A stretch of DNA of 64,000 nucleotides, taken from positions 62,001-126,000 of the forward strand of contig CAIRYK010000040.1 of assembly GCA_903882805.1 (NCBI GenBank). Direction: 5' to 3'. Positions 1-64,000 of the stretch are shown here, piece after piece. Source of the stretch: an uncultured Bacteroidota bacterium. GTDB lineage: Bacteria; Bacteroidota; Bacteroidia; Chitinophagales; Chitinophagaceae. The position numbers and the translations under genes were made by a program. The first letter of the stretch is position 1. Each line of letters opens with the position of its first letter. Under the pieces are notes generated by a model. It made no database searches and had not been told where the DNA came from. It saw only the letters and a list, made by a program, of their open reading frames with translations.

Positions 1-2
1 AC

Positions 3-542
3 TTGCACAAAAATCAAATTTCGATTGAGTTTGAAATGGCCTTTAAAGAGCATTATAAAGGGCTACATGCCTATGCCTATACTATGCTAAAAGATAGCGA
101 TATGGCAGAGGAAATGGTGCAAAACGTTTTTTATAAATTATGGAAGGCGAAGGATAGCTTGCAGGTAAGTCAGTCGTTGACTTCTTATTTGTATCGCTCT
201 GTATACAACGAATCGCTAAATTATATCAAGCACCTTAAGGTTCGTTCGGAATATCAATCTCATGCTGCAAAGACCATGAATCAGGTAGATAATGCCACCG
301 ATGGACTAAAGCTCAAAGAGCTGCAGCAAAGACTGGATATTGCCATGAAAACCTTGCCTGAGCAATGCAGGACTATATTTCAGATGAGTAGGTATGAAGA
401 GCTGAAATATCTGGAGATAGCCGATAAATTGGGTATATCTGTGAAAACGGTGGAAAACCAAATGGGTAAGGCTTTGCGGTTGCTGCGCGAGCAACTCCAT
501 GATTTTTTGCCTATCATTCTAATGCTATTGCTTAATTTTTAA
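3..542 (+). CDS. ECF RNA polymerase sigma factor, FecI-like (probably 5' truncated)
   Basis: This is a 179-residue extracytoplasmic-function sigma-70 factor that would direct RNA polymerase to a small regulon. Sigma region 2 lies at about residues 10-75 (YKGLHAYAYTMLKDSDMAEE, a core-binding helix). Region 4 lies at about 120-165, with a helix-turn-helix around EIADKLGISVKTVENQMGKA. The first visible codon is TTG at base 3 and the frame is open to the window edge, so the true start may lie upstream. The tail ends in a hydrophobic FLPIILMLLL stretch. It sits 10 nt before a FecR-type anti-sigma gene, the usual partner. The family and region calls are firm; the regulon is unknown. Confidence 0.9.
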   Translation: MHKNQISIEFEMAFKEHYKGLHAYAYTMLKDSDMAEEMVQNVFYKLWKAKDSLQVSQSLTSYLYRSVYNESLNYIKHLKVRSEYQSHAAKTMNQVDNATDGLKLKELQQRLDIAMKTLPEQCRTIFQMSRYEELKYLEIADKLGISVKTVENQMGKALRLLREQLHDFLPIILMLLLNF

Positions 543-552
543 ATTGTGAGCG

Positions 553-1557
553 GTGAACAAACAAAACGAACATATAATAGACGATTTGCTGGTGAAACAG
601 CTATTGGGGGAGGCTACCCATCATGATCTGAAAGTTATTGAAGATTGGCTACAGAATAGCGAGGGTAATAAAAAATACTACAGCGATTTTAGATTGATAT
701 GGGAGCAAAGCAAGCAACTGGTGCAGACTACTACGGTAGATGAGCAAGCTGCATGGAATAAATTCGTAAATAGAATCAATAATGAACCCGCATCAGATAC
801 AATTTCAAATGATATCAATGTACAAGCAAGCGGACGTGTAATCCCATTTTATAGAACCACATGGATGCGTTTGGCGGCTGCCTTGTTAGTTTTATTAGGC
901 AGTGCATGGATGGTTTTCAATTTTTCTTGGCAAGTAACCCGTCAGGCAAACGAAGTGGCGGTAACAGAAACTCTTCCTGATGGGTCGGTTGTTGCGCTCA
1001 ATAGAAATTCGTCTGTTTCTTATCCGTCGAGATTTTTAGGTAAAACGAGGAATGTGACGCTAAAAGGGGAAGCTTTTTTTATAGTTACACCAAATAAGAA
1101 TAAACCGTTTATCATAGATGCTAACGAAGCTGTGGTAAAGGTAGTGGGAACATCCTTTAACGTAAAAACAAATGCCGCAAGAACCGAAGTTATTGTTGAA
1201 ACGGGTATAGTGGAGGTATCGAAAGTAAATAAAGGCGTGACACTGAAACCACAACAAAAAGCAATAGTAACAAAAGACAAAACAGTGCCGGTGTTAGAAC
1301 AAAATACGGATGAGTTGTATAATTATTATCGTACAAAAGAATTTGTTTGTAATGCTACTCCACTATGTAGGCTTACCGATGTATTGAGTGACGCTTTTGA
1401 TGTGAATATTGTAATAGCTGATGAGCGCATTAGAAATATGCCTATAACTACGGTTTTTCACAACGAACCAATAGAAAATATTCTGGACGTGATTTGTGCA
1501 ACATTCAATTTGCGCAGTGTTAGAAACGGCAACGAAATAAAATTGTATAGCAAGTAA
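553..1557 (+). CDS. FecR family anti-sigma factor
   Basis: A 334-residue inner-membrane anti-sigma regulator. A cytoplasmic N-terminal helical segment (about 1-60) would bind the sigma factor encoded just upstream. One transmembrane helix lies at about 105-125 (RLAAALLVLLGSAWMVFNF). It is followed by the periplasmic FecR beta domain (LPDGSVVALNRNSSVSYP to about residue 225) and a C-terminal DUF4974-like STN-fold domain (about 260-334). The start is a GTG. The stop codon overlaps the next ATG by one base (TAATG), so translational coupling is likely. In this family the C-terminal domain normally contacts the STN domain of a TonB-dependent transducer; here the next gene has an STN domain but no TonB-receptor barrel. 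Confidence 0.92.
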   Translation: MNKQNEHIIDDLLVKQLLGEATHHDLKVIEDWLQNSEGNKKYYSDFRLIWEQSKQLVQTTTVDEQAAWNKFVNRINNEPASDTISNDINVQASGRVIPFYRTTWMRLAAALLVLLGSAWMVFNFSWQVTRQANEVAVTETLPDGSVVALNRNSSVSYPSRFLGKTRNVTLKGEAFFIVTPNKNKPFIIDANEAVVKVVGTSFNVKTNAARTEVIVETGIVEVSKVNKGVTLKPQQKAIVTKDKTVPVLEQNTDELYNYYRTKEFVCNATPLCRLTDVLSDAFDVNIVIADERIRNMPITTVFHNEPIENILDVICATFNLRSVRNGNEIKLYSK

Positions 1558-3365
1558 TGTTATTTAAGTTCGAAAAACAAACAAGAAATTGTTGCATAGC
1601 GTTGGTTATCCTTGCGCTTGTATTTTTTGGTCAGTTTGTGCAAGCACAGAGTTTACTGGACAAGAAGATATCGGTAGACATTAAAAAAAGACCACTAAAA
1701 GAAGCGCTAACAATAATTAGTGGTCAGGGCGGGTTTTACTTCTCTTACAATAGCAGCCTTCTACGAAATGACAGTTTGGTTACTATAATTGCCAGACAAC
1801 AGTCTGTAAACGATATTTTAACTAATCTGTTGGGTAAGGATAAGCAATTTAAAGTTACTGACAATCATATTATTATACAGCCTGTAGAAAAAGAAAAATG
1901 GTTTACTATAAGTGGTTATGTAGTTGATGAGAAGACAGGCTTGAAGGTTGCTGAAGCGAGTGTGTATGAACAGCAACAATTGGTAGCAACACTCACTGAT
2001 GAAAACGGGTATTTTAAGTTGAGACTCAAAGACAGGGAAAAATACCAGGCTTTGATTATCAGAGTGAGTAAGGGTTTTTACCGAGACACAACCATGTTAC
2101 TTGGTCAGGGTTTCGATCAGCAAATATTAGCCACGATTACCCCGAACGATTTTGAATTGCCTGGAGTGGTAATAACTCAGTATTCAGCAACAGAGAAGTC
2201 TTGGTTTGGTAAGTTTCTCTTATCGAAAAAAATACTTAAGCAAAGCGCCAACCTTGGTAAATTTTTTACTGAAAAACCCGTTCAGGTTTCTTTGACACCG
2301 GGCTTGGGGTCGCACGGCAAAATGAGTGGCCAGGTTACTAACAAATTCTCTTTCAATGTGTTAGGTGGTTACACTGCAGGAGTAGATGGGTTTGAACTTG
2401 GCGGACTTTTCAATATCAATAAAAAGGATGTAAAGTATACACAGATCGCTGGTATATTCAATGCAGTAAGCGGAGATGTGAAAGGTGTGCAGGTGGCGGG
2501 CATTATGAATTCGGTAAATGGTGGTTGCATGGGAGTGCAGGTGTCAGGTATCATCAGCCATATACATGGTAAGGCAAAGGGAGTTATAGTTGCTGGTATT
2601 ACCAGTCATGTTGCCGATAGTTTGAAAGGGATGCAGATATCGGGCATCGTAAATTTTATTTACAATAACCATGTGCATCCATCGGGCTTTAGGGGTATGC
2701 AAATAGCAGGCATAACCAACAACTTAGAAGCCAACGGACAGGGCATGCAACTTGCCGGAATAACAAATAGAAGCCGCAAAACCTTTACGGGAGTGCAGTT
2801 GAGCGGCGTTGTTAACAAAGCAAGGCATTTACGTGGCCTGCAGATAGGTCTCGTGAACATAACCGACACATTGGACGGTTATAGCCTTGGTTTTATTAAT
2901 ATCATCAAAAGCGGTTACCACACTATTAGTTTATACAGCAGCGAATTATTGAATGCCAACATTGCTTACAAAGCTGGCAACCGTAGATTATATAGTATTT
3001 TGTTTTTCGGATTCAATACACGAGCTAATGAAAGCGCATTTTCTTACGGCTACGGCTTGGGGACAGAAACAAAGCTAGGCAAACGACTTTCGTTGACCAC
3101 AGATCTGATAGCCTCGCATTTGTACATGGGCAATAGCGAAACTGCGCCCTCTATGGTGAGGCTGGAACCAACGCTCAATTTTCGGTTATTAAAACTGGTT
3201 GGGCTGTTTGCTGGGCCAAGTTTTGCATTTTGTCCATCAGCGCCGCAAAGTGGCATTGAAGGTTATTTATTTGGCCTGCCGCCTCATGATGCGGTTTATA
3301 ACCATTCATTTGCGCCGCATATAGTGGGTTGGGTAGGGTGGCGGTTTGGGGTAAATATATTATAG
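1557..3365 (+). CDS. STN-domain outer-membrane protein with ~16-residue surface repeats
   Basis: A 602-residue exported protein with a signal peptide at about 1-31 (VFFGQFVQAQ). An STN-like domain lies at about 35-115 (ISVDIKKRPLKEALTIISGQ), followed by a carboxypeptidase-regulatory-like beta domain at about 118-200 (SGYVVDEKTGLKVAEASVYE). About nine to ten tandem repeats of roughly 16 residues follow at about 277-427, with consensus G-[VM]-Q-[VIL]-[AS]-G-I-x-N (for example GVQVAGIMNS, GMQIAGITNN). They resemble the LA_2272-type surface repeats. The C-terminal third has alternating aromatic strands typical of an outer-membrane barrel. It is coupled by a 1-nt overlap to FecR and sits where a TonB transducer is normally found. 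Domain order is read from sequence; a role in signalling to FecR is inference. Confidence 0.75.
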   Translation: MLFKFEKQTRNCCIALVILALVFFGQFVQAQSLLDKKISVDIKKRPLKEALTIISGQGGFYFSYNSSLLRNDSLVTIIARQQSVNDILTNLLGKDKQFKVTDNHIIIQPVEKEKWFTISGYVVDEKTGLKVAEASVYEQQQLVATLTDENGYFKLRLKDREKYQALIIRVSKGFYRDTTMLLGQGFDQQILATITPNDFELPGVVITQYSATEKSWFGKFLLSKKILKQSANLGKFFTEKPVQVSLTPGLGSHGKMSGQVTNKFSFNVLGGYTAGVDGFELGGLFNINKKDVKYTQIAGIFNAVSGDVKGVQVAGIMNSVNGGCMGVQVSGIISHIHGKAKGVIVAGITSHVADSLKGMQISGIVNFIYNNHVHPSGFRGMQIAGITNNLEANGQGMQLAGITNRSRKTFTGVQLSGVVNKARHLRGLQIGLVNITDTLDGYSLGFINIIKSGYHTISLYSSELLNANIAYKAGNRRLYSILFFGFNTRANESAFSYGYGLGTETKLGKRLSLTTDLIASHLYMGNSETAPSMVRLEPTLNFRLLKLVGLFAGPSFAFCPSAPQSGIEGYLFGLPPHDAVYNHSFAPHIVGWVGWRFGVNIL

Positions 3366-3366
3366 T

Positions 3367-4605
3367 CTATACGGTTGTTACTTGTTTAGCATCCATTTCT
3401 TTCTTGGCTTCTATACCAAGCCACCAGAAACCTAATGCGTTAATTGTGCATGCGAAACCTACACTCCACCAAAGCGCATAGAACCCAAAGTGTTGTGCAA
3501 TCTGCGCCCCTACATACGGGCCGCCTATTTGCGCCACCGACCATGATGCCGTGTATAAACCGGCATATAGGCCACGGTTATTATCGTTGGTGCGGCTCAC
3601 CCAGAATGAGTTCATAAATGGCATAGACAACATTTCGCCTACTGTTACAATTACCGTACTTGCCAGGGCCAGCCATTCTGCTCCGGGCAGAATATTGAAA
3701 ACCATAAACGATAGGCCAACAAGAAAAGCGCCAATCGATATATAAAGCATGTTTTTGTTTCGTTGTTCCAGCTTAAATACTACTGTCATTTCAAACAACG
3801 CTATCAAAAGGCCATTTACAGCCATTACTACTCCAATAAAAAAAGGCGTTAAAAGTAGTTTTTGTTTGAAGAATACCGGCTGTGTGGCAAATAACTGAAA
3901 AAATGTAGCGCCAAACAAGATGGTGAGCATTGTAAATACCAGAAATAGTTTGTCGTTGTATGGGGTTTTTGCCTGAGGTGTTTTTGCTTTCTTGTCGCTT
4001 CTACTTGGTGTGTTATTATTTTTTGCAGGCGATAGTACACTGCGCAGTAGCAAAGCGGCGCCAATATTGGTCAGCCCATCTATCCAAAATAGCAGATGGT
4101 AGTTCTTAGAGGCTATAAAACCACCGAGCGCGCCACCGGCTGCCCAACCAAGGTTTATAGACAGTCGGTTTAACGAATAAGATCGCGTTCTGTTTTCTGC
4201 TTTACTATATACAGCAATAGCGGTGGCATTTGCCGGTCGGAAAGTTTCATTAAGCAACGCCAACATAAAGGTGCAAACAGCAATCATGACAAATCCCTGC
4301 GCCTGGCCTAGGACTATGAACATAATACCTCCGCACACCAAAGCGCCAAGTTGTACATTATAAAAGCCAAGCGTGTCGGTTAGCTTACCGCCCAGAAAGC
4401 CGCCACACACAGCGCCCACCCCAAATATCGCCATTATCATCCCGGCTTGTGCTATGGTGTAGTGCAAGGACTCTGTAAGGTATAGGGTCATAAAAGGCAC
4501 CACCATGGTGCCGCTACGGTTGATAAGCATCACAAGCGATAGCCACCACATATCGGGCGACAAGCCGCTGTAGGCCTCTTTATAAAGTGTAGCTATTTTT
4601 TTCAT
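3367..4605 (-). CDS. MFS transporter
   Basis: A roughly 412-residue major facilitator superfamily permease with about 12 hydrophobic segments, including the signature loop after helix 2 (GGFLGGKLTDTLGFYNVQLG, which matches the G-x-L-x-D-R/K-x-G motif A). The start MKKIATLYKEAYSG is preferred over an ATG 33 nt further upstream because it immediately precedes the first membrane segment. A basic cytoplasmic linker between the two six-helix halves (residues about 190-210, rich in Lys and Ser) fits the family. It is convergent with the preceding gene with a one-base gap. The substrate cannot be deduced; drug or metabolite efflux are both possible. Confidence 0.85.
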   Translation of the reverse strand: MKKIATLYKEAYSGLSPDMWWLSLVMLINRSGTMVVPFMTLYLTESLHYTIAQAGMIMAIFGVGAVCGGFLGGKLTDTLGFYNVQLGALVCGGIMFIVLGQAQGFVMIAVCTFMLALLNETFRPANATAIAVYSKAENRTRSYSLNRLSINLGWAAGGALGGFIASKNYHLLFWIDGLTNIGAALLLRSVLSPAKNNNTPSRSDKKAKTPQAKTPYNDKLFLVFTMLTILFGATFFQLFATQPVFFKQKLLLTPFFIGVVMAVNGLLIALFEMTVVFKLEQRNKNMLYISIGAFLVGLSFMVFNILPGAEWLALASTVIVTVGEMLSMPFMNSFWVSRTNDNNRGLYAGLYTASWSVAQIGGPYVGAQIAQHFGFYALWWSVGFACTINALGFWWLGIEAKKEMDAKQVTTV

Positions 4606-4780
4606 GGCGAGGTATAAGGGGCGCAAAAATAAATACAATAAAGATACAGCGGCTTATTACGTCAACTAATAGATTCCATTTTGTGATGAGTACCAAAGAA
4701 GTGAATAGAAAATATGATCAGTATTTTAAGCTGAATTTAATTTTGTTAGTTTTGTGTCCACTAAATACCCGTACTAGTAA

Positions 4781-5860
4781 ATGTTGGTGAGCCAATTCTT
4801 AAAAAAAGAAAACAATAACCTCGATATTGTAAGGGTAATTTGTGCATCCTTAGTTATTATTGGCCATGCCTACTTCCTCAACCCTACCGATGGGAAGGGC
4901 GACTGGCTGCTTTCCTTTACTGGCTTTACTTACTATGGTTCTATTGCAGTAAAGGTGTTTTTCTTCATAAGTGGATTACTGGTTACCAATAGTTTGTTGC
5001 GCAAAGAGTCGGAGGCAAGCTTTGTTATTTCGCGGTTGTTCAGAATGATGCCGGGGCTGTTGTTTGTGTTGCTTGTTACGGCATTTATTATAGGTCCTTT
5101 GGTGTCAGTGGTTAGTCCTTTGGTGTATTTTAAGTCTAAAATGACCTATGTACATGTGTTGTCGAATATGGTTTTTCGTACACACTATACATTACCGGGC
5201 GTTTATCTAAAGAATTTTTATTACAACTGCGTTAATGGTTCATTGTGGTCGCTACGCTACGAGGTTAAATGTTATATAGCATTATTGGCTGTTTTCGTTG
5301 CCTGCAAGTACACCATTAGGCAATATAGAATAGTCTTTAATATTGTATGTGCCCTTGTGTGCATAGATGCTTTTTTACAATTACACTTTATTGGACGAGG
5401 TGAAAATCCAGAACATAGTCTTTTACCTATTTCGTTTGCTTTGGGCGTTTTTTTGGGCGTCAACCAGCATATTGTCAATATAAGCTACAAGCTTTTTTTA
5501 GCGCTTGCGGCAATTACAGCATTAGCTTGGCGCACACCCATAATCAACGAAATTTTTTTCAATGCATCGGTATGTTTTCTAATGTTGCTTTTAGCGCAAA
5601 ATAAATTTGCGCTAAAAATCCACTTAAAATACGATATGTCTTATGGTTTGTATTTATGGGGGTTTGTTGTGCAGCAGACGATTTATAGTATTGCCGGCCC
5701 AATTAATTTTTATTTGTTCGTTTCGCTGTCGCTTATTTTTTCAGTAGCATTGGGAATCGTTTCTTATTTGTTGGTTGAAAAAAAAGGTGTCGATATAGGT
5801 CGTCAATTAGACAACAAAATCAAAGTAAAACTATCTGCACCCCAAAGTCAATCGGTGTAG
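4781..5860 (+). CDS. Acyltransferase 3 family membrane protein
   Basis: A 359-residue integral membrane acyltransferase of the OafA/YrhL type. The N-terminal helix contains the family histidine in LVIIGHAYF, followed by an arginine-bearing loop around residue 80 (FVISRLFRMMPGL). About ten hydrophobic helices are visible, which fits a membrane O-acyltransferase that decorates surface glycans or lipids. It stands alone: the flanking genes are on the opposite strand. A TAGTTTTG sequence shortly upstream fits a -7 element. The acceptor is unknown. A second, divergent member of the same family lies at 14053-15201. Confidence 0.85.
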   Translation: MLVSQFLKKENNNLDIVRVICASLVIIGHAYFLNPTDGKGDWLLSFTGFTYYGSIAVKVFFFISGLLVTNSLLRKESEASFVISRLFRMMPGLLFVLLVTAFIIGPLVSVVSPLVYFKSKMTYVHVLSNMVFRTHYTLPGVYLKNFYYNCVNGSLWSLRYEVKCYIALLAVFVACKYTIRQYRIVFNIVCALVCIDAFLQLHFIGRGENPEHSLLPISFALGVFLGVNQHIVNISYKLFLALAAITALAWRTPIINEIFFNASVCFLMLLLAQNKFALKIHLKYDMSYGLYLWGFVVQQTIYSIAGPINFYLFVSLSLIFSVALGIVSYLLVEKKGVDIGRQLDNKIKVKLSAPQSQSV

Positions 5861-5891
5861 TTTATGATATTTAGTGTAATTGATAGCATAA

Positions 5892-6506
5892 CTACTTTTT
5901 TATTATTGGCTGTCTGATTATTGTCTTTAGTTTTTCGGGGGCTGTTTTACGCATATCATTCATGTATATTTCGTGATGTTTGCTGTTTAGTCCGTACCCT
6001 TTTTCTTTTACAAATGCATGTAGCTGACTGATCGTTTCGGTTTCTTGATCATATGGTCCTACATACATTACCTGTGCGCACAAGCCTTCTGTTATTGGTT
6101 CAAAGCGCATTTTGCTGAGTGCAGGTAGGTCTTTCTTATCTGCTGCGATCGCTAAAGCTTCTTTGTATAAAGCTTCTGTTACATACTCTGGTTGCATGAT
6201 TATTGCGCTCCACAACCATTTGTCCTTATTGCGAAGCAGATAATCGTTCATATCATCGGCCCACCATAGGGCTTCGAGCGGCATAACACCGTAGTCAATG
6301 CCTTTAGCGCTCTTTTTTATCATAAATTTCAGCGTGTAAGATACCTTGTACAGCGCTTCAATTGCCTCTGTGAAAGCTGTGGAAGTGTTTGGGTCGCCTT
6401 TACCGTCTACTATGAGATAGTTCATAGTAGGTACCTCCACAATCTGTGGTTTGCCTGCTTTTGTGGAGTAATAAGAAAGTTGTTTTTTGAAATCAATTTT
6501 TTCCAT
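5892..6506 (-). CDS. GyrI-like small-molecule-binding domain protein
   Basis: A 204-residue soluble protein with no signal peptide or DNA-binding helix. It begins with a family-typical segment (PTMNYLIVDGKGDPN) and ends with LKTIIRQPI. The fold expected from the family is the GyrI/SHS2-type ligand-binding domain found at the C-terminus of BmrR/Rob-like regulators; here it is stand-alone. Members of this long form are often annotated GyrI-like or as possible hydrolases of small electrophiles, so the activity should be considered open. Two inverted repeats lie just upstream of the start (6540-6561 and 6574-6605), suggesting specific regulation. Confidence 0.75.
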   Translation of the reverse strand: MEKIDFKKQLSYYSTKAGKPQIVEVPTMNYLIVDGKGDPNTSTAFTEAIEALYKVSYTLKFMIKKSAKGIDYGVMPLEALWWADDMNDYLLRNKDKWLWSAIIMQPEYVTEALYKEALAIAADKKDLPALSKMRFEPITEGLCAQVMYVGPYDQETETISQLHAFVKEKGYGLNSKHHEIYMNDMRKTAPEKLKTIIRQPIIKK

Positions 6507-6539
6507 AGTTATTGTTTTTTGGGGTCTTACACTAAAAAG

Positions 6540-6561
6540 CTACTTTTGAATTCAAAAGTAG
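6540..6561. repeat. Perfect 22-bp palindrome containing two opposed -7 elements
   Basis: A perfect inverted repeat centred on GAATTC. Each arm reads CTACTTTTG, so each strand carries a TAnnTTTG (-7-type) octamer pointing toward the centre. It starts 34 nt upstream of the GyrI-like gene and could be an operator/promoter or a short hairpin. Confidence 0.6.
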
Positions 6562-6573
6562 ATGCGCTCGTTT

Positions 6574-6605
6574 TTGTGCTTTCTTCATTTATTCACAAAG
6601 CACAA
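6574..6605. repeat. 9-bp inverted repeat
   Basis: TTGTGCTTT and AAAGCACAA are separated by 14 nt, immediately beyond the 22-bp palindrome upstream of the GyrI-like gene. It is a possible second operator. No matching gene lies to the right until rpsP. Confidence 0.45.
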
Positions 6606-6714
6606 GCGCTACTACAAAATTACAATTACGCCTTTATTTAACTTATTTTACTGCGGTGATTGTGGTCATGCAATCGCTAAAATGTAAAAAAGATATTGTA
6701 AATCAGGTAAATGG

Positions 6715-6746
6715 TTTTGGATTTTCGAGAAACAAGCGTATCTTCG
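6715..6746 (+). promoter_or_regulatory. Predicted rpsP promoter
   Basis: TTTTG at 6715-6719 and TATCTTCG at 6739-6746 are separated by 19 nt, matching the Bacteroidota -33/-7 arrangement with one mismatch in the -7 element. The predicted start would leave a leader of roughly 40 nt before rpsP. Confidence 0.6.
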
Positions 6747-6793
6747 CCATCCGAAAAAAATCATTGTTTAACGCAAAATAATTTCTATTATTT

Positions 6794-7285
6794 ATGTCGG
6801 TAAAAATTCGTTTACAGAGACATGGGTCGAAAAAGCGCCCATTCTATTTTATTGTTGTGGCCAGCACTACTGCTCCCCGCGATGGTAAGTTTATTGAAAA
6901 ATTAGGCACCTACAATCCGTTGACTGTGCCTGCTACAGTGCGCATCAGCCGTGAGCGTTCGTTGTATTGGCTCGATAAGGGAGCATTACCAACTAATACG
7001 TGTCGTCGTATCCTGTCTTTCAAAGGCGTGTTGTTCCTCAAACATCTTATGCGTGGCGTATCTCTCGGCTTGTTCGACGAGGCTACTGCAATGGAGAAAT
7101 TTGAAAAATGGAATGGCGAGCATGAAGAACTGGTTGCACGTCGCGAAGAAACTCACCGCAAGCATAAGAGCGATAAACGCCACGAAACTATGCAGGAGTC
7201 TGTACGTAAAATAGAAGAAAAAAATATTGCACGTGCTCAGGTAGCTGAAGCTCAGGCAGAAACAGAAGCTGAAGGCGGTAATTAG
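6794..7285 (+). CDS. rpsP: 30S ribosomal protein S16
   Basis: The 163-residue small-subunit protein bS16. The conserved N-terminus ([20 protein letters not shown]) and the [15 protein letters not shown] block are unmistakable. Compared with the ~80-90-residue proteobacterial protein, it carries a long charged C-terminal extension (about residues 90-163, Glu/Lys/Ala rich), which is common in Bacteroidota. In many bacteria rpsP is followed by rimM; here it is monocistronic, ending in a strong terminator 30 nt downstream. Confidence 0.97.
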
Positions 7286-7315
7286 TACCTTTTTCAGTTA
7301 TTATTTAAAGGATTT

Positions 7316-7351
7316 GCGGAGGTTGTTTCAAAACAACCTCCGCTTTTTTTT
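7316..7351 (+). terminator. Rho-independent terminator of rpsP
   Basis: A 13-bp perfect stem (GCGGAGGTTGTTT / AAACAACCTCCGC) with a 2-4 nt loop, followed by eight T residues. Confidence 0.92.
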
Positions 7352-7509
7352 CAATAAGTTCTAATAATTATTCCGAAAGTCTGCAAGTTTACTTTGAATA
7401 AAAAGGACTTAGCCGACATTGGCAGTTGAGTAAAGTGAGAGTCATAGGAGCAAATACCGCCATTGCAGCAAATCGGTATTCAGAAATACTAAGTTACAGA
7501 AGGACGCTG

Positions 7510-8355
7510 TTAAGTAGTTTTGCCTAAAACATAAACAAGCGTAGGAGTAGGGTTGCCGCCCTCTTTTTCGAGCGAAATGGCAAATGCTTCGCTTGATGTT
7601 ATAGCCATAGCAATTTTTTGGATAGTGGGACTGTTGGCCATGCTATTGGGCAGCGTGCCCATATCTACCGGCTTCCCGCCTTTTATGGCCCATAATTGGT
7701 ACTGCATGCCCTTTGGTGGTGCGGGTAGTGCGTTCATGGCAACATAAGCGGCGCCATCAGTTTTGCTCCAGTATATGGTAGCTGCCATTGGGTGACCAGC
7801 CACAGCAGTATGCATCACAATTGTTTGCATGGCTGTGTCGGCCATCATATTTTTGCCTTTCTGATAGTCCTCAAGTTCCGATGCTATTTTTTGCTGTTCG
7901 GCTCTTACTTGGTTAATCTGATCAGTTAGCGCTGTTTTTTCTGAAGCAAACTGCTTAGTTTCGTTCCATAGCAGCATGTTGACTCCCACGCTGCCAATAA
8001 GCGCTACAATAGTGGCTGCATATTTCCATTGTACCGGTTTACGGTATTCTGGTTCAAAGGGAATGTGTTTTGTTTTTGGAAGTATTTCTGTCTCAGCGCT
8101 ACCCGTATTTGTATTTCGTTTCGAAGTCTTGTGCTCTTGAATCGTATTCCAGATTTTATTTTCCAGATTGGGTGGTGGTTGTTTAGCAAAACTTGCCGCA
8201 TATTGCTGCATTGTAGCTTCTGTTTCAGCCACAATAACAGCAAGTTCGGGATTAGCGGCAATGTCGGCCTCAACCTGGGCGCTTTCTTTTGCAGAAAGGC
8301 CGCCAAGGATGTAAGCTTCTATCAAGCCAGATGCTATGTATTCTTTAATGTCCAC
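7510..8355 (-). CDS. Anti-sigma factor, RskA-like
   Basis: A 281-residue membrane-anchored anti-sigma factor. The N-terminal cytoplasmic part (about 1-100; SGLIEAYILGGLSAKESAQV) matches the helical anti-sigma segment. One transmembrane helix follows (WKYAATIVALIGSVGVNMLL). A predicted coiled coil (TDQINQVRAEQQKIASELED) leads to a periplasmic RskA C-terminal domain (about 190-281; PPKGMQYQLWAIKGGKPVDM). No zinc-binding HxxxCxxC motif is present. The start is GTG, directly abutting the TAG stop of the upstream sigma gene with no spacer, so the two are co-translated. Its partner is the sigma factor at 8356-8904. Confidence 0.88.
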   Translation of the reverse strand: MDIKEYIASGLIEAYILGGLSAKESAQVEADIAANPELAVIVAETEATMQQYAASFAKQPPPNLENKIWNTIQEHKTSKRNTNTGSAETEILPKTKHIPFEPEYRKPVQWKYAATIVALIGSVGVNMLLWNETKQFASEKTALTDQINQVRAEQQKIASELEDYQKGKNMMADTAMQTIVMHTAVAGHPMAATIYWSKTDGAAYVAMNALPAPPKGMQYQLWAIKGGKPVDMGTLPNSMANSPTIQKIAMAITSSEAFAISLEKEGGNPTPTLVYVLGKTT

Positions 8356-8904
8356 CTATTTGTTAAATATTTCTCTTAGTTGTTTTATAGCGTTGCGCAT
8401 CCGTGTTTTTACGGTGCCTAGTGGTATTTCAAGTGTTTTGGAGATTTCGTCTAGTGTGTATCCCTGAAAATAAGCCATGTTGACTATACTTTCAAATTCA
8501 GGTTTTAGATTGTTGACCATATTTTTTAGCCCGATGCCATCGGTTACTTGTTCCACCATACCAGTGCGCTCCAAATCATTTACGACATTTTCACCCGTTC
8601 GGATTTTCGAATTCATGATTTCTCCTTTCGATCGCAATTTATCAATAGCAGCATTTCTGGCTATATTCAGCATCCAGGTGTATAGTCTTCCTTTCTTAGC
8701 GTCGTATTGGTTAATGTTCGTCCATATTTTTACAAAAACATCCTGCAGTACATCTTGCGCAGTTTGTTCGTCATATATTACTTTGCATATTACGCCATAT
8801 AATACCGGTGAATATTGCCGGTACAGGTAATTGAAACCTTCTCTGCTTTGGTTCTTAAGCAGTAGTATCAGTTCTTCTTCGTTATATGTAGTAAACTCGT
8901 TCAA
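8356..8904 (-). CDS. ECF sigma-70 factor (SigK-like)
   Basis: A 182-residue sigma factor. Region 2 lies at about 25-95 (DVLQDVFVKIWTNINQYDAK, WMLNIARNAAIDKLRSK) and region 4 at about 125-180 (MAYFQGYTLDEISKTLEIPLGTVKTRMRNA). It is of the RpoE/SigK type rather than the FecI type seen at the left edge. It heads a two-gene operon with the RskA-like anti-sigma factor, so it is probably released by an envelope or redox cue. The regulon cannot be read from the window. Confidence 0.92.
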   Translation of the reverse strand: MNEFTTYNEEELILLLKNQSREGFNYLYRQYSPVLYGVICKVIYDEQTAQDVLQDVFVKIWTNINQYDAKKGRLYTWMLNIARNAAIDKLRSKGEIMNSKIRTGENVVNDLERTGMVEQVTDGIGLKNMVNNLKPEFESIVNMAYFQGYTLDEISKTLEIPLGTVKTRMRNAIKQLREIFNK

Positions 8905-8970
8905 ATTACGGGTTTGGTTACGGGTGTGTTTTTTACTGTTTATATATGCAGTTACTGTCGTAATACTATA

Positions 8971-9549
8971 CTATTTGGAAAATACCATTTTATAATCTGT
9001 TTTTACTTTACCCGACATAATATCATCAAGTTTCTTTTTGATTAGTCGTTTCTTCAATTGACTCATGTAGTCTATAAATAGCTTGCCCTCTATATGGTCA
9101 TATTCATGTTGTATCACACGAGCAGTGATGCCGTCGAATTCGCCAATTTGCTCCACGAAGTTTTCGTCAAGGTAGCGCATTTTAATTTTCTTGTGGCGCT
9201 GCACATCGTCCCTAACTTTAGGTATGCTCAGGCATCCCTCATTGTACGACCACATTTCTCCTGTTTCATCAAGCATTTGCGCATTTATGAAAACCTGTTT
9301 TATGGGTTGCTCATTTGGGTATCTGAGTTTATCTTCATCGTTAAAATCTTCAACCATCTGCACGGTATCAACAACAAACAACCTGATAGCTTTGTTTATT
9401 TGGGGAGCAGCAAGGCCTACGCCATTACTGTTGTAAAGGGTATCCCACATATCGGCCTTTAGTTTATCTAATCCCGGGTATTCCGGTGTGATGTCTTCAC
9501 ATATTTTACGCAATACGGAACTACCATATGCGACTACGGACAAAATCAT
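8971..9549 (-). CDS. def: Peptide deformylase
   Basis: A 192-residue metalloenzyme that removes the N-formyl group from nascent proteins. All three family motifs are present: GVGLAAPQIN (motif I), EGCLS (motif II, metal-binding Cys) and QHEYDHIEG (motif III, HExxH, two His ligands and the catalytic Glu). The length is normal. A CAAAGCTA on the plus strand at 9578-9585 (TAGCTTTG read with the gene) fits a -7 element, leaving a leader of about 25 nt. It lies between the sigma operon and the rluD-type gene on the same strand, each with its own intergenic gap. Confidence 0.97.
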   Translation of the reverse strand: MILSVVAYGSSVLRKICEDITPEYPGLDKLKADMWDTLYNSNGVGLAAPQINKAIRLFVVDTVQMVEDFNDEDKLRYPNEQPIKQVFINAQMLDETGEMWSYNEGCLSIPKVRDDVQRHKKIKMRYLDENFVEQIGEFDGITARVIQHEYDHIEGKLFIDYMSQLKKRLIKKKLDDIMSGKVKTDYKMVFSK

Positions 9550-9728
9550 GTATATATTTATTGCTTATTTAGATATGCAAAGCTAATTCATTTTGATCGC
9601 CTTTTGCTAATAATTAGCGTTAGGCGTTACATTACGCTTAGTTTATTGTTTTTTTAACCTATCTATGACGAATAATACCCATCACTCAATTTGGAATAAG
9701 CAAACAATATCGTTGTGTTTTATATTGC

Positions 9729-10829
9729 CTACTGACTGTCGAGCGATAGCTTTGTTTGTTTGGTCATTCCGCCCGTGTAAGTACGCCATTTTTCAATTAC
9801 CTGCTTCATGTCGTCTGGTATTTCAGAATTGAACTGGATCCATTCATTTGTAACAGGATGCATAAACCCAAGTTCTTTGGCATGCAATGCCTGACGAGTG
9901 AGTATGCCAAAGCAATTGTCTATAAACTGTTTGTATTTATTAAAAACTGTTCCTTTCACAATTCTATCGCCGCCATAGGTGGCATCGTTAAACAACGGAT
10001 GCCCTATATATTTCATGTGCACTCTTATCTGATGTGTGCGGCCCGTTTCCAGACGGAGTTCTACAAGCGTTACGTAATTAAAACGCTCTAGTACTTTGTA
10101 GTGGGTAATTGCATCTTTGCCATAATCGCCGTCAGGAAATGCATCCATTATTTTCCTGAACCGCAGATTTCGACCAATATTTACATGAATAGTTCCCTCA
10201 TCTTCGGTAAGGTCGCCCCAAACCAGCGCTATATACCGCCGATAAACAGTATGTTTTTTAAACTGAGCTGCAAGTAGCGACATGGCTTGCTCTTTTTTGC
10301 CAATCACCACCAGTCCGGTAGTGTCTTTATCAATCCGGTGCACCAGGCCAACACGAGATAGGTTTTCAATATCCACCTGTTCTTGTTTCAAATAGTATGA
10401 AAGCCCGTTGACAAGTGTGCCCGAATAATTACCACAACCAGGATGAACAACCATACCGGCGGGCTTATTTACAATTAACAACGCATCATCTTCGTAAGTA
10501 ATATTCAACGGAATATTCTCCGGTATAATTTCCTTGCTTTCAGGTCGGCGCGTTTCAAATACTACTATAGTATCGTTTGGTCTTACTCTATAGTTGGGCT
10601 TTACGACTTCGTTGTTTACAAGAATAAAACCTTGCTCAATAGCTTGTTGTACTTTGTTGCGTGTAGCCCCCTCCAGTTTATTCATCAAAAACTTATCAAT
10701 CCGCAACGGGTCTTGCCGTTTATCGGTGGTAAGTCTTAGTCGTTCTATAGGTTGGGCATCTGCCTCATTAATTTCTTCTTCCGGTTCCTCTTCATCCCAA
10801 ACATCTTCAATATCATTTTCGTTGACCAT
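9729..10829 (-). CDS. RluA/RluD-family rRNA pseudouridine synthase
   Basis: A 366-residue RNA-modifying enzyme. An acidic N-terminal extension (about 1-35, Glu/Asp rich) precedes an S4 RNA-binding domain (about 45-95; RIDKFLMNKLEGATRNKVQQ). The catalytic domain follows, with the signature HRIDKDTTGL containing the catalytic Asp, and RTHQIRVHMKYIGHP further on. The overall layout is RluD-like (23S rRNA helix 69), but RluA/RluC specificity cannot be excluded from sequence alone. A -33/-7 pair lies so close upstream that the transcript may start at or next to the ATG. Confidence 0.93.
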   Translation of the reverse strand: MVNENDIEDVWDEEEPEEEINEADAQPIERLRLTTDKRQDPLRIDKFLMNKLEGATRNKVQQAIEQGFILVNNEVVKPNYRVRPNDTIVVFETRRPESKEIIPENIPLNITYEDDALLIVNKPAGMVVHPGCGNYSGTLVNGLSYYLKQEQVDIENLSRVGLVHRIDKDTTGLVVIGKKEQAMSLLAAQFKKHTVYRRYIALVWGDLTEDEGTIHVNIGRNLRFRKIMDAFPDGDYGKDAITHYKVLERFNYVTLVELRLETGRTHQIRVHMKYIGHPLFNDATYGGDRIVKGTVFNKYKQFIDNCFGILTRQALHAKELGFMHPVTNEWIQFNSEIPDDMKQVIEKWRTYTGGMTKQTKLSLDSQ

Positions 10830-10833
10830 ACGG

Positions 10834-10867
10834 CAAATATAATCTCAATTGACCGATTGGCAGTCAA
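10834..10867 (-). promoter_or_regulatory. Predicted promoter of the rluD-type gene
   Basis: On the minus strand, TTG (plus 10865-10867) is followed after 23 nt by TATATTTG (plus 10834-10841). The -7 element ends only 4 nt before the ATG at 10829, which implies a leaderless or nearly leaderless mRNA. An ATTGAC/GTCAAT inverted repeat (10848-10868) overlaps the spacer. Confidence 0.5.
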
Positions 10868-10952
10868 TCAATTCAATTTTAGCCTTCTACGTTAACTAAT
10901 TAAAAAAAATGACCTTTTCTATGTGATGTATGCGCAGAAAAGAAAATTTTAT

Positions 10953-10960
10953 TACATTTG
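10953..10960 (+). promoter_or_regulatory. Possible -7 element for the small lipoprotein gene
   Basis: TACATTTG matches TAnnTTTG exactly. No good -33 TTG is seen. It would give a leader of about 120 nt containing a short TTTTC/GAAAA hairpin before the ATG at 11088. Confidence 0.4.
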
Positions 10961-11087
10961 CGTCAGAACTTTTAAATCTCATTTTCTTGAGTACGTAATA
11001 CAGAGGCATCTTTACGGTAATAACCACAAGGGCGACTGTTTTCGGGTTGAAAATGAAAGTTTACTTTAAAAATATAAAATCCCATTT

Positions 11088-11381
11088 ATGAAATACACAC
11101 TTCTTCTTATCACCGCGGTTGCACTGATTTTTGCCGCTTGTAGAAAAAATCCGGAAAGACAAAATTGCTATGCATGTGTTTATAATGATTCAATGGTGTC
11201 AACTGTTGCTTATTATAACCAACCACACCACATTGTAAGAGAAGGCAACCATTGTCAGTTTACTGACGATATGAAAAATTTGCACATCAGACAGAATACT
11301 TATGTTGATACCTATTTTGTTGGCAAAACAGGTGATTCATTAATTTTGGAATATTGGACCGCCACCTGCGAGTTGTATTAA
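11088..11381 (+). CDS. Small secreted lipoprotein, unknown function
   Basis: A 97-residue protein with a signal peptide ending in a lipobox (LIFAAC; acylated Cys about residue 18). The mature part contains Cys pairs (NCYACVYND and the C-terminal ATCELY) that could form disulfides or bind a metal. No family is recognised. It is expressed alone: a terminator follows immediately, and a second hairpin separates it from the convergent thiolase gene. Confidence 0.7.
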   Translation: MKYTLLLITAVALIFAACRKNPERQNCYACVYNDSMVSTVAYYNQPHHIVREGNHCQFTDDMKNLHIRQNTYVDTYFVGKTGDSLILEYWTATCELY

Positions 11382-11412
11382 TTGCATTTTAGGTTGCTGT
11401 TATAACTATATT

Positions 11413-11456
11413 AAAGTAGCTTTTGAGCATTTTGTTCATTAGCTACTTTTATTTTT
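11413..11456 (+). terminator. Terminator after the small lipoprotein gene
   Basis: AAAGTAGCT (11413-11421) pairs with AGCTACTTT (11441-11449), followed by TTTTATTTTT-like T-rich sequence. Confidence 0.75.
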
Positions 11457-11493
11457 GTGTATTTATGCTGAATAAATAATTCAGTTCTTAACT

Positions 11494-11542
11494 ATTTTAT
11501 AATCAGGCATTGAATTGGAAATTTAATGCCTGATTATAAAAT
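11494..11542. terminator. Bidirectional terminator between convergent genes
   Basis: An 18-bp perfect inverted repeat (11494-11511 and 11525-11542, core AATCAGGCATT) with a 13-nt loop. Terminal A/T runs on both sides suit termination in either direction. It lies 6 nt from the thiolase stop. Confidence 0.85.
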
Positions 11543-11548
11543 GTTGAA

Positions 11549-12730
11549 CTAGCATCGCTCTATGATCCCGGCTATACCTTGTCCTCCGCCTATGCAGGCA
11601 GTTACAATGCCATATTTTTTATTAAGTCGGTTGAGGTCGCTCAAAATTTGAATCGTTAGTTTAGCGCCGGTGCACCCAAGAGGGTGGCCCAAAGAGATTG
11701 CCCCACCGTTGATGTTAACTCTATCTTCATCAAGTTCCAGTGTTTTGATGACTGCAAGAGACTGAGATGCAAAAGCCTCGTTCAGTTCAATAAGGTCTAT
11801 ATCATTCAACGTCATTCCAGCGTTTTTCAACACCTTTGGTACCGCCTTTATTGGGCCTATACCCATAACTCGGGCATCTACGCCTGCGCTTGCGCATGAA
11901 ACTAATCTACCTATTGGCTTTAGTCCCAGCTGATTCATCAATTGTTCACTCATCACAATAGTAAAAGCTGCTCCGTCTGATGTTTGCGAAGAATTGCCTG
12001 CGGTAACGCTTCCTCCCTGTGCAAATACTGCCGGTAACTTAGCGAGCGCTGCGATTGATGTGTCGGCCCTTGGCCCCTCATCGGTATCCATGATCCACTC
12101 GCGTTCCGCCCGTTTGTTTTTATCGTTGAGGTATACTTCTTTAATTTTTATTGGTAATATACCGCTTTTAAAATACCCTTGCTGAATGGCGTTTATGGCT
12201 CTTTGATGAGATCTGTATGAAAATAAATCTTGTTGTTCCCGTGTTATTCCATAATCTTTAGCTACTTCCTCGGCAGTAAGCCCCATGCTCAGGTAGTAGT
12301 CGCCATTGGCCTTGGCAAATTCATAGTTTGGCATAGTACGCCATCCGGCAGTAGGTAAAAGGCTCATGCTTTCTACTCCACCTGCTATAATACATTGCGC
12401 CATGCCCGATTGTATTTTGGCAGTTGCTATTGCTATTGCTTCCAGACCCGAACCGCAGTAGCGGTTTACGGTTACGCCAGCTGCCCATTCGCCTATCGCT
12501 TTGTTGGCAATAATTCGCCCAACTTGTAAACCCTGCTCTGCTTCAGGTACCGCATTGCCTACTATAACGTCATCTATCAGCTGAGGGTCTAATTGAGGAA
12601 CACTACCAAGCAATCCCTTGATAACTTCGACAGCAAGATCGTCTGGTCTGAAGAAACGGAATGCCCCCCTTTTTGATTTTCCGACAGCAGTTCTAAAACC
12701 TGCAACTATGTAAGCTGTTTGCATATTCAA
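11549..12730 (-). CDS. Acetyl-CoA C-acyltransferase (thiolase)
   Basis: A 393-residue thiolase. The nucleophilic Cys lies in VNRYCGSGLEAIAIA (about residue 91). The His active-site block is GGAISLGHPLGCTGAK, and the second Cys lies in CIGGGQGIAGI near the C-terminus. The length is typical of FadA-type degradative thiolases, consistent with fatty-acid beta-oxidation or acetoacetyl-CoA chemistry. The start could be either of two ATGs two codons apart. It is not next to a FadB-like gene in this window. Confidence 0.95.
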   Translation of the reverse strand: MNMQTAYIVAGFRTAVGKSKRGAFRFFRPDDLAVEVIKGLLGSVPQLDPQLIDDVIVGNAVPEAEQGLQVGRIIANKAIGEWAAGVTVNRYCGSGLEAIAIATAKIQSGMAQCIIAGGVESMSLLPTAGWRTMPNYEFAKANGDYYLSMGLTAEEVAKDYGITREQQDLFSYRSHQRAINAIQQGYFKSGILPIKIKEVYLNDKNKRAEREWIMDTDEGPRADTSIAALAKLPAVFAQGGSVTAGNSSQTSDGAAFTIVMSEQLMNQLGLKPIGRLVSCASAGVDARVMGIGPIKAVPKVLKNAGMTLNDIDLIELNEAFASQSLAVIKTLELDEDRVNINGGAISLGHPLGCTGAKLTIQILSDLNRLNKKYGIVTACIGGGQGIAGIIERC

Positions 12731-12995
12731 TGTTTAAAAATTAATATAGCGGCAATCCTTTAAGCTGTGCGTAGCAGACTGTAAAATTGATTTTTATAGT
12801 TGCTGTTTGGGTAATGAATCAACCTGTTTTACCAAAAAATACTGATAGATAACCCGCACGCCTGCCATGTGCTATTGGTCTATAAAGTTAAGAATTGTTG
12901 TTGTTAAAAGATGGCTAAACCCCGTGTTTTGCCAAAAATATGTTCTGTGCTTTATACGACGGCATTATCTTTACTTACTCAATTTTTTATTTTTC

Positions 12996-14045
12996 ATGAG
13001 ATTTGGTTTTGTGTTTTTCCTTTTGCTTTTCTGGGGTGGTTCTTTGTTTTCGCAGAGTGCAAAGTCACTTTCGCTAAAACCAAATAGAAGTAAGTTTATA
13101 CCGCGTCATACATACGTGGCTGAAGTTGTAGATGAGCGATCCGATACTGCCTATATCGCCCGACTAAAGAAATCGGGTAAAATAGAGGGTTTGAAGTTTA
13201 ATACTGGTACAACACAGGCGGTACTATCATATGTCAATGGTAATGGTAAAGCAAATAAGGAACTACAGCCGGTAATATTGCAGATTAAACAAACAGAAAT
13301 AGATGGCAAGAAGAGTGGCAGCGCGTGGTATGTTAATTCAAGAATTACAATAGCATTTAGCGTTGGTAAGCAACACCTTGTAGATTATGTAGCTAAAGGC
13401 ACAGCAACGCTCTACGAAGATCCTGCCGCGCACATAGAGGATTTTATTAAGCAAGCAATAGATGCAGATCTTAAGGCTTTTGATGAATGGTGGGCTACCA
13501 ATAAAGGCACGGTAGCCACACAGGAGCAAGTTAAGGTGAATGTAACTTTAAGCCCAACGCCAGAACAGGTGAACTTCATTGTTTACAACCCAAAACAGCC
13601 TTTGCAAATCAACGATTTTACCGGGCCGGTAACTGGAGCAGCGCAAGAAATGGCCGCAACAATGAGCGGCGTAAGCATGAGGTACAGTACATTAACCCAA
13701 AATAGCCAGATTGTTGTAAATGTAACAATTGCCGCATTTTTTGATAAATCAAAGTCATGGTTCAGACTTGAAGGTAAAAATGCACGCATATTGGCTCATG
13801 AGCAATTACACTTCGATATATCTGCCATAAAAGCATGTCAGCTCGTTGAGCGCATTAAGCAGGGTAAATACAAACAAGATGATTTCGCAACTTTATTAGA
13901 TCAAATGCACAAAGCGATTGCAAAAGAATCGGAGGAAGAGGAAATACTATACGACACAGAAACTAATCACGGAATCATACGTGAAAAGCAGGAGGAATGG
14001 GCCAACAAAGTGAAGCAGCAACTGAAGAATTCGGGGTGCTTTTGA
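12996..14045 (+). CDS. Exported DUF922-like putative Zn protease
   Basis: About 349 residues. The frame is open further upstream, but the ATG at 12996 is chosen because it opens a clean signal peptide (RFGFVFFLLLFWGGSLFSQ). The C-terminal half contains HEQLHFD (an HExxH zinc-protease motif, around residue 270), with downstream helical segments typical of DUF922, a predicted secreted zinc protease family. The N-terminal half is an unrecognised beta-rich region. It is convergent with the acyltransferase at 14053. The HExxH is seen directly; proteolytic activity is inference. Confidence 0.65.
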   Translation: MRFGFVFFLLLFWGGSLFSQSAKSLSLKPNRSKFIPRHTYVAEVVDERSDTAYIARLKKSGKIEGLKFNTGTTQAVLSYVNGNGKANKELQPVILQIKQTEIDGKKSGSAWYVNSRITIAFSVGKQHLVDYVAKGTATLYEDPAAHIEDFIKQAIDADLKAFDEWWATNKGTVATQEQVKVNVTLSPTPEQVNFIVYNPKQPLQINDFTGPVTGAAQEMAATMSGVSMRYSTLTQNSQIVVNVTIAAFFDKSKSWFRLEGKNARILAHEQLHFDISAIKACQLVERIKQGKYKQDDFATLLDQMHKAIAKESEEEEILYDTETNHGIIREKQEEWANKVKQQLKNSGCF

Positions 14046-14052
14046 TCGCCGT

Positions 14053-15201
14053 TTATTTGTTTTTTGCCTCTTCTCCGCTTACAACAGTTGTATATTTTGT
14101 TTTTCGGGAAATAAAAGGTTTTTCAAAGAAACGGTAAGAAAGCCCTGCCAACCCAATAGTTAGCAAAATAGATAGAGGGTATAGATAGGCGTTGCTCGTG
14201 TGTTGCACAGCCAAAAGTATTTTTATCGAAACGATAATTACCAAAGGATGGAACATATATAGTCCGTAGGATATTTTGCCCAGATAGTTGAGCCAGGTTT
14301 CTTCGAGATTGATAAATGAGTTTTTGTTTAGCGCAAGGTTAATAATGATAATGCCAAACAGAACTGCATAAATTTCGTATTGGTAGTAATGGAAGTCGGT
14401 TCCTTTAGCCATTAGCGTTATTGTGGCTAAGAAAACTACTATCTGTAGGCGTTTATCGAAAAGCGCTTTTTTTATTATTTGCATCCATTTATTAGTGCTA
14501 TAGCCAATGAGCGAGAAAATTCCGCCGATAGCCATACAGTCGATGGGCGTTGCTTTTAGGTAGTTATTTATTGCAGTAAGCGTTGTATTGGAAGGGTAGT
14601 GGTTGAGTATCGCCCTAATGCCAATATACAATGAAATTATCGCTAACATAAGCACAAACTTATTCTCGACTTTTTTCATCAATGCAGGCCAGATAATATA
14701 AAATTGCTCTTCAGTGCCGATAGACCATGTGTGACTTGCAAAAGGAACAACACCCAGCGCGCTGATAACCAGATTGGGAAATATAAGCAGGTAGAACAAT
14801 ACCTTAAGCGAGAAGTTTTCATATAAACTGCTTGAGTCGAAGCCGGGCAGCTGTATAAAACTGATATGCGGGAATAGGAAAAGAGCAGTAAGAATTATGA
14901 GATAGTATAATGGCCAAATACGAAGTATGCGTCTGATGTAGAATTTCTTAATACCTATAGTGTTGGTTATTTCTTTTTCTACAAGCAATAAATAGGTGAT
15001 TAGAAACCCGCTGAGTACAAAGAACAATACAACCCCAAGCTTGCCAATAATGTTAATAAAACCGCTGTTAATGTACTTGAGGCCAAAAATGTACCTGAAC
15101 TGCTCTATGTGGTGAATAATAACCAAAAAAGCAGCAATAAACCTGACCGAATTTAGATTTGGAAAATAAACATTGCCGCTTTTGTTGCTCTTTAAATCCA
15201 T
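14053..15201 (-). CDS. Acyltransferase 3 family membrane protein
   Basis: A 382-residue OafA-type membrane acyltransferase with about ten helices. The N-terminal block NLNSVRFIAAFLVIIHHIEQ carries the family histidines, and KKFYIRRILRIWPLYYL is the conserved arginine-rich loop. The region around SHTWSIGTEEQFYIIWP is also typical (W-S-x-x-x-E-E-Q-F-Y). It is closer to the classical family pattern than the shorter homologue at 4781-5860. The substrate is unknown; surface polysaccharide O-acetylation is the usual role. Confidence 0.9.
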   Translation of the reverse strand: MDLKSNKSGNVYFPNLNSVRFIAAFLVIIHHIEQFRYIFGLKYINSGFINIIGKLGVVLFFVLSGFLITYLLLVEKEITNTIGIKKFYIRRILRIWPLYYLIILTALFLFPHISFIQLPGFDSSSLYENFSLKVLFYLLIFPNLVISALGVVPFASHTWSIGTEEQFYIIWPALMKKVENKFVLMLAIISLYIGIRAILNHYPSNTTLTAINNYLKATPIDCMAIGGIFSLIGYSTNKWMQIIKKALFDKRLQIVVFLATITLMAKGTDFHYYQYEIYAVLFGIIIINLALNKNSFINLEETWLNYLGKISYGLYMFHPLVIIVSIKILLAVQHTSNAYLYPLSILLTIGLAGLSYRFFEKPFISRKTKYTTVVSGEEAKNK

Positions 15202-15570
15202 ATAAATTTGTATTAATGCATGCTTGGCAGGTTGCGAAATTGTGTTGATAATACCTGTTCCGGTTTAAATATGCATTCAATTGCGGAAGGTAATATATAC
15301 CTGCAATATCGGCAAACCTTAGACTTTATTTTATGTAGTCATGAACAAAATTCACTTGCAGTTTTGTGCTAATTTGAGGGGTGGAGCAGGTGAATTATGC
15401 ATGATACTCTTCCTATTTCAAGCGCTTGTATAACCACGGTAAAAACGAACAAAAAAGTATTGGATTTTTGTTATTTTAATCTCAGATGACGTATATTGCA
15501 GACAAAATTTGCTATACTAATCTTTTTTTAGACACAACCGAACAAAATAAACAATTACACAACCATTTTT
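15202..15570. other. 369-nt intergenic region upstream of the C10 protease
   Basis: AT-rich sequence between divergent genes. No ORF, hairpin with T-tract or clear repeat was found. A TTTTTG near 15460 and TATACTAATC-like sequence near 15510 could form a weak promoter for the protease; no exact TAnnTTTG was seen close to the start. Confidence 0.5.
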
Positions 15571-17796
15571 ATGAACAAAATAAAGAAGTTTTTTAGCGTT
15601 TTGCTACTGGCCTCCAGTGCAAGCGTTCTGTCTTACGGAAAGGCTGTAGATGAAAACGCCGCGAAAGTAATTGGTAGTAACTTCCTGATTACCAATCACG
15701 TACAAGGCGTTAACAGCGCTTCAGATCTTTCAACAACCTATATTGCCACTGCAAAAGTAAATGGTAAAACTGTAGTTGATTATTACGTTTTTAATATTAA
15801 TAATGGCAAGGGGTTTGTGATGGTATCTGGCGATGATGTTATTCTGCCTGTACTTGCCTACTCTAACGAATATCCCTTTGATATCAATACCATCAACCCA
15901 AGCGCTAAAGACTGGATTGAAGGTTATCAAAACCAGATAACTTACGTATTGGAGCACAATTTGCCAGCTAACGAAGGTGTGCCACAGCAATGGGCAGATC
16001 TAAAAGTGGCCAAGAAAAATGAACTAGCACGTACTACTGTTGTTACGCCACTCGTTGCTACACGTTGGGATCAGGCTCCGTTTTACAATTATCTTTGCCC
16101 AGGCACAGGTAGTGGTAAGGCAGTAACGGGTTGTGTGGCTACCGCCATGGCGCAAATAATGAAGTTCTGGAACTGGCCTTCTACAGGTACAGGTTATCAT
16201 TCTTATACCGATGCAACATATCCTACTACGGTTTTGGCAGCCAACTACGGTAATACAAACTACCAATGGACATCTATGCCAAACTCAATCACTTCAAACA
16301 ATGCTGCAATTGGTACGCTTATGCTGCATTGCGGTATTGCTGTAGACATGGATTATTCATCTTCTTTGAGCGGCGCTTATGTAATCGAGGCAACTAGCCC
16401 CGTCACAAACTGTGCAGAGTTCGCATTCAAAACATATTTTCATTACAAACGTAGCCTACGAGGTGTAGAACGCAGTGGTAATTCCACCCCGCGTATCAAC
16501 ACTCCGGCATATACTACTGCAAACTGGATTACGTTACTTAAAAACGAATTGAATGCAGGTCGTCCGTTGTTGTATTCTGGTCAGGGTACGAGCGGTGGTC
16601 ACGCATGGGTTTGCGACGGATGGGATGCAACTAACAAAATGCACTTCAACTGGGGCTGGAGTGGTTCTGGTCCGGATGGTTACTACTCGGTTGATGCTAT
16701 TGCGCCGCCGGTATTGGGAACAGGTGGAGGGGGAGGTAACTTCAACTCAAGCCAACAAATTATCATCGGTATCCAACCTGATACTTATCCAACTGGCACC
16801 GGCAATATTAAAATGCAATCGCATCTGAGTTGCACCAACAATTCTGCTATGCAATACAAAGCAGGATTTACTTGCACCGCTAAATTGCTCAACTCAAATG
16901 CAACTTCTTTTACAGGCGACGTTAGCGTACAGGTATTTGATACTGCAAACGTGCTCGTAGGTACTGTTCAAGTTCTTACAGGGCTTACTATACCTGCTAA
17001 TGATAGTTCTGCTGTTTTGAACTTCACTACGTCTGGATTGTATGGTATGATTCCCATGAACTACTACCACATGCAAGTAATGTACCGCAATAGTAGTTCT
17101 GCAGCTTGGACGCCAGTTGCCAACAATGCTACGACCTACTACAACTACAATGCAATGGCCGTTGTGTTGGATAATAACATAGAATTATACGATTCATTAC
17201 ATGTTGGCGCGCACATTCGCACAAGTGGGCAACCGATGACAGTTTCCACTAGAGTTGCTAATAATGGAGGATCTGCTTTTAATGGTACTCTGCAAGCCTC
17301 ACTTATTAATATTAACACTGGCACTACATACCCAGTGCAGACAATTTCAGGCGTGACAATTGGTGCTTTGATGCAGAAACCATATACTTTTTCAAATACA
17401 AGTATGACTATGCCAGGTGGTATGTATGTGTTGGCAATTCAGCATACGCCAACATCTGGCTCACTGACTACTACTGGTAGCATCAGCCCTTACGAAAATC
17501 CAATACTCATTTCGGTATATGGCGGCGTTGGTGTAAATGAGCCAGCTCCTGTTGTAGACAAAGTGAATATCTTCCCTAACCCTGCAACCGACATGTTGAA
17601 TGTACTTACTCCAGGCGCAGTGGCCAGCGAAATCAGCATCTTTGACATTCAAGGCCGTGAAATGAATCGCATCGTACCAGAAGCAGGCCAGTCTTTTGTT
17701 AATATCTCATTGGGCGCTTATGCTAATGGTATTTACATCGTTCAGGTAAAAACAGGCGAAGAAACAGTAACTAAACAAATAGTAGTAGCAAAATGA
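15571..17796 (+). CDS. Secreted C10 (streptopain-like) cysteine protease with T9SS tail
   Basis: A 741-residue exported protease. A signal peptide (about 1-23) is followed by a Spi-type inhibitory propeptide (about 24-140; TYIATAKVNGKTVVDYYVF, GFVMVSGDD). The C10 catalytic domain spans about 150-405, with nucleophile Cys188 in TGCVATAMAQIMKFW and catalytic His344 in GGHAWVCDGWD; HFNWGWSG is the family tryptophan loop. Two Ig-like beta regions fill about 410-650. The C-terminus (about 665-741; VNIFPNPATDMLNV to KQIVVAK) is a type A T9SS sorting domain. The tail implies export through T9SS and cell-surface attachment. The next gene overlaps by 4 nt. Confidence 0.93.
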   Translation: MNKIKKFFSVLLLASSASVLSYGKAVDENAAKVIGSNFLITNHVQGVNSASDLSTTYIATAKVNGKTVVDYYVFNINNGKGFVMVSGDDVILPVLAYSNEYPFDINTINPSAKDWIEGYQNQITYVLEHNLPANEGVPQQWADLKVAKKNELARTTVVTPLVATRWDQAPFYNYLCPGTGSGKAVTGCVATAMAQIMKFWNWPSTGTGYHSYTDATYPTTVLAANYGNTNYQWTSMPNSITSNNAAIGTLMLHCGIAVDMDYSSSLSGAYVIEATSPVTNCAEFAFKTYFHYKRSLRGVERSGNSTPRINTPAYTTANWITLLKNELNAGRPLLYSGQGTSGGHAWVCDGWDATNKMHFNWGWSGSGPDGYYSVDAIAPPVLGTGGGGGNFNSSQQIIIGIQPDTYPTGTGNIKMQSHLSCTNNSAMQYKAGFTCTAKLLNSNATSFTGDVSVQVFDTANVLVGTVQVLTGLTIPANDSSAVLNFTTSGLYGMIPMNYYHMQVMYRNSSSAAWTPVANNATTYYNYNAMAVVLDNNIELYDSLHVGAHIRTSGQPMTVSTRVANNGGSAFNGTLQASLININTGTTYPVQTISGVTIGALMQKPYTFSNTSMTMPGGMYVLAIQHTPTSGSLTTTGSISPYENPILISVYGGVGVNEPAPVVDKVNIFPNPATDMLNVLTPGAVASEISIFDIQGREMNRIVPEAGQSFVNISLGAYANGIYIVQVKTGEETVTKQIVVAK

Positions 17797-18263
17797 GGAA
17801 AGTAAGTATAGTATTTTCACTCTTCCTTATTGCAAAAGCAGATTTTAGTATAGCGCAAAGTGGTGCACAACCCCATGTGATTGTGTACAAAACAAAAGCA
17901 AGCAACAGATTACTAGTGCCTGTGCAACTATCTGACGATAAAAAAACAGTCGTTTCGTATCCCGATCCGGCAGATATAAAAGCAGGAGGCGCAGCAGCGC
18001 TTCCTGCTTTATTGCATAAAGGTTATTTTCTCGACAAACGCGGTGTAAACAAGAACACTGCATTTATCAGAATGAGTTATACTCAGTATGGTAAGCTAAA
18101 AGCAGCTCCATCGCCCGAAGCATTGTACAAAATGATAGCCGACAAAAGTCCGGTAACAGAAGTATGCGATTGCGGCATAAAACAAGCGGGGAAGTTATCT
18201 GTCAAAGAACTTAATAGCTGGATAGATAAGAAAGTTCTAAGTAAGAAGTGTAAACCAATTTAA
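17793..18263 (+). CDS. Small secreted protein coupled to the C10 protease, unknown function
   Basis: A 156-residue protein with an N-terminal signal peptide (VSIVFSLFLIAKADFSIAQ). Its ATG overlaps the protease stop codon (ATGA), so co-translation is likely. The mature part is basic and contains three C-terminal cysteines (VCDCG, KKCKPI). No family is recognised. Tight coupling suggests a partner role such as inhibitor, chaperone or accessory factor, but nothing in the sequence proves it; it is much shorter than the Spi inhibitors known for SpeB. A terminator follows 23 nt downstream. Confidence 0.7.
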   Translation: MRKVSIVFSLFLIAKADFSIAQSGAQPHVIVYKTKASNRLLVPVQLSDDKKTVVSYPDPADIKAGGAAALPALLHKGYFLDKRGVNKNTAFIRMSYTQYGKLKAAPSPEALYKMIADKSPVTEVCDCGIKQAGKLSVKELNSWIDKKVLSKKCKPI

Positions 18264-18286
18264 TGTTCAAAATTCACAATAATCTT

Positions 18287-18323
18287 AATAACCCGCAGCA
18301 AAAACTGTGGGTTATTTGTTTTT
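18287..18323 (+). terminator. Terminator of the C10 protease operon
   Basis: AATAACCCGCAG pairs with CTGTGGGTTATT (one G-T wobble) across a 6-nt loop, followed by TGTTTTTC. Confidence 0.85.
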
Positions 18324-18880
18324 CAGTACTTTCTTATCGGGATATTTCGCTGAAATGATGATTCTTTGTACCCCTTTTTTGCTGGCAACAGATTGCTTTG
18401 GCATTGAACACTCTTTATATTTTGTCGACGCTATTCTTATTTTAGGCAATGTGGGAATCGTGTACTTTGGTTTGGAGCTGCTGCCTTGGAATTATTGATT
18501 GATACCAAATCGATTAAAATTCGGCGCCGACGCATGTCATTTCGCAGTTAGGCGCTACAGGTTTGTAGTTGAGTTATGTATTGTTTATGGTTGCGCCCCG
18601 TAGGATCGCCACAATGCCTGCATGGCGATTTTTAATGTCCAATCGGTATAAGGCCCCCCCCAACCTCCAATGTATATAATCAAACCGTAATAGACCTTAA
18701 TCTGATTATTGGCTACACAAATCAGTTTTGAATCGGCTGGTCTTTAGGGGGCAGTGTAAACTTAGTCTTCAATGATGAGATAAGGCCGTTAGATATTGCA
18801 ATTCACTTATTGCAATGCTGTTGGACCTTTTTCTGAATTCTATGCTGAATATTGAGCATAAATATGCAATCATATACCCA
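18324..18880. other. Intergenic region without a supported gene
   Basis: About 560 nt between two convergent terminators. A 63-codon ORF at 18307-18498 overlaps the terminator hairpin and has no start-site support. A run of seven C residues occurs near 18654. No repeat, RNA gene or mobile-element signature is recognised. Confidence 0.5.
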
Positions 18881-18919
18881 TAAAAAAGAGGTCGGCCGGA
18901 TATTATCCGAACCGACCTT
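18881..18919 (-). terminator. Terminator of the beta-helix protein gene
   Basis: On the minus strand AGGTCGG / CCGACCT encloses an inner GGATA/TATCC pairing and is followed by CTTTTTTA. Confidence 0.85.
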
Positions 18920-18951
18920 TAATTAAACATACACCTCTTTAGAAAGACAGC

Positions 18952-20811
18952 TTATTTGATAACGCTGATCTTCAATGATTTTTGTTTGTTTACAGTATTG
19001 ATGTTGATGATATACAAACCACTGCTTAGGTCTGTAGTAGAGAAGCTGAATGTTTGTTCGCCGCTTCTTACTTCACCATTCATTATTTCTTTTACTTTTT
19101 TGCCTGTCATATCGCTCAGCGTAATAGTCATCGCGCCGCCAGTTGTTACGTCAACCAATACTGTTGCTACAGTGTTTGCTGGGTTAGGGAATACTCTTGC
19201 GCTGAAGTTAGCATCTGCATTTACAGTAGCTACACTTGAAGGATCTGGAGCAACGTAGCAAGTAAGATCGTAGTTTTCGTTAACTGGGTCGAAATTTGTC
19301 CAACCTCTCATCCAGTTGTCAGATGTTTTACCTGTACCTGCAAATGCGCCTACATAGTTTACTTTTTCAAAGAAAGCATCAGCTGCTTTAGATGTAGTGA
19401 ATTCTGGAGGAACTGCTGGTACATTGTAGTTTGCGTAGCTGCTGGTAGTATCATAGTTCAAAGGAAGATTTGGATTGAACGGATGAGCAGAGTTGAAACA
19501 AATTGGTGAAGTACTGTTTGGGACCAGATTTGGATTTGAAAGGTTGAAAGGGTTACCCAAGAATACAGAACCTGACATAGAAGCATAGGTTTTGTTTTTG
19601 AACGAAGGATTGTTCAGGAAAGCAACCGGACCAGAGAAACCTGTAAGCGTAGACCAATCTGTACCAGTAGAAGTTGTATCGCCCATTGTAGTAGTTGGAG
19701 TCAAAGAGCGTGCGCCATCTTTTACAAAAAATACATCTTTACGAGTGGTAGTAGATGGGAATACTGGTGAACCACAGACAATGTTGTTACGGAACTGGAG
19801 TTCGTTTGTCATGATGTTTGCAACAGTTGAACCATAAGCAGATGAAGATTCGTCGATCAACAAACCTGCTGGCCATCCTGCAAATACACTGTTCAGAATG
19901 CTGATACCAGAACCACGGCGAATGTGTGCGCCTGCAACAAAGTTAGGATCATATGCTGTAGAGGTAGGGCTAACCAATGGACCTATTACCGTACAATTTG
20001 AGAAGATACTTCTGTTCATCTTAGTGTTATCGGCTGGTATACCAGAATAGGTGCCACCCAGATAGCTATCGCTTTCGAAAGCTTTTGAACCACTTAAGTC
20101 AGCGGAATATGGATCTCTGATAATAGACAAGAATTGGTTTTTACCTTGGTAACCTGCATCTGTATCGAAATCGTCATCCCAAGTTCTGTAAGCAACCATG
20201 TGGTGCGTGTTTACGGTACCGCCGAAAAATTCGAAAGCATCGTCGCCGCCATAAGAAGCCTGGATATGATCGATAACTGTACCATCGCCTACGCCGCAGA
20301 AAGTAAGGCTATTTACTTCGTTGTTTGGAGAGAATGCTACACCGCCAAATTCGATACGTACATATTGCATAGTGCCGCTGTTATCGTGTGCATCTGTTCC
20401 GCCATAGAAAGAGCGTGGACCACCTTCTACCTGAGCCTGACCTGCAGTCCAGTTGGTTGGCGCTTTACCGCAAAGAATTACACCACCCCAGTCACCGTAG
20501 GTTCTTGATCCTGGTTCGATGTTAGATGTGAATACAATAGGTTGAGCAGCGGTACCTGCTGCCATGATTTTTGCGCCGCGCTCAATAATCAAAGCTCCTT
20601 TTGTGTCTTTATCACCTTTGATGATAGTGCCTGGCTCAATTGTAAGCGTTGCTCCTGCTGTAACATACACATATCCTTTCAGAAGATACTGCTTGTCGCA
20701 AGACCAGGTAGTGTTTGTTGAGATACTGTCCTTTACTGTAATGGTTGTGTAGGCGAAGGATTTGCAATATGCTGCAATCGCCAAGGCCGAGCAAAGAAAA
20801 AGTTTTTTCAT
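18952..20811 (-). CDS. Secreted beta-helix protein with T9SS sorting domain
   Basis: A 619-residue exported protein with a signal peptide at about 1-20. The body (about 40-400) has the rhythm of a right-handed parallel beta-helix (GTIIKGDKDTKGALIIERGA, YVRIEFGGVAF). There are several Asp/Gly-rich turns, a DDFDTDAGYQGKNQ segment and FGGDDAF-like acidic patches that could bind a metal or anion. The C-terminus (about 545-619; RVFPNPANTVATVLVDV to SLKISVIK) is a T9SS type A sorting domain. It is transcribed in the same direction as the TonB receptor upstream, but has its own promoter with the same six-repeat array, so the two are probably co-regulated. The ligand or activity is unknown. Confidence 0.85.
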   Translation of the reverse strand: MKKLFLCSALAIAAYCKSFAYTTITVKDSISTNTTWSCDKQYLLKGYVYVTAGATLTIEPGTIIKGDKDTKGALIIERGAKIMAAGTAAQPIVFTSNIEPGSRTYGDWGGVILCGKAPTNWTAGQAQVEGGPRSFYGGTDAHDNSGTMQYVRIEFGGVAFSPNNEVNSLTFCGVGDGTVIDHIQASYGGDDAFEFFGGTVNTHHMVAYRTWDDDFDTDAGYQGKNQFLSIIRDPYSADLSGSKAFESDSYLGGTYSGIPADNTKMNRSIFSNCTVIGPLVSPTSTAYDPNFVAGAHIRRGSGISILNSVFAGWPAGLLIDESSSAYGSTVANIMTNELQFRNNIVCGSPVFPSTTTRKDVFFVKDGARSLTPTTTMGDTTSTGTDWSTLTGFSGPVAFLNNPSFKNKTYASMSGSVFLGNPFNLSNPNLVPNSTSPICFNSAHPFNPNLPLNYDTTSSYANYNVPAVPPEFTTSKAADAFFEKVNYVGAFAGTGKTSDNWMRGWTNFDPVNENYDLTCYVAPDPSSVATVNADANFSARVFPNPANTVATVLVDVTTGGAMTITLSDMTGKKVKEIMNGEVRSGEQTFSFSTTDLSSGLYIININTVNKQKSLKISVIK

Positions 20812-20839
20812 AATTGTTTGTTTTTGTTTTTATTTATTG

Positions 20840-20917
20840 CAAAAGTAGAATGGGTATGTTATGCCAATATGAACGCCGGATTACTAAAAGGTTATTCGTG
20901 GATTACGCCAATGTTAA
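20840..20917 (-). promoter_or_regulatory. Six 11-bp direct repeats plus -7 element (PhoB/OmpR-type array), copy 1
   Basis: Read on the minus strand from 20917: units beginning TTAACAT, GTAATCC, ATAACCT, GTAATCC, TTCATAT and ATAACAT, each exactly 11 nt. These are followed by ATTC and then TACTTTTG (plus 20840-20847), a perfect TAnnTTTG. The leader to the ATG at 20811 is about 25 nt. PhoB/OmpR-family regulators bind tandem 11-bp direct repeats with TTxACA/TGTCAT-like halves. The regulator's identity is inference. Confidence 0.7.
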
Positions 20918-20922
20918 CACCC

Positions 20923-23754
20923 TTAGAATTTTATTTTGATACCTAAAGAGTAATAACGTCCAGGATAGTAGCTGCGGTAGTCTCTGTCGTTTTTTGAATC
21001 GAATTCATTGTCTCTATTCGTATCTTTTACGAACGATACTCTTGAGCCCAATAGGTTCTGTACGCCGAATGTGAGTATATAATGCTTGTGGAAAGTTTTC
21101 GAAACAGTGAAATCGAGCGACTGGAAGGGTAGTTCACCTATGCTTTCGCCGCCTACGTCGTTTGTGCCGAGCGCATAAAGGCGTGAGCCAAACACATTAT
21201 ACAACAATGATCCCTGGAAACCGTTTTGCAGGCTCTGATAATATATACCGGCATTTACAACATATTGCGACTGACCTTGAATGGTTGATTTAGGTATACC
21301 CGCTTTTACTCTTGTAGTATCAATTTTCATTTCGCTTTTTGCCAAAGACAGATTACCTACAAGCGTGAAGTCTTTGAAGAAGTCAGTTCCTAACTGATTG
21401 TCTACAATACCTAGGTTTTTACGCATATCAAGTTCTACGCCATAGCAATAGGCCTCGTTGGCATTTATGAATGTATACGCTCTACTGTCGCCGCTGCTGC
21501 TGCCGGGTATAATAATGCGCTGAATAGGATTTGTAAAAGATTTGTAGAAAGCGCCCACCTGCACCAGTTCACCCGATGAAGGGTACAATTCGTAACGCAG
21601 GTCGAAGTTTTGAATTTCTGCAACCTTTAGTGTATCGCCTACGTTGATGTTTTTGGTAACTGTAGTTGGGAACAATGAACCTTTGTTTCCGGCCAGTTCA
21701 TCGAAATCGTAGAAGAATATGGGCGCCCACTCTCTGAATTCAGGACGGTTGAGGGTTTTACCGTAAGCTGCGCGCACAAGGCTCTTGTCAGTAAAGTTGT
21801 AAGAAGCATTAACAGAAGGCAGCAAGAACTTAGTTTCAACATCCAGATTGATTGGGTTGTAGTTAACTGATGTATTGATAGACTGAGTATTGAACTCGTA
21901 ACGAGCGCCGCCGAAGATGGTAAACTGCTTGGTAACCGGAATCTTGAATGATACGAAACTGGCTATCAATTTGTTTTTACCGGTATATTCGTCATAGTCG
22001 TTAGTGCCTTCGCTAATTTTGAATGTGTTTGTTCCGCCTATAGAGTCTTGAAATATTTGATCTATTGGCAATTTGTTCAATTCCTGTGCGATTCTACCTG
22101 GCTTTATGATGTAGCTAAACTGGCGTATCTTATTATTTCTTTCCTTGTATTCCAGATAGTTGCCTGCGCTTACATCAAAGCTGAAATTGTCGTTGATCTT
22201 CACTTTTTGCGTAAACTGATGGTTGAAACTGTATGTTTTTTCGTAAAGTGTAGCGTAATATCTGCCACCGCCGTTTACTGGGTCTGTATTGTTTGATATC
22301 TGTGCTTTGTATACTGAATCGGCTCCTTCTACATACTTAATACGCTTCAGATCTGGTTGGTTTCTGAAAAGGTCGGTATAGCCCAAAGTCCAGTTATATT
22401 TTCTGGTGTCTCTGTTGTTTTTGTGGCTACCTGTAAGCTGTGTAGCATAGGTAGCGCGGCTCTCATAGCCCATAGCATAAGCGCGTTCTATTGGCTGTGA
22501 GATATTGGTAGAATCTGGTACTGTATTTCTTACAGTTAGCGCTGAAGTTCCAATCTGGTTGTAGAGATTCTTGAATTCGATTTTAGTATTGCCAATTGCT
22601 ACGCCTACATTATCCATCAATCCTGCCGATACATTGTTCGTCGATTTCTGATCGTTGTAGTTATAGTCTCTTGCGCTGTCTATCCAGTCTTGGCGATGAC
22701 TGGTTATGTTGGTAAATGTATTTGAGTAAGCCAAACCAAGTGTGTTGCCTATTTTAATGTTTTTCAGTTTCCAAACATTTGACAATGCCAGCGAGAAGCG
22801 AGCGTCGGGGCTGGCGGTCTTGTTTTTTACTGCCCAGTCGTTGCTAAAAGCTTTAGACCATGCTCCTATGTTTGTTTTATAGTTAGGGTCTGTGTTTACA
22901 ATTTTGCCGGGTATAGATGCTGGCAGGCTTCTGCCTCCGTCGTCGTAACCGAATTTGTCGGTAGGAGAGGGGGCGTTATAGTTGAAATTAGTACCTGTAG
23001 AGAATTCGCGGCTTGATGTTGAGAGGCTAACGGTAAGCTGGTTTTTATCTGCAAGAGATGTGGTGAAAACTTTTACCATACCGCCGGCAAAGTCGCCGGG
23101 CAGCTCTGGCGATGGCGTTTTAAATACTAATACGCGGTCGATAAGACCCGCTGGTATAATGTCGAAAGAGAAAGCCTTTTTATCTGCTTCGCTGCTGGGA
23201 GTGCTTGCCTCATTAAGCCATACGCTGTTATAGCGCTCGGGCAATCCGCGCACCACTATAAATCGGTCGTCTTGTACGGTTACGCCTGGTATGCGTTTTA
23301 CAACATCAGCGGCGTTCCTGTCTAGCGATTTAGAAATTTGTGAGGCGCTTGTGCCGCTTACTATCGTAGAGCTGGTTTTTATCTCGTTAATAACAGAGTT
23401 TTCGGTGTTGGTAACTTTACCCGATTTTACCACGTGATCTTTTAGCTCGTTGTTTTCGGGAATCAACTTCATATCTATAACCAGCTCTTCGTTGCCGGCT
23501 ATGGTTATGCTTTGTTTATATGTAGTGTAGGTAGCATACTGAAATACTAGTTCGTAAGTGCCTTTTGCTATGCCATTGATTTCATATTTACCGTCTATGT
23601 CGGAAACAGTACCCATGCTTGTGCCGCTGAGCGCTATTACTACACCCGTTAGCGGTGTAGTGTTTTTAGAGTCGTTTACGCTGCCCTTTATACTCCCGGC
23701 AAACGTGTTCAAAGATAAAATGGCTAATAAAATTGTTGTTAAAAACTTGTGCAT
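20923..23754 (-). CDS. TonB-dependent outer-membrane receptor
   Basis: About 943 residues. The start MHKFLTTILLAILSL is preferred over an ATG 30 nt upstream because it opens the signal peptide and leaves the -7 element outside the gene. The layout is a carboxypeptidase-regulatory-like domain (about 20-100; GSIKGSVNDSKNTTPLTGVV), a plug (about 120-230; RNAADVVKRIPGVTVQDDRFIV) and a 22-strand barrel ending in a terminal Phe (GIKIKF). No SusD-like partner is adjacent; the secreted beta-helix protein occupies that position. The Asn/Thr/Tyr-rich barrel strands are typical of Bacteroidota receptors. The substrate is unknown. Shared promoter arrays point to a common cue with the beta-helix protein. 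Confidence 0.93.
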   Translation of the reverse strand: MHKFLTTILLAILSLNTFAGSIKGSVNDSKNTTPLTGVVIALSGTSMGTVSDIDGKYEINGIAKGTYELVFQYATYTTYKQSITIAGNEELVIDMKLIPENNELKDHVVKSGKVTNTENSVINEIKTSSTIVSGTSASQISKSLDRNAADVVKRIPGVTVQDDRFIVVRGLPERYNSVWLNEASTPSSEADKKAFSFDIIPAGLIDRVLVFKTPSPELPGDFAGGMVKVFTTSLADKNQLTVSLSTSSREFSTGTNFNYNAPSPTDKFGYDDGGRSLPASIPGKIVNTDPNYKTNIGAWSKAFSNDWAVKNKTASPDARFSLALSNVWKLKNIKIGNTLGLAYSNTFTNITSHRQDWIDSARDYNYNDQKSTNNVSAGLMDNVGVAIGNTKIEFKNLYNQIGTSALTVRNTVPDSTNISQPIERAYAMGYESRATYATQLTGSHKNNRDTRKYNWTLGYTDLFRNQPDLKRIKYVEGADSVYKAQISNNTDPVNGGGRYYATLYEKTYSFNHQFTQKVKINDNFSFDVSAGNYLEYKERNNKIRQFSYIIKPGRIAQELNKLPIDQIFQDSIGGTNTFKISEGTNDYDEYTGKNKLIASFVSFKIPVTKQFTIFGGARYEFNTQSINTSVNYNPINLDVETKFLLPSVNASYNFTDKSLVRAAYGKTLNRPEFREWAPIFFYDFDELAGNKGSLFPTTVTKNINVGDTLKVAEIQNFDLRYELYPSSGELVQVGAFYKSFTNPIQRIIIPGSSSGDSRAYTFINANEAYCYGVELDMRKNLGIVDNQLGTDFFKDFTLVGNLSLAKSEMKIDTTRVKAGIPKSTIQGQSQYVVNAGIYYQSLQNGFQGSLLYNVFGSRLYALGTNDVGGESIGELPFQSLDFTVSKTFHKHYILTFGVQNLLGSRVSFVKDTNRDNEFDSKNDRDYRSYYPGRYYSLGIKIKF

Positions 23755-23767
23755 GTTTTTTTTGTTG

Positions 23768-23845
23768 CAAAAGTAGAATTGCAATGTGGCGGCATTGTTA
23801 CGGCTATATTATCAAAATGTGAAGCCAAAATGAACTTCATGTTAA
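23768..23845 (-). promoter_or_regulatory. Six 11-bp direct repeats plus -7 element (PhoB/OmpR-type array), copy 2
   Basis: Read on the minus strand from 23845: units beginning TTAACAT, TTCATTT, TTCACAT, ATAATAT, GTAACAA and GCCACAT, each exactly 11 nt, then ATTC and TACTTTTG (plus 23768-23775). Unit number, the ATTC spacer and the -7 octamer are identical to copy 1. No -33 TTG is present at the proper distance, which fits an activator-dependent promoter. Confidence 0.7.
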
Positions 23846-23890
23846 CACACTTTAGATAATAGTTTGCAGGGTTCCTCGCTACGATTATCG

Positions 23891-23898
23891 TATTTTTG
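23891..23898 (+). promoter_or_regulatory. -7 element of the zeta-like gene
   Basis: TATTTTTG matches TAnnTTTG and ends 6 nt before the ATG at 23905. A TTTG at 23863-23866 gives a slightly long 24-nt spacer. It predicts a leaderless transcript and excludes the TTG at 23896 as a start. Confidence 0.5.
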
Positions 23899-23904
23899 TC
23901 GGGT

Positions 23905-24480
23905 ATGCCCAATCTGTATATAATTTCAGGATGTAATGGCGCCGGTAAAACTACGGCCAGCTTTACTATTTTACCTGAAATACTGGACTGCAAGCAGTTT
24001 GTAAACGCAGATAACATTGCCTACGGATTATCGCCATTTAATGTAGAGAGTGTGGCTATAGAAGCCGGTAAAATAATGCTGCAGCGTATTGAGGAGTTAT
24101 TGGCTATGGGCGATGATTTTGCTATAGAGACGACACTAGCTACACGCAGTTATGTATCGCTGGTACGCAGGGCAAAAGCAATGGGATACAAGGTGTCGCT
24201 TATTTATATATGGCTCAATAGCCCCGAACTTGCGCTGTATCGTGTGGCAGAGCGCGTACGCCATGGAGGCCATAATATACCAATAGAAGTAGTGAAAAGA
24301 AGGTATTACAGAGGGATAAAGAACTTTTTTAAGTTGTTTATGCCCATTTGCGACTTCTGGACAATTGCCGATAATTCATTGGGTACATTGGCGCCGGTGG
24401 CACACAAAGAAGAATTTGAAAATGTGATAACAAATACAGACCTTTGGAACATAATTCAGCAGCAACAGTATGGGTCTTAA
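23905..24480 (+). CDS. Zeta-toxin-like P-loop kinase
   Basis: A 191-residue P-loop protein (start MPNLYIISGCNGAGKTT). Walker A is SGCNGAGKTT near residue 10. The family blocks FVNADNIAYGLSPF (Asp) and FAIETTLATRSY (E-T-T) follow, and arginine-rich RVAERVRHGGHNIP and KRRYYRGIKNFF are the expected phosphate-binding lid. This pattern matches the zeta-toxin/AAA kinase family, whose toxic members phosphorylate UDP-N-acetylglucosamine and poison peptidoglycan synthesis. No epsilon antitoxin precedes it. Instead a 59-residue gene overlaps its 3' end by 11 nt. Many stand-alone members in Bacteroidota are chromosomal and not proven toxins, so toxicity is unproven here. Confidence 0.85.
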   Translation: MPNLYIISGCNGAGKTTASFTILPEILDCKQFVNADNIAYGLSPFNVESVAIEAGKIMLQRIEELLAMGDDFAIETTLATRSYVSLVRRAKAMGYKVSLIYIWLNSPELALYRVAERVRHGGHNIPIEVVKRRYYRGIKNFFKLFMPICDFWTIADNSLGTLAPVAHKEEFENVITNTDLWNIIQQQQYGS

Positions 24481-24649
24481 CAACGACAACATAGAATTGT
24501 ACCGTAAGATTGAAACGGGATTTAAGCTTACTGTACGTAAGCTATACGAGCAAAAAGCTGCGAACAACGAAACCGTTGTGATTTGCGTAAATGGCGAAAT
24601 CAAGCATGTTTCAGCAAAAGAGTTGTTGTTAGCTTACGACAAACACTGA
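24470..24649 (+). CDS. Small protein coupled to the zeta-like kinase (candidate antitoxin)
   Basis: A 59-residue ORF beginning MGLNNDNIELYRKIETGFKL and ending LLLAYDKH. It starts 11 nt inside the upstream kinase gene in another frame, a classic sign of translational coupling. The sequence is an amphipathic N-terminal helix (about 5-30, Lys/Glu/Leu pattern) followed by a short beta segment with a turn (VVICVNGEI). No signal peptide or known domain is seen. Its position and size fit an antitoxin or modulator, with the order reversed relative to epsilon-zeta. Unrecognised family; the function is inference. Confidence 0.65.
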   Translation: MGLNNDNIELYRKIETGFKLTVRKLYEQKAANNETVVICVNGEIKHVSAKELLLAYDKH

Positions 24650-24707
24650 CTCAGTGATTTATTTGTGCTTCTTATCTATATTTTCTATTGGTCGTCATTA
24701 AAAGCGA

Positions 24708-25376
24708 TCAATTTTTGTTTTTGCCGGTACTACCGGTCTGCGCCAATTTACGCAACAACGCTTCTTGCTGAATTAGTTGGTAGCGATACAGGTTTGACGC
24801 TTCCAGATCCTTAACTATTCCTTCTATTTCTTTGTCTTTGTCTTCAGGGTCGTAGGGCTTTCGCAGATTGTTGTTGAAGAAAACGCCTAACGACTGCCAC
24901 ATCAATGCCGACACGCCGCCCTTCAGCTCTCTTATTATGCTATAACAGCTCTGTCCGGTTTGTCGGTCAATTAGTTTTATCAACAAATGCCCCTGATCAA
25001 TCGTCATGTTCTTGAGCGACTCCTTAAATACATTATCCAGTTGCTTGTCTATTGTCTTTAGGTATGCTTTTCGGTCGCGACGGGCATCCATGGTTTCGAG
25101 CGTGCTGTGCACGTCTTTTAATATGTAGGAGGCTGTTAGCGCGTAGGGGTATACAGCATATATATCGCGTCTCAATCTGTTGCGTTTGTTACGGTCGGCA
25201 TCGTTCATAAACAAGCCGGGGATGTTTACTTCTGGCAAAAATACCATCGGGTATTCGTGGCCGCGTTCGGTAACAACCCCGAGGCGTATGGTATCGTTTG
25301 TCGACTGTTGTGCGCAGGCAAAGTTACCTGCCAGTAGCAACACACCAACAACCACCAACAATAGCCATCTATACAT
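24708..25376 (-). CDS. DUF4294 family exported protein
   Basis: A 222-residue protein with a signal peptide ending about residue 23 (LLAGNFACAQQ; the Cys may also make a lipobox). The body has the DUF4294 hallmark blocks: YPMVFLPEVNIPGLFMNDAD, RNRLRRDIYAVYPYALTAS and KLIDRQTGQSCYSIIRELKG. The family is widespread in Bacteroidota and has no established function. The gene is convergent with the zeta/small-gene pair. The C-terminus is charged (KDKEIEGIVKDLEAS) and ends in a short basic tail. Confidence 0.85.
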   Translation of the reverse strand: MYRWLLLVVVGVLLLAGNFACAQQSTNDTIRLGVVTERGHEYPMVFLPEVNIPGLFMNDADRNKRNRLRRDIYAVYPYALTASYILKDVHSTLETMDARRDRKAYLKTIDKQLDNVFKESLKNMTIDQGHLLIKLIDRQTGQSCYSIIRELKGGVSALMWQSLGVFFNNNLRKPYDPEDKDKEIEGIVKDLEASNLYRYQLIQQEALLRKLAQTGSTGKNKN

Positions 25377-25522
25377 ACCTTATGTAAATTTCCGACATTT
25401 TATCTGAATAATACGTTTAAAAAGCACCGAAAATTGCTTTTTAAAAATGTTAATTTTTAGTCCTGAGTTGATCAGGGCATTATAATTGCACACTGCTTAT
25501 CGGTAACTTTGCAGGAGTATCT

Positions 25523-25804
25523 ATGAAAAAAGTATTAAACGCTATGTTGATTTCGGTATTGGGTTTTGCTGCTTGCAGCAAAACGCCAGAACCTAAACCA
25601 TTGACCAAGGAGCAGATTAAGAAAGCGATAGATTCTATTACTCAAGTTCGCATCCAGGAAGCATCGGCAATGGCGGCACGTGATCTTGATTACCGTATGA
25701 GAATTGAAGTAAAGGTAAAAGCGGACTCCATATTAAATGCTCGCAGCAAGCAGGTGCATCCGGATACTGCCGCTAAAATTAAAACACTGCCCCAACAACC
25801 CTAA
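25523..25804 (+). CDS. Small lipoprotein
   Basis: A 93-residue protein with a lipobox (LGFAAC, acylated Cys about residue 19). The mature part is a charged, Ala/Lys/Glu-rich helix with no recognised family (EQIKKAIDSITQVRIQEASA). A TAACTTTG at 25504-25511 fits a -7 element. It is followed by the DCC protein after 2 nt, so the two form an operon. Function unknown. Confidence 0.75.
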   Translation: MKKVLNAMLISVLGFAACSKTPEPKPLTKEQIKKAIDSITQVRIQEASAMAARDLDYRMRIEVKVKADSILNARSKQVHPDTAAKIKTLPQQP

Positions 25805-25806
25805 CC

Positions 25807-26214
25807 ATGTCTATTACCGACCAAAACGGACCGGTATTGTATTTTGACGGTGTGTGCAACCTTTGCAACCGCACCGTGCAATGGATAATAAAACAGGACA
25901 AGAAAAAGATATTTCGTTTTGCACCACTACAGTCTGCAGGTGGTGTAGCGTTGGTACAATTGAGGGGGGAAAATAATGCTAATAGTGTGCTCCTTGTGGT
26001 AGATGGCAGAATTTACAGCAAATCCTCTGCTGCGCTACAGGTAGCTAAGCAGTTGGGAGGTATTTATTCACTATTTTATGTATTTATTATCATACCTGTA
26101 TTTTTGCGCGACGCAGTATATAATTTCATAGCACGTAACAGATATAAATGGTTTGGTCAACAAGCAAGTTGCATGATACCAACACCCGAACTTAGGGCGA
26201 GATTTGTAGATTAA
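25807..26214 (+). CDS. DCC-family thiol-disulfide oxidoreductase-like protein (DUF393)
   Basis: A 135-residue protein with the defining N-terminal motif DGVCNLCNRTVQWIIKQDK (D-x-x-C-x-x-C) and FAPLQSAGGV. A hydrophobic segment (IYSLFYVFIIIPVFLRDAVY) precedes the conserved IARNRYKWFG. The family has a thioredoxin-like fold and is assumed to handle dithiols; substrates are not established. Its ATG lies 2 nt after the stop of the small lipoprotein gene. Confidence 0.88.
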   Translation: MSITDQNGPVLYFDGVCNLCNRTVQWIIKQDKKKIFRFAPLQSAGGVALVQLRGENNANSVLLVVDGRIYSKSSAALQVAKQLGGIYSLFYVFIIIPVFLRDAVYNFIARNRYKWFGQQASCMIPTPELRARFVD

Positions 26215-26378
26215 TCCGTATTGCTACTAAAAAAGCGCCTTAAGAAGATCCTGCTTGGAGTTTCAGTAATATAGTCGCACAAGTACACTACTCGGTAAAC
26301 GCCATAATTTTTGTCTAACATATACACTATCGGCTTCGGTTCGAAAATAAATTCTATTTTTATTCACAGCTTGTCGTC

Positions 26379-26386
26379 TAAATTTG
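26379..26386 (+). promoter_or_regulatory. -7 element of the gene at 26391
   Basis: TAAATTTG matches TAnnTTTG and ends 4 nt before the ATG, predicting a leaderless transcript. No convincing -33 TTG is seen at 17-23 nt. Confidence 0.45.
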
Positions 26387-26390
26387 GGCT

Positions 26391-27848
26391 ATGAATAGTT
26401 TTCGGGTATTGTTGGCGGTATTGGTGATGTTGAGTAGCGCTGTAATAAGCGCTGCACAGGATGTAGTCTATTCGCAATACGATAAATTCGATTTCAGAAA
26501 TGGCGACTATGCCGTAGTTGGGATCACAGGCGACAGATTGTATACCTACTCTAGCTCATCGGCCGGATCGGCGTTAGATGCTTACGATGATTCCATGAAC
26601 AAAGTAGCCACAGTACTGCTCGATTTTTTTCCCGAGAAAATATATCAGGTAAGGTTTGTAGCCTACCCAGATAAAATTATTGCGCTGTATCAGGCATTAG
26701 AGAGCAATAGGGTGGTGCAGTATGCGGCCCTGCTCGATGAGAAGGGTAGGTTAAAAGGGAAGCCTGTAGAACTAAGTAGCGTAAAGACCGGTATATTTGG
26801 CGCTACGCGCACCTACTTTTTATCGGCTGTGTCGGATAATAAAAAGATGATTCTTATTTACAGCGCAAACGATAAAGGTAAAGAGGTTGAGTTTGAAGGA
26901 AAACTAATAGACGACAATCTCACAATAGTGAAACGCACCAAGGCGGTTTTTAAGGCCGATAATGAAGTGGAACATGGCGAGGTGAATGTGGCAAACACAG
27001 GAACAGTATATATGGCGGCATTCACTACTACCGGGTCACAAAAATATGCAGATCAATACTGGATTTTAAAACTGGAGCCGGGAGCCACTAAATTCGAACC
27101 CAAAGAACTGGAACTTGGCGACAGGTTTGCGGCAAGCGGCTACATGAAAATAGATAATGTAAACAAAAAGGTTTATTTCGGTGGATTTTATTCTGATAAA
27201 AAGAATGGCAATTTTGATGGTGTTATATATGCAGCCTACGATATTACAGCTGGCGTATTTGTAAACAAGCGTTATATTCCCTTTGATGCCGACCTCATTA
27301 ATACTGTTAGCGCAAGGCGTAAAAGTCATATATTTGATAATTATGAAGCAAAACAACTTATCGTAAAAAACGATGGCGGATTTGTACTGATATCTGAGGT
27401 GCATTTTGTTACTACACGCAGCAATTATTCACCTGGCATAGGCTATTATTCCTTTTATAGTCCGACTACATCTTCTATGGTGCATGAGTACCATTACAAC
27501 GACATCATGGCATTGTCGTACAATAAAGACGGCATACGCGATTGGGGATCATACATACCCAAGGAGCAATACTCGCAAGAGGATGGCGGTGTGTTTTCGT
27601 CTTATGCGCTGCTTAACACCGGCGGTACATTGGCTTTTTTGTATAATGATTTTAACGCGCAACGTTCGCGCATACAGTTGGCAACCGTAAATGGCGCCAA
27701 CGGTAAAACCGAAGTGCACTCATTTACTGCCGAAGGCAACGATAATCCCGACTGGCTGCCAAGGGCTGGTAAGCAAGTAGCTGCCCGTACGCTTATTGTA
27801 CCGTGCTTTCACAAACGTCAACTGTGCTTTGCGCGAGTTACCTTCTAA
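26391..27848 (+). CDS. Exported protein of unknown function
   Basis: A 485-residue protein with a clear signal peptide (VLLAVLVMLSSAVISAAQ). The rest is beta-rich with recurring aromatic/Gly patterns (VGITGDRLYTYSSSS, MKIDNVNKKVYFGGFYSDKK, NKDGIRDWGSYIPKE), which could be a beta-propeller-like surface protein. No T9SS tail, SBBP repeat or catalytic motif is evident, and the C-terminus is short (HKRQLCFARVTF). It is convergent with aroC. No family is recognised. Confidence 0.7.
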   Translation: MNSFRVLLAVLVMLSSAVISAAQDVVYSQYDKFDFRNGDYAVVGITGDRLYTYSSSSAGSALDAYDDSMNKVATVLLDFFPEKIYQVRFVAYPDKIIALYQALESNRVVQYAALLDEKGRLKGKPVELSSVKTGIFGATRTYFLSAVSDNKKMILIYSANDKGKEVEFEGKLIDDNLTIVKRTKAVFKADNEVEHGEVNVANTGTVYMAAFTTTGSQKYADQYWILKLEPGATKFEPKELELGDRFAASGYMKIDNVNKKVYFGGFYSDKKNGNFDGVIYAAYDITAGVFVNKRYIPFDADLINTVSARRKSHIFDNYEAKQLIVKNDGGFVLISEVHFVTTRSNYSPGIGYYSFYSPTTSSMVHEYHYNDIMALSYNKDGIRDWGSYIPKEQYSQEDGGVFSSYALLNTGGTLAFLYNDFNAQRSRIQLATVNGANGKTEVHSFTAEGNDNPDWLPRAGKQVAARTLIVPCFHKRQLCFARVTF

Positions 27849-27866
27849 TTACAATTAGATTGTTTG

Positions 27867-28841
27867 TTATCCGTTTGCTGACTTTAACAGATCAGTTAGA
27901 GCTATAGCTGTTACCGCTTCCACTACTACCGGCGCGCGGAGTGCAATACACAGATCGTGCCGGCCTTTAACAGTAAAATCCGTAATAGTTTGCGTTTCGT
28001 TGTTCCAGGTTTGCTGTGTTTGGGGTGTGCTGCTAGTGGGTTTTATTGCCACCCGAAAGTTGAGCGCATTACCATTTGTAATGCCGCCGTTTATACCTCC
28101 CGCGTTATTAGTTCGGGTGGCGCCAAGTTGGTCTATAATTGGATCGTTGTGCTCGCTGCCTTTCATAGCAGCTGCCGCAAAGCCGCTACCAAACTCAATG
28201 CCCTTAACTGCAGGTATCGAAAACACAGCATGACTTATTACCGATTCCACGGAATTGAAGAAGGGTTCGCCAATGCCCACTGGCAGCCCCGTTACGGTAC
28301 AGGTTATAATGCCCCCTATACTATCTTGTTCCAACACCGCAAGCGCTATTGCAGCCTCTATGTCGGTAATGCCTCCGGCTTCGGTGAGGTGGGCGTTTAT
28401 TTTTATGTGGGGTATTATCTTTTTTGCCACACAACCTGCTGCCACCAGCGCCACCGTAAGCCTTCCCGACGAGTGCCCTCCTCCCCGGTAATCGTTGTAT
28501 CCACCAAATTTTTTATCTAATACAAAATCCGCATGTCCAGGGCGAGGCGTTTGACGTAATGCCTGATAGTCGGAAGATCGGGTATTATTGTTTTCAAATA
28601 TTATTGTCAGCGGAGCGCCTGTAGTATGGTCATTAAACAAGCCGCTGGCAAATATGGGCAAATCATCTTCCTGTCTGGGGGTTGTGCCGGCAGCGCCAGC
28701 TTTACGGCGTGCAAGGTCGGGTAGCAAGTCGGTGGCAGTAAGCGGTAAGCCCGCTGGCACGCCGTCTATGGTTACGCCTACCCATTTGCCATGCGACTCC
28801 CCAAAAATGCTCACTCTAAAGAGATTGCCAAAAGTATTCAT
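27867..28841 (-). CDS. aroC: Chorismate synthase (short variant)
   Basis: A 324-residue enzyme that converts 5-enolpyruvylshikimate-3-phosphate to chorismate with reduced FMN. The signature GESHGKWVGVTIDGVPAG and the two conserved His (GESHG, RPGHADFV) are present, as are KGSEHND, GGINGGITNG and GRHDLCIALRAPVVVEA. It is shorter than the usual ~350-360 residues: the segment between GGITD and DSIGGI lacks about 25-30 residues that normally carry a VRCPD-type block. The R-G-G-G loop reads RGGGHSSGRLT rather than the common RGGGRSSARET. Catalytic parts look intact, so it is called functional. Confidence 0.93.
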   Translation of the reverse strand: MNTFGNLFRVSIFGESHGKWVGVTIDGVPAGLPLTATDLLPDLARRKAGAAGTTPRQEDDLPIFASGLFNDHTTGAPLTIIFENNNTRSSDYQALRQTPRPGHADFVLDKKFGGYNDYRGGGHSSGRLTVALVAAGCVAKKIIPHIKINAHLTEAGGITDIEAAIALAVLEQDSIGGIITCTVTGLPVGIGEPFFNSVESVISHAVFSIPAVKGIEFGSGFAAAAMKGSEHNDPIIDQLGATRTNNAGGINGGITNGNALNFRVAIKPTSSTPQTQQTWNNETQTITDFTVKGRHDLCIALRAPVVVEAVTAIALTDLLKSANG

Positions 28842-28889
28842 CAGTATTTTTATTGTTTGCGCTTACGCCGGCAAGTTACGTAGGTATTT

Positions 28890-31397
28890 TTATTTGTCAG
28901 TTCTGGAGCTACGTTTGTACCATTTTACCAGCTCATACCACATAACCGACACAAAGCCAATACCTAAACAAATGCCAACCTGCCCAATCGTAACCGGTTC
29001 GAACTTCATAAAAGCAGACAGAGGCGGTACAAATAGCAGTAATGCAGTAATAATAATTGTTATGGCAGTGATAAGCGCTACTAAATTATTTTTATATCGC
29101 AGTGTAGTAAACACTGAATAATAGAACGACCGATCTACGAGCGTTAGGAAAATATTTGCTGCAATAAGCGTAGTGAATACCATGGTGCGCGTCAGGTTTT
29201 CATCGTATTGATTGTACACTGAATATTGGTATGCGCCTAATGTACCTGCAGTAATCACTACCCCCTGTACTACACTGGTGGTTAGTTCTTTCCAGCTAAA
29301 GAAAGTAGTGGTGAACGGTCGGGGTTTTTGCAGCATGGTATTTTTCTCCAGCGGTTCATTTTCGTAGATTATTGAACAAGTTGGCCCCATAATTAGTTCT
29401 AAAAAGATAATATGAACAGGCGTAAAAATATTTGGAAACACCCAGCCCAAAGCCAAAGGAATAAATACCGTAAGTATGATGGGTATATGTATGGAGATAA
29501 TATATTGAATGGCTTTTTTAAGGTTGGTATATATACGTCTGCCCATAGCAACGGCATCTACCATTTTCGAAAGGTCGTCCTCCAGCAGTATAAGCGATGC
29601 AGCTTGCCTAGCTATCTCTGTGCCTTTTTTGCCCATAGCTATGCCAATATGCGCAGCCTTCAGCGCGGGCCCATCGTTAACTCCGTCGCCAGTCATGGCA
29701 ACAATCTGGTTTTTTGCTTTTAAGGCAGTTATTATTTTTAGCTTAGCATCCGGAAACATACGCGTGAAAATATTAGCATCTGCCACGTCTTTTTCTAATT
29801 GATTTGCAGGTAGTTGTACTAATTCATCTCCAGTAAGACTTTTCTCGAATCCTTTGAATCCGATTTGCCTTGCTATTGCAGAAGTGGTGGCTGCGTTGTC
29901 GCCTGTTATGATTTTCACAGCTATACCTGCATCATAAAAAGCATTAAGAACAGACTGTATGTTTTTCTTTGGCGGATCGTAAAAAGCTACCAGACCTTTG
30001 AAGTTGAACTTGAATTGTTGTTGTTCATCAGGGTAGGCTGTTCCTTCAAATTCAGCCTCGCCTACGGCCAGTAGCCTGAAGCCGTCGGCTGCCATAGTTT
30101 TTATTGCAGCTTCAATATTTTTGGTCTCCTGCGCCGTTAAATTACATACGGCCATTATTGCTTCGGGCGCACCCTTGGCAGCAATAATTCTTTTGCCAAC
30201 TGAGTTAGCAAAAATATGCGTCATCATTGGCGGCTTGCCACCTAGCGGGTATTCATGCGCCAGTTTATATTCAGGTCGTTGGTCAGTTGCTGTTTTTTCT
30301 GCATAGGCATTGTGCAACGCTACCTCCATAGGGTCGAAAGGAATTGGCTCGCTCGACCACATAGCAAGAGTTACCAGTTCGAGCTCATGGTCATTCAGTG
30401 GTGTTTCGGTATTGGTTATTTTGTTGGTTTTCAGAGCGAATACCCGGGCGAGACTCATCTTGTTTTCAGTTAGCGTACCCGTTTTATCAGTGCAAATCAC
30501 CGTAGCGCTACCCAGTGTTTCTACTGTTTTCATTTGCTTTACCACTATGCCCATTTTCATGAGTCGCCACGAACCCAGCGCCATAAAAGTGGTAAAAGCT
30601 ACCGGTATCTCTTCCGGCAATATACTCATGGCCAATGTAAGCGCCTTAAGCAGGCTATCTATTGCATTGCCGTACCTGAAATAGTTTATACCCCAAACAA
30701 TGAAGAAAACCACAATCCCGACTATCACCATTTTTTTTACAAAATTGCCTATCTGCAATTCTAGTGGAGTTTTTTCCTCTTTTATGTTTTCCAGACTCTT
30801 ACCTATTTTACCCAGTTTGGTAGCGCTTCCTATATGTGTTACCGTAGCTATTGCCAGTCCGCTAGCCACCGATGTACCCTGAAAAATGCGGTTATCTTCT
30901 TTTGTAGCATCTTTAAACACCGCCAGCGATTCTCCAGTTAGTATGGATTCATTTACCGAGAAGTCGTTGGAATGAACAATAGTTCCGTCAGCAGCAACCG
31001 ATGTGCCTTCTTCAACCATCAGAAAATCGCCCACCACAATATCAGCGCTATTTACTTCTATAGTTTGTCCATCGCGTATTACCTTACTCTTAGGTTCAAT
31101 AAAGTTCTTTAATTTATCAAGCGCATTTCTGCTTCTGGAATCTTGAAAAAGTGAGATCGCAGAGATAAGACCAATAGCAAACAGCATAAAAAAAGCGTCA
31201 CCAGATTTTCCGCTTGCGAAGTAGATGACAGAAGTTACTATTAGCAACGCAATCATTGGTTCTTTTGCCAGACTAATCAACGCTTCAAGAAAACCATTTT
31301 CTTTTTTGTAATCTAGCCTGTTGAAGCCATGTGTTTTTTGCGATAGTTCTGCTTCGGCAGCAGTAAGTCCTTTAATATCAAAATTATTTTCGTTCAT
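28890..31397 (-). CDS. Cation-translocating P-type ATPase (P2-like)
   Basis: About 835 residues. The start MNENNFDIKGLTAAEA is chosen over an upstream ATG that would read into the promoter. Motifs in order: TGES (A domain), ILPEEIPVAFTTF (M4 ion site), DKTGTLTEN (phosphorylated Asp) and TGDGVNDGPALKAAHIG. The C-terminal part carries several further helices (EPVTIGQVGICLGIGFVSV). Domain order and length fit Ca2+- or H+-type P-ATPases rather than heavy-metal pumps. The ion cannot be assigned from sequence alone. It is divergent from the Crp/Fnr gene at 31596; a TACTTTTG octamer (plus 31446-31453) fits its -7. Confidence 0.9.
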   Translation of the reverse strand: MNENNFDIKGLTAAEAELSQKTHGFNRLDYKKENGFLEALISLAKEPMIALLIVTSVIYFASGKSGDAFFMLFAIGLISAISLFQDSRSRNALDKLKNFIEPKSKVIRDGQTIEVNSADIVVGDFLMVEEGTSVAADGTIVHSNDFSVNESILTGESLAVFKDATKEDNRIFQGTSVASGLAIATVTHIGSATKLGKIGKSLENIKEEKTPLELQIGNFVKKMVIVGIVVFFIVWGINYFRYGNAIDSLLKALTLAMSILPEEIPVAFTTFMALGSWRLMKMGIVVKQMKTVETLGSATVICTDKTGTLTENKMSLARVFALKTNKITNTETPLNDHELELVTLAMWSSEPIPFDPMEVALHNAYAEKTATDQRPEYKLAHEYPLGGKPPMMTHIFANSVGKRIIAAKGAPEAIMAVCNLTAQETKNIEAAIKTMAADGFRLLAVGEAEFEGTAYPDEQQQFKFNFKGLVAFYDPPKKNIQSVLNAFYDAGIAVKIITGDNAATTSAIARQIGFKGFEKSLTGDELVQLPANQLEKDVADANIFTRMFPDAKLKIITALKAKNQIVAMTGDGVNDGPALKAAHIGIAMGKKGTEIARQAASLILLEDDLSKMVDAVAMGRRIYTNLKKAIQYIISIHIPIILTVFIPLALGWVFPNIFTPVHIIFLELIMGPTCSIIYENEPLEKNTMLQKPRPFTTTFFSWKELTTSVVQGVVITAGTLGAYQYSVYNQYDENLTRTMVFTTLIAANIFLTLVDRSFYYSVFTTLRYKNNLVALITAITIIITALLLFVPPLSAFMKFEPVTIGQVGICLGIGFVSVMWYELVKWYKRSSRTDK

Positions 31398-31595
31398 TTT
31401 GTTTTTGAAAATTAGTGAGCAGCAAGCAATTTCAGAATGGCAGTTCAAAAGTACCCTTATTTTTACGCTAACTGTATGACCTTAATTTGCTTTACGGTTT
31501 TATAACAGTAATTTTATGACGGTTTACTCAACAGCTTGCAGGTGTATTTTTTATGTGTATTACCTATACAAGATTACCGGCTCAAAACCAGAACG

Positions 31596-32207
31596 ATGAA
31601 CGATAGTATTTTTACCGACCCCCGCATACTGGACGAGATAAAGCGTTTTGCCCGTGTAAAAACACTGGAGCGCGACGCTGTAATGATGTCGCCGGGTGAT
31701 AAGATAGTGTTTGTGCCAATTGTACAGAAAGGTGTATTACGTATTGTTAGACAAGACAAAGAGGGTAAGGAAGTGTTTCTTTACCATTTGTATCCCGGAC
31801 AAACCTGCGCTATGGCAATAAATTGTTGCCAGACTCATAAAGTGAGCATGATAAAGGCCATTGCCGAAGACAAAACTGAAGTGCTGCAAATACCTGTAAA
31901 CCTTATTGAGGAATGGTTTAAATACCCTGAATGGAAGGCTTATATCAACAATACCTACAGCGCACGATTTACCGAATTGTTGGAGGTGATAGATCTCATA
32001 GCATTCAGCAATATGGATAAGCAAGCATTGCACTATCTGAAAGAGCGCGCCAAGGCAGCCAACACAAAAGCATTATACATCACCCATCAGCAAATAGCCG
32101 ATGAGTTGCATACACACCGTGAAGCCATCAGTCGCTTGTTGCGAACAATGGAACAAAAAAAAATGCTCAAACTGGGCAGAAACACCATCGAGCTATTAAC
32201 AGACTAG
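31596..32207 (+). CDS. Crp/Fnr family transcriptional regulator
   Basis: About 203 residues, starting MNDSIFTDPRILDEIKRF. A cNMP-binding-type beta roll (about 10-115; VFVPIVQKGVLRIVRQDKE, FLYHLYPGQTCAMAINCC) precedes a dimer helix and a winged helix-turn-helix (about 150-200; ITHQQIADELHTHREAISRL). It has a CC pair near residue 75 (NCCQTHK) but no N-terminal Fnr-type four-cysteine cluster, so direct oxygen sensing through an Fe-S cluster is not supported. It sits immediately upstream of two promoters carrying an identical Crp/Fnr-like palindrome and is the most likely factor to bind them. Confidence 0.9.
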   Translation: MNDSIFTDPRILDEIKRFARVKTLERDAVMMSPGDKIVFVPIVQKGVLRIVRQDKEGKEVFLYHLYPGQTCAMAINCCQTHKVSMIKAIAEDKTEVLQIPVNLIEEWFKYPEWKAYINNTYSARFTELLEVIDLIAFSNMDKQALHYLKERAKAANTKALYITHQQIADELHTHREAISRLLRTMEQKKMLKLGRNTIELLTD

Positions 32208-32223
32208 AACATTCCTATAACAA

Positions 32224-32289
32224 CTGACCATAATCAGTTTTTCCAATGCCCTGCATCATAAGGTTAGTTTATGTTCGTAAATACATTTG
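32224..32289 (+). promoter_or_regulatory. Crp/Fnr-type box plus -7 element upstream of the hemerythrin-like gene
   Basis: CTGACCATAATCAG (32224-32237) is followed 58 nt from its start by TACATTTG (32282-32289). No -33 TTG is present. The box centre would lie near -65 from the predicted start, typical of class I activation. It shares a 19-nt identical block with the site at 35617. Confidence 0.7.
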
Positions 32290-32294
32290 CACAA

Positions 32295-32864
32295 ATGCAA
32301 ATCATGGAACATATGGGCAAGTTGCTATTCTCACAATACCAAAACGCCGATCTTATAACCCTAATAGATGCTTTAGAGCTAGATAACTATAATGTGTTGG
32401 CGAGTTTGTGTGCAGCAGCGCAAAAACAATCGGCAAAATTGAGCGATTTGGAGGCTTTGCCTGCAACGTCGCAATACATTGCTTTGTGCAACAGACTGAT
32501 CGGTGAGATACACCAGTTCATTGATTTAAGACGGAACAGTCTTATTCCATATTTAAAGCAGTTATCTGAAAAAGAAACAGGTAATCACGATTGCCGCAGT
32601 TGCAGTGGGTTTTGCCATATGCAACACGATACGCAGCTCAGGGAGTTGCAAGAGTCGCACAGCCGAATAAAAAATATACTGCATAAGTTATCAATGGTTG
32701 GTCTGCCATTATATTCAGATACCATTTACCCCGATGCTTATCGCATACTGCGAAGCCAAATGGCTTTGCTGGAAAACAGTCTTACCGAGTTGTTTTTTAT
32801 AGAAGATGCCTACCTGATACCTAAAGTAACGGAAGCGCAAAAGAAAATATATGCCCACAGTTAA
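32295..32864 (+). CDS. Hemerythrin-like helical-bundle protein (degenerate ligands)
   Basis: About 189 residues. An in-frame ATG at 32271 lies upstream of the -7 element and cannot be the start; ATG 32295 (or 32304) is the candidate. Four long helices are suggested by amphipathic stretches (LIGEIHQFIDLRRNSLIPYL, LQESHSRIKNILHKLSMVG, LLENSLTELFFIEDAYLIP). The layout resembles the RIC/hemerythrin family, but the usual HxxxE and paired His ligands are partly replaced (E and L at canonical positions). A CRSCSGFCHMQHD loop with three Cys and two His is inserted. It overlaps ccoI by 14 nt. Assignment is tentative. Confidence 0.55.
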   Translation: MQIMEHMGKLLFSQYQNADLITLIDALELDNYNVLASLCAAAQKQSAKLSDLEALPATSQYIALCNRLIGEIHQFIDLRRNSLIPYLKQLSEKETGNHDCRSCSGFCHMQHDTQLRELQESHSRIKNILHKLSMVGLPLYSDTIYPDAYRILRSQMALLENSLTELFFIEDAYLIPKVTEAQKKIYAHS

Positions 32865-35313
32865 AGAACCCGAAACCGAGGTTATTGATCTGATAACTGA
32901 AACCGATACTGATGTGCTCTGCTATCATTGCGGTACACCTTGCCTTGCCGAAACAATTGCAATAGAAGATAAAGTGTTTTGCTGCGATGGTTGTAAGCTT
33001 GTTTACGAAATAATAAACAATAATGGACTTTGCGATTACTACAAATTACAGTCGCATCCCGGTTTGGCGCAGATAAAAAGCATCCGGAACGATAAATACT
33101 CGTTTTTGGACAATGAAGATATCGCCAAACAATTATACAAGTTTACAAATGGCGACTATACTATAGTTACTTTTTACATTCCCGGAGTTCATTGCAGTTC
33201 ATGTATGTGGCTGTTAGAGCACCTGCACAAGGTAAATGAGCATATCATTGAAAGCCGCTTGAATTTCACGACCAAGGAGGTGACCATACATTTTTCCAAA
33301 AGCAAAATCAGCTTAAGGAAAATAACTGAATTGTTGGCCACTATTGGTTACGAACCCTATATAAGCCTCGATGAAACCAATAAGAAGAAGTCGAAAAATT
33401 ATAATAAGCAGCGTATTTTCAAGTTGGGTGTTGCCGGTTTTTGCTTTGGTAACATCATGATGATGAGTTTTCCCGAGTATCTGTCATCTAAAGCGGGTAT
33501 TGAGGAGCAATACGCTCATTTGTTCAGGTACCTTAATTTGCTACTGGCTATTCCTGTTTTTTTCTATAGTGCATCTGAGTTTTTCACTACTGCATGGAGC
33601 GGGCTCAAGCAAAGAATTCTGAATATAGATGCACCCATTGCATTGGCAATACTTATAACGTTTTCACGTAGCATTTTTGAAATTGCAACAAACACTGGCG
33701 CAGGTTATCTGGATAGCATGAGCGGGATTGTGTTTTTCATGTTGGTGGGTAGGGTAGTGCAGGAGCGCACATACAAGTCTATTACTTTTAATCGCGATTA
33801 TAAATCATATTTCCCTATTGCTGTTAGCGTTGTTACGCAAAATGGAATAGTGAGCAAGATGCTCAGCGACCTTAAAGAAAAAGATGTGGTGCAACTGCAC
33901 AACGATGAGATAATACCGGCCGATGCGATTGTGCTCAATGGTAAGCCCAAAATTGACTACAGTTTTGTGACAGGCGAGAGCGAACCTGTAACTGTTAAAA
34001 TAAATGAAATGGTATATGCTGGCGGCAGACAAACAGGCGAACAACTGACGATTCAGATTATAAAGCCAGTAGCCGGAAGCTATCTAACTTCTTTATGGAA
34101 TCATTATGCATTTTCGCAAAACAAAGCCGTAAAGAACAATGAAGAAAGCGTGCTGCATAAGTTGAGCAAGTATTTTACATGGGTATTGTTTGGCTTGGCA
34201 GCCATTACGGCAACCTATTGGGCTATTTACGATCCTTCAAAAATTGTGGGCAGTGTTTCTGCAATGCTTATAGTTGCATGTCCGTGCGCATTACTGTTAT
34301 CGGCTACATTTACAAATGGTAATTTGTTGCGACTGTTTAGTAACAATGGTCTGTTCCTGCGCGATTCTTTGGTTATTGAACAGTTGGGTAAAATAGATCA
34401 TATTGTTTTTGATAAAACAGGCACCATTACTCAGGGGAGTAATAGCCAGATAATTTGTTCGGGTAATCAGCTTACTGAAGCCGACAAGGATATGTTGGCA
34501 GCTGTTGTTGCACCAAGCAAGCACCCATACAGCAAGTGGTTGGCATCTTGGCTAGGAACGCGCAAGAAAGTTGAGCTATCGGCTTGGAAAGAAACAGTAG
34601 GCAAGGGTATTGATGCTATTTGCGATGGCTCGAGGATTATGGTTGGGTCGGGAGATTTTGCCGGAGTACACAAAGACAAAATAAAAGTTGATAAAGCTGC
34701 TGTATATGTGCGCATTGAACAGAAATTGACCTCCTTTCATTTTATGTCTGTTTTTCGCGACTCAATACCTCAAATTATTCCGGCTTTGAATCACAGGTTC
34801 TCGCTTTCTGTATTGTCTGGCGATAACGATAAACAACGTTCACTACTTGAAGATTTATTTGGCAGCAAAAGCCAGCTGTTATTTGAGCAAAAGCCGATAG
34901 ATAAGCTGCACTATATAGAAGGGTTGCAACAAAAAGGCAGAAGTGTTTTGATGATGGGGGATGGATTGAATGATGCCGGAGCCCTGCAGCAAAGCAATGT
35001 GGGTATTACCCTTGCCGACGATATCAATAATTTTACACCGTCTTGCGATGCGATTCTCGACGCCAAGAAGCTGGTATTACTTCCAGGCGTTATGAAATTG
35101 GCTAAAGCAGGAAAGTACATTATTGGATTGAGCTTTTTTGTATCAATTCTGTATAACATAGTTGGCTTGTATTTTGCAATGCAGGGCCGTATGAGCCCAA
35201 TGATCGCAGCAATACTTATGCCCTGTAGCACGTTGAGCATTGTACTTATTACTAGTGGCTTGAGTAGTATTTGGGCAAAAAAAGAGGGTCTTTCATTGCG
35301 CACTACAGAATAG
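32851..35313 (+). CDS. ccoI: CcoI-type copper P1B-ATPase
   Basis: An 820-residue heavy-metal P-type ATPase of the kind that supplies copper for cbb3 oxidase assembly. An N-terminal cysteine-rich domain (CYHCGTPC, FCCDGCKLVYE) is followed by an HMA domain with CSSC (about 105-175). About eight helices carry the CPC ion motif (VACPCALLLSATF). DKTGTI contains the phosphorylated Asp and GDGLNDAGALQQSNVG closes the P domain. It overlaps the hemerythrin-like gene by 14 nt and is followed by a terminator, so the two form one transcript separate from the oxidase genes. Confidence 0.93.
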   Translation: MPTVKEPETEVIDLITETDTDVLCYHCGTPCLAETIAIEDKVFCCDGCKLVYEIINNNGLCDYYKLQSHPGLAQIKSIRNDKYSFLDNEDIAKQLYKFTNGDYTIVTFYIPGVHCSSCMWLLEHLHKVNEHIIESRLNFTTKEVTIHFSKSKISLRKITELLATIGYEPYISLDETNKKKSKNYNKQRIFKLGVAGFCFGNIMMMSFPEYLSSKAGIEEQYAHLFRYLNLLLAIPVFFYSASEFFTTAWSGLKQRILNIDAPIALAILITFSRSIFEIATNTGAGYLDSMSGIVFFMLVGRVVQERTYKSITFNRDYKSYFPIAVSVVTQNGIVSKMLSDLKEKDVVQLHNDEIIPADAIVLNGKPKIDYSFVTGESEPVTVKINEMVYAGGRQTGEQLTIQIIKPVAGSYLTSLWNHYAFSQNKAVKNNEESVLHKLSKYFTWVLFGLAAITATYWAIYDPSKIVGSVSAMLIVACPCALLLSATFTNGNLLRLFSNNGLFLRDSLVIEQLGKIDHIVFDKTGTITQGSNSQIICSGNQLTEADKDMLAAVVAPSKHPYSKWLASWLGTRKKVELSAWKETVGKGIDAICDGSRIMVGSGDFAGVHKDKIKVDKAAVYVRIEQKLTSFHFMSVFRDSIPQIIPALNHRFSLSVLSGDNDKQRSLLEDLFGSKSQLLFEQKPIDKLHYIEGLQQKGRSVLMMGDGLNDAGALQQSNVGITLADDINNFTPSCDAILDAKKLVLLPGVMKLAKAGKYIIGLSFFVSILYNIVGLYFAMQGRMSPMIAAILMPCSTLSIVLITSGLSSIWAKKEGLSLRTTE

Positions 35314-35365
35314 TTGATGCAGTAGGTGTGCCTTGAAAAAGTTGTTTTGGTTGGTTTTAATGTGT

Positions 35366-35392
35366 AAAGGGGGGATTTTTCCTCCCTTTTTT
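35366..35392 (+). terminator. Terminator after ccoI
   Basis: AAAGGGGGGA pairs with TCCTCCCTTT (one G-T wobble), followed by TTTTTT. Confidence 0.8.
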
Positions 35393-35616
35393 ATGTCTGT
35401 TATAGTAAAGGGAACTGGAGGCTCTTCTGTTAATGAGCTATGAAGATTAATTGCTGTATAACAAAACAGGTTGTTAATCAATTCTATTTTTGTCAATCAT
35501 TTTTGCATATAATTATATTTTATGTTTTTTCTTAGGCGCTATTTCGTCAGGTGAAAATGAAATTATTTTCTGTTTTTAGGATGCGTAAATAACAAAATAC
35601 GCAATGTACTAAACAC
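35393..35616. other. AT-rich intergenic region before the cco promoter
   Basis: About 220 nt with no gene. A GCGTA/TACGC inverted repeat (around 35584-35603) lies just upstream of the Crp/Fnr-like box. Confidence 0.4.
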
Positions 35617-35682
35617 CTGACCATAATCAGTTTTTGCATTGAGCGTAATCATAAGCGAGCTTTTTGTTAAAAGATACTTTTG
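35617..35682 (+). promoter_or_regulatory. Crp/Fnr-type box plus -7 element of the oxidase operon
   Basis: CTGACCATAATCAG (35617-35630) is followed exactly 58 nt from its start by TACTTTTG (35675-35682), with no -33 TTG. The arrangement is identical to 32224-32289. The predicted leader to ccoS is about 20 nt. Confidence 0.72.
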
Positions 35683-35707
35683 CCACAGTAATAAAACAAC
35701 AGCACAA

Positions 35708-35866
35708 ATGAGCGCCTTATATCTTCTGGTTATTGTAAGCATAGCAGTTGCCGGTTTTTTTCTAATGGCATTTATATGGAGTGTAAAAAGTAATCAGTAC
35801 GAAGATCAAAAAGGCGCTGCAATAAGAATGTTGCACGAAGATGAAGTAAATAAAAATCTTTTTTAA
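35708..35866 (+). CDS. ccoS: cbb3-type oxidase assembly protein CcoS
   Basis: A 52-residue membrane protein, MSALYLLVIVSIAVAGFFLM, with one transmembrane helix and the CcoS-typical AFIWSVKSNQYEDQKGAA segment. The TTG further upstream in frame lies inside the promoter, so ATG 35708 is the start. CcoS is required for cofactor insertion into cbb3 oxidase. It is 18 nt ahead of ccoNO. Confidence 0.9.
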   Translation: MSALYLLVIVSIAVAGFFLMAFIWSVKSNQYEDQKGAAIRMLHEDEVNKNLF

Positions 35867-35884
35867 TAAACAATAAAGTAGACT

Positions 35885-38092
35885 ATGAGTAATTCTTCAA
35901 CAACGGAACAAGGCGTTTATGGGGGTATGCACAGTGGCAGCGGTTCATTTGCTCCCCCCTTACAGACCGACAAATTCTTTTACGACAACAAGATCGTAAA
36001 GTGGTTTGCTTATGCAACTATTTTATGGGGTGTGGTTGGTATGCTTGCGGGCATATTAGCCGCCTTCCAGCTCGTGTACCCGGTACTCAATTTCGGGACA
36101 GCTGCTACAACTTTTGGTAGGGTAAGACCGGTGCATACCAATGCAATCATTTTTGCATTTGTGGGCAACGGTATTTTCATGGGGGTTTATTACTCGTTGC
36201 AACGTTTGTGTAAGGCAAGAATGTTTAGCGATGCGCTAAGCAAATTGCATTTTTGGGGATGGCAGTCAATTATTGTTTTAGCAGCTGTTACGTTGCTTGC
36301 TGGTTTTACCACTGGTAAGGAATATGCAGAGCTGGAATGGCCAATTGATATACTTATCGCTCTTATCTGGGTGGTATTTGGTATTAATATGTTTGGCACT
36401 ATTCTAAAACGCCGCGAAAGGCACCTTTATGTAGCGATTTGGTTCTATATAGCCACTTTCGTTACCGTAGCCATGCTGCATATTGTTAATTCTTTCGAGA
36501 TTCCCTTTAGCTGGATCAAATCATATTCCTGGTATGCAGGCGTACAAGACGCGCTGGTACAATGGTGGTACGGACACAATGCGGTAGCGTTCTTCCTTAC
36601 CACGCCTTACCTCGGTCTTATGTACTACTTTATGCCCAAAGCGGCAAACAGGCCAGTTTACTCTTATCGCCTGTCTATCATTCACTTCTGGGCATTGATA
36701 TTCATTTATATATGGGCTGGTCCTCACCACTTGTTATACACAGCATTACCCGACTGGGCACAAACTTTGGGAACAGTATTCTCAATAATGCTGATAGCTC
36801 CATCTTGGGGTGGTATGCTTAACGGTCTGCTCACACTGCGCGGCGCTTGGGATAAAGTGCGCGAAGAGCCAGTATTGAAATTTATGGTTGTAGCGGTTAC
36901 CGCCTACGGTATGGCAACCTTTGAAGGTCCGATGCTTAGCTTGAAAAACGTAAACGCAATCAGTCACTTTACAGACTGGACTATTGCTCACGTACACGTT
37001 GGCGCTTTGGGTTGGAACGGCTTCCTTACATTTGGTATCCTTTATTACCTGATTCCTAAAATATTTAGAACTAAGCTGTATTCAGTAAAGTTGGCTAACA
37101 GGCACTTCTGGATTGGCACTTTAGGTATCATTTTCTACGTTGTGCCTATGTACTGGGCTGGTTTCATGCAGAGCCTTGCGTGGAAAGAGTTTACTCCGGA
37201 AGGAACGCTTAAGTATCAGTTTTTGGATACAGTAAAACAAATGCAGCCATTTTATGCAATGCGCGGCGTCGGCGGTGTACTTTTCCTGATAGGCGCTTTG
37301 ATAATGGTTTATAACTTGTATAAAACTGTTCAGGCAGGCGACGTATTGAACGAAGAACCTGCAGAAGCAGCTCCGCTTACTAAGGTGTTTGTTGAGCACA
37401 ATACTGCACACTGGCACAGATGGATTGAACGTCGTCCTGTACAAATGCTTGTTTTCAGCTTAGTATTGGTTGCAATTGGCGGGGCTATAGAAATGATCCC
37501 AACCTTTATGGTTAAGTCAAACATTCCAACTATTACAAGCGTAAAACCTTACACTCCATTGGAATTACAAGGTCGTGATATTTATATTCGTGAAGGTTGC
37601 TATCTGTGTCATAGCCAAATGATAAGACCATTTAGAAGTGAAGTGGTGCGTTATGGCGAGTATTCAAAAGCAGGTGAGTTTATCTACGATCACCCATTCC
37701 AGTGGGGTAGCAAACGCACAGGACCTGACCTGGCAAGAATAGGCGGTAAGTATCCGGATAGCTGGCACTTTAACCATATGTACGAACCAGCGAGCATTTC
37801 TCCAGGTACTATAATGCCAAGTTATCCATGGTTGTTTGACAATGATTTGGATACTACAATAACACCGGCAAAAATAAGAGCCATGCAAACGTTGGGTGTG
37901 CCATATGCTGCTGGTTACGACATGAAGGCAAATGCCGACCTGATGCAACAAGCCAATTCGATAAAGGATAATCTTGCAAAAGATAAGATAACAATAAAGA
38001 GCAACAAAGAAATTGTAGCGCTCATCGCTTATCTCCAAAGAGTAGGTACCGACATCAAGCTGGAGCAGAAAACAACATCTACCATTAAATAA
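35885..38092 (+). CDS. Fused cbb3 cytochrome c oxidase subunits I and II (CcoN-CcoO)
   Basis: A 735-residue fusion. CcoN (about 1-470) has about 12 helices and the heme/copper ligand histidines (VRPVHTNAIIFAF, WWYGHNAVAF, WAGPHHLLYTALPDW, IAHVHVGALGWNG). A linker helix (PVQMLVFSLVLVAIGGAI) leads to a CcoO-like domain (about 540-735) with one c-type heme site, C572-x-x-C575-H576 (EGCYLCHSQM), and a methionine-rich PGTIMPSYPWL axial-ligand region. It catalyses high-affinity oxygen reduction coupled to proton pumping. The N-O fusion is common in Bacteroidota. The next genes encode CcoQ and CcoP. Confidence 0.96.
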   Translation: MSNSSTTEQGVYGGMHSGSGSFAPPLQTDKFFYDNKIVKWFAYATILWGVVGMLAGILAAFQLVYPVLNFGTAATTFGRVRPVHTNAIIFAFVGNGIFMGVYYSLQRLCKARMFSDALSKLHFWGWQSIIVLAAVTLLAGFTTGKEYAELEWPIDILIALIWVVFGINMFGTILKRRERHLYVAIWFYIATFVTVAMLHIVNSFEIPFSWIKSYSWYAGVQDALVQWWYGHNAVAFFLTTPYLGLMYYFMPKAANRPVYSYRLSIIHFWALIFIYIWAGPHHLLYTALPDWAQTLGTVFSIMLIAPSWGGMLNGLLTLRGAWDKVREEPVLKFMVVAVTAYGMATFEGPMLSLKNVNAISHFTDWTIAHVHVGALGWNGFLTFGILYYLIPKIFRTKLYSVKLANRHFWIGTLGIIFYVVPMYWAGFMQSLAWKEFTPEGTLKYQFLDTVKQMQPFYAMRGVGGVLFLIGALIMVYNLYKTVQAGDVLNEEPAEAAPLTKVFVEHNTAHWHRWIERRPVQMLVFSLVLVAIGGAIEMIPTFMVKSNIPTITSVKPYTPLELQGRDIYIREGCYLCHSQMIRPFRSEVVRYGEYSKAGEFIYDHPFQWGSKRTGPDLARIGGKYPDSWHFNHMYEPASISPGTIMPSYPWLFDNDLDTTITPAKIRAMQTLGVPYAAGYDMKANADLMQQANSIKDNLAKDKITIKSNKEIVALIAYLQRVGTDIKLEQKTTSTIK

Positions 38093-38111
38093 CTTGTAAA
38101 TATAACTGACT

Positions 38112-38285
38112 ATGAAATTCATCAATTATCTGGAGCGTATAACAGGGGTAGGAATCTATCCCCTTGTTTCCCTCCTTATATTCTTTGCCTTTTTTTCAGC
38201 ATTACTCTATTGGGTATTCAAGGCAGATAAAAAGTACATCCGGGAAATGAAGTATATACCGTTTCCAGGAAATGAAAATGAATAA
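38112..38285 (+). CDS. ccoQ: CcoQ-like small subunit
   Basis: A 57-residue ORF between ccoNO and ccoP: MKFINYLERITGVGIYPLVS, one transmembrane helix (LLIFFAFFSALLYWVF) and a short basic C-terminal tail (KADKKYIREMKYIPFPGNEN). Size, topology and position match CcoQ/FixQ, which stabilises the oxidase complex. It starts 19 nt after ccoNO and ends 26 nt before ccoP. Confidence 0.85.
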   Translation: MKFINYLERITGVGIYPLVSLLIFFAFFSALLYWVFKADKKYIREMKYIPFPGNENE

Positions 38286-38311
38286 TTATTGACCATAACA
38301 AAAGGCATAAT

Positions 38312-39511
38312 ATGCGTTTAAATAATAAAATATCATTGACTTTAGCAGTTGTATTATCACTGCTCCCCAATCTCGTAAAGGCAGCGCCCGCCGCCGCAGC
38401 AAGCGCCGCAGCTTACGATGTAAATATGGTACTGATAAGTCTGGTAGGACTAATGTTAATATTACTGTTTGTAATAGGAATGTTAGCCAATACACTGCGC
38501 CAGCTTAGCTATGTATTGAAAGACAAAAACCGAAAGGACAAGAGTGCAAAAGCTACGGTAAAAGCGCTCTTAGTATTGCTCGGATTAACGCTTCCAGCGC
38601 TACAACTTGGCGCTGCCGAGGTTGCTGCAAAGGCAGACGAAGTAGCCGCTCCGGTATCAAATTTTATTAATGGCATACCTAAAGATGATTTTTATGCCAT
38701 AATGTCTATGATCACTTTAGAGTTGGTCGTGATTTTTGCCTTGGCAATTTACATCAGACTATTGATGAAGGTAATAAGCGCCAAACCAGAACTAGCAGCA
38801 GCAGGTCAGGCAATAGCAAGGAAAAGCTGGTTTTGGGATAAGTTCAATGCCGCAGCTACTATTGAGCAAGAAAAAGATATTTTGCTCGACCATAACTATG
38901 ATGGTATTCAGGAATTGGACAACAGCTTGCCTCCGTGGTGGAAATATGGTTTCTATTTAACAATAGTTGTAGGTATTATATACGTTTATCGTTACCATTT
39001 CTCTCACGACGGTCTCAGTCAGCAAGAAGAATTTGCAGAAGAAATGCAAATGGGCGAGGAAGCAAAGGCTGCCTACCTAGCCAACTCAGCCAACAATGTA
39101 GATGAAAACACAGTTACTATATTGACTGGCTCGGCAGAAATTGCAGAAGGCAAGGAGTTGTTTTCAAAAAACTGCGTAGCCTGTCACCTTGCTGATGGCG
39201 GTGGATCTGTAGGACCAAACTTTGCAGATGAATACTGGTTGCATGGTGGAGGTATCAAGGATATATTCAAGAGCATCAAGTATGGCTGGCAAGAAAAAGG
39301 TATGAAGAGCTGGAAAGATGATTTCTCTCCAAAGCAGATTCAGGAATTGGCTACTTACGTATTATCTTTCAAAGGCACGAAGCCAGCTACACCTAAAGCG
39401 CCTCAAGGTGAATTATATATAGAAGCAGGCGCAGCTCCTGTAACAGCCGATAGCGCCAAAGCTGTAGAAACTAAGACATCTGATACAACGAAGGTTGAGA
39501 AGGGAAAGTGA
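38312..39511 (+). CDS. ccoP: cbb3 oxidase c-type cytochrome subunit CcoP
   Basis: A 399-residue protein. A signal-like N-terminus (LTLAVVLSLLPNLVKAAPA) and two further helices precede the CcoP N-terminal domain (FNAAATIEQEKDILLDHNYD, NSLPPWWKYGFYLTIVVGII). One c-type heme follows: C288-x-x-C291-H292 in NCVACHLADGGGSVGPN. Proteobacterial CcoP has two c hemes; only one is seen here, as in other Bacteroidota versions. The C-terminal tail is low-complexity (Ala/Thr/Lys). It feeds electrons from the periplasm to the catalytic subunit. Confidence 0.93.
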   Translation: MRLNNKISLTLAVVLSLLPNLVKAAPAAAASAAAYDVNMVLISLVGLMLILLFVIGMLANTLRQLSYVLKDKNRKDKSAKATVKALLVLLGLTLPALQLGAAEVAAKADEVAAPVSNFINGIPKDDFYAIMSMITLELVVIFALAIYIRLLMKVISAKPELAAAGQAIARKSWFWDKFNAAATIEQEKDILLDHNYDGIQELDNSLPPWWKYGFYLTIVVGIIYVYRYHFSHDGLSQQEEFAEEMQMGEEAKAAYLANSANNVDENTVTILTGSAEIAEGKELFSKNCVACHLADGGGSVGPNFADEYWLHGGGIKDIFKSIKYGWQEKGMKSWKDDFSPKQIQELATYVLSFKGTKPATPKAPQGELYIEAGAAPVTADSAKAVETKTSDTTKVEKGK

Positions 39512-39539
39512 GTAAATTAGTTGTACGAAAAACAAAATC

Positions 39540-40952
39540 ATGAACGATTCGAATAGTAAACAAGAGTCAGGTTCTTTTAGGAATAAAATTGCAACGGTGG
39601 ACGAAAAGGGGAAACGCCTATGGCTGTTTCCCCACAAGCCGTCCGGCAAACTATACAAAGCCCGAACCTGGGCGACCTTAGCATATCTGTTAGTTTTTTT
39701 TGGACTGCCTTTTATTAAGTATGATGGACATCCGGTTTTCTTAATAAATATTCTGGAGCGTAGGTTCATCCTTTTTGGTCAGATATTTTGGCCGCAAGAT
39801 TTTTTCATATTTGCCTTAGGCATGGTGGTATTTATAGTCTTTGTAGCTCTTTTTACCGTCGTTTTTGGAAGGGTATTTTGCGGTTGGACATGCCCGCAAA
39901 CTATTTTTATGGAAATGGTTTTTCGCAAAATTGAGTATTTAATTGAGGGCGACGGACCAGCGCAGAAAAGACTTGCTCAAGCGGGATGGTCTACAGAGCG
40001 CGCTTTGAGGCGGGCAGCCAAATTGGTAGCTTTCTGGCTGGTGAGTTTCCTTATTGCTAATACATTCCTAGCCTATATTATTGGTGTTGATGAATTAGGT
40101 AAATTGGTTAGCGAGCCGCTTTCTAAGCACCTTGGTACGTTTATTTCATTGGTGGTGTTTACTTCAGTATTTTTCTTCGTCTATTTATGGCTTAGAGAAC
40201 AGGTATGCACAGTTATTTGCCCTTACGGACGTATGCAGGGCGTACTGCTAGACCGCGATTCTATTATTGTTGCATACGACTACAAAAGGGGCGAAAAGCG
40301 CGGTAAGTTTCACAAGAATGAAGAAAGAACATTGGGTGATTGCATTGATTGCGCTCAATGTGTGAAAGTTTGTCCAACTGGTATCGATATTCGCAACGGT
40401 ACTCAGCTGGAGTGCGTAAACTGTACAGCTTGCATAGATGCTTGCAATCATATGATGGAAGCTGTAGGGTTACCTACCGGTTTGATAAGATATGCGTCAG
40501 AAAACAATATTGCCAAAAAGAGGAAGTGGGTATTTACATGGCGAATGAAAGCCTACAGCGTAGTTATGTGCATATTGTTGGGTATTTTGGTTTGGTTACT
40601 AACTAGCCGCACCGACGTTGGAGTTACAATACTTCGTACTCCCGGTCAGCTATATCAGGAGCAGGCTAATAATCAGATGAGCAATCTGTATAACTATAAG
40701 TTGTTGAACAAGACATTCAAAGCAAAGGAACTGGAATTGAAACCCGAAAATTTTGAGGGATCTATAAAACTGGTTGGTGAAACTAAGCTTGTTGTTCCGC
40801 AGAATGGCATAACTGCCGGCTCTATGTTTGTGTTTATCAATGATAAAGAAGTGAAAAACAGAAAGACGACATTGAAAATTGGCGTTTATGAAGGCGGTAA
40901 GAAAATTACTACTATTTCCACAACTTTTTTAGGTCCATTTGGTGGTAAATAA
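39540..40952 (+). CDS. ccoG: cbb3 oxidase accessory protein CcoG (RdxA/FixG)
   Basis: A 470-residue membrane iron-sulfur protein. It has several helices, GRVFCGWTCPQTIFMEMVF, REQVCTVICPYGRMQGV, and two 4Fe-4S ferredoxin motifs (GDCIDCAQCVKVCPTGIDIR and ECVNCTACIDACNHMM). The C-terminal Ig-like part (about 345-470) is the CcoG periplasmic domain. In studied organisms it reduces Cu(II) for delivery to the oxidase. It follows ccoP by 28 nt. Confidence 0.94.
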   Translation: MNDSNSKQESGSFRNKIATVDEKGKRLWLFPHKPSGKLYKARTWATLAYLLVFFGLPFIKYDGHPVFLINILERRFILFGQIFWPQDFFIFALGMVVFIVFVALFTVVFGRVFCGWTCPQTIFMEMVFRKIEYLIEGDGPAQKRLAQAGWSTERALRRAAKLVAFWLVSFLIANTFLAYIIGVDELGKLVSEPLSKHLGTFISLVVFTSVFFFVYLWLREQVCTVICPYGRMQGVLLDRDSIIVAYDYKRGEKRGKFHKNEERTLGDCIDCAQCVKVCPTGIDIRNGTQLECVNCTACIDACNHMMEAVGLPTGLIRYASENNIAKKRKWVFTWRMKAYSVVMCILLGILVWLLTSRTDVGVTILRTPGQLYQEQANNQMSNLYNYKLLNKTFKAKELELKPENFEGSIKLVGETKLVVPQNGITAGSMFVFINDKEVKNRKTTLKIGVYEGGKKITTISTTFLGPFGGK

Positions 40953-41002
40953 AAATATTATTAAATATAATCCATATCAATTAAGTATTTAAAACAATAG
41001 TT

Positions 41003-41446
41003 ATGAAATTAGGCTGGGGTTGGAAAATAGGAATTATGTATGGCGGATTTGTTGCTTTGATATTATTTCTGGTAATATCAAGTAGCCGTCAGCATATAGA
41101 TTTGGTGTCTAAAAACTATTATGACGCTGAGATAGGTTACCAAAAGGTAATTGATGCAGGAAAGAATCAGTCAACATTGTCAACCGCATTGCAGATTCAT
41201 GCCAACGAACATACAGTTGCTATTGATTTTCCGAACGACTTTAAGAACAAGAGTATTGAATGTAATGTTCAGTTTTATGCTCCCGTTAATTCAGAGTGGG
41301 ACAGGAACTTCTCTTTGAATACGCAAAGCAACACAATTGCTATTTCCAGGGAAAGTTTGAAGAACACTCGGTATACTGTGAAAATCAACTTCACCGTCGA
41401 TGGGAAAGCATATTATCAAGAGTCTGAAATTTATCTGCACGTATAA
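41003..41446 (+). CDS. ccoH: CcoH/FixH-like assembly protein
   Basis: A 147-residue protein with one N-terminal helix (GWGWKIGIMYGGFVALILFLV) and a periplasmic beta domain with the FixH pattern (YYDAEIGYQKVIDAGKNQ; SLKNTRYTVKINFTVDGKAY). It is needed for stable cbb3 assembly in other bacteria. Its TAA overlaps the next ATG by one base (TAATG), coupling it to the SafE-like gene. Confidence 0.88.
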   Translation: MKLGWGWKIGIMYGGFVALILFLVISSSRQHIDLVSKNYYDAEIGYQKVIDAGKNQSTLSTALQIHANEHTVAIDFPNDFKNKSIECNVQFYAPVNSEWDRNFSLNTQSNTIAISRESLKNTRYTVKINFTVDGKAYYQESEIYLHV

Positions 41447-42159
41447 TGAGCTCTTTAACACTTACTATGGCCTTCCTGATGGGTTTCACAGGTAGCCTAC
41501 ATTGTGCAGGAATGTGTGGACCGATACTCATGATTATGCCCTTTCAGGCATTTGATGGGGCAAAGCGTGCACTAGCAATGGTATTATATCATTTTGGGCG
41601 GATTTCTGTCTACGCATCCCTTGCATTGATACTACACTCTTTTCGAAGTTTGTTCGATCCTAAGGTACAGCAGTATTTATCTATTACATTGGGAGGAGTA
41701 TTACTGATATTGGGTGTACTTTCCTTTATTCCCGGCAAGGTTTTGAAAGTTAAGGTTCCCTGGGCAGAGATGGTAAAAAAGCAATTGGGCAATATTGTTG
41801 GTCGGCCAGGACTAGGCGCCATTACGCTTTCTGGTGTGCTCAACGGATTATTACCTTGTGGATTGGTATATATGGCGCTATCGGCATCTATGGCTGCAAG
41901 CACTTCATTGCAGACAGTACTCCTTATTTATTCATTTGGGCTTGGCACAATTCCTATGCTGATTGGCATAAGTTTACTAAGGTCTAAACTAGTTTTCTTA
42001 CGATCTACCAGTGTTAGGAAACTGGTGCCGGTTATGGTTTTTGCATTCGGATTTTTGTTTGTTTTACGTGGTCTTAATCTAGGTATCCCTTACCTGAGTC
42101 CGAAGGTAGAGGTGGCTGAACATGAAGTCAGGTCGTGCTGTAGTAAGCACAAACATTAG
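41446..42159 (+). CDS. SafE/TauE-family membrane protein of the cbb3 cluster
   Basis: A 237-residue protein with about six helices. The N-terminus GSLHCAGMCGPILMIMP has the family's cysteine pair (HCAGMCGP), and a Pro/Gly-rich symmetric second half (GVLNGLLPCGLVYMALSAS) repeats it. Members in cco clusters are annotated sulfite exporter TauE/SafE or heavy-metal transport proteins; a copper-handling role in oxidase assembly is likely from context but unproven. The C-terminus ends HEVRSCCSKHKH, a possible metal site. It is the last gene of the operon. Confidence 0.82.
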   Translation: MSSLTLTMAFLMGFTGSLHCAGMCGPILMIMPFQAFDGAKRALAMVLYHFGRISVYASLALILHSFRSLFDPKVQQYLSITLGGVLLILGVLSFIPGKVLKVKVPWAEMVKKQLGNIVGRPGLGAITLSGVLNGLLPCGLVYMALSASMAASTSLQTVLLIYSFGLGTIPMLIGISLLRSKLVFLRSTSVRKLVPVMVFAFGFLFVLRGLNLGIPYLSPKVEVAEHEVRSCCSKHKH

Positions 42160-42176
42160 TCGCATTAATTTTGATA

Positions 42177-42230
42177 GTTGTATATATAAAATAAGCCGGG
42201 CAAAAAACCGGCTTATTTTATATATACAAC
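42177..42230. terminator. Strong bidirectional terminator
   Basis: A 23-bp perfect inverted repeat (42177-42199 / 42208-42230, core AAAATAAGCCGG) around an 8-nt loop, between the convergent SafE-like and threonine dehydrogenase genes. Confidence 0.9.
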
Positions 42231-42239
42231 ATAGTATGA

Positions 42240-43196
42240 TTAGTGACCTACCTTTGCTTTTAGATTTAAAAGCATATCTGCGGTCATATTATCGAGGTCG
42301 AATTCGTTTTTCCAGCCCCAATGTTCGCGGGCTGCACTATCGTCGATGCTTTTAGGCCAGCCATCAGCAATTTTCTGCCTGAAATCCGGATTGTAATCGA
42401 TAGTGAAATCGGGAATGTGTTTTTGAATAGAAGCTGCAATTTCTTTAGGTGAAAAACTCATAGCAGAAAGGTTGTAAGCCATGCGTGTTTTTATTTTTTC
42501 GGATGGAGCTTCCATAAGTTCTATCGTCCCGCGAATGGCATCGTCCATATACATCATAGGCAGGTAGGTGTCTTCTGAAAGGAATGAGGTATATTTTTTG
42601 TTTTTCAAAGCTTCGTGGTAAATCTCTACAGCGTAGTCTGTAGTTCCACCTCCGGGTTCAGATTTCCAACTGATTAGACCTGGGTAGCGCAGGCTTCTTA
42701 CATCAAGTCCCCAACGCTGATTGTAGTATTGGCACCACAATTCGCCGGCATATTTACTGATACCGTAAACAGTCTGTGGTTCTATCACAGTTTCCTGAGG
42801 AGTATTGTGATGGGGAGTTGATCTACCAAAAACAGCAATTGAACTTGGCCAGTATATTTTGGTTAGTTTTTCCTGTACGCCCAGCTCCAGTGTCTGCAAA
42901 AGGCTTTGCATATTAATTTCCCAAGCCTTTTTAGGGTCTTTTTCACCTGTTGCCGACAATAGGGCTGCAAGCAAATATATTTGCGTTATACCTTCTTTTT
43001 TCACGAGTTCCAGTGTCGCATTGGCATCCATGGCGTTTAGAATAGCATATGGTCCGCTGTCTTTAAGTAATGGGTGAGCAGCTTTAATATCTGATGCTAC
43101 TACATTGTCTGTACCATATACTTTGCGCAAAGCCAAAGCAAGTTCAACGCCTATTTGACCGCCGGCGCCAATTATAAGTATTTTTTCTTGTTTCAT
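42240..43196 (-). CDS. SDR-type L-threonine 3-dehydrogenase
   Basis: A 318-residue extended short-chain dehydrogenase. The nucleotide-binding motif GAGGQIGVELALAL is at the N-terminus, and the catalytic Ser/Tyr/Lys are in WPSSIAVFG and YGISKYAGE. The substrate-binding region RSLRYPGLISW and the GGTTDYAVEIYHEAL segment match the SDR-type threonine dehydrogenases of Bacteroidota, which convert threonine to 2-amino-3-ketobutyrate. No KBL (glycine C-acetyltransferase) gene is adjacent. A UDP-sugar epimerase is less likely given the C-terminal pattern. Confidence 0.85.
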   Translation of the reverse strand: MKQEKILIIGAGGQIGVELALALRKVYGTDNVVASDIKAAHPLLKDSGPYAILNAMDANATLELVKKEGITQIYLLAALLSATGEKDPKKAWEINMQSLLQTLELGVQEKLTKIYWPSSIAVFGRSTPHHNTPQETVIEPQTVYGISKYAGELWCQYYNQRWGLDVRSLRYPGLISWKSEPGGGTTDYAVEIYHEALKNKKYTSFLSEDTYLPMMYMDDAIRGTIELMEAPSEKIKTRMAYNLSAMSFSPKEIAASIQKHIPDFTIDYNPDFRQKIADGWPKSIDDSAAREHWGWKNEFDLDNMTADMLLNLKAKVGH

Positions 43197-43312
43197 TGTT
43201 GTTAGAAAATCAAAAGGTGATGCCCGTTAATGGAGGAATTTGAACTTTTAGTAGTGTTGTTATTTAAGACAGGATAAGGTGATCGCAATTCTAAAACGGT
43301 TACTAAAGTAAT

Positions 43313-43344
43313 AACAATACCGCTAATATTTTAGCGGTATTGTT
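43313..43344 (-). terminator. Terminator downstream of carA
   Basis: A 14-bp perfect stem (AACAATACCGCTAA / TTAGCGGTATTGTT) with a TATT loop, 14 nt past the carA stop. The T-tract on the minus strand is weak. Confidence 0.7.
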
Positions 43345-43357
43345 GATGTTTTTTACA

Positions 43358-44473
43358 TTAGTTAGCCATTGCTGACTTAATATTATCAAGAAACTGATCG
43401 AATAAATATCTTGAGTCATGTGGTCCTGGCGTTGCTTCCGGATGGTATTGCACAGAGAACGCTGGCAGGTTTTTTACTCTTATACCCTCTATAGAACCAT
43501 CGTTGAGGTTGATATGCGTGATTTCAACTTTATCGCTGTTTTTTACAGACTCTGGCTCAACGCCAAAACCGTGATTTTGGGTAGTTATTTCGGCTTTACC
43601 TGTTATTAAGTTCTTTACTGGATGGTTCAGTCCGCGATGACCGTGGTGCATTTTGAAAGTAGAGATGCCATTTGCCAAAGCTAATAATTGATGGCCAAGG
43701 CAAATGCCAAACAAGGGCATGTTAGTAGCCAATATATCTTTCAGCGTATTTATTGCATAATCCATTGATGCAGGATCTCCGGGACCGTTTGAAATGAAAT
43801 ACCCATGAGGTTCGAACGCTATCAGTTCATCAATAGTAGTGCGCGCAGGAAATACTTTAAGGTAGGCTCCACGTTCGGTAAGGCAATTCAGTATGTTTTT
43901 CTTTACGCCAAAATCTAGTACAGCTATTCTAATAGTTGACAAAGGATTGCCTAAAGTATATGCTTCTTTAGTGGATATTTGAGATGATAATTCCAGACCT
44001 GCCATATCAGGAACATTTGCCAGAGCGCTTTGCAAATGTTCAAGATCTGAGTATTCGGTAGATATCACACAATTCATAGCGCCTTTGCTGCGGATATGCT
44101 GCACAAGGGCTCGAGTATCGACGCCGTATATTGAAACTATGTTGTTATTTACAAGATAATTTTCAAGGCTATCGCTTGCTACCATACGCGAATACCGGTA
44201 AGACACATTTTTGCATATTAAAGCGCTGATTTTTACTGAATCGCTCTCTACATCGCTCTCTTTTACACCATAGTTGCCCACGTAAGCGTTGTTCATTATT
44301 AACACCTGTCCCGTGTAGGACGGGTCGGTAAACACCTCCTGATAGCCGGTCATTCCAGTGTTGAAGCAAATTTCGCCGCCAGCGGTTCCTTTTGCGCCAA
44401 AAGATTTTCCTTTAAAGAGCGTACCGTCCTCAAGTAATAGCCAGGCCGGTGTATTGTTGTGTGTTGGAGTCAT
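43358..44473 (-). CDS. carA: Carbamoyl-phosphate synthase small (glutaminase) subunit
   Basis: A 371-residue amidotransferase that supplies ammonia for carbamoyl phosphate (arginine and pyrimidine synthesis). The N-terminal domain carries the conserved GEICFNTGMTGYQEVFTDPS. The class I glutaminase triad Cys (FGICLGHQLLALA) and the His/Glu pair (YHPEATPGPHDS) are intact. The length is normal. carB is not adjacent in this window. A CAAATGTA at 44494-44501 (TACATTTG read with the gene) fits a -7 element. Confidence 0.97.
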   Translation of the reverse strand: MTPTHNNTPAWLLLEDGTLFKGKSFGAKGTAGGEICFNTGMTGYQEVFTDPSYTGQVLIMNNAYVGNYGVKESDVESDSVKISALICKNVSYRYSRMVASDSLENYLVNNNIVSIYGVDTRALVQHIRSKGAMNCVISTEYSDLEHLQSALANVPDMAGLELSSQISTKEAYTLGNPLSTIRIAVLDFGVKKNILNCLTERGAYLKVFPARTTIDELIAFEPHGYFISNGPGDPASMDYAINTLKDILATNMPLFGICLGHQLLALANGISTFKMHHGHRGLNHPVKNLITGKAEITTQNHGFGVEPESVKNSDKVEITHINLNDGSIEGIRVKNLPAFSVQYHPEATPGPHDSRYLFDQFLDNIKSAMAN

Positions 44474-44601
44474 TTTAAAAAAACAAATTGTGCAAATGTA
44501 AGGCTATTTGCTCAATTGCTGTTCTGTTAGGGTCTATTTTAAGCTTAATTAGCACTTATATTTTTTGTTGTTAACAGCGCTGACAGTAACATAATGGCGT
44601 A

Positions 44602-45525
44602 CTAACAACGATGTGTTGTTAGTTTCAACCTGAAGGCCCCCGGAGTGGCGCCCTCGCATTTCTTGAATATTTTTATGAAGTTATTTACATCATCAAAACC
44701 AGTTTCCATACTTATTTGCTGGATAGTTTGGCCGCTGTTTGCCAAAAGTGTTTTTGCCTTCTTTATTCGTTCCCTAATTATATATTGTACCGGTGTAATG
44801 CCATATTCGCGTTTGAAGGTTCTGAATAGTTGCGTTCGACTCATGCAAGCTTTTTTGCACAACATGTCGATATCTATCTTCGATCTCAAATTAGCGTTGA
44901 TGTATATGCTTATTTCCTGAAAAGGGCCATGGTAGGGTATTGATTTGAAATTACCTTCCAATTGTCCGAGATGCTGAATCTGTGCAAGTCTTACTATAAG
45001 TTCTTTCAATGCGAGATCAGCCAGTATATCTTTAGTAATGTTCTTCTCGGTACATACATTCACCATCTTATTAATCACATCAGCCAATGCAGCATTATTT
45101 TTTAGGTGCGATACCTGGTGGCTTATCGACCAGTTTTCGTAAGGCGTAGCGCGAGGGTAGTATTCATTCAAGAAATCAACGGTGCTGGCAATAATCCGTT
45201 TGTCAAGCGTTAGCGCGATGCATTGTGTTGGGTTTGTTTGTTGGGCTTCTGGAAAGTCGATATACATACGCGAACCTGCAGGCGCTAAAACTGTTTCACC
45301 GGGATAGTAGTCGAAACGATCTATGCCTTGTAATTGCATTACTTTTTTTCCGCGCACCATGCTTGTTATTACCATATCATGAAACGTTAGTTCTACTTTT
45401 TCAGCTATACGGTAGGTTTCAAAGACATTGAGTTCGCAATTGTTTAGGTTATATACGCTTCTGTTTTCAACATCTGTCAGCAGTTTTTTTGGCGCTGTAA
45501 GCTGTATATGATTTACAAAACCCAT
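44602..45525 (-). CDS. AraC family transcriptional regulator
   Basis: About 307 residues, starting MGFVNHIQL; the longer in-frame extension adds hydrophobic, unrelated sequence. The N-terminal half (about 1-190; KVELTFHDMVITSMVRGKKV, FDYYPGETVLAPAGSRMYID) is an AraC_N-type effector domain. The C-terminal half is a double helix-turn-helix (DIDMLCKKACMSRTQLFRTF, TIQQISMETGFDDVNNFIKI). It is divergent from an aldehyde dehydrogenase/DUF779 pair, so it probably senses an aldehyde-linked cue and controls that operon. Confidence 0.9.
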   Translation of the reverse strand: MGFVNHIQLTAPKKLLTDVENRSVYNLNNCELNVFETYRIAEKVELTFHDMVITSMVRGKKVMQLQGIDRFDYYPGETVLAPAGSRMYIDFPEAQQTNPTQCIALTLDKRIIASTVDFLNEYYPRATPYENWSISHQVSHLKNNAALADVINKMVNVCTEKNITKDILADLALKELIVRLAQIQHLGQLEGNFKSIPYHGPFQEISIYINANLRSKIDIDMLCKKACMSRTQLFRTFKREYGITPVQYIIRERIKKAKTLLANSGQTIQQISMETGFDDVNNFIKIFKKCEGATPGAFRLKLTTHRC

Positions 45526-45666
45526 GTTTGTGTATGTTTCTATGAGCAAGATAATGCTAAAAAGCAAATAAAATACAATCGGGTACTTTAATACTATAAA
45601 ACGCCATTTTACACCTATCGGATTTGTGATAATGGAGATAGCTTTGACGTAACAAAAAAATATTTT

Positions 45667-47211
45667 ATGTCCACAGCAACGAAGAATGTAATAACTCCGG
45701 AAAAGATAGGCAATGAATATCAATGGCCTGTGTTTAAAGCAAAGTATGATAACTATATAGGCGGCGCTTGGGTAGCTCCTGTATCGGGCGAGTATTTTGA
45801 TAACGTTTCTCCTATTAATGGCAAAGTATTTACCAGCGCAGCAAGATCTGGTAAAGCTGATATTGATCTGGCAATTAAAGCAGCAGAAATTGCGTTCACC
45901 ACATGGAGCAAAACATCGGCGGCATACAGAAGCAATTTGTTACTTAAAATAGCTCAGGTATTAGAAGATAATCTGGAATATCTGGCTGTAGTTGAAACCA
46001 TCGACAATGGAAAGCCGGTAAGAGAAACGCTTGCAGCTGACTTGCCGCTTGTTGTTGATCATTTTCGATACTTCGCAGGTGTAATACGCAGCGAAGAAGG
46101 CTCTTTGTCTGAACACGATGAATATACCGTGAGCATCAACCTACATGAACCGTTGGGTATTGTAGGACAGATTATTCCATGGAATTTCCCATTGCTTATG
46201 GCTACCTGGAAAATAGCGCCAGCGCTTGCTGCTGGTTGCTGCACGATTGTAAAACCTGCAGAACAAACGCCAACAAGCATTATGGTGATGTTGGAATTAA
46301 TAGGCGACATACTTCCTCCGGGCGTATTGAATGTTGTTACCGGTTTCGGGCCGGAGGCTGGTAAGCCATTGGCAACATCGCCAAGAATAAACAAAGTGGC
46401 GTTTACAGGTGAGACCACTACCGGCCGACTGATAATGCAGTATGCATCCGAAAACCTCATTCCGGTTACAATGGAGTTGGGCGGCAAATCACCTAATATA
46501 TTCTTCGAATCTGTTGCTGATGCCGATGATGAGTTTTTTGATAAGGCAGTAGAGGGAGCAGTGCTTTTTGCATTGAATCAAGGTGAAGTTTGTACTTGTC
46601 CTTCCAGAATACTGGTGCATGAGAATATCTATGATAAGTTTATGGAGCGTGTGGTAGCCCGTACAAAAGCAATAAAAATGGGTAACCCATTGAATACAGA
46701 AACAATGTTGGGTGCACAGGCTTCGAACGACCAGTATGAGAAAATACTCTCTTACATGGATATTGGCAAACAGGAAGGCGCAGAAGCCCTTACTGGCGGC
46801 GCAGCATGCAAGCTAGAAAATGGATTGGAAAATGGTTATTACATACAGCCAACGATCTTTAAGGGAAATAACAAAATGCGCATTTTCCAGGAAGAGATAT
46901 TTGGCCCTGTAACCTCTGTTACTACTTTCAAAACAACTGAGGAAGCAATTGAAATTGCCAACGACACGCTATATGGTCTTGGCGCAGGGGTGTGGACAAG
47001 AGATGCCCATCAGCTTTATCAGGCGCCGAGGGCTATACAAGCGGGTAGGGTATGGGTAAACTGTTACCATGCTTATCCTGCTCATGCGCCATTTGGCGGT
47101 TATAAAAAGTCCGGTTTCGGAAGAGAAACACATAAGATGATGTTGAATCACTACCGCCAAACAAAAAATATGTTGATCTCTTACAACAAGAACAAACTTG
47201 GTTTTTTTTAA
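45667..47211 (+). CDS. Aldehyde dehydrogenase
   Basis: A 514-residue NAD(P)-dependent aldehyde dehydrogenase. The cofactor-binding [10 protein letters not shown] and [11 protein letters not shown], the catalytic Glu block [11 protein letters not shown] and the catalytic Cys in [13 protein letters not shown] are present. Length and C-terminal [18 protein letters not shown] fit the AcoD/ExaC group. This group is often followed by a DUF779 gene, as here. It probably oxidises acetaldehyde or a related short aldehyde to the acid. Confidence 0.94.
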
Positions 47212-47232
47212 TAGAGTAATAGTGTAAATTGT

Positions 47233-47269
47233 ACAGGGAGATCGTAGGTTACGTTCTCCCTGTTTTTTT
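47233..47269 (+). terminator. Terminator between the aldehyde dehydrogenase and DUF779 genes
   Basis: ACAGGGAGA pairs with TCTCCCTGT across a 13-nt loop, then TTTTTTT. It is likely partial read-through or attenuation, since the two genes are usually co-occurring. Confidence 0.75.
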
Positions 47270-47289
47270 AACCCAGTAAAAATTACCGA

Positions 47290-47670
47290 ATGAGTAAAAT
47301 TGAACGAGCGCTGGCTACCGATAGGGCAATAGCGCTAATTGAGCAGTTGAAGGCTAAACATGGCCCGCTGATGTTTCACCAAAGTGGCGGTTGTTGTGAT
47401 GGTTCGCAACCCATGTGTTTTGAATTAGGCGAGTTTAAAACAGGTGATAGCGACGTTTGTTTAGGCAAAGTGCATGACTGCCCGTTTTGGATGGGGCGCG
47501 ATCAATTTGAATATTGGAAGCATACAGAGCTTACACTTGATGTTATAGAAGGTCGTGGGTCAAGTTTTTCACTCGAAATTCCGCTTGGGTTACGGTTTAT
47601 TATTAGGTCGCGCGTATTTACAGATCAGGAAATGCAGCAATTAGCGCAAATGGAAGAAAGCCAGTATTAA
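47290..47670 (+). CDS. DUF779 family protein
   Basis: A 126-residue cysteine-rich protein with the family signature HQSGGCCDGSQPMCFELGEF, DVCLG and HDCPFWMGRDQFEYWKH. Six cysteines and several His could bind a metal. It typically accompanies aldehyde dehydrogenases of this type; a role in maturation or activity is suspected but not established. It ends 4 nt inside the convergent response regulator gene (overlap TTAA). Confidence 0.9.
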   Translation: MSKIERALATDRAIALIEQLKAKHGPLMFHQSGGCCDGSQPMCFELGEFKTGDSDVCLGKVHDCPFWMGRDQFEYWKHTELTLDVIEGRGSSFSLEIPLGLRFIIRSRVFTDQEMQQLAQMEESQY

Positions 47671-48023
47671 TTAATATTAGCAAAATAGGCATTAAGCGCT
47701 TTAAGACTCAGGGGTTTTTCTAAAATGCTGTACTTTGCGCCTTCAGGCATTAGGGGTGGCGCAGCGCTAAATGCGCTGATTAGGACGATAAATGTATCAG
47801 GGTACATTTTTGCAATTATAGGCGCTTGCCTCCATCCTATTCCATCAGATAGGTTATAATCGAGCAATAAAATATTTGGTTGATGCGCTGTAAGTTGCAG
47901 CATGCCATCGCCGAGTGTATAGGCAATACCGACATCAAAATTCCTGCGAACAAAGTACTCTTTCAGCAAATGACAAAGGTCAATTTCGTCGTCTATTATC
48001 AAAATCGTCTTGTTCGACTCCAT
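47667..48023 (-). CDS. Single-domain response regulator
   Basis: About 118 residues, starting MESNKTILIIDDEID. A receiver domain with the acidic pocket DDE, phospho-acceptor Asp in LLLDYNLSDG, Ser/Thr in ISAFSAAPP and Lys in ILEKPLS. It has no output domain. The in-frame ATG 57 nt upstream is discarded because homologous receivers start at the IIDDE strand. It probably modulates a histidine kinase not present in the window. Confidence 0.88.
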   Translation of the reverse strand: MESNKTILIIDDEIDLCHLLKEYFVRRNFDVGIAYTLGDGMLQLTAHQPNILLLDYNLSDGIGWRQAPIIAKMYPDTFIVLISAFSAAPPLMPEGAKYSILEKPLSLKALNAYFANIN

Positions 48024-48191
48024 TTGGTTCGTAAATAGTATTTGAAAACCCAAAATAGAAATTTCGTATGGGATACACAACTAATTTGCTACACTATTGC
48101 AAATTAAAAATCGAAATTGATGGATTATATAGCTTTAAATGTAAAAACCATGCCACGAATTTCGATTTGCTGCTTTTTCTCAACAATAGAT

Positions 48192-48605
48192 CTATTTGGG
48201 CGACCACAAGTTTCGAATAGCAGCTACTGTTTTAATCAGATTTTCGAAACTATTTGGCTTAGTAATATATGAATTAGCGCCCAATTCATAACATCTATTC
48301 ATCTCCAACTCGTTATTTGTAGTGCTGAATATTATAACTGGTATATGTTTGAAGTTGGCATTAAGTTTTATTTCTTTCAGCGCTTCTCGTCCATCTTTTT
48401 TGGGCATATTGAGATCGAGCAATATAAAATGGGGAAAACTAGCCCCGTTTGCACCATTTTGTGCCTGATGTAAATATTCTAATAATTCGACTCCGTTTTC
48501 TACAAAGTGAAGTTTATCGTTGAAGTCATTTTCTTTGAATGCCGATTTTAACAAAAATCGATCGTCGGCATCATCTTCCGCAATTAGAATAAATGCTTGG
48601 TTCAT
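48192..48605 (-). CDS. Single-domain response regulator (Rcp1-like)
   Basis: About 137 residues, starting MNQAFILIAEDDADDRFL. A receiver domain with phospho-Asp in FILLDLNMPKKDG, Thr/Ser in IIFSTTNNE and Lys in YITKPNSF. The DDADDRFLLKSAF N-terminus and an extended helix match Rcp1-type regulators that pair with phytochrome or hybrid kinases. No kinase is adjacent. It lies just upstream of the other receiver gene on the same strand. Confidence 0.9.
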   Translation of the reverse strand: MNQAFILIAEDDADDRFLLKSAFKENDFNDKLHFVENGVELLEYLHQAQNGANGASFPHFILLDLNMPKKDGREALKEIKLNANFKHIPVIIFSTTNNELEMNRCYELGANSYITKPNSFENLIKTVAAIRNLWSPK

Positions 48606-49001
48606 TGTTGGAATTAATTTTATAAAAGTAGGCAAATTGCGCGATAGTAAGGGCTTGAAATAGTGAAATAAATCACATTTAATTATAAAGTTGTGTAGTT
48701 GAATATTCGTTTTGACGTTGGTGCGGCATTATTGTTTGGTTTATAAAGCGGAACCGCAAGGATATTAACTCCGCTTTTTTGGCGATTTATTTGTCAGTAA
48801 AAAAATATTTTAAATGGCTGTATTATGTTGGTAGTTTTACATAAAGTATTGGGAACAAGCGTCTTAGCTAAATCTACCGATCAATTCTTTATTTTTGGTT
48901 TCAAAAAAAATATTGTCAATCTCTAACGTTTACAAATCAAAGTCCGTCAATAATGGCATAAGGGTAAACCTTGTCGAACTAACTTTTAAAAACAAAACAA
49001 A
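48606..49001. other. Intergenic region with an orphan terminator-like hairpin
   Basis: About 395 nt between a minus-strand response regulator and a plus-strand T9SS protein. AAAGCGGA (48745-48752) pairs with TCCGCTTT (48770-48777) and is followed by a run of T, the shape of a plus-strand terminator, but no gene ends there on that strand. A small RNA ending there is possible; no exact TAnnTTTG was found upstream of it. Confidence 0.45.
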
Positions 49002-50897
49002 ATGAAAAAACAAATTACACTGACATTATTAGGATTAATAATGTCTGCAGCGAGTTTCGCACTCGACCCAATCAGAGGAATTACCAGCGCATGCGTTGGC
49101 GCTACATCAACCTTGAGCGACACTACCACAGGCGGCACGTGGTCGAGCAGCGACCCATCAATAGCCTCGGTTGGTTTGTCCACAGGCGTTGTAACGGGTA
49201 TTTCGGCCGGTACGGCAACCATAACGTATACATTAGGTACGTACGTTACTACTACCTTTACAGTAGCCGCAACGCCCGGAGCTATTTCTGGTACAACAAC
49301 CTTGTGCGCAGGTACAACCAGCACGCTGTCTAACCCTACGCCCGGCGGCACCTGGACATGTAGTCCATCTTATATCGCAACAATAGATCCCGTTACCGGC
49401 GTTCTTTCTGCTCACATGGCTGGCTATGCAACAGTCTACTATAATACAGGCACCAGTTGCACAGTTTCTGCTTCGATAACTGTAAATGATACGCGCGGCG
49501 GTATGATCGTTGGCCCATCATCTGTTTGCGTAGGCGACTCAGTTTCTTTGTTCGATTCATCTGGTTTTCTTGGCGGTACCTGGTCATCAAGCGATATCAC
49601 CAAAGCAACTGTTGATATAGGCGGTATGGTAACAGGCGTTTCGGGCGGTAGTGTTGTTATCACATTTACCACTTCAGGTCCATGTGGCACTGCAATATCT
49701 ACCCATCCTATGACCATCACCACCACAACAAGCCCAGGCACTATCAGCGGACCTTCTACTGTTGTTGCCGGTGGTTCTATTTCGCTCACTGAAAGCGTAT
49801 CTGGCGGCACATGGAGCAGCAGCAATACAGCTATCGCTACAATAGGCGCAACAAGCGGAATTATGACAGGCGTAACAGCAGGAACAGCAATCATGTCGTA
49901 TACGGTATCTGGTTGCAGCGGTCTGGCTTCAGCAACTTATCCAGTTACAGTTACAGCGTTTTCAGGTATCTCTGGTAATGTGAATTTTACAGGCGTAGCT
50001 TACTACGGCGCTGTGAAAGTATGGTTGATAAAATACAACCCATCTACTTTTATGTTGTCTGCAAGCGATTCTCAGACAGTTTACAGCTCTGGTACAAGCG
50101 CTCATTACAGCTTCTCGACTGCAGTTACAGATTCTTACAGAGTTAAAGCAGCCGTTATTGATTCTATTATGACAGGCACTGGTTACATACCTACTTACCA
50201 TGCAAATTCTTTCTACTGGCACGATGCTACTGTTATTAATCACGTAGCAGGCGTAGGCGATATCAACAAAGACATTGCAATGGATTATGGCACAACTACC
50301 AGCGGTCCTGGCTTCATCGCAGGCGACGTTACAACCGGCGCCAACAAAGGTACTTCTGGCAGCCCTGCAGTAGGTTTGAAAATGTATGTTATCAACTCTA
50401 CAACCAATCAGTTGATTCAGCAAACTATTACAGATGCATCTGGTCACTATAGCTTTAGCAATCTGCCTGTAGGCGCTACCTATAAGATTTTCCCTGAAGC
50501 ATTGAGCTACCTGACTTTTGCTTACACAAGTATTGACCTTACATCAGGCGCTCCATCTATGTCGGCAGCAAGCTTTATACAGCACACCATATCTAAGACT
50601 ATTACACCAATATTTGTAGGCGTTCGTCAAATCAAATCTGTTAGCTCTTCTGTAGCAACATTCCCTAACCCAACAACAGGCAAACTGAATGTATCTTGGG
50701 AAACTAACAAAGATGAAGCTGCAGCTGTAGTGGTAACAGATGTTACAGGCCGTGAAGTGTATACAACAAGTGTAAATATGGCAGAAGGCGCAGGAATGAC
50801 TCAACTTGATCTAAACAACCTCGGTACAGGATTGTACATGATCAGCATCAAATCTGCATCAATCAACTACAATAACAAAATTCAAATAGTACGCTAA
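49002..50897 (+). CDS. T9SS-exported protein with four BIG2/Ig-like repeats
   Basis: A 631-residue secreted protein with a signal peptide at about 1-20 (LTLLGLIMSAASFA). Four repeats of about 80-85 residues follow, each with the core GGTWSSSDPSIASV / GVVTGISAGTATITY (BIG2 Ig-like fold, adhesin type), covering about 25-330. A carboxypeptidase-regulatory-like segment lies at about 430-520 (TTSGPGFIAGDVTTGANKGT). The C-terminus (about 555-631; ATFPNPTTGKLNVSW to NNKIQIVR) is a T9SS type A sorting domain. It is likely a cell-surface adhesin or matrix protein; the ligand is unknown. Confidence 0.9.
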   Translation: MKKQITLTLLGLIMSAASFALDPIRGITSACVGATSTLSDTTTGGTWSSSDPSIASVGLSTGVVTGISAGTATITYTLGTYVTTTFTVAATPGAISGTTTLCAGTTSTLSNPTPGGTWTCSPSYIATIDPVTGVLSAHMAGYATVYYNTGTSCTVSASITVNDTRGGMIVGPSSVCVGDSVSLFDSSGFLGGTWSSSDITKATVDIGGMVTGVSGGSVVITFTTSGPCGTAISTHPMTITTTTSPGTISGPSTVVAGGSISLTESVSGGTWSSSNTAIATIGATSGIMTGVTAGTAIMSYTVSGCSGLASATYPVTVTAFSGISGNVNFTGVAYYGAVKVWLIKYNPSTFMLSASDSQTVYSSGTSAHYSFSTAVTDSYRVKAAVIDSIMTGTGYIPTYHANSFYWHDATVINHVAGVGDINKDIAMDYGTTTSGPGFIAGDVTTGANKGTSGSPAVGLKMYVINSTTNQLIQQTITDASGHYSFSNLPVGATYKIFPEALSYLTFAYTSIDLTSGAPSMSAASFIQHTISKTITPIFVGVRQIKSVSSSVATFPNPTTGKLNVSWETNKDEAAAVVVTDVTGREVYTTSVNMAEGAGMTQLDLNNLGTGLYMISIKSASINYNNKIQIVR

Positions 50898-50925
50898 TTA
50901 ATATCGCGTATTATCAAAATGAATC

Positions 50926-50963
50926 GCTGGCTGTTTCTACGATAGAAGCAGCCAGCTTTTTTT
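50926..50963 (+). terminator. Terminator after the BIG2 protein gene
   Basis: GCTGGCTGTTTCTA pairs with TAGAAGCAGCCAGC (one wobble) and is followed by seven T residues. Confidence 0.85.
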
Positions 50964-51169
50964 ATGTGCATAGTTTTGTGAAGCAATTGATTACCGATGC
51001 GAAACTAACTTGTGATGCGCCTTGGCTAATCATCAGAAGGTCTGATGAAAACTCTATACAAAAAGGCGACTATTAAAACAACGATAACAATGGTTATCCA
51101 GTTCCAGGATGAGAACATATGACGCATAAGAGCTATTTTCCTGCAAAATAATACAGTTGCTCAATATTC

Positions 51170-51577
51170 CTAATAGGCGTTGGAATCTTTTACATTGTCA
51201 ATCTGGTCGATAACGTATTGCCCTGTTTCTGAGTTTTTATCATTATAATTCTCTCCACGCCATGGTAGGCTCTTGCGGTATTGCACATAATGTACGCGCA
51301 TTGATTTCCCCATACATTTGTCGAGCGAATCTGCGAGGTTTTTGCCTTGCACGCTGAAATAGAAAAAATTGGAATTGACCACACCCGAGTTGCGCTGACC
51401 AAAGCCAAGAAGCACTAACTCGCCTTCGTAGGTTTTGAAGATATTTCCTCGTTTGGAAAACTTTTGCAATAGCCCCTCGCGGTATCCCTCGCTGTAGGTG
51501 TTGAAGTAAGACCAGTATATATAGCCGGTAATAACCAGCAGTAGTACCAAAACAGAAATGATAACCGGTTTTTTCAT
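51170..51577 (-). CDS. Small membrane-anchored protein (often mis-named 6-phosphogluconate dehydrogenase)
   Basis: About 135 residues, starting MKKPVIISVLVLLLVITGYI, a single N-terminal helix. The mature part contains YSEGYREGLLQKFSKRGNIF and KTYEGELVLLGFG, a pattern seen in a Bacteroidota family that databases sometimes label 6-phosphogluconate dehydrogenase without any dinucleotide-binding motif. No such motif is visible here. Function unknown; it is probably a periplasmic-side anchored domain. Confidence 0.7.
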   Translation of the reverse strand: MKKPVIISVLVLLLVITGYIYWSYFNTYSEGYREGLLQKFSKRGNIFKTYEGELVLLGFGQRNSGVVNSNFFYFSVQGKNLADSLDKCMGKSMRVHYVQYRKSLPWRGENYNDKNSETGQYVIDQIDNVKDSNAY

Positions 51578-51713
51578 AGAGTAATAAAACGTTTTGTGCT
51601 TTCGGGCTATGAAATTAATCAAAAAATGATTTCTACAAACAACCGATTACCATGGTTTTGGGTATTTAACTAATTGGGTATGAACCAATAAAAAACTAAA
51701 GCAGCGCCAGCGA

Positions 51714-52799
51714 TTATGCTACAGCTACTTGGGGGCGTTGTCCCAACATCTTCATAAAACGATAGTGCGACTTGATTGCAGCGCCCATAGTAGGCATACA
51801 ATGGTAGGTGATATTGAAATCCTTGCATTTTTGCTCAACTATTTTGCTGATCTCAGGGTAGTGCACGTGGCTTATCCTTGGAAACAGGTGATGCTCGACC
51901 TGAAAATTAAGTCCGCCAACATACCATGAAATCAGTTTATTACTTGGCGCAAAATTGGCCGTGGTTTTGATCTGGTGTATGGCCCATTCGTTTTCTATTT
52001 CTTTGTCATCGGCTCCAGAATATTCAAATTCAGTTTCCTCTACCACATGCGCCAACTGAAAAACTACAGATAGCGACAATCCCAACGCAATGTGCATAAA
52101 CAAAAAGCCTACGCCCCAAGCTGACCAACCCACAAAGTGCACCGGAATAGCTACGTAAAATACGATGTACAATGCCTTGCTAATCCAGAAGATTGCATGT
52201 TCTCTTACATCCATTTTGTTCATGGTAGTTGTATAGATGCGTTTAGTGCCGTACTTTACCATATCTATTACAAACACCCAAAGGAATGAACTGAGTGCAT
52301 AAACCACCCAAAGGTAAATATGCTGAATTTTATGTGCAGGTTTCCACACCTGGGTCTGGCATTGACGTATAACAGGGCTTTTAGCGATGTCGTCGTCTAT
52401 TCCGTCTACGTTGGTATAGGTGTGATGAATAATGTTGTGTTTCTGTTTCCAGATAAATGCGTTGCCTCCAAGAGCATTGAGCGTTAACCCAAGAAGTTCA
52501 TTCACCCATTTTTTTGATGAATAACTACCATGGCAAGCATCGTGCATAATGTTGAACCCGATGCCTGCAAGCGACATGCCCAATAATAAACTGAGTGAAA
52601 TACCGCCAAGCGTGGAGTATTGTTGCGTAAGCAGAAAAATGTAAACGAATATTGCAATTGGGATCAGTGTGAGGGTTTTTATATATAAACGCCAATCGCC
52701 AGTCTTGCGGATGTTGTTGGTTTTGAAGTACTTATCTACGTCGGCTTTTAGCGCCTGATAAAAAACTGCGTTTTTGTTGTTGTACGTAACTTTTGCCAT
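51714..52799 (-). CDS. Membrane fatty acid desaturase
   Basis: About 361 residues, starting MAKVTYNNKNAVFYQALKAD. There are four membrane segments and three histidine boxes: HDACHGSY, HNIIHHTY and QVEHHLFP. The third box has Gln instead of the first His (QxxHH), as in front-end and omega-3 desaturases. No cytochrome b5 domain is fused. It introduces a double bond into membrane acyl chains using oxygen and reduced ferredoxin or cytochrome b5; regioselectivity cannot be stated. Confidence 0.9.
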   Translation of the reverse strand: MAKVTYNNKNAVFYQALKADVDKYFKTNNIRKTGDWRLYIKTLTLIPIAIFVYIFLLTQQYSTLGGISLSLLLGMSLAGIGFNIMHDACHGSYSSKKWVNELLGLTLNALGGNAFIWKQKHNIIHHTYTNVDGIDDDIAKSPVIRQCQTQVWKPAHKIQHIYLWVVYALSSFLWVFVIDMVKYGTKRIYTTTMNKMDVREHAIFWISKALYIVFYVAIPVHFVGWSAWGVGFLFMHIALGLSLSVVFQLAHVVEETEFEYSGADDKEIENEWAIHQIKTTANFAPSNKLISWYVGGLNFQVEHHLFPRISHVHYPEISKIVEQKCKDFNITYHCMPTMGAAIKSHYRFMKMLGQRPQVAVA

Positions 52800-53178
52800 T
52801 GAATAAACTTTATTAGCTTTTTTTAACCTATTATACAATTCAATTCTCTATTTGGTCCCGTAAAATTGGTAACCAGCTCACTCACTATTGTCTAATAATG
52901 TCCATTCGTTCCTAAAGAACAGCTTAAAAACAATTTTCTTATTTTCCGACGGTTTATGAATTAGGAACATCGGATGATAAGTCAAACAGATGACCGCTGC
53001 TTTTTTGCAGCAGCCTTTTGGGAAGGGCAGGGGAATCGCATTTCAGAAGTTTGTTTAAAAGATTCGCACTATAAACAATTCCGGTTGGGCAAAATACCCC
53101 TTGTGTCACTCAAAGATAAGCAAAACATTCCATCTCTTAAGAATAGGTTTGAGTGTAATGTGTTGCTGGTTTTATTGC
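52800..53178. other. Intergenic region without a supported gene
   Basis: About 380 nt upstream of the desaturase. An ORF at 52974-53186 (70 codons) ends inside the next terminator and has no family match, start signal or codon bias; it is not called. A GCTGC/GCAGC hairpin lies near 52995. Confidence 0.45.
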
Positions 53179-53214
53179 ATAAATAAGGTCGGCATTTATG
53201 CCGACCTTATTTAT
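53179..53214. terminator. Terminator downstream of the cyclophilin gene
   Basis: A 17-bp perfect stem with a TT loop (53179-53195 / 53198-53214; core AAGGTCGGCAT), 8 nt after the stop of the minus-strand gene. Confidence 0.85.
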
Positions 53215-53222
53215 AGAGCTAT

Positions 53223-53699
53223 TTATGCAAACACTACTGATTCAATAACAATAGGTTCCATTGGGCGATCATATGCATTGGTTGCAGTATTGGCAATATC
53301 AGCCACAACGTCGAAACCTTTTATTACACGGCCAAAGACAGTATGCTTGGCATTAAGGAAATGATTATTGGCTACGTTAATAAAAAACTGGCTACCATTT
53401 GTGTTACGTCCGGCATTAGCCATAGAGATTGTGCCTGGAGCATTGTTGTTGTTCGGGCCAATCTCATCATCAAATTTATAACCTGGACCGCCGGTGCCCC
53501 ACATTTGCATTTTTGCGTCTTCCTTAGTCAGCGGGTCGCCGCCTTGTATCATAAAATTGGGTATGATACGGTGAAACTTTACGCCATTGTAGAACTCTGA
53601 TTTGGCCAGTTTTACGAAGTTGGCTACGGTGTTGGGTGTTTCGTTTTCAAAAAACTCAATTACAATATCGCCTTTATTGGTTTTTAGTGTGCCTTCCAT
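53223..53699 (-). CDS. Cyclophilin-type peptidyl-prolyl cis-trans isomerase
   Basis: A 158-residue cytoplasmic cyclophilin. The catalytic segment FHRIIPNFMIQGGDP and the second signature AGRNTNGSQFFINV are intact, with AKHTVFGRVIKGFD further on. There is no signal peptide. The gene lies 14 nt downstream of the small charged protein gene at 53714, so the two are probably co-transcribed. Confidence 0.95.
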   Translation of the reverse strand: MEGTLKTNKGDIVIEFFENETPNTVANFVKLAKSEFYNGVKFHRIIPNFMIQGGDPLTKEDAKMQMWGTGGPGYKFDDEIGPNNNNAPGTISMANAGRNTNGSQFFINVANNHFLNAKHTVFGRVIKGFDVVADIANTATNAYDRPMEPIVIESVVFA

Positions 53700-53713
53700 T
53701 ATTGTTTTCTTTT

Positions 53714-53908
53714 TTATTTAGTGTTTTTTAAGTTTTTCTCGTATTCTTTATCGTACCACTCTTTATCGTTGGCTTGCTTTTCTTCCAGCTCTTTCAGTAC
53801 CTGCGCTTTTACTTTTTGCAGATCATTCTCCTCATTTTTGTCTTCATTTCTTGTTATGCGGAAAGTGGGCATTTTTTTATCCAGAGGTTTTCTTTTTCTC
53901 GTAGCCAT
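53714..53908 (-). CDS. Small highly charged protein, unknown function
   Basis: A 64-residue protein rich in Lys and Glu (RKRKPLDKKMPTFRITRNED, LKELEEKQANDKEWYDKEYE), predicted to form a coiled coil or a disordered tail. No family is recognised. It is co-directional and 14 nt from the cyclophilin gene, so it is retained as a probable real gene. Confidence 0.55.
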   Translation of the reverse strand: MATRKRKPLDKKMPTFRITRNEDKNEENDLQKVKAQVLKELEEKQANDKEWYDKEYEKNLKNTK

Positions 53909-54086
53909 AGTTGGTTGTTATAAAGTAGACAAGCTGTTTTGTGCTTTGCTATTCTTTGTCAAAGCTAATAAAATAATACGCTATTATCTTTATTTGGGTA
54001 TAAAGACGGTGGCCAAAAAGGCGCGTTTTTCCAAAGATTAACAGGAGGTTGCAGTTTATGTTTCTTTTTCTACTTGTGAGCCATTA

Positions 54087-54125
54087 AAAAAGTAATGCAG
54101 CGCGTGGTGCGCTGCATTACTTTTT
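54087..54125. terminator. Terminator after the NmrA-like gene
   Basis: A 17-bp perfect stem (AAAAAGTAATGCAGCGC / GCGCTGCATTACTTTTT) around a 5-nt loop. T/A ends on both strands make it usable in both directions; it lies 14 nt past the minus-strand stop. Confidence 0.88.
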
Positions 54126-54139
54126 GGTCTGTAATACTG

Positions 54140-55024
54140 TTATGCTCCAAATGCTGCAGCAAACTCTTTTGCGAAATTTTCAAGTTTGGTAGGTCCAGCT
54201 TCCGGTTTGTTGTTGTAAAAATCGCTGAGCATTTCGCCGCTGGCTATGGCAGCGCCCATTTCTACATAGTTGTTGGCCACTTCAGCGCTCAGTCCGGCCT
54301 GTATCATACCATTTAATGAATCTTCGTTGGTGAAATTAACCCAAGGAAGGGCAGGCTTGCCAATAGCGGCGCCCAATACGGCAGCCACATCTGCGGTAGC
54401 GCGTTCATCGCTGTAGATATATTTTATGCTCTTGCCGGTAAAATCGCAATTGTTTAATGCAGCTGCGGCAATTGCGGCAATATCGTTGGGGTGCACAAAT
54501 ACCATATTTGTACCTTCTCCGTAATTACCTCCCATAATACCCATGTGCTTTATTAAGCCAATATTGCTAAGCAGATTGTAATAGAAGAATCCTGGGCGGA
54601 GGTGGAGCACATCAACGCCTTGCAACGCGTTCAACTCAGTTTCTACTCCGTAAAGCCCGCTTACTGGTCCGCAGCCGGTAGGCATATGCGCGCCAACGCT
54701 ACTTAGATTAACCACTTTTTTTACACCCGATGCCTGAATTGCGGCGGCATAGTTTTTACCCACGTTGTGTATGTGCGCTTTCCAGTCGGTAGCGGCCCAT
54801 GTTGGCGGCACCATTGTGTAAACAGCGTCTGCGCCAGTGAATGTTGCTGTAAGGAATGCAACGTCGGTAAGGGAGCCAATAGCTGCCGTTGCGCCAAGCG
54901 CCTCGATATCTTGCACCCTGTTTTGCGAACTGCTGATTACTGTTACCTGATGCCCTGCGGCAATCAGTACCGATACTAATGGTTTGCTGATGTGGCCCAA
55001 AGAGCCTGTTACTACTATTTTCAT
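54140..55024 (-). CDS. NmrA-like NAD(P)-binding oxidoreductase
   Basis: About 294 residues, starting MKIVVTGSLGHISKPLVSVL, which is chosen over an ATG 27 nt upstream because the Rossmann GxxGxxxxP motif must be near the N-terminus. It matches atypical SDR/NmrA proteins (for example QorB-like quinone oxidoreductases): DAVYTMVPPTW, KKVVNLSSVGAHM, LRPGFFYYNLL, VFVHPNDIAAIA. It is divergent from an HxlR regulator, a pairing usual for redox- or aldehyde-responsive reductases. Confidence 0.82.
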   Translation of the reverse strand: MKIVVTGSLGHISKPLVSVLIAAGHQVTVISSSQNRVQDIEALGATAAIGSLTDVAFLTATFTGADAVYTMVPPTWAATDWKAHIHNVGKNYAAAIQASGVKKVVNLSSVGAHMPTGCGPVSGLYGVETELNALQGVDVLHLRPGFFYYNLLSNIGLIKHMGIMGGNYGEGTNMVFVHPNDIAAIAAAALNNCDFTGKSIKYIYSDERATADVAAVLGAAIGKPALPWVNFTNEDSLNGMIQAGLSAEVANNYVEMGAAIASGEMLSDFYNNKPEAGPTKLENFAKEFAAAFGA

Positions 55025-55032
55025 TTTTGCTA

Positions 55033-55087
55033 TTGTTTTTTTGTTGCACAAAGGTATCTTTGTACTAACATTTTAACAAGTACTAAC
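55033..55087. promoter_or_regulatory. Overlapping face-to-face promoters with GTACTAAC repeats
   Basis: Plus strand: TTG 55033-55035, 19-nt spacer, TATCTTTG 55055-55062 (drives HxlR). Minus strand: TTG (plus CAA 55077-55079), 20-nt spacer, TACCTTTG (plus 55049-55056, drives NmrA). The -7 octamers overlap by 2 nt. Two GTACTAAC direct repeats (55062-55069, 55080-55087; 18-nt period) lie over the spacer, a probable HxlR operator. Confidence 0.65.
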
Positions 55088-55103
55088 CAAAAAGTAGGTA
55101 TCT

Positions 55104-55484
55104 ATGTATGCTGTAAAAGAATCATCGACCAACCAGCTAAATAAGCAAGCATCGCTGTGCAAATGCCCTGTAACCTATACGCTGGAGCGTATAGGCGGAC
55201 GATGGAAAGCGCTGATACTCTATCACCTGAGCGGGAAACCGCTACGCTATGGCGAACTGAAACGCGCATTGCCAGATATTACCGAGAAAATGCTGATACA
55301 ACAGCTCAAGGAACTGGAAGCCGATAAACTGCTGACGCGGGTAGCGCAGCCTGTGGTGCCGCCTCATGTTACCTACAGCCTCACCGAGGCTGGCGCGGCG
55401 CTAAGCCCTGTACTCAAAGCCATGGCAGCATGGGGACTTAATTATTCGGAGGATATTACTTTTAACGCGCCGGTATGTAAGTAA
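55104..55484 (+). CDS. HxlR family transcriptional regulator
   Basis: A 126-residue winged-helix repressor or activator. Conserved CPVTYTLERIGGRWKALILY, RYGELKRALPDITEKMLIQQ and ADKLLTRVAQPVVPPHVTYS are present, with a Cys (KCPV) near residue 24 positioned like redox-sensing cysteines in HypR/QorR. It probably senses a quinone or aldehyde and controls the divergent NmrA-like gene through the shared promoter region. Confidence 0.92.
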   Translation: MYAVKESSTNQLNKQASLCKCPVTYTLERIGGRWKALILYHLSGKPLRYGELKRALPDITEKMLIQQLKELEADKLLTRVAQPVVPPHVTYSLTEAGAALSPVLKAMAAWGLNYSEDITFNAPVCK

Positions 55485-55506
55485 GGCTGAACATAAATAC
55501 ATAAAA

Positions 55507-57453
55507 TTATTTACCTGTTTTCTTGTTAGCACGCAGCCATTGCGCGGCCTGCACCATGCTGAATGCATAGTTTTTCATACTGTCGGCTTTCGGTCGGAGG
55601 GTAGAGAGCAGCTCCTGCCTGGTTTTTAAATTGAAGAAATACTCCGGTCCGTTTTTCTGCCAAACGTATATATTTGTTGTATCTACAACCCCAATTTTGT
55701 CGTCTTGACTGAAGTACATCCATTGCCGGCCTTCGTTGATCAGGTCTACGCCCATAGTATTATTGTTGTATGGTCCTCCCAATAAGCCGGCAAGGGTAGG
55801 GAATATGTCTATTTGTCCGCCGGGAGTTTTGAATTCGTGTGTAGGCAGTATGTGTGGCGCATAAATAATGCACGGCACATGATTATAGCACAGTGGCAGG
55901 CTGCCGTAGGCCGGAGGACCATCGTAAGTGCCATGGTCGCCTACAAAAATAAATATTGTGCTATCGTACCAGGGTGTGGTGGCGGCCATCTGCATAAATC
56001 GGCCAATCGCCCAGTCGGCATACTCTACACAGCCTCCTCTTATTTCTTTATGTTTTGGGGTAAATGGTATGTTGTTAGGGGCAATGTAGGGGTTATGGTT
56101 TGTACTGGTCATGTATACAGCAAGAAACGGCTTGCCCGAACGATGCAGGTTATTAATAACCGGAAATGAAAAATCGAACATATCGTGGTCGCAAACACCC
56201 AATGCACTTTGCACCTTAGAATAAGGGTAATCGGACTGGCTGACGATATCGGTAATACAGTTGGCGCGAATAAAACCGCCGATGTTGTCGAACTGATCGT
56301 CGTGGGTGGTGAAGTAAATATTCTGGTAGCCCCGTTCGGCCATAAAGCACGGCAAGCCGGTATAGGTGGGTATGACAGTGCCTTCCATTGTATGTTGCGC
56401 CAATAGGGCAGGGTAGCCGTAGAGGGTAAAGAAAACGCCATTGAATGTGTGAATGCCCGCCGAATAAAAGTTGTGGAAACTGATTGACTTGCCATCAAGC
56501 GAATCGAGATTGGGGGTAAGCCCTTGGTTGTTGCCGTGGGCTGCCATATAGTCGGCGCTCATGCTTTCCATAAGCACGAGTATCACATTGTAGTTTTTTT
56601 GCGGCGACGGTCCGGCTATACTTCTCCGCAACGAACTGTCGGGCGATGAAGCGTGCAGCCAGTTACGGACGCTGCTCAAAGCTTGCTGATTATCAATGAG
56701 TTGTAGCGGTTTGTTTTCATCTTTCATGCCATCGGTATAGCTCCACACAAAAGTGAATACAGGATTGAGTCCTGCCTGATTGTAAGCATTGTAGCCGCAG
56801 AAATAGGCGGTGCCGGGCACTATAGGCGACTTCTCGTCGGTGCGGCCTCGGATACCTAAAAACAACAGTCCGAGAAAAATAATGCCAAACCCCGCCTTTG
56901 CTAATCGCCGGGGAGGGTGGTTGCGCAGCGATGCAAATACAGGTTTGTACTTGCGGAATATCTTAGTGAGTAACGCTATGTGTAGAACCCCCGCCAATAC
57001 AGATAACAACAGGTAGCCCAGAAAACCACGGTCTTGCAGTACCATTTTTAGCATAAACATAGGCGACGACGACCAATTGAGTATAGTTATGTTGATTCGA
57101 TTGCCATAGTTGACAAAGAAAGGAATGTCGGCGCTGCAGATAAACAATGCTACCCAATAAACTAAACAAAAGAACCAATGAATAGACCGAAAGACATATT
57201 TGTGAACTCCGCCGGCCACTTCTGCCACCAGCAATACCAAAGCCGGCAAAGCCAGGAAGTAGCCGCTAACTGCAGTATCGAACCGAAAGCCCATAATGAA
57301 GGCCCTCGCCATAAGCCCTGCAGCGCCCGGCGCACCGGCAAACTGACCTATACTGACCAGTATAAGGACAATTCTGAATACAGTAAAAAAGCAAAGCCCC
57401 AGCCCATATACTGCCAATAGGTACCTGATAGCCGCCGGTATAGATTTAACCAT
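55507..57453 (-). CDS. LTA-synthase-like membrane phosphotransferase/sulfatase-fold protein
   Basis: About 648 residues. Five N-terminal helices (about 1-200) precede a periplasmic sulfatase-fold domain. The metal/nucleophile blocks NVILVLMESMSADYM (Glu), SAGIHTFNGVFFTLYG (nucleophilic Thr) and FIFVGDHGTYDGPP (Asp-His) match the family. A Gram-negative chromosome makes true lipoteichoic acid synthesis unlikely; related Bacteroidota proteins are phosphoethanolamine or phosphoglycerol transferases or unknown. The MVKSIPAAIRYLLAVYG start is preferred over an ATG 24 nt upstream. A csbD-like gene lies upstream on the same strand but is separated by a terminator. Confidence 0.85.
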   Translation of the reverse strand: MVKSIPAAIRYLLAVYGLGLCFFTVFRIVLILVSIGQFAGAPGAAGLMARAFIMGFRFDTAVSGYFLALPALVLLVAEVAGGVHKYVFRSIHWFFCLVYWVALFICSADIPFFVNYGNRINITILNWSSSPMFMLKMVLQDRGFLGYLLLSVLAGVLHIALLTKIFRKYKPVFASLRNHPPRRLAKAGFGIIFLGLLFLGIRGRTDEKSPIVPGTAYFCGYNAYNQAGLNPVFTFVWSYTDGMKDENKPLQLIDNQQALSSVRNWLHASSPDSSLRRSIAGPSPQKNYNVILVLMESMSADYMAAHGNNQGLTPNLDSLDGKSISFHNFYSAGIHTFNGVFFTLYGYPALLAQHTMEGTVIPTYTGLPCFMAERGYQNIYFTTHDDQFDNIGGFIRANCITDIVSQSDYPYSKVQSALGVCDHDMFDFSFPVINNLHRSGKPFLAVYMTSTNHNPYIAPNNIPFTPKHKEIRGGCVEYADWAIGRFMQMAATTPWYDSTIFIFVGDHGTYDGPPAYGSLPLCYNHVPCIIYAPHILPTHEFKTPGGQIDIFPTLAGLLGGPYNNNTMGVDLINEGRQWMYFSQDDKIGVVDTTNIYVWQKNGPEYFFNLKTRQELLSTLRPKADSMKNYAFSMVQAAQWLRANKKTGK

Positions 57454-57533
57454 AAGATAGCATTGCAAGGTAATCAACTAAACGCTTTTTTATTTAATAA
57501 CGCTTGTTGTATCTGGCAAAGTGTGCAAAATAA

Positions 57534-57573
57534 AAGCGGACCGCTCCGGCATTTTTGCCTTTGCGATCCGCTT
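57534..57573 (-). terminator. Terminator between the csbD-like and LTA-synthase-like genes
   Basis: AAGCGGA / TCCGCTT arms with an inner GGC/GCC pairing, followed on the minus strand by TTATTTT. Confidence 0.7.
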
Positions 57574-57612
57574 CGTTTTTCATAGCATTTTCGTTATTAT
57601 CCGATATGTGTG

Positions 57613-57798
57613 TTACAGGTCGGAAATAATATTGTGTATTTCTTCCTTTGTTTTGCCTAGCTTTATTTGCAGGCGACCCAGCAATTCGTCTTGTTTGCCC
57701 TCGTCTAGTAGCAAATCATCGTCGGTGAGGATAGCATATTTTTGTTTCAGCTTACCCTTTGTTTCATTCCAGTTGCCCTTCAGTTGTGTCGTGTTCAT
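57613..57798 (-). CDS. CsbD-family stress protein
   Basis: A 61-residue protein. The conserved N-terminus LKGNWNETKGKLKQKYA is characteristic, followed by LGRLQIKLGKTKEEIHNII. CsbD-like proteins are general-stress-induced in many bacteria; the molecular role is not known. A terminator follows before the LTA-synthase-like gene. Confidence 0.9.
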   Translation of the reverse strand: MNTTQLKGNWNETKGKLKQKYAILTDDDLLLDEGKQDELLGRLQIKLGKTKEEIHNIISDL

Positions 57799-57840
57799 GT
57801 TTTGCTATTTTTAGTTGATGGAAATATTGTTTTTCTGTGC

Positions 57841-58068
57841 TTACAGGTGGCAGGTAGTACCGCCTGGCACAGTTCTGTTGGCTTCATCCTGATAGTTATT
57901 GCACGACTTTTGCGCATCGCTTTGGTAGGCGTCATCTATAGAGTGTTTTACATCTATAGACCCTGTGCCAATTACAGTGGTGCAGGTGCACGTATAATTT
58001 TTCTTACAAGAGGTAAAAGTGGCTACCGCCAAGAGGGCTACCGCTGTAACAATTCGTGATACTTTCAT
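57841..58068 (-). CDS. Small lipoprotein
   Basis: A 75-residue protein, starting MKVSRIVTAVALLAVATFTS, with a lipobox (TFTSC). The mature part has several Cys (CKKNYTCTCTTVIG, CNNYQDEANR, TTCHL) that may form disulfides. No family is recognised. An upstream in-frame start would add non-signal sequence and is rejected. It lies upstream of csbD on the same strand, 42 nt apart. Confidence 0.7.
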   Translation of the reverse strand: MKVSRIVTAVALLAVATFTSCKKNYTCTCTTVIGTGSIDVKHSIDDAYQSDAQKSCNNYQDEANRTVPGGTTCHL

Positions 58069-58226
58069 TGTGATTGTTTTAATTGTATAAATTATACCAC
58101 AAAGGTACCCGCGCCGCATGCGGAGGATGTTACACATATCGTGTGCGTTGTTATGTAATTTGCAGGTGACCGGTAAGACTAAACGATATGGAGAGGAAAT
58201 GATCTACTAACAGTCAGACCTTCCCC

Positions 58227-58745
58227 CTACAACGCCAAATACATATGATGATTGGGGTTGTAGTGTGTGCCCGATACCCTGAAACTATGTGTGCCAACGA
58301 TTGTGAAGCATGCTTTGCTGTAGAAATCGACTGCTCGCTGGTTGCCGGTCCAGGTGAATAGCCAGATGCCAGCCTGATTTTGCAGGCGTGCCAGATTGAT
58401 ATTGTGTTGCAGCAGCGCATAGCCCAGTCCTTTACCAAAATACTCTTCCAGCAAGTATATCCGGTCCAACTTGGTTACATTGCGTTCCTTTATATTGGCG
58501 TGTGCGGTATTGTATATTATTTTTGAAAAGCCTGCAGGCTGCCCATTGTAGCAGATAATGTGATAGTGATTGTTTGGGTCTGTAAGTTCGTTCGTTATTG
58601 CCTCGTGGCTGTAGTGTGCGCTCAGGTATTCAGCAAGATCTGCCGCTGCACAGCTCTTTCGGTGTGCAAGCTCTACCGCTACTTTTCCTATGTTTATTAC
58701 GGTAGTTACATCGTTAATATCTGCCGGGCGTATGGTGGTGGCCAT
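58227..58745 (-). CDS. GNAT family N-acetyltransferase
   Basis: A 172-residue acetyltransferase. The acetyl-CoA-binding motif A is seen in LDRIYLLEEYFGKGLGYALL (a GKGLG pattern) and WLFTWTGNQRAVDFYSKACF forms the C-terminal motif. The substrate is unknown. It lies on the minus strand, divergent from the SBBP/T9SS gene. Confidence 0.9.
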   Translation of the reverse strand: MATTIRPADINDVTTVINIGKVAVELAHRKSCAAADLAEYLSAHYSHEAITNELTDPNNHYHIICYNGQPAGFSKIIYNTAHANIKERNVTKLDRIYLLEEYFGKGLGYALLQHNINLARLQNQAGIWLFTWTGNQRAVDFYSKACFTIVGTHSFRVSGTHYNPNHHMYLAL

Positions 58746-58937
58746 TGTTGGAGAGGATGTTTACATTTTAACAGACGATGCAAAGATAAAAAATTTTAGG
58801 GCCGGTAGGTAATAACGCCAGTCGCAATAGCTGCTACCACGGTTTTCTTGTTTTGAAGGTAAGGCGGTTGTTTTGGCGCCTGTGATGAATGATTAAAAAC
58901 TGATATGGTATATTGATTTTGTATGTATATTAGCCAG

Positions 58938-60608
58938 ATGAAACCGCGCCTTATATTATTTGTCGTTTATTTATTGTTTATAACTACAGCTGCACATGCC
59001 CAAAGCTGGAAATGGGCTAAGGGCGTAGGCGGCGACGAAACGGAAGGTTATTACAGCTCATCAGACAGGTATGGCGGTGTTTTCGTATCCGGCATTAGTT
59101 GGGGCGATATTGTGCTGCCGGCTTTTACGCTGAGGCATCCCGGTGTGGTATCGGCATACCTCATAAAATACGATACGGCCGGTAACGTGGTTTGGGCTAA
59201 TACTACTACCGCAGGCACAGCCTATCCACTTGGTATTTCGACCGATGTTTTTGGCGATGTTTATGTATTGGGCGCTTACGACTCGCTGGTAAACGTAAGC
59301 GGTCAGCTATTGCACAACAGTCATCCGGCGCCCAATCAGCTCTATATTGCTAAATACGCACCCGATGGAACGCTGATATGGGCAAGGAATTTGGGCAATG
59401 TTTCTGCATCCAACTATGTAGCGGGGGGTATAAAAACAGACCCGACCGGTAATATTTACATAGCAGCCAACTTTTATGGCAACCCGATATTAGGCCCATA
59501 TACATTCACCAACTCTGATACAGCTAACCGCACTGATGATATTTTTGTTGCGAAGTTCGATAGCTCGGGTACTGTATTATGGGCTAAAACTTTTGGAGGT
59601 ACCAAACACGAATACCTGAGCAACTCTATTGCGGTATCCAATTCGGGAAGTGTGTTTATTGGTGGTTATTATGCATCCGATAAGTTGATATTTGGATCAG
59701 ATACTTTGTTCAATATAGGTACCGTACCAAACCATAATGCCACATTTTTGGCCAAAATAGATAAGTACGGAAACCCTAAATGGTGCAGGGGAGCCGGCGG
59801 CAGAAGCGCTTACAATTATGGTTTTGGCATTGTTACCGACATTAATGAGGATGTTTATTTTACCGGTAGTTTTTTTGGCGATACATTGGTTTTTGGCGCC
59901 GATACAATTCGGCCGTCCGGACCCCGGCTGAATGGATATCTGGTGAAATACGACTCGACAGGGCGTGCTTTGTGGACAAAACAAATGAAGGGCAGTAGTA
60001 TTATGAATTTTGCCTTGGCCACAGATGCTTGCCAAAATATATGGTTGACCGGCGGTATACAAGCTGCCATGGTAGATACCATAGATGGGCATGAGGTTAA
60101 CCCGCCAGCCGACAGTTACGACCCCATGTATCTGGCAGGGTGGACGCCCAGCGGCGCTTTCTTGCACGCATTAACATTATCGTCGGGCGGCGACGACTTA
60201 AGCAGCTTATGTACCGACCAATGCGGTAACGTATATCTTGAGGGCGACTACGAACATGTTAATCCTTTTATTCTTGGTTCTGTGTCTATAATACCACCAG
60301 TGAGCGCCGAGCTCAATTTTTTGGCAAAATATGCACCGGGTGTTGGTTGCGAATGTTTGCCGGTATCTGCCATGCCGGTTGCGTCTGAATTTAGCGTTAA
60401 CTTATTTCCTAACCCTGCGCAAAATGTGGTTACGGTGGCAGCTACCGAAAATATAGAGCGCCTTGTTGTCGTCGATCCGTTGGGGCGCGTATTGATGGAA
60501 AGACATAACGTTCCAAAATCGATAATGTTAGATATTACCGATTTGGCGGTGGGCATCTATTATGTACGCATCAATAATACTATTGTAAAAAGATTCGTAA
60601 AGTATTAG
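58938..60608 (+). CDS. T9SS-exported beta-propeller-like (SBBP) protein
   Basis: About 556 residues. ATG 58938 is chosen because it opens a clean signal peptide (RLILFVVYLLFITTAAHAQ). The body has repeated SBBP-type blades (YLIKYDTAGNVVWANT, YIAKYAPDGTLIWARNLG, VAKFDSSGTVLWAKTFGG, AKIDKYGNPKWCRG), each with a Asp-x-x-Gly-Trp-type hairpin. The C-terminus (about 480-556; VNLFPNPAQNVVTVA to NNTIVKRFVKY) is a T9SS type A sorting domain. It is likely surface-attached; the ligand is unknown. Confidence 0.88.
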   Translation: MKPRLILFVVYLLFITTAAHAQSWKWAKGVGGDETEGYYSSSDRYGGVFVSGISWGDIVLPAFTLRHPGVVSAYLIKYDTAGNVVWANTTTAGTAYPLGISTDVFGDVYVLGAYDSLVNVSGQLLHNSHPAPNQLYIAKYAPDGTLIWARNLGNVSASNYVAGGIKTDPTGNIYIAANFYGNPILGPYTFTNSDTANRTDDIFVAKFDSSGTVLWAKTFGGTKHEYLSNSIAVSNSGSVFIGGYYASDKLIFGSDTLFNIGTVPNHNATFLAKIDKYGNPKWCRGAGGRSAYNYGFGIVTDINEDVYFTGSFFGDTLVFGADTIRPSGPRLNGYLVKYDSTGRALWTKQMKGSSIMNFALATDACQNIWLTGGIQAAMVDTIDGHEVNPPADSYDPMYLAGWTPSGAFLHALTLSSGGDDLSSLCTDQCGNVYLEGDYEHVNPFILGSVSIIPPVSAELNFLAKYAPGVGCECLPVSAMPVASEFSVNLFPNPAQNVVTVAATENIERLVVVDPLGRVLMERHNVPKSIMLDITDLAVGIYYVRINNTIVKRFVKY

Positions 60609-60685
60609 CAGCGTTTATGGCATAGATTTAAGCGGGGAGCGTATAGTCTACATTCCCTGATACGATCTTGGCGAGATGTTTGTGC

Positions 60686-61183
60686 CTACTTGGCTAATTT
60701 AGCGTAAACCGATATTTTTAGATAGCGAGTATCCCATTTATTGGGTATCTCCACCACCACATCATTATTTTCCCAGGTTTCCAGCGAGGTGGTATAGCCT
60801 TTTTTAAAACCATTTTCAGATACGTATTTGCGCATAGAGTCAACATCGGGTTTCTCTAACCCGGAGAGATCTACTTGTACCATTTTGTTTTCAAAATTCT
60901 TTACCGCCAGAAACCTACCTGCCGTTACTTTATCCCAACCGGCAAAAGTTTCGCAGGGGGCATTATCGCGCGTCGCCAGATTATAGGCGCTGCGCACCGC
61001 TTTAGACGGCGCCCAGTTATTATGACCCCAAGGCGTAAGCCAGGTGTTTTTCACCACTTCCATAAATGCTTGCACATTTTTAGTGGCCGTACACTTTATA
61101 ATTGCCTCGGGCGGCAGCATTTGCGCCGACACAGTGGCGCTTGTGAAAGCGCCTACAAGCGCTAAAAGCAGGATTTTTTTCAT
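60686..61183 (-). CDS. Exported protein of unknown function
   Basis: A 165-residue protein with a clean signal peptide (ILLLALVGAFTSATVSAQ). The mature protein has two Cys (IIKCTATK, APCETFAGW), several Trp (NTWLTPWGHNNWAP) and a C-terminal RYLKISVYAKLAK. No family is recognised. It is a single-gene unit, and its Trp/Cys-rich motifs may help homology searches. Confidence 0.65.
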   Translation of the reverse strand: MKKILLLALVGAFTSATVSAQMLPPEAIIKCTATKNVQAFMEVVKNTWLTPWGHNNWAPSKAVRSAYNLATRDNAPCETFAGWDKVTAGRFLAVKNFENKMVQVDLSGLEKPDVDSMRKYVSENGFKKGYTTSLETWENNDVVVEIPNKWDTRYLKISVYAKLAK

Positions 61184-61437
61184 AAACGCAGGTTTTTATA
61201 CCTGCAAAACAAAATAATTTTATTGGGGTGGGGTATTACACTTTAGTGGTAGAATTGGAGTGGGTGATTAGACTACGCAATTTGGCTATAGCTCTTGCAT
61301 TTTAATGATAAACTTCACAACGGGATCCACTAGTCCAAGCCTCTCGTTTGGTCTTAGGGCCTTGAAGCGTCCCGCTTCCGATTCAATAGTCGCAATGGGC
61401 TGCTACGTCCTTTAGAGTTAGGAAAATAATTAAAATG

Positions 61438-61495
61438 GAGAATAAAAAAACGGAGATCAACCATCGCTCTTCGCTCTGACCGCTCTCCGTTCTCC
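61438..61495 (-). repeat. Repeat copy A inside a terminator-like hairpin
   Basis: AACGGAGA / TCTCCGTT arms (61449-61456 / 61484-61491), with outer GGAGAA/TTCTCC. On the minus strand it is followed by a run of seven T. It contains the 27-nt repeat 61451-61477, which matches 62712-62738 at 25 of 27 positions. Confidence 0.6.
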
Positions 61496-61503
61496 TATTT
61501 CGT

Positions 61504-61532
61504 GCTCCAGATGGGACGGTTATCGAACCCAT
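61504..61532 (-). pseudogene. tRNA 3'-half-like fragment (degenerate)
   Basis: GCTCCAG (61504-61510) then ATGGG / CCCAT arms (61511-61515 / 61528-61532) look, on the minus strand, like a tRNA T-arm plus 3' acceptor strand. The loop is 12 nt instead of 7 and no matching 5' acceptor strand, D-arm or anticodon arm is found. Confidence 0.4.
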
Positions 61533-61600
61533 TACTCGCAATATTAAAACGGTTGATTGAGTTTCAACCTAGTACATTATAATACCTTAATACCGAGCTT

Positions 61601-61637
61601 TGTTCCGGCTTCCGGATGCCCTTCGGAACATCCGGAA
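61601..61637. repeat. Interleaved inverted repeats
   Basis: TGTTCCG (61601-61607) / CGGAACA (61624-61630) overlaps TTCCGGATG (61610-61618) / CATCCGGAA (61629-61637). The two pairings share bases, so they would be mutually exclusive or form a pseudoknot. They lie about 55 nt downstream of the fasciclin gene and may serve as its terminator. Confidence 0.5.
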
Positions 61638-61692
61638 GAACGGGCTCTTTAATTTGCTGGTAAAGATAAAATGCTGTTTTTGAAGCCTATGA

Positions 61693-62205
61693 TTATGGCA
61701 AAAGAACGCTGTTAATGACATGAATAACGCCATTGCTTGCCTTTAAGTCAGTAGCCGTCACCGTAGCTTTTCCACCTTGCGCATCAGTCAACACCACTTT
61801 ACCTTCCACTATAGAGGCTTTTAGTTCACCACCAGCTACTGTTTTTAAAGTCAGCGAACCATGACCTTTTTTAATAGCCTCCAAAACCGCCTTAGCGTCA
61901 AATTTGCCGGCAACTACATGGTAGGTAAGAATTCCTGCCAACTTTGTTTTGTTTTCAGGTTTTAGTAAAGTTGCTACTGTACCAGCAGGTAATTTATCGA
62001 ATGCAGCATTGGTAGGTGCAAATACTGTAAAAGGCCCTTTGCTTTGCAGCGTGGCTACCAGATCAGCCGCTTTTACAGCAGCAACTAAGGTTGTGTGATC
62101 CTTCGAACCTGATGCTACGCTAACGATGTCTTTTGATTGTGCCATTACATTGCCGGCAACGAAACTTGCTGCTACAAACAGCGCAATTTTTTTAATTGTG
62201 TTCAT
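61693..62205 (-). CDS. Secreted fasciclin-domain (FAS1) protein
   Basis: A 170-residue protein with a signal peptide (IALFVAASFVAGNVMAQ). A single FAS1 domain spans about 30-165: KDHTTLVAAVKAADLVATLQ, the conserved GPFTVFAPTNAAFDKLPAGT, LAGILTYHVVAGKF and ASNGVIHVINSVLLP. FAS1 proteins are surface adhesion modules, common as single-domain secreted proteins in Bacteroidota. A TACTTTTG on the minus strand (plus 62325-62332) fits a -7, giving a leader of about 115 nt. Confidence 0.95.
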   Translation of the reverse strand: MNTIKKIALFVAASFVAGNVMAQSKDIVSVASGSKDHTTLVAAVKAADLVATLQSKGPFTVFAPTNAAFDKLPAGTVATLLKPENKTKLAGILTYHVVAGKFDAKAVLEAIKKGHGSLTLKTVAGGELKASIVEGKVVLTDAQGGKATVTATDLKASNGVIHVINSVLLP

Positions 62206-62892
62206 TTTATTTGCTTTTATTGATTAAGAAAACCCGTTACTATTGATATTTGTAAATATTATTTGATGTTACTTAAAATGCAGGCTCTTGGCTTTTTGTT
62301 TAAATTTTCGTTGAATTATTTAGACAAAAGTAGTCTGTACATTTTTAGGACCATCTTTTTATATCTTATAACACTATTAGTAGAGCCTATAATGTGAAAA
62401 AAATATAAAAAACACATATAATATTTTGGCTTCCAATGGTTGTAGTTAATACATTGGCAAGTTTGTTTAACTTCTTTTCAAACCTTTAAAAGTACTTTCC
62501 ACTTAGCTGGCTAATTCATATAAGCTTTTACAGCAAAGGAACACAGCTAATTACAAATCAGGGTTGCTGTAACGAGGGAAACATACCAAAGAAAACGAAA
62601 GAGTTGCGTGTTTGTGATTTGACAATATACGTTGTCGCCAATCAGGGACTGGCTTCCACTTAAGAGAATGTCAGAGCGGGAAATAAAGCAACGAAAGAGG
62701 GAAAAAGAGAGCGGAGACCAACCATAGCTCTTCGCTCTCTTTTTCATGTGCCCGAAAAGTCAAAACTTCGAACCAAATAAGAAAATTGTTTTATGAGTTG
62801 TTTTGAGCAAAGTCAGTTTTGGTAGGCTGATTGTTCACAAGTCTTTGGGAAAATAGACCATTTAGTGACGAAAATAGCAGAATGTAATAATA
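62206..62892. other. Intergenic region with the fasciclin promoter and hairpin B
   Basis: About 690 nt. It contains the fasciclin -7 candidate (62325-62332), AT-rich sequence, a second copy of the 27-nt repeat (62712-62738) inside a 13-bp perfect hairpin, and a possible weak tRNA-like CTTCGAACC stretch near 62766. The 66-codon ORF at 62547-62747 runs through the hairpin and is not called. Confidence 0.5.
62701..62745. repeat. Repeat copy B inside a 13-bp perfect hairpin
   Basis: GAAAAAGAGAGCG (62701-62713) pairs with CGCTCTCTTTTTC (62733-62745). The loop and part of both arms contain the 27-nt repeat shared with 61451-61477. Confidence 0.65.
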
Positions 62893-64000
62893 TTATCCCC
62901 ACCATCTGAAGCGCACTGCCTGCCTGAATGTTTCATAGTGAGTAGCACGATTTACCTGAAAACCGCCAAATGTCAATACCAAACATGCCGATTGACCGGA
63001 AAGGTCAGTCCCACCGGAGTTGCTATAATTTACCAGGTTATATTTAGCTTGTAGACCAATATAGGAATGATGAGTGCCTTCCTCGTTCTCCCGATGTTTG
63101 AGAAATATTTTCATCCCCAGACCTAAATTCCAATTTAAGGAACCAATTGTCCTTGATTCATGTTTGTCATTTTTTGTTAGCGCATTGATACCATCATAGC
63201 CTATGCCTGTATTGACTGTAAACTCTGTTTTTTTCAATGAATATAGGGCTTGTGCGAAGTCATATCCAATGTAATATTGTACAAACCGGTCAGTTGCGAA
63301 AATGCTACCGTTCTTTTTTACGTCGTACATCACCGGAGATTTGTTGAAAGAAACACTAAAGGTAATCCCAAGAGCAGTTTTGTTTTCACGGCTCCCAATG
63401 AAACAACCTACCATTGGATGGTCGCCAAGTAAGGCCAGTTTACCGAATGGTTGCCAGCGTCCTGCAAAGACTGTGTATTCTACACCACCATCACCAGCGT
63501 TAACGTTGTATGCTTTTTGAAGCAGCGTTCCTTTGTATTGTTTGGTTTTCAGATCAGCAAACTTCCTGAAATCGGGGTGGGCGTAAAGTTCTACAATGAA
63601 CCGTTCAGCAGGCATAAGATCGCTTCTTTTCGAAAGAGATAATGCCATTTTCTCTATAAAGTGGATATAATCTTTATTTACCGCAGGAAATTGAATATTA
63701 TCGCCCGCATATTGCGTCCCTTCTCTACTTTTTTCTGCGCCTATAATATACGCGTTCAAAAAACCAATAATATTCTTTTCGTAATAGACTTTGCCCGTTT
63801 GGCTATCTAAACGGGACCCGGGATTATAGTATTTACAATTGTTTGTTATTGACTCGCTGAACGTATGTGTTTCGATAGAGTGGAGCAGGAGATAGGCGAC
63901 AGTAGCAGAGTATATATCGCAATTGCGATGCGCATAGTCTATAATAGCATTCAGAGTATCCGTCTTACCTTCATTGTACAGTTCAGGAACTAACGTAAGG
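62893..64000 (-). CDS. Unrecognised protein, 5' end beyond the window
   Basis: A reading frame of at least 369 codons that stays open to the right edge. The only internal start-like codon is a TTG at 63759, with clear in-frame coding sequence before it (ELYNEGKTDTLNAIIDYAHR, SESITNNCKYYNPGSRLDSQ), so the gene is truncated by the window. The visible C-terminal part looks beta-rich with aromatic strands and ends QAVRFRWWG, like a small outer-membrane barrel protein. The N-terminal visible part is helical, with a tetratricopeptide-like feel. No family is recognised. Confidence 0.7.
   Translation of the reverse strand, partial: LTLVPELYNEGKTDTLNAIIDYAHRNCDIYSATVAYLLLHSIETHTFSESITNNCKYYNPGSRLDSQTGKVYYEKNIIGFLNAYIIGAEKSREGTQYAGDNIQFPAVNKDYIHFIEKMALSLSKRSDLMPAERFIVELYAHPDFRKFADLKTKQYKGTLLQKAYNVNAGDGGVEYTVFAGRWQPFGKLALLGDHPMVGCFIGSRENKTALGITFSVSFNKSPVMYDVKKNGSIFATDRFVQYYIGYDFAQALYSLKKTEFTVNTGIGYDGINALTKNDKHESRTIGSLNWNLGLGMKIFLKHRENEEGTHHSYIGLQAKYNLVNYSNSGGTDLSGQSACLVLTFGGFQVNRATHYETFRQAVRFRWWG

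Follow-up and report, generated by a model that had tools for sequence, protein, structure and literature searches.

Putative PHO-box arrays upstream of a TonB-dependent receptor gene and a beta-helix protein gene in an uncultured Chitinophagaceae bacterium

Two adjoining genes of an uncultured Bacteroidota bacterium from the Chitinophagaceae, encoding a TonB-dependent receptor and a beta-helix protein, are each preceded by an array of 11-nt direct repeats ending 4 nt ahead of a -7 box. Both arrays lie in a stretch of 64,000 nt, referred to below as the window. Very probably, these are PHO boxes from a Pho regulon of the Bacteroidota type, which PhoB would activate under phosphate shortage. 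The initial annotation had proposed a Pho-like response, and the sequence evidence supports this reading: the pst promoter is the best site in the genome, the site of a metallophosphatase gene has rank 8, and the register of the arrays to the -7 box is maintained across the phylum. The receptor and beta-helix genes are very probably members of this regulon.

The arrays and the genes behind them

Both arrays are on the minus strand. Array A, which is predicted to serve the beta-helix gene as its PhoB operator, occupies positions 20852..20917 and is followed by the 4-nt spacer ATTC (20848..20851) and by the -7 box TACTTTTG of the Bacteroidota TAnnTTTG kind (20840..20847). Array B, the predicted PhoB operator of the receptor gene, lies at 23780..23845, with the spacer ATTC at 23776..23779 and the -7 box TACTTTTG at 23768..23775. 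Each array is 66 nt long and is formed by six direct repeats of 11 nt, which in array A are, in order, TTAACATTGGC GTAATCCACGA ATAACCTTTTA GTAATCCGGCG TTCATATTGGC ATAACATACCC, then ATTC and TACTTTTG, and in array B TTAACATGAAG TTCATTTTGGC TTCACATTTTG ATAATATAGCC GTAACAATGCC GCCACATTGCA, then ATTC and TACTTTTG. Hence the two six-unit arrays with a common spacer and an identical -7 box, as initially annotated, are reproduced exactly, with a gap of 4 nt between array and box in both.

When the units of both arrays are pooled, position 4 is A in 12/12 and position 2 is T in 11/12, the general pattern being N-T-[AC]-A-[CT]-A-T with four less constrained letters after it. Both arrays show the tandem 11-nt direct repeats of a PHO box, in which some seven letters are conserved. 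Since only 35 of the 66 letters are identical between arrays A and B, they share a common pattern and do not represent one duplicated block. A matrix made from array A only, applied to 364 kb of the 4.94 Mb genome (the window and 15 other stretches, with the short loci L001-L010 left out), yields 35.4 bits for array B, and the next separate place, with 18.0 bits, is at the pst operon.

The receptor gene (20923..23754, minus strand) encodes a protein with the CarbopepD_reg_2, plug and beta-barrel domains. The mechanically defined open reading frame begins at TTG 23784, which is still upstream of the -7 box; translation is likely to start at ATG 23754, downstream of the box. The beta-helix gene (18952..20811, minus strand) encodes a protein modelled as a right-handed beta-helix, with a signal-like N terminus, as judged by eye, and a T9SS sorting tail at residues 540-615. 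The anchoring of this protein varies, with the T9SS tail seen here and a lipoprotein-like N terminus, again judged by eye, in distant orthologs.

Out of twenty receptors with the plug domain in the genome, only the one from the window has it; as a negative control, no array is seen for the other 19 of the 20 in the 1.5 kb upstream, measured from the plug domain and not from the gene start.

Sites in the genome and in the class

For the search of the whole assembly (4.94 Mb) we used a held-out, sequence-only model, R1, constructed from 29 arrays of other genomes situated upstream of receptor and PstS orthologs. These are 29 of 33 arrays in the right register; dropped were the two rows from the studied genome, L073, which is too near the locus end, and the poorly placed L082. 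The E-values of this model are rough. The highest score, 38.6 bits (E 4.8e-9), is that of the pst operon promoter; array B comes next (32.5 bits, E 4.1e-7). The third site, on contig C95 (25.9 bits), precedes a 467-aa open reading frame without a Pfam match, and the fourth is array A (25.9 bits, E 4.9e-5). The next three sites precede genes for a CHU_C T9SS protein (C87:151992), a ribonuclease H-like protein (C54) and a 2526-aa repeat protein (C60); no role in phosphorus metabolism is evident for the genes at ranks 3, 5, 6 and 7. The eighth site (C15:27399, E 0.0055) comprises three units, a gap of 4 nt and TACTTTTG. It precedes a gene for a purple-acid-type metallophosphatase with the Metallophos and Pur_ac_phosph_N domains and, by eye, a signal-like start; the protein was read without its C-terminal end, which falls outside the fetched stretch.

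The operon at rank 1 is pstS-pstC-pstA-pstB-phoU, encoding PstS, PstC, PstA, PstB and PhoU. Its array has four units, the fourth being weak, then 4 nt and a -7-like box, and a 65-aa porin-like remnant gene is located between the array and pstS. As expected for a PHO box, the element thus also stands before the genome's own pst operon. The expectation that the phosphate genes would share the array holds for pst and for the metallophosphatase gene, but not for the phoBR genes of this genome, where no array was found.

We give virtually no credence to a chance pattern of AT-rich intergenic DNA. The units are indeed degenerate, and Tandem Repeats Finder reports neither array, probably because the units are too diverged. 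However, the held-out model, applied genome-wide, assigns the above low E-values to both arrays, and by a model-free score of 11-nt periodicity they fall at fractions 0.00003 and 0.00004 of 228,684 windows of 66 nt, taken from the window and 14 other stretches. The conservation of the arrays across the phylum, with a fixed register, refutes this explanation.

A scan of 119 genomes of the class under strict filters yielded 21 strong sites (E 1e-4) outside the studied genome, two of the 21 being in genomes that had supplied training arrays; 98 of the 119 genomes had no match at this threshold and with these filters. Four of the strong sites precede TonB receptors, three precede short proteins having only the N-terminal domain of the receptor, and one precedes a beta-helix protein (39% identity). 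Eight are situated before porins, five of them of the kind that precedes pstS in locus L218 and three of the Porin_O_P or similar kind. Further, there are two sites before PhoB-type regulators, one before a SIS-domain protein, and two before solute-binding proteins from PBP_like_2, the Pfam family of PstS; BLAST of these two proteins against PstS of the studied genome gave no significant match. The check for enrichment near phosphate genes, which had been suggested for the Pho assignment, does not refute it, the best site in the genome being the pst promoter, rank 8 preceding a metallophosphatase gene, and the sites in the class being found before porins, TonB receptors, PhoB-type regulators and PBP_like_2 proteins, among others.

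Conservation and the register to the -7 box

The family sample consisted of 30 receptor loci out of 147 rows and 30 PstS loci, of which two and one, respectively, had no upstream sequence. With the matrix of the window, 25 of the 27 other receptor loci that include upstream sequence, as well as the window's own, pass the threshold of p ~0.01, assessed against 1136 background chunks of 600 nt. Among the PstS loci, 19 out of 29 have a score of at least 16 within 1.5 kb upstream; the windows here were 1500 nt long, as opposed to the 600-nt background chunks, and arrays more than 1.5 kb from PstS would escape this count. The arrays at the PstS loci are mostly 1.3 to 1.5 kb away and precede a different gene, which in the one locus checked, L218, encodes a member of a porin-like family. 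PstS was detected in no more than 27 of 147 genomes of the family. Many genomes therefore have the receptor without PstS, and the occurrence of the receptor does not depend on Pst.

In the phylum, a scan of genome contigs provided 80 named receptor loci, including those of Chitinophagaceae, Hymenobacter, Runella, Larkinella and Alistipes. Two of them had less than 200 nt upstream, and among the remaining 78 promoters, 59 score at or above the 99th percentile of 4178 control windows. The other 19 of the 78 are below the threshold; the Dysgonomonas locus is one of them, as are all three loci from Parabacteroides. The 11-nt periodicity in orthologous promoters, whose absence was to speak against the initial annotation, is seen across the phylum, in a fixed register to the -7 box.

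In 48 of 53 promoters, the TTTG of the -7 box lies at a distance of 8 modulo 11 from the array. Since the training arrays of R1 had been chosen for the right register, the conclusion rests on the test free of the near clade, which leaves out eight near-clade loci: there the register holds in 46 of 48 promoters. In 504 low-scoring control places the distribution is near uniform, with 10.3% at 8. The TAnnTTTG consensus is taken from PMC9723704, where the -7 box of Flavobacterium psychrophilum is described as occupying -12 to -5; this would place the last unit of the array at about -27 to -17.

Anchoring 50 promoters on the -7 box shows which units are conserved. The fractions of promoters in which a unit scores above 2 are 0.76, 0.96, 0.64 and 0.74 for units -4 to -1, compared to 0.14 and 0.10 for units -5 and -6; the promoters had been chosen by a good three-unit stretch, which in itself accounts for some of the strength seen in units -4 to -1. 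Hence the conserved core consists of four units, and the six units of the window are an extension, which is present also in several promoters of the family. The six units noted at the outset are real in both arrays, but units -5 and -6 are not a conserved feature of the phylum.

In 103 of 110 loci, the flank fetched with the receptor also encodes a homolog of the beta-helix protein. In contrast to the receptor array, found phylum-wide, the separate array of the beta-helix gene reaches the threshold in only 14 of 75 upstream windows: in 7 of the 9 loci whose beta-helix protein has an identity of 55% or more, and in 7 of the 66 remaining loci. In most of the phylum the beta-helix gene comes after the receptor gene and lacks an array of its own. 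It follows that separate control is mainly a trait of near relatives, and the suggestion that an array serves each of the two genes is upheld for the receptor in general and for the beta-helix gene mainly in this group.

The candidate regulator, related systems and a possible mechanism

The likely ortholog of PhoB is encoded at G000:C56:21271-21954. There are seven near-full-length matches to the PhoB model in the genome, and with TIGR02154 this regulator scores 210 bits, below the cut-off of 296 bits, and a second one, on C92, scores 207 bits. The identification of the C56 regulator as PhoB, which we consider likely, comes from the gene neighbourhood. The accompanying kinase has the same Pfam domains as those given for PhoBR of F. 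johnsoniae. In 7 of 110 loci, the flank fetched with the receptor encodes a homolog of the C56 regulator with 50-57% identity; in these places the identity to the C92 regulator does not exceed 34%. The PhoB ortholog is present in 138 of 144 family genomes, and in at least 21 of them it is within 10 kb of a homologous receptor; this count, made with 95 of 147 receptor rows and 44 of 140 PhoB rows, is a lower bound. In the studied genome the C56 regulator and the receptor pair are on different contigs.

ArcA-like redox regulators also favour 11-nt spaced TTAA-type direct repeats. It is conceivable, at a low probability, that the arrays are operators of such a regulator, or of another one from the OmpR/PhoB family, and that the phosphate genes share it secondarily. 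The seven PhoB-model matches mean that several OmpR-family regulators exist in this genome, and the PhoP motif of Riemerella has been reported to be similar to the ArcA motif of E. coli (PMC9603813). However, the strongest site belongs to pst, the strong sites in the class lie before porins, PhoB-type genes and binding proteins, and the regulator recurring near the receptor is that of C56 and not of C92. These observations favour PhoB.

PHO boxes are described as pairs of 11-nt direct repeats, with letters differing among species (PMC4415409). Like the arrays considered here, those of E. coli and other bacteria are 11-nt tandem repeats with seven better and four less conserved letters (PMC4415409, PMC3465305), located before pst and scavenging genes (PMC4415409). 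The head of the E. coli box is CTGTCAT, whereas here it is TTAACAT; as the consensus is species-dependent according to PMC4415409, this excludes the E. coli type only. The arrays further differ in having a core of four units, extended up to six or more, and in being locked 4 nt ahead of the Bacteroidota TAnnTTTG box. Very probably, they represent a Bacteroidota variant of the PHO box.

Two studied Bacteroidota regulators come closest. In the PhoP motif of Riemerella anatipestifer, derived by DAP-seq, the most conserved letters are TTTAACA, and the binding was shown by shift assays (PMC9603813). This is a Bacteroidota Pho-type regulator, as expected here, and its motif resembles the TTAACAT head; a tandem array or a register to the -7 box is not among the features described in that source. 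PhoB of Bacteroides fragilis binds the pstC promoter, which makes it a Bacteroidota case of PhoB acting at pst, the box sequence not being among the features described (PMC3547664). Our literature search found no published account of the array or its register in Bacteroidota, and no Pho operator array for this phylum was found set out in the literature searched, the Riemerella motif being the nearest.

We take IPR011050 to be the pectin-lyase fold. The receptor and its partner have apparent counterparts in F. johnsoniae, where phosphate depletion strongly induces the receptor Fjoh_0545 and the lipoprotein FII, Fjoh_0546, annotated with IPR011050, in the phoBR cluster, and likewise FI with its receptor; FI to FIII are said to weakly resemble pectate lyases or polygalacturonases (PMC8115612). 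Judging by the description, PUSIII and PUSIV of F. johnsoniae combine, like the pair considered here, a TonB-dependent transporter with a pectate-lyase-like surface protein (PMC8115612), and in the window a TonB receptor indeed adjoins a beta-helix surface protein. There are three differences: PUSIV is described as part of the phoBR cluster, whereas the pair is apart from phoBR, with linkage seen in relatives; each gene of the pair has its own array; and the F-form partner is described as a lipoprotein, whereas the beta-helix protein here has the T9SS tail in place of a lipoprotein anchor.

From the sequence we infer PhoB binding, contact with the sigma factor, induction at low phosphate, and uptake of phosphorus compounds by the pair. 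Under phosphate shortage, phosphorylated PhoB would line up head to tail along the 11-nt units, probably with a single monomer on each. The four units nearest the promoter would extend over about -60 to -17, a stretch that takes in the position of a -33 box, and PhoB fixed 4 nt from the -7 box would bring in RNA polymerase carrying the main sigma factor; the two additional upstream units may strengthen PhoB binding. In this way the TonB-dependent importer of the outer membrane and the beta-helix protein exposed at the surface would be co-induced along with pst and the phosphatase.

As the arrays overlie the place of the -33 box, where a bound protein might block the polymerase, the geometry would also fit Pho operators serving mainly for repression or fine tuning, with another activator at the -7 box. 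This is very improbable, since the fixed 4-nt register, common to the pst promoters, is what an activator in contact with the sigma factor would require, and since phosphate depletion causes strong induction of the counterparts in F. johnsoniae (PMC8115612). Activation by PhoB remains our preferred reading. Going by the fold of the beta-helix protein, the presence of a TonB receptor and the case of F. johnsoniae, the best guess for the substrate of the pair is a phosphorylated glycan or some other form of organic phosphorus.

In soil, water and gut alike, Bacteroidota rank among the major consumers of organic phosphorus. We tentatively suggest, with rather less than even confidence, that phosphorus import throughout this phylum involves a PhoB-controlled TonB transporter with a dedicated beta-helix surface partner, not of the SusD type (a T9SS substrate here, lipoprotein-like in distant orthologs), which would capture or cut a phosphorylated glycan or other organic phosphorus, and a rigid promoter rule of four units and 4 nt. 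With the rule of 11-nt TTAACAT-type units in a fixed register to TAnnTTTG, candidate Pho regulons could be listed phylum-wide from sequence. The receptor and beta-helix pair is flagged as a candidate phosphorus importer whose substrate can be sought. The arrays also raise the mechanistic question of how PhoB activates a polymerase having a different promoter code: if the promoter rule is true, PhoB would stand in for the contact that the main sigma factor makes at -33, at promoters with the unusual Bacteroidota -7 box.

Further arrays and the pst locus

The third-best array in the window's own genome (G000) lies on contig C95 (L122:2972-3015; G000:C95:45973-46019), has four good units and precedes a 467-aa ORF with no Pfam match; the -7 box is absent from its usual place at this array. 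The array on contig C60 (L125:7613-7667; G000:C60) comprises five units in the correct register, and a 2526-aa repeat protein is encoded downstream.

The first gene after the array of the pst operon is a porin-like remnant of 65 aa (L011:5535-5732), about 270 nt separating its end from pstS. The porin-like gene ahead of pstS in another genome (L218) is full-length.

Neighbouring genes and the beta-helix protein

The window also encodes a C10-family peptidase with a Spi inhibitor propeptide and a T9SS tail (15571-17796), and a small zeta-toxin/AAA_33-type kinase-like gene (23896-24480), divergent from the TonB receptor gene.

Near-clade versions of the beta-helix protein (window 18952-20811) bear a T9SS tail, whereas those of distant Bacteroidota look lipoprotein-like, with LxxC followed by acidic residues, as judged by eye. 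Hence, from sequence, a single beta-helix domain appears to take two routes to the cell surface. The acidic cluster GDD...DDDFDTD...FESD is strongly conserved in the window protein and the compared loci, and may bind metal.
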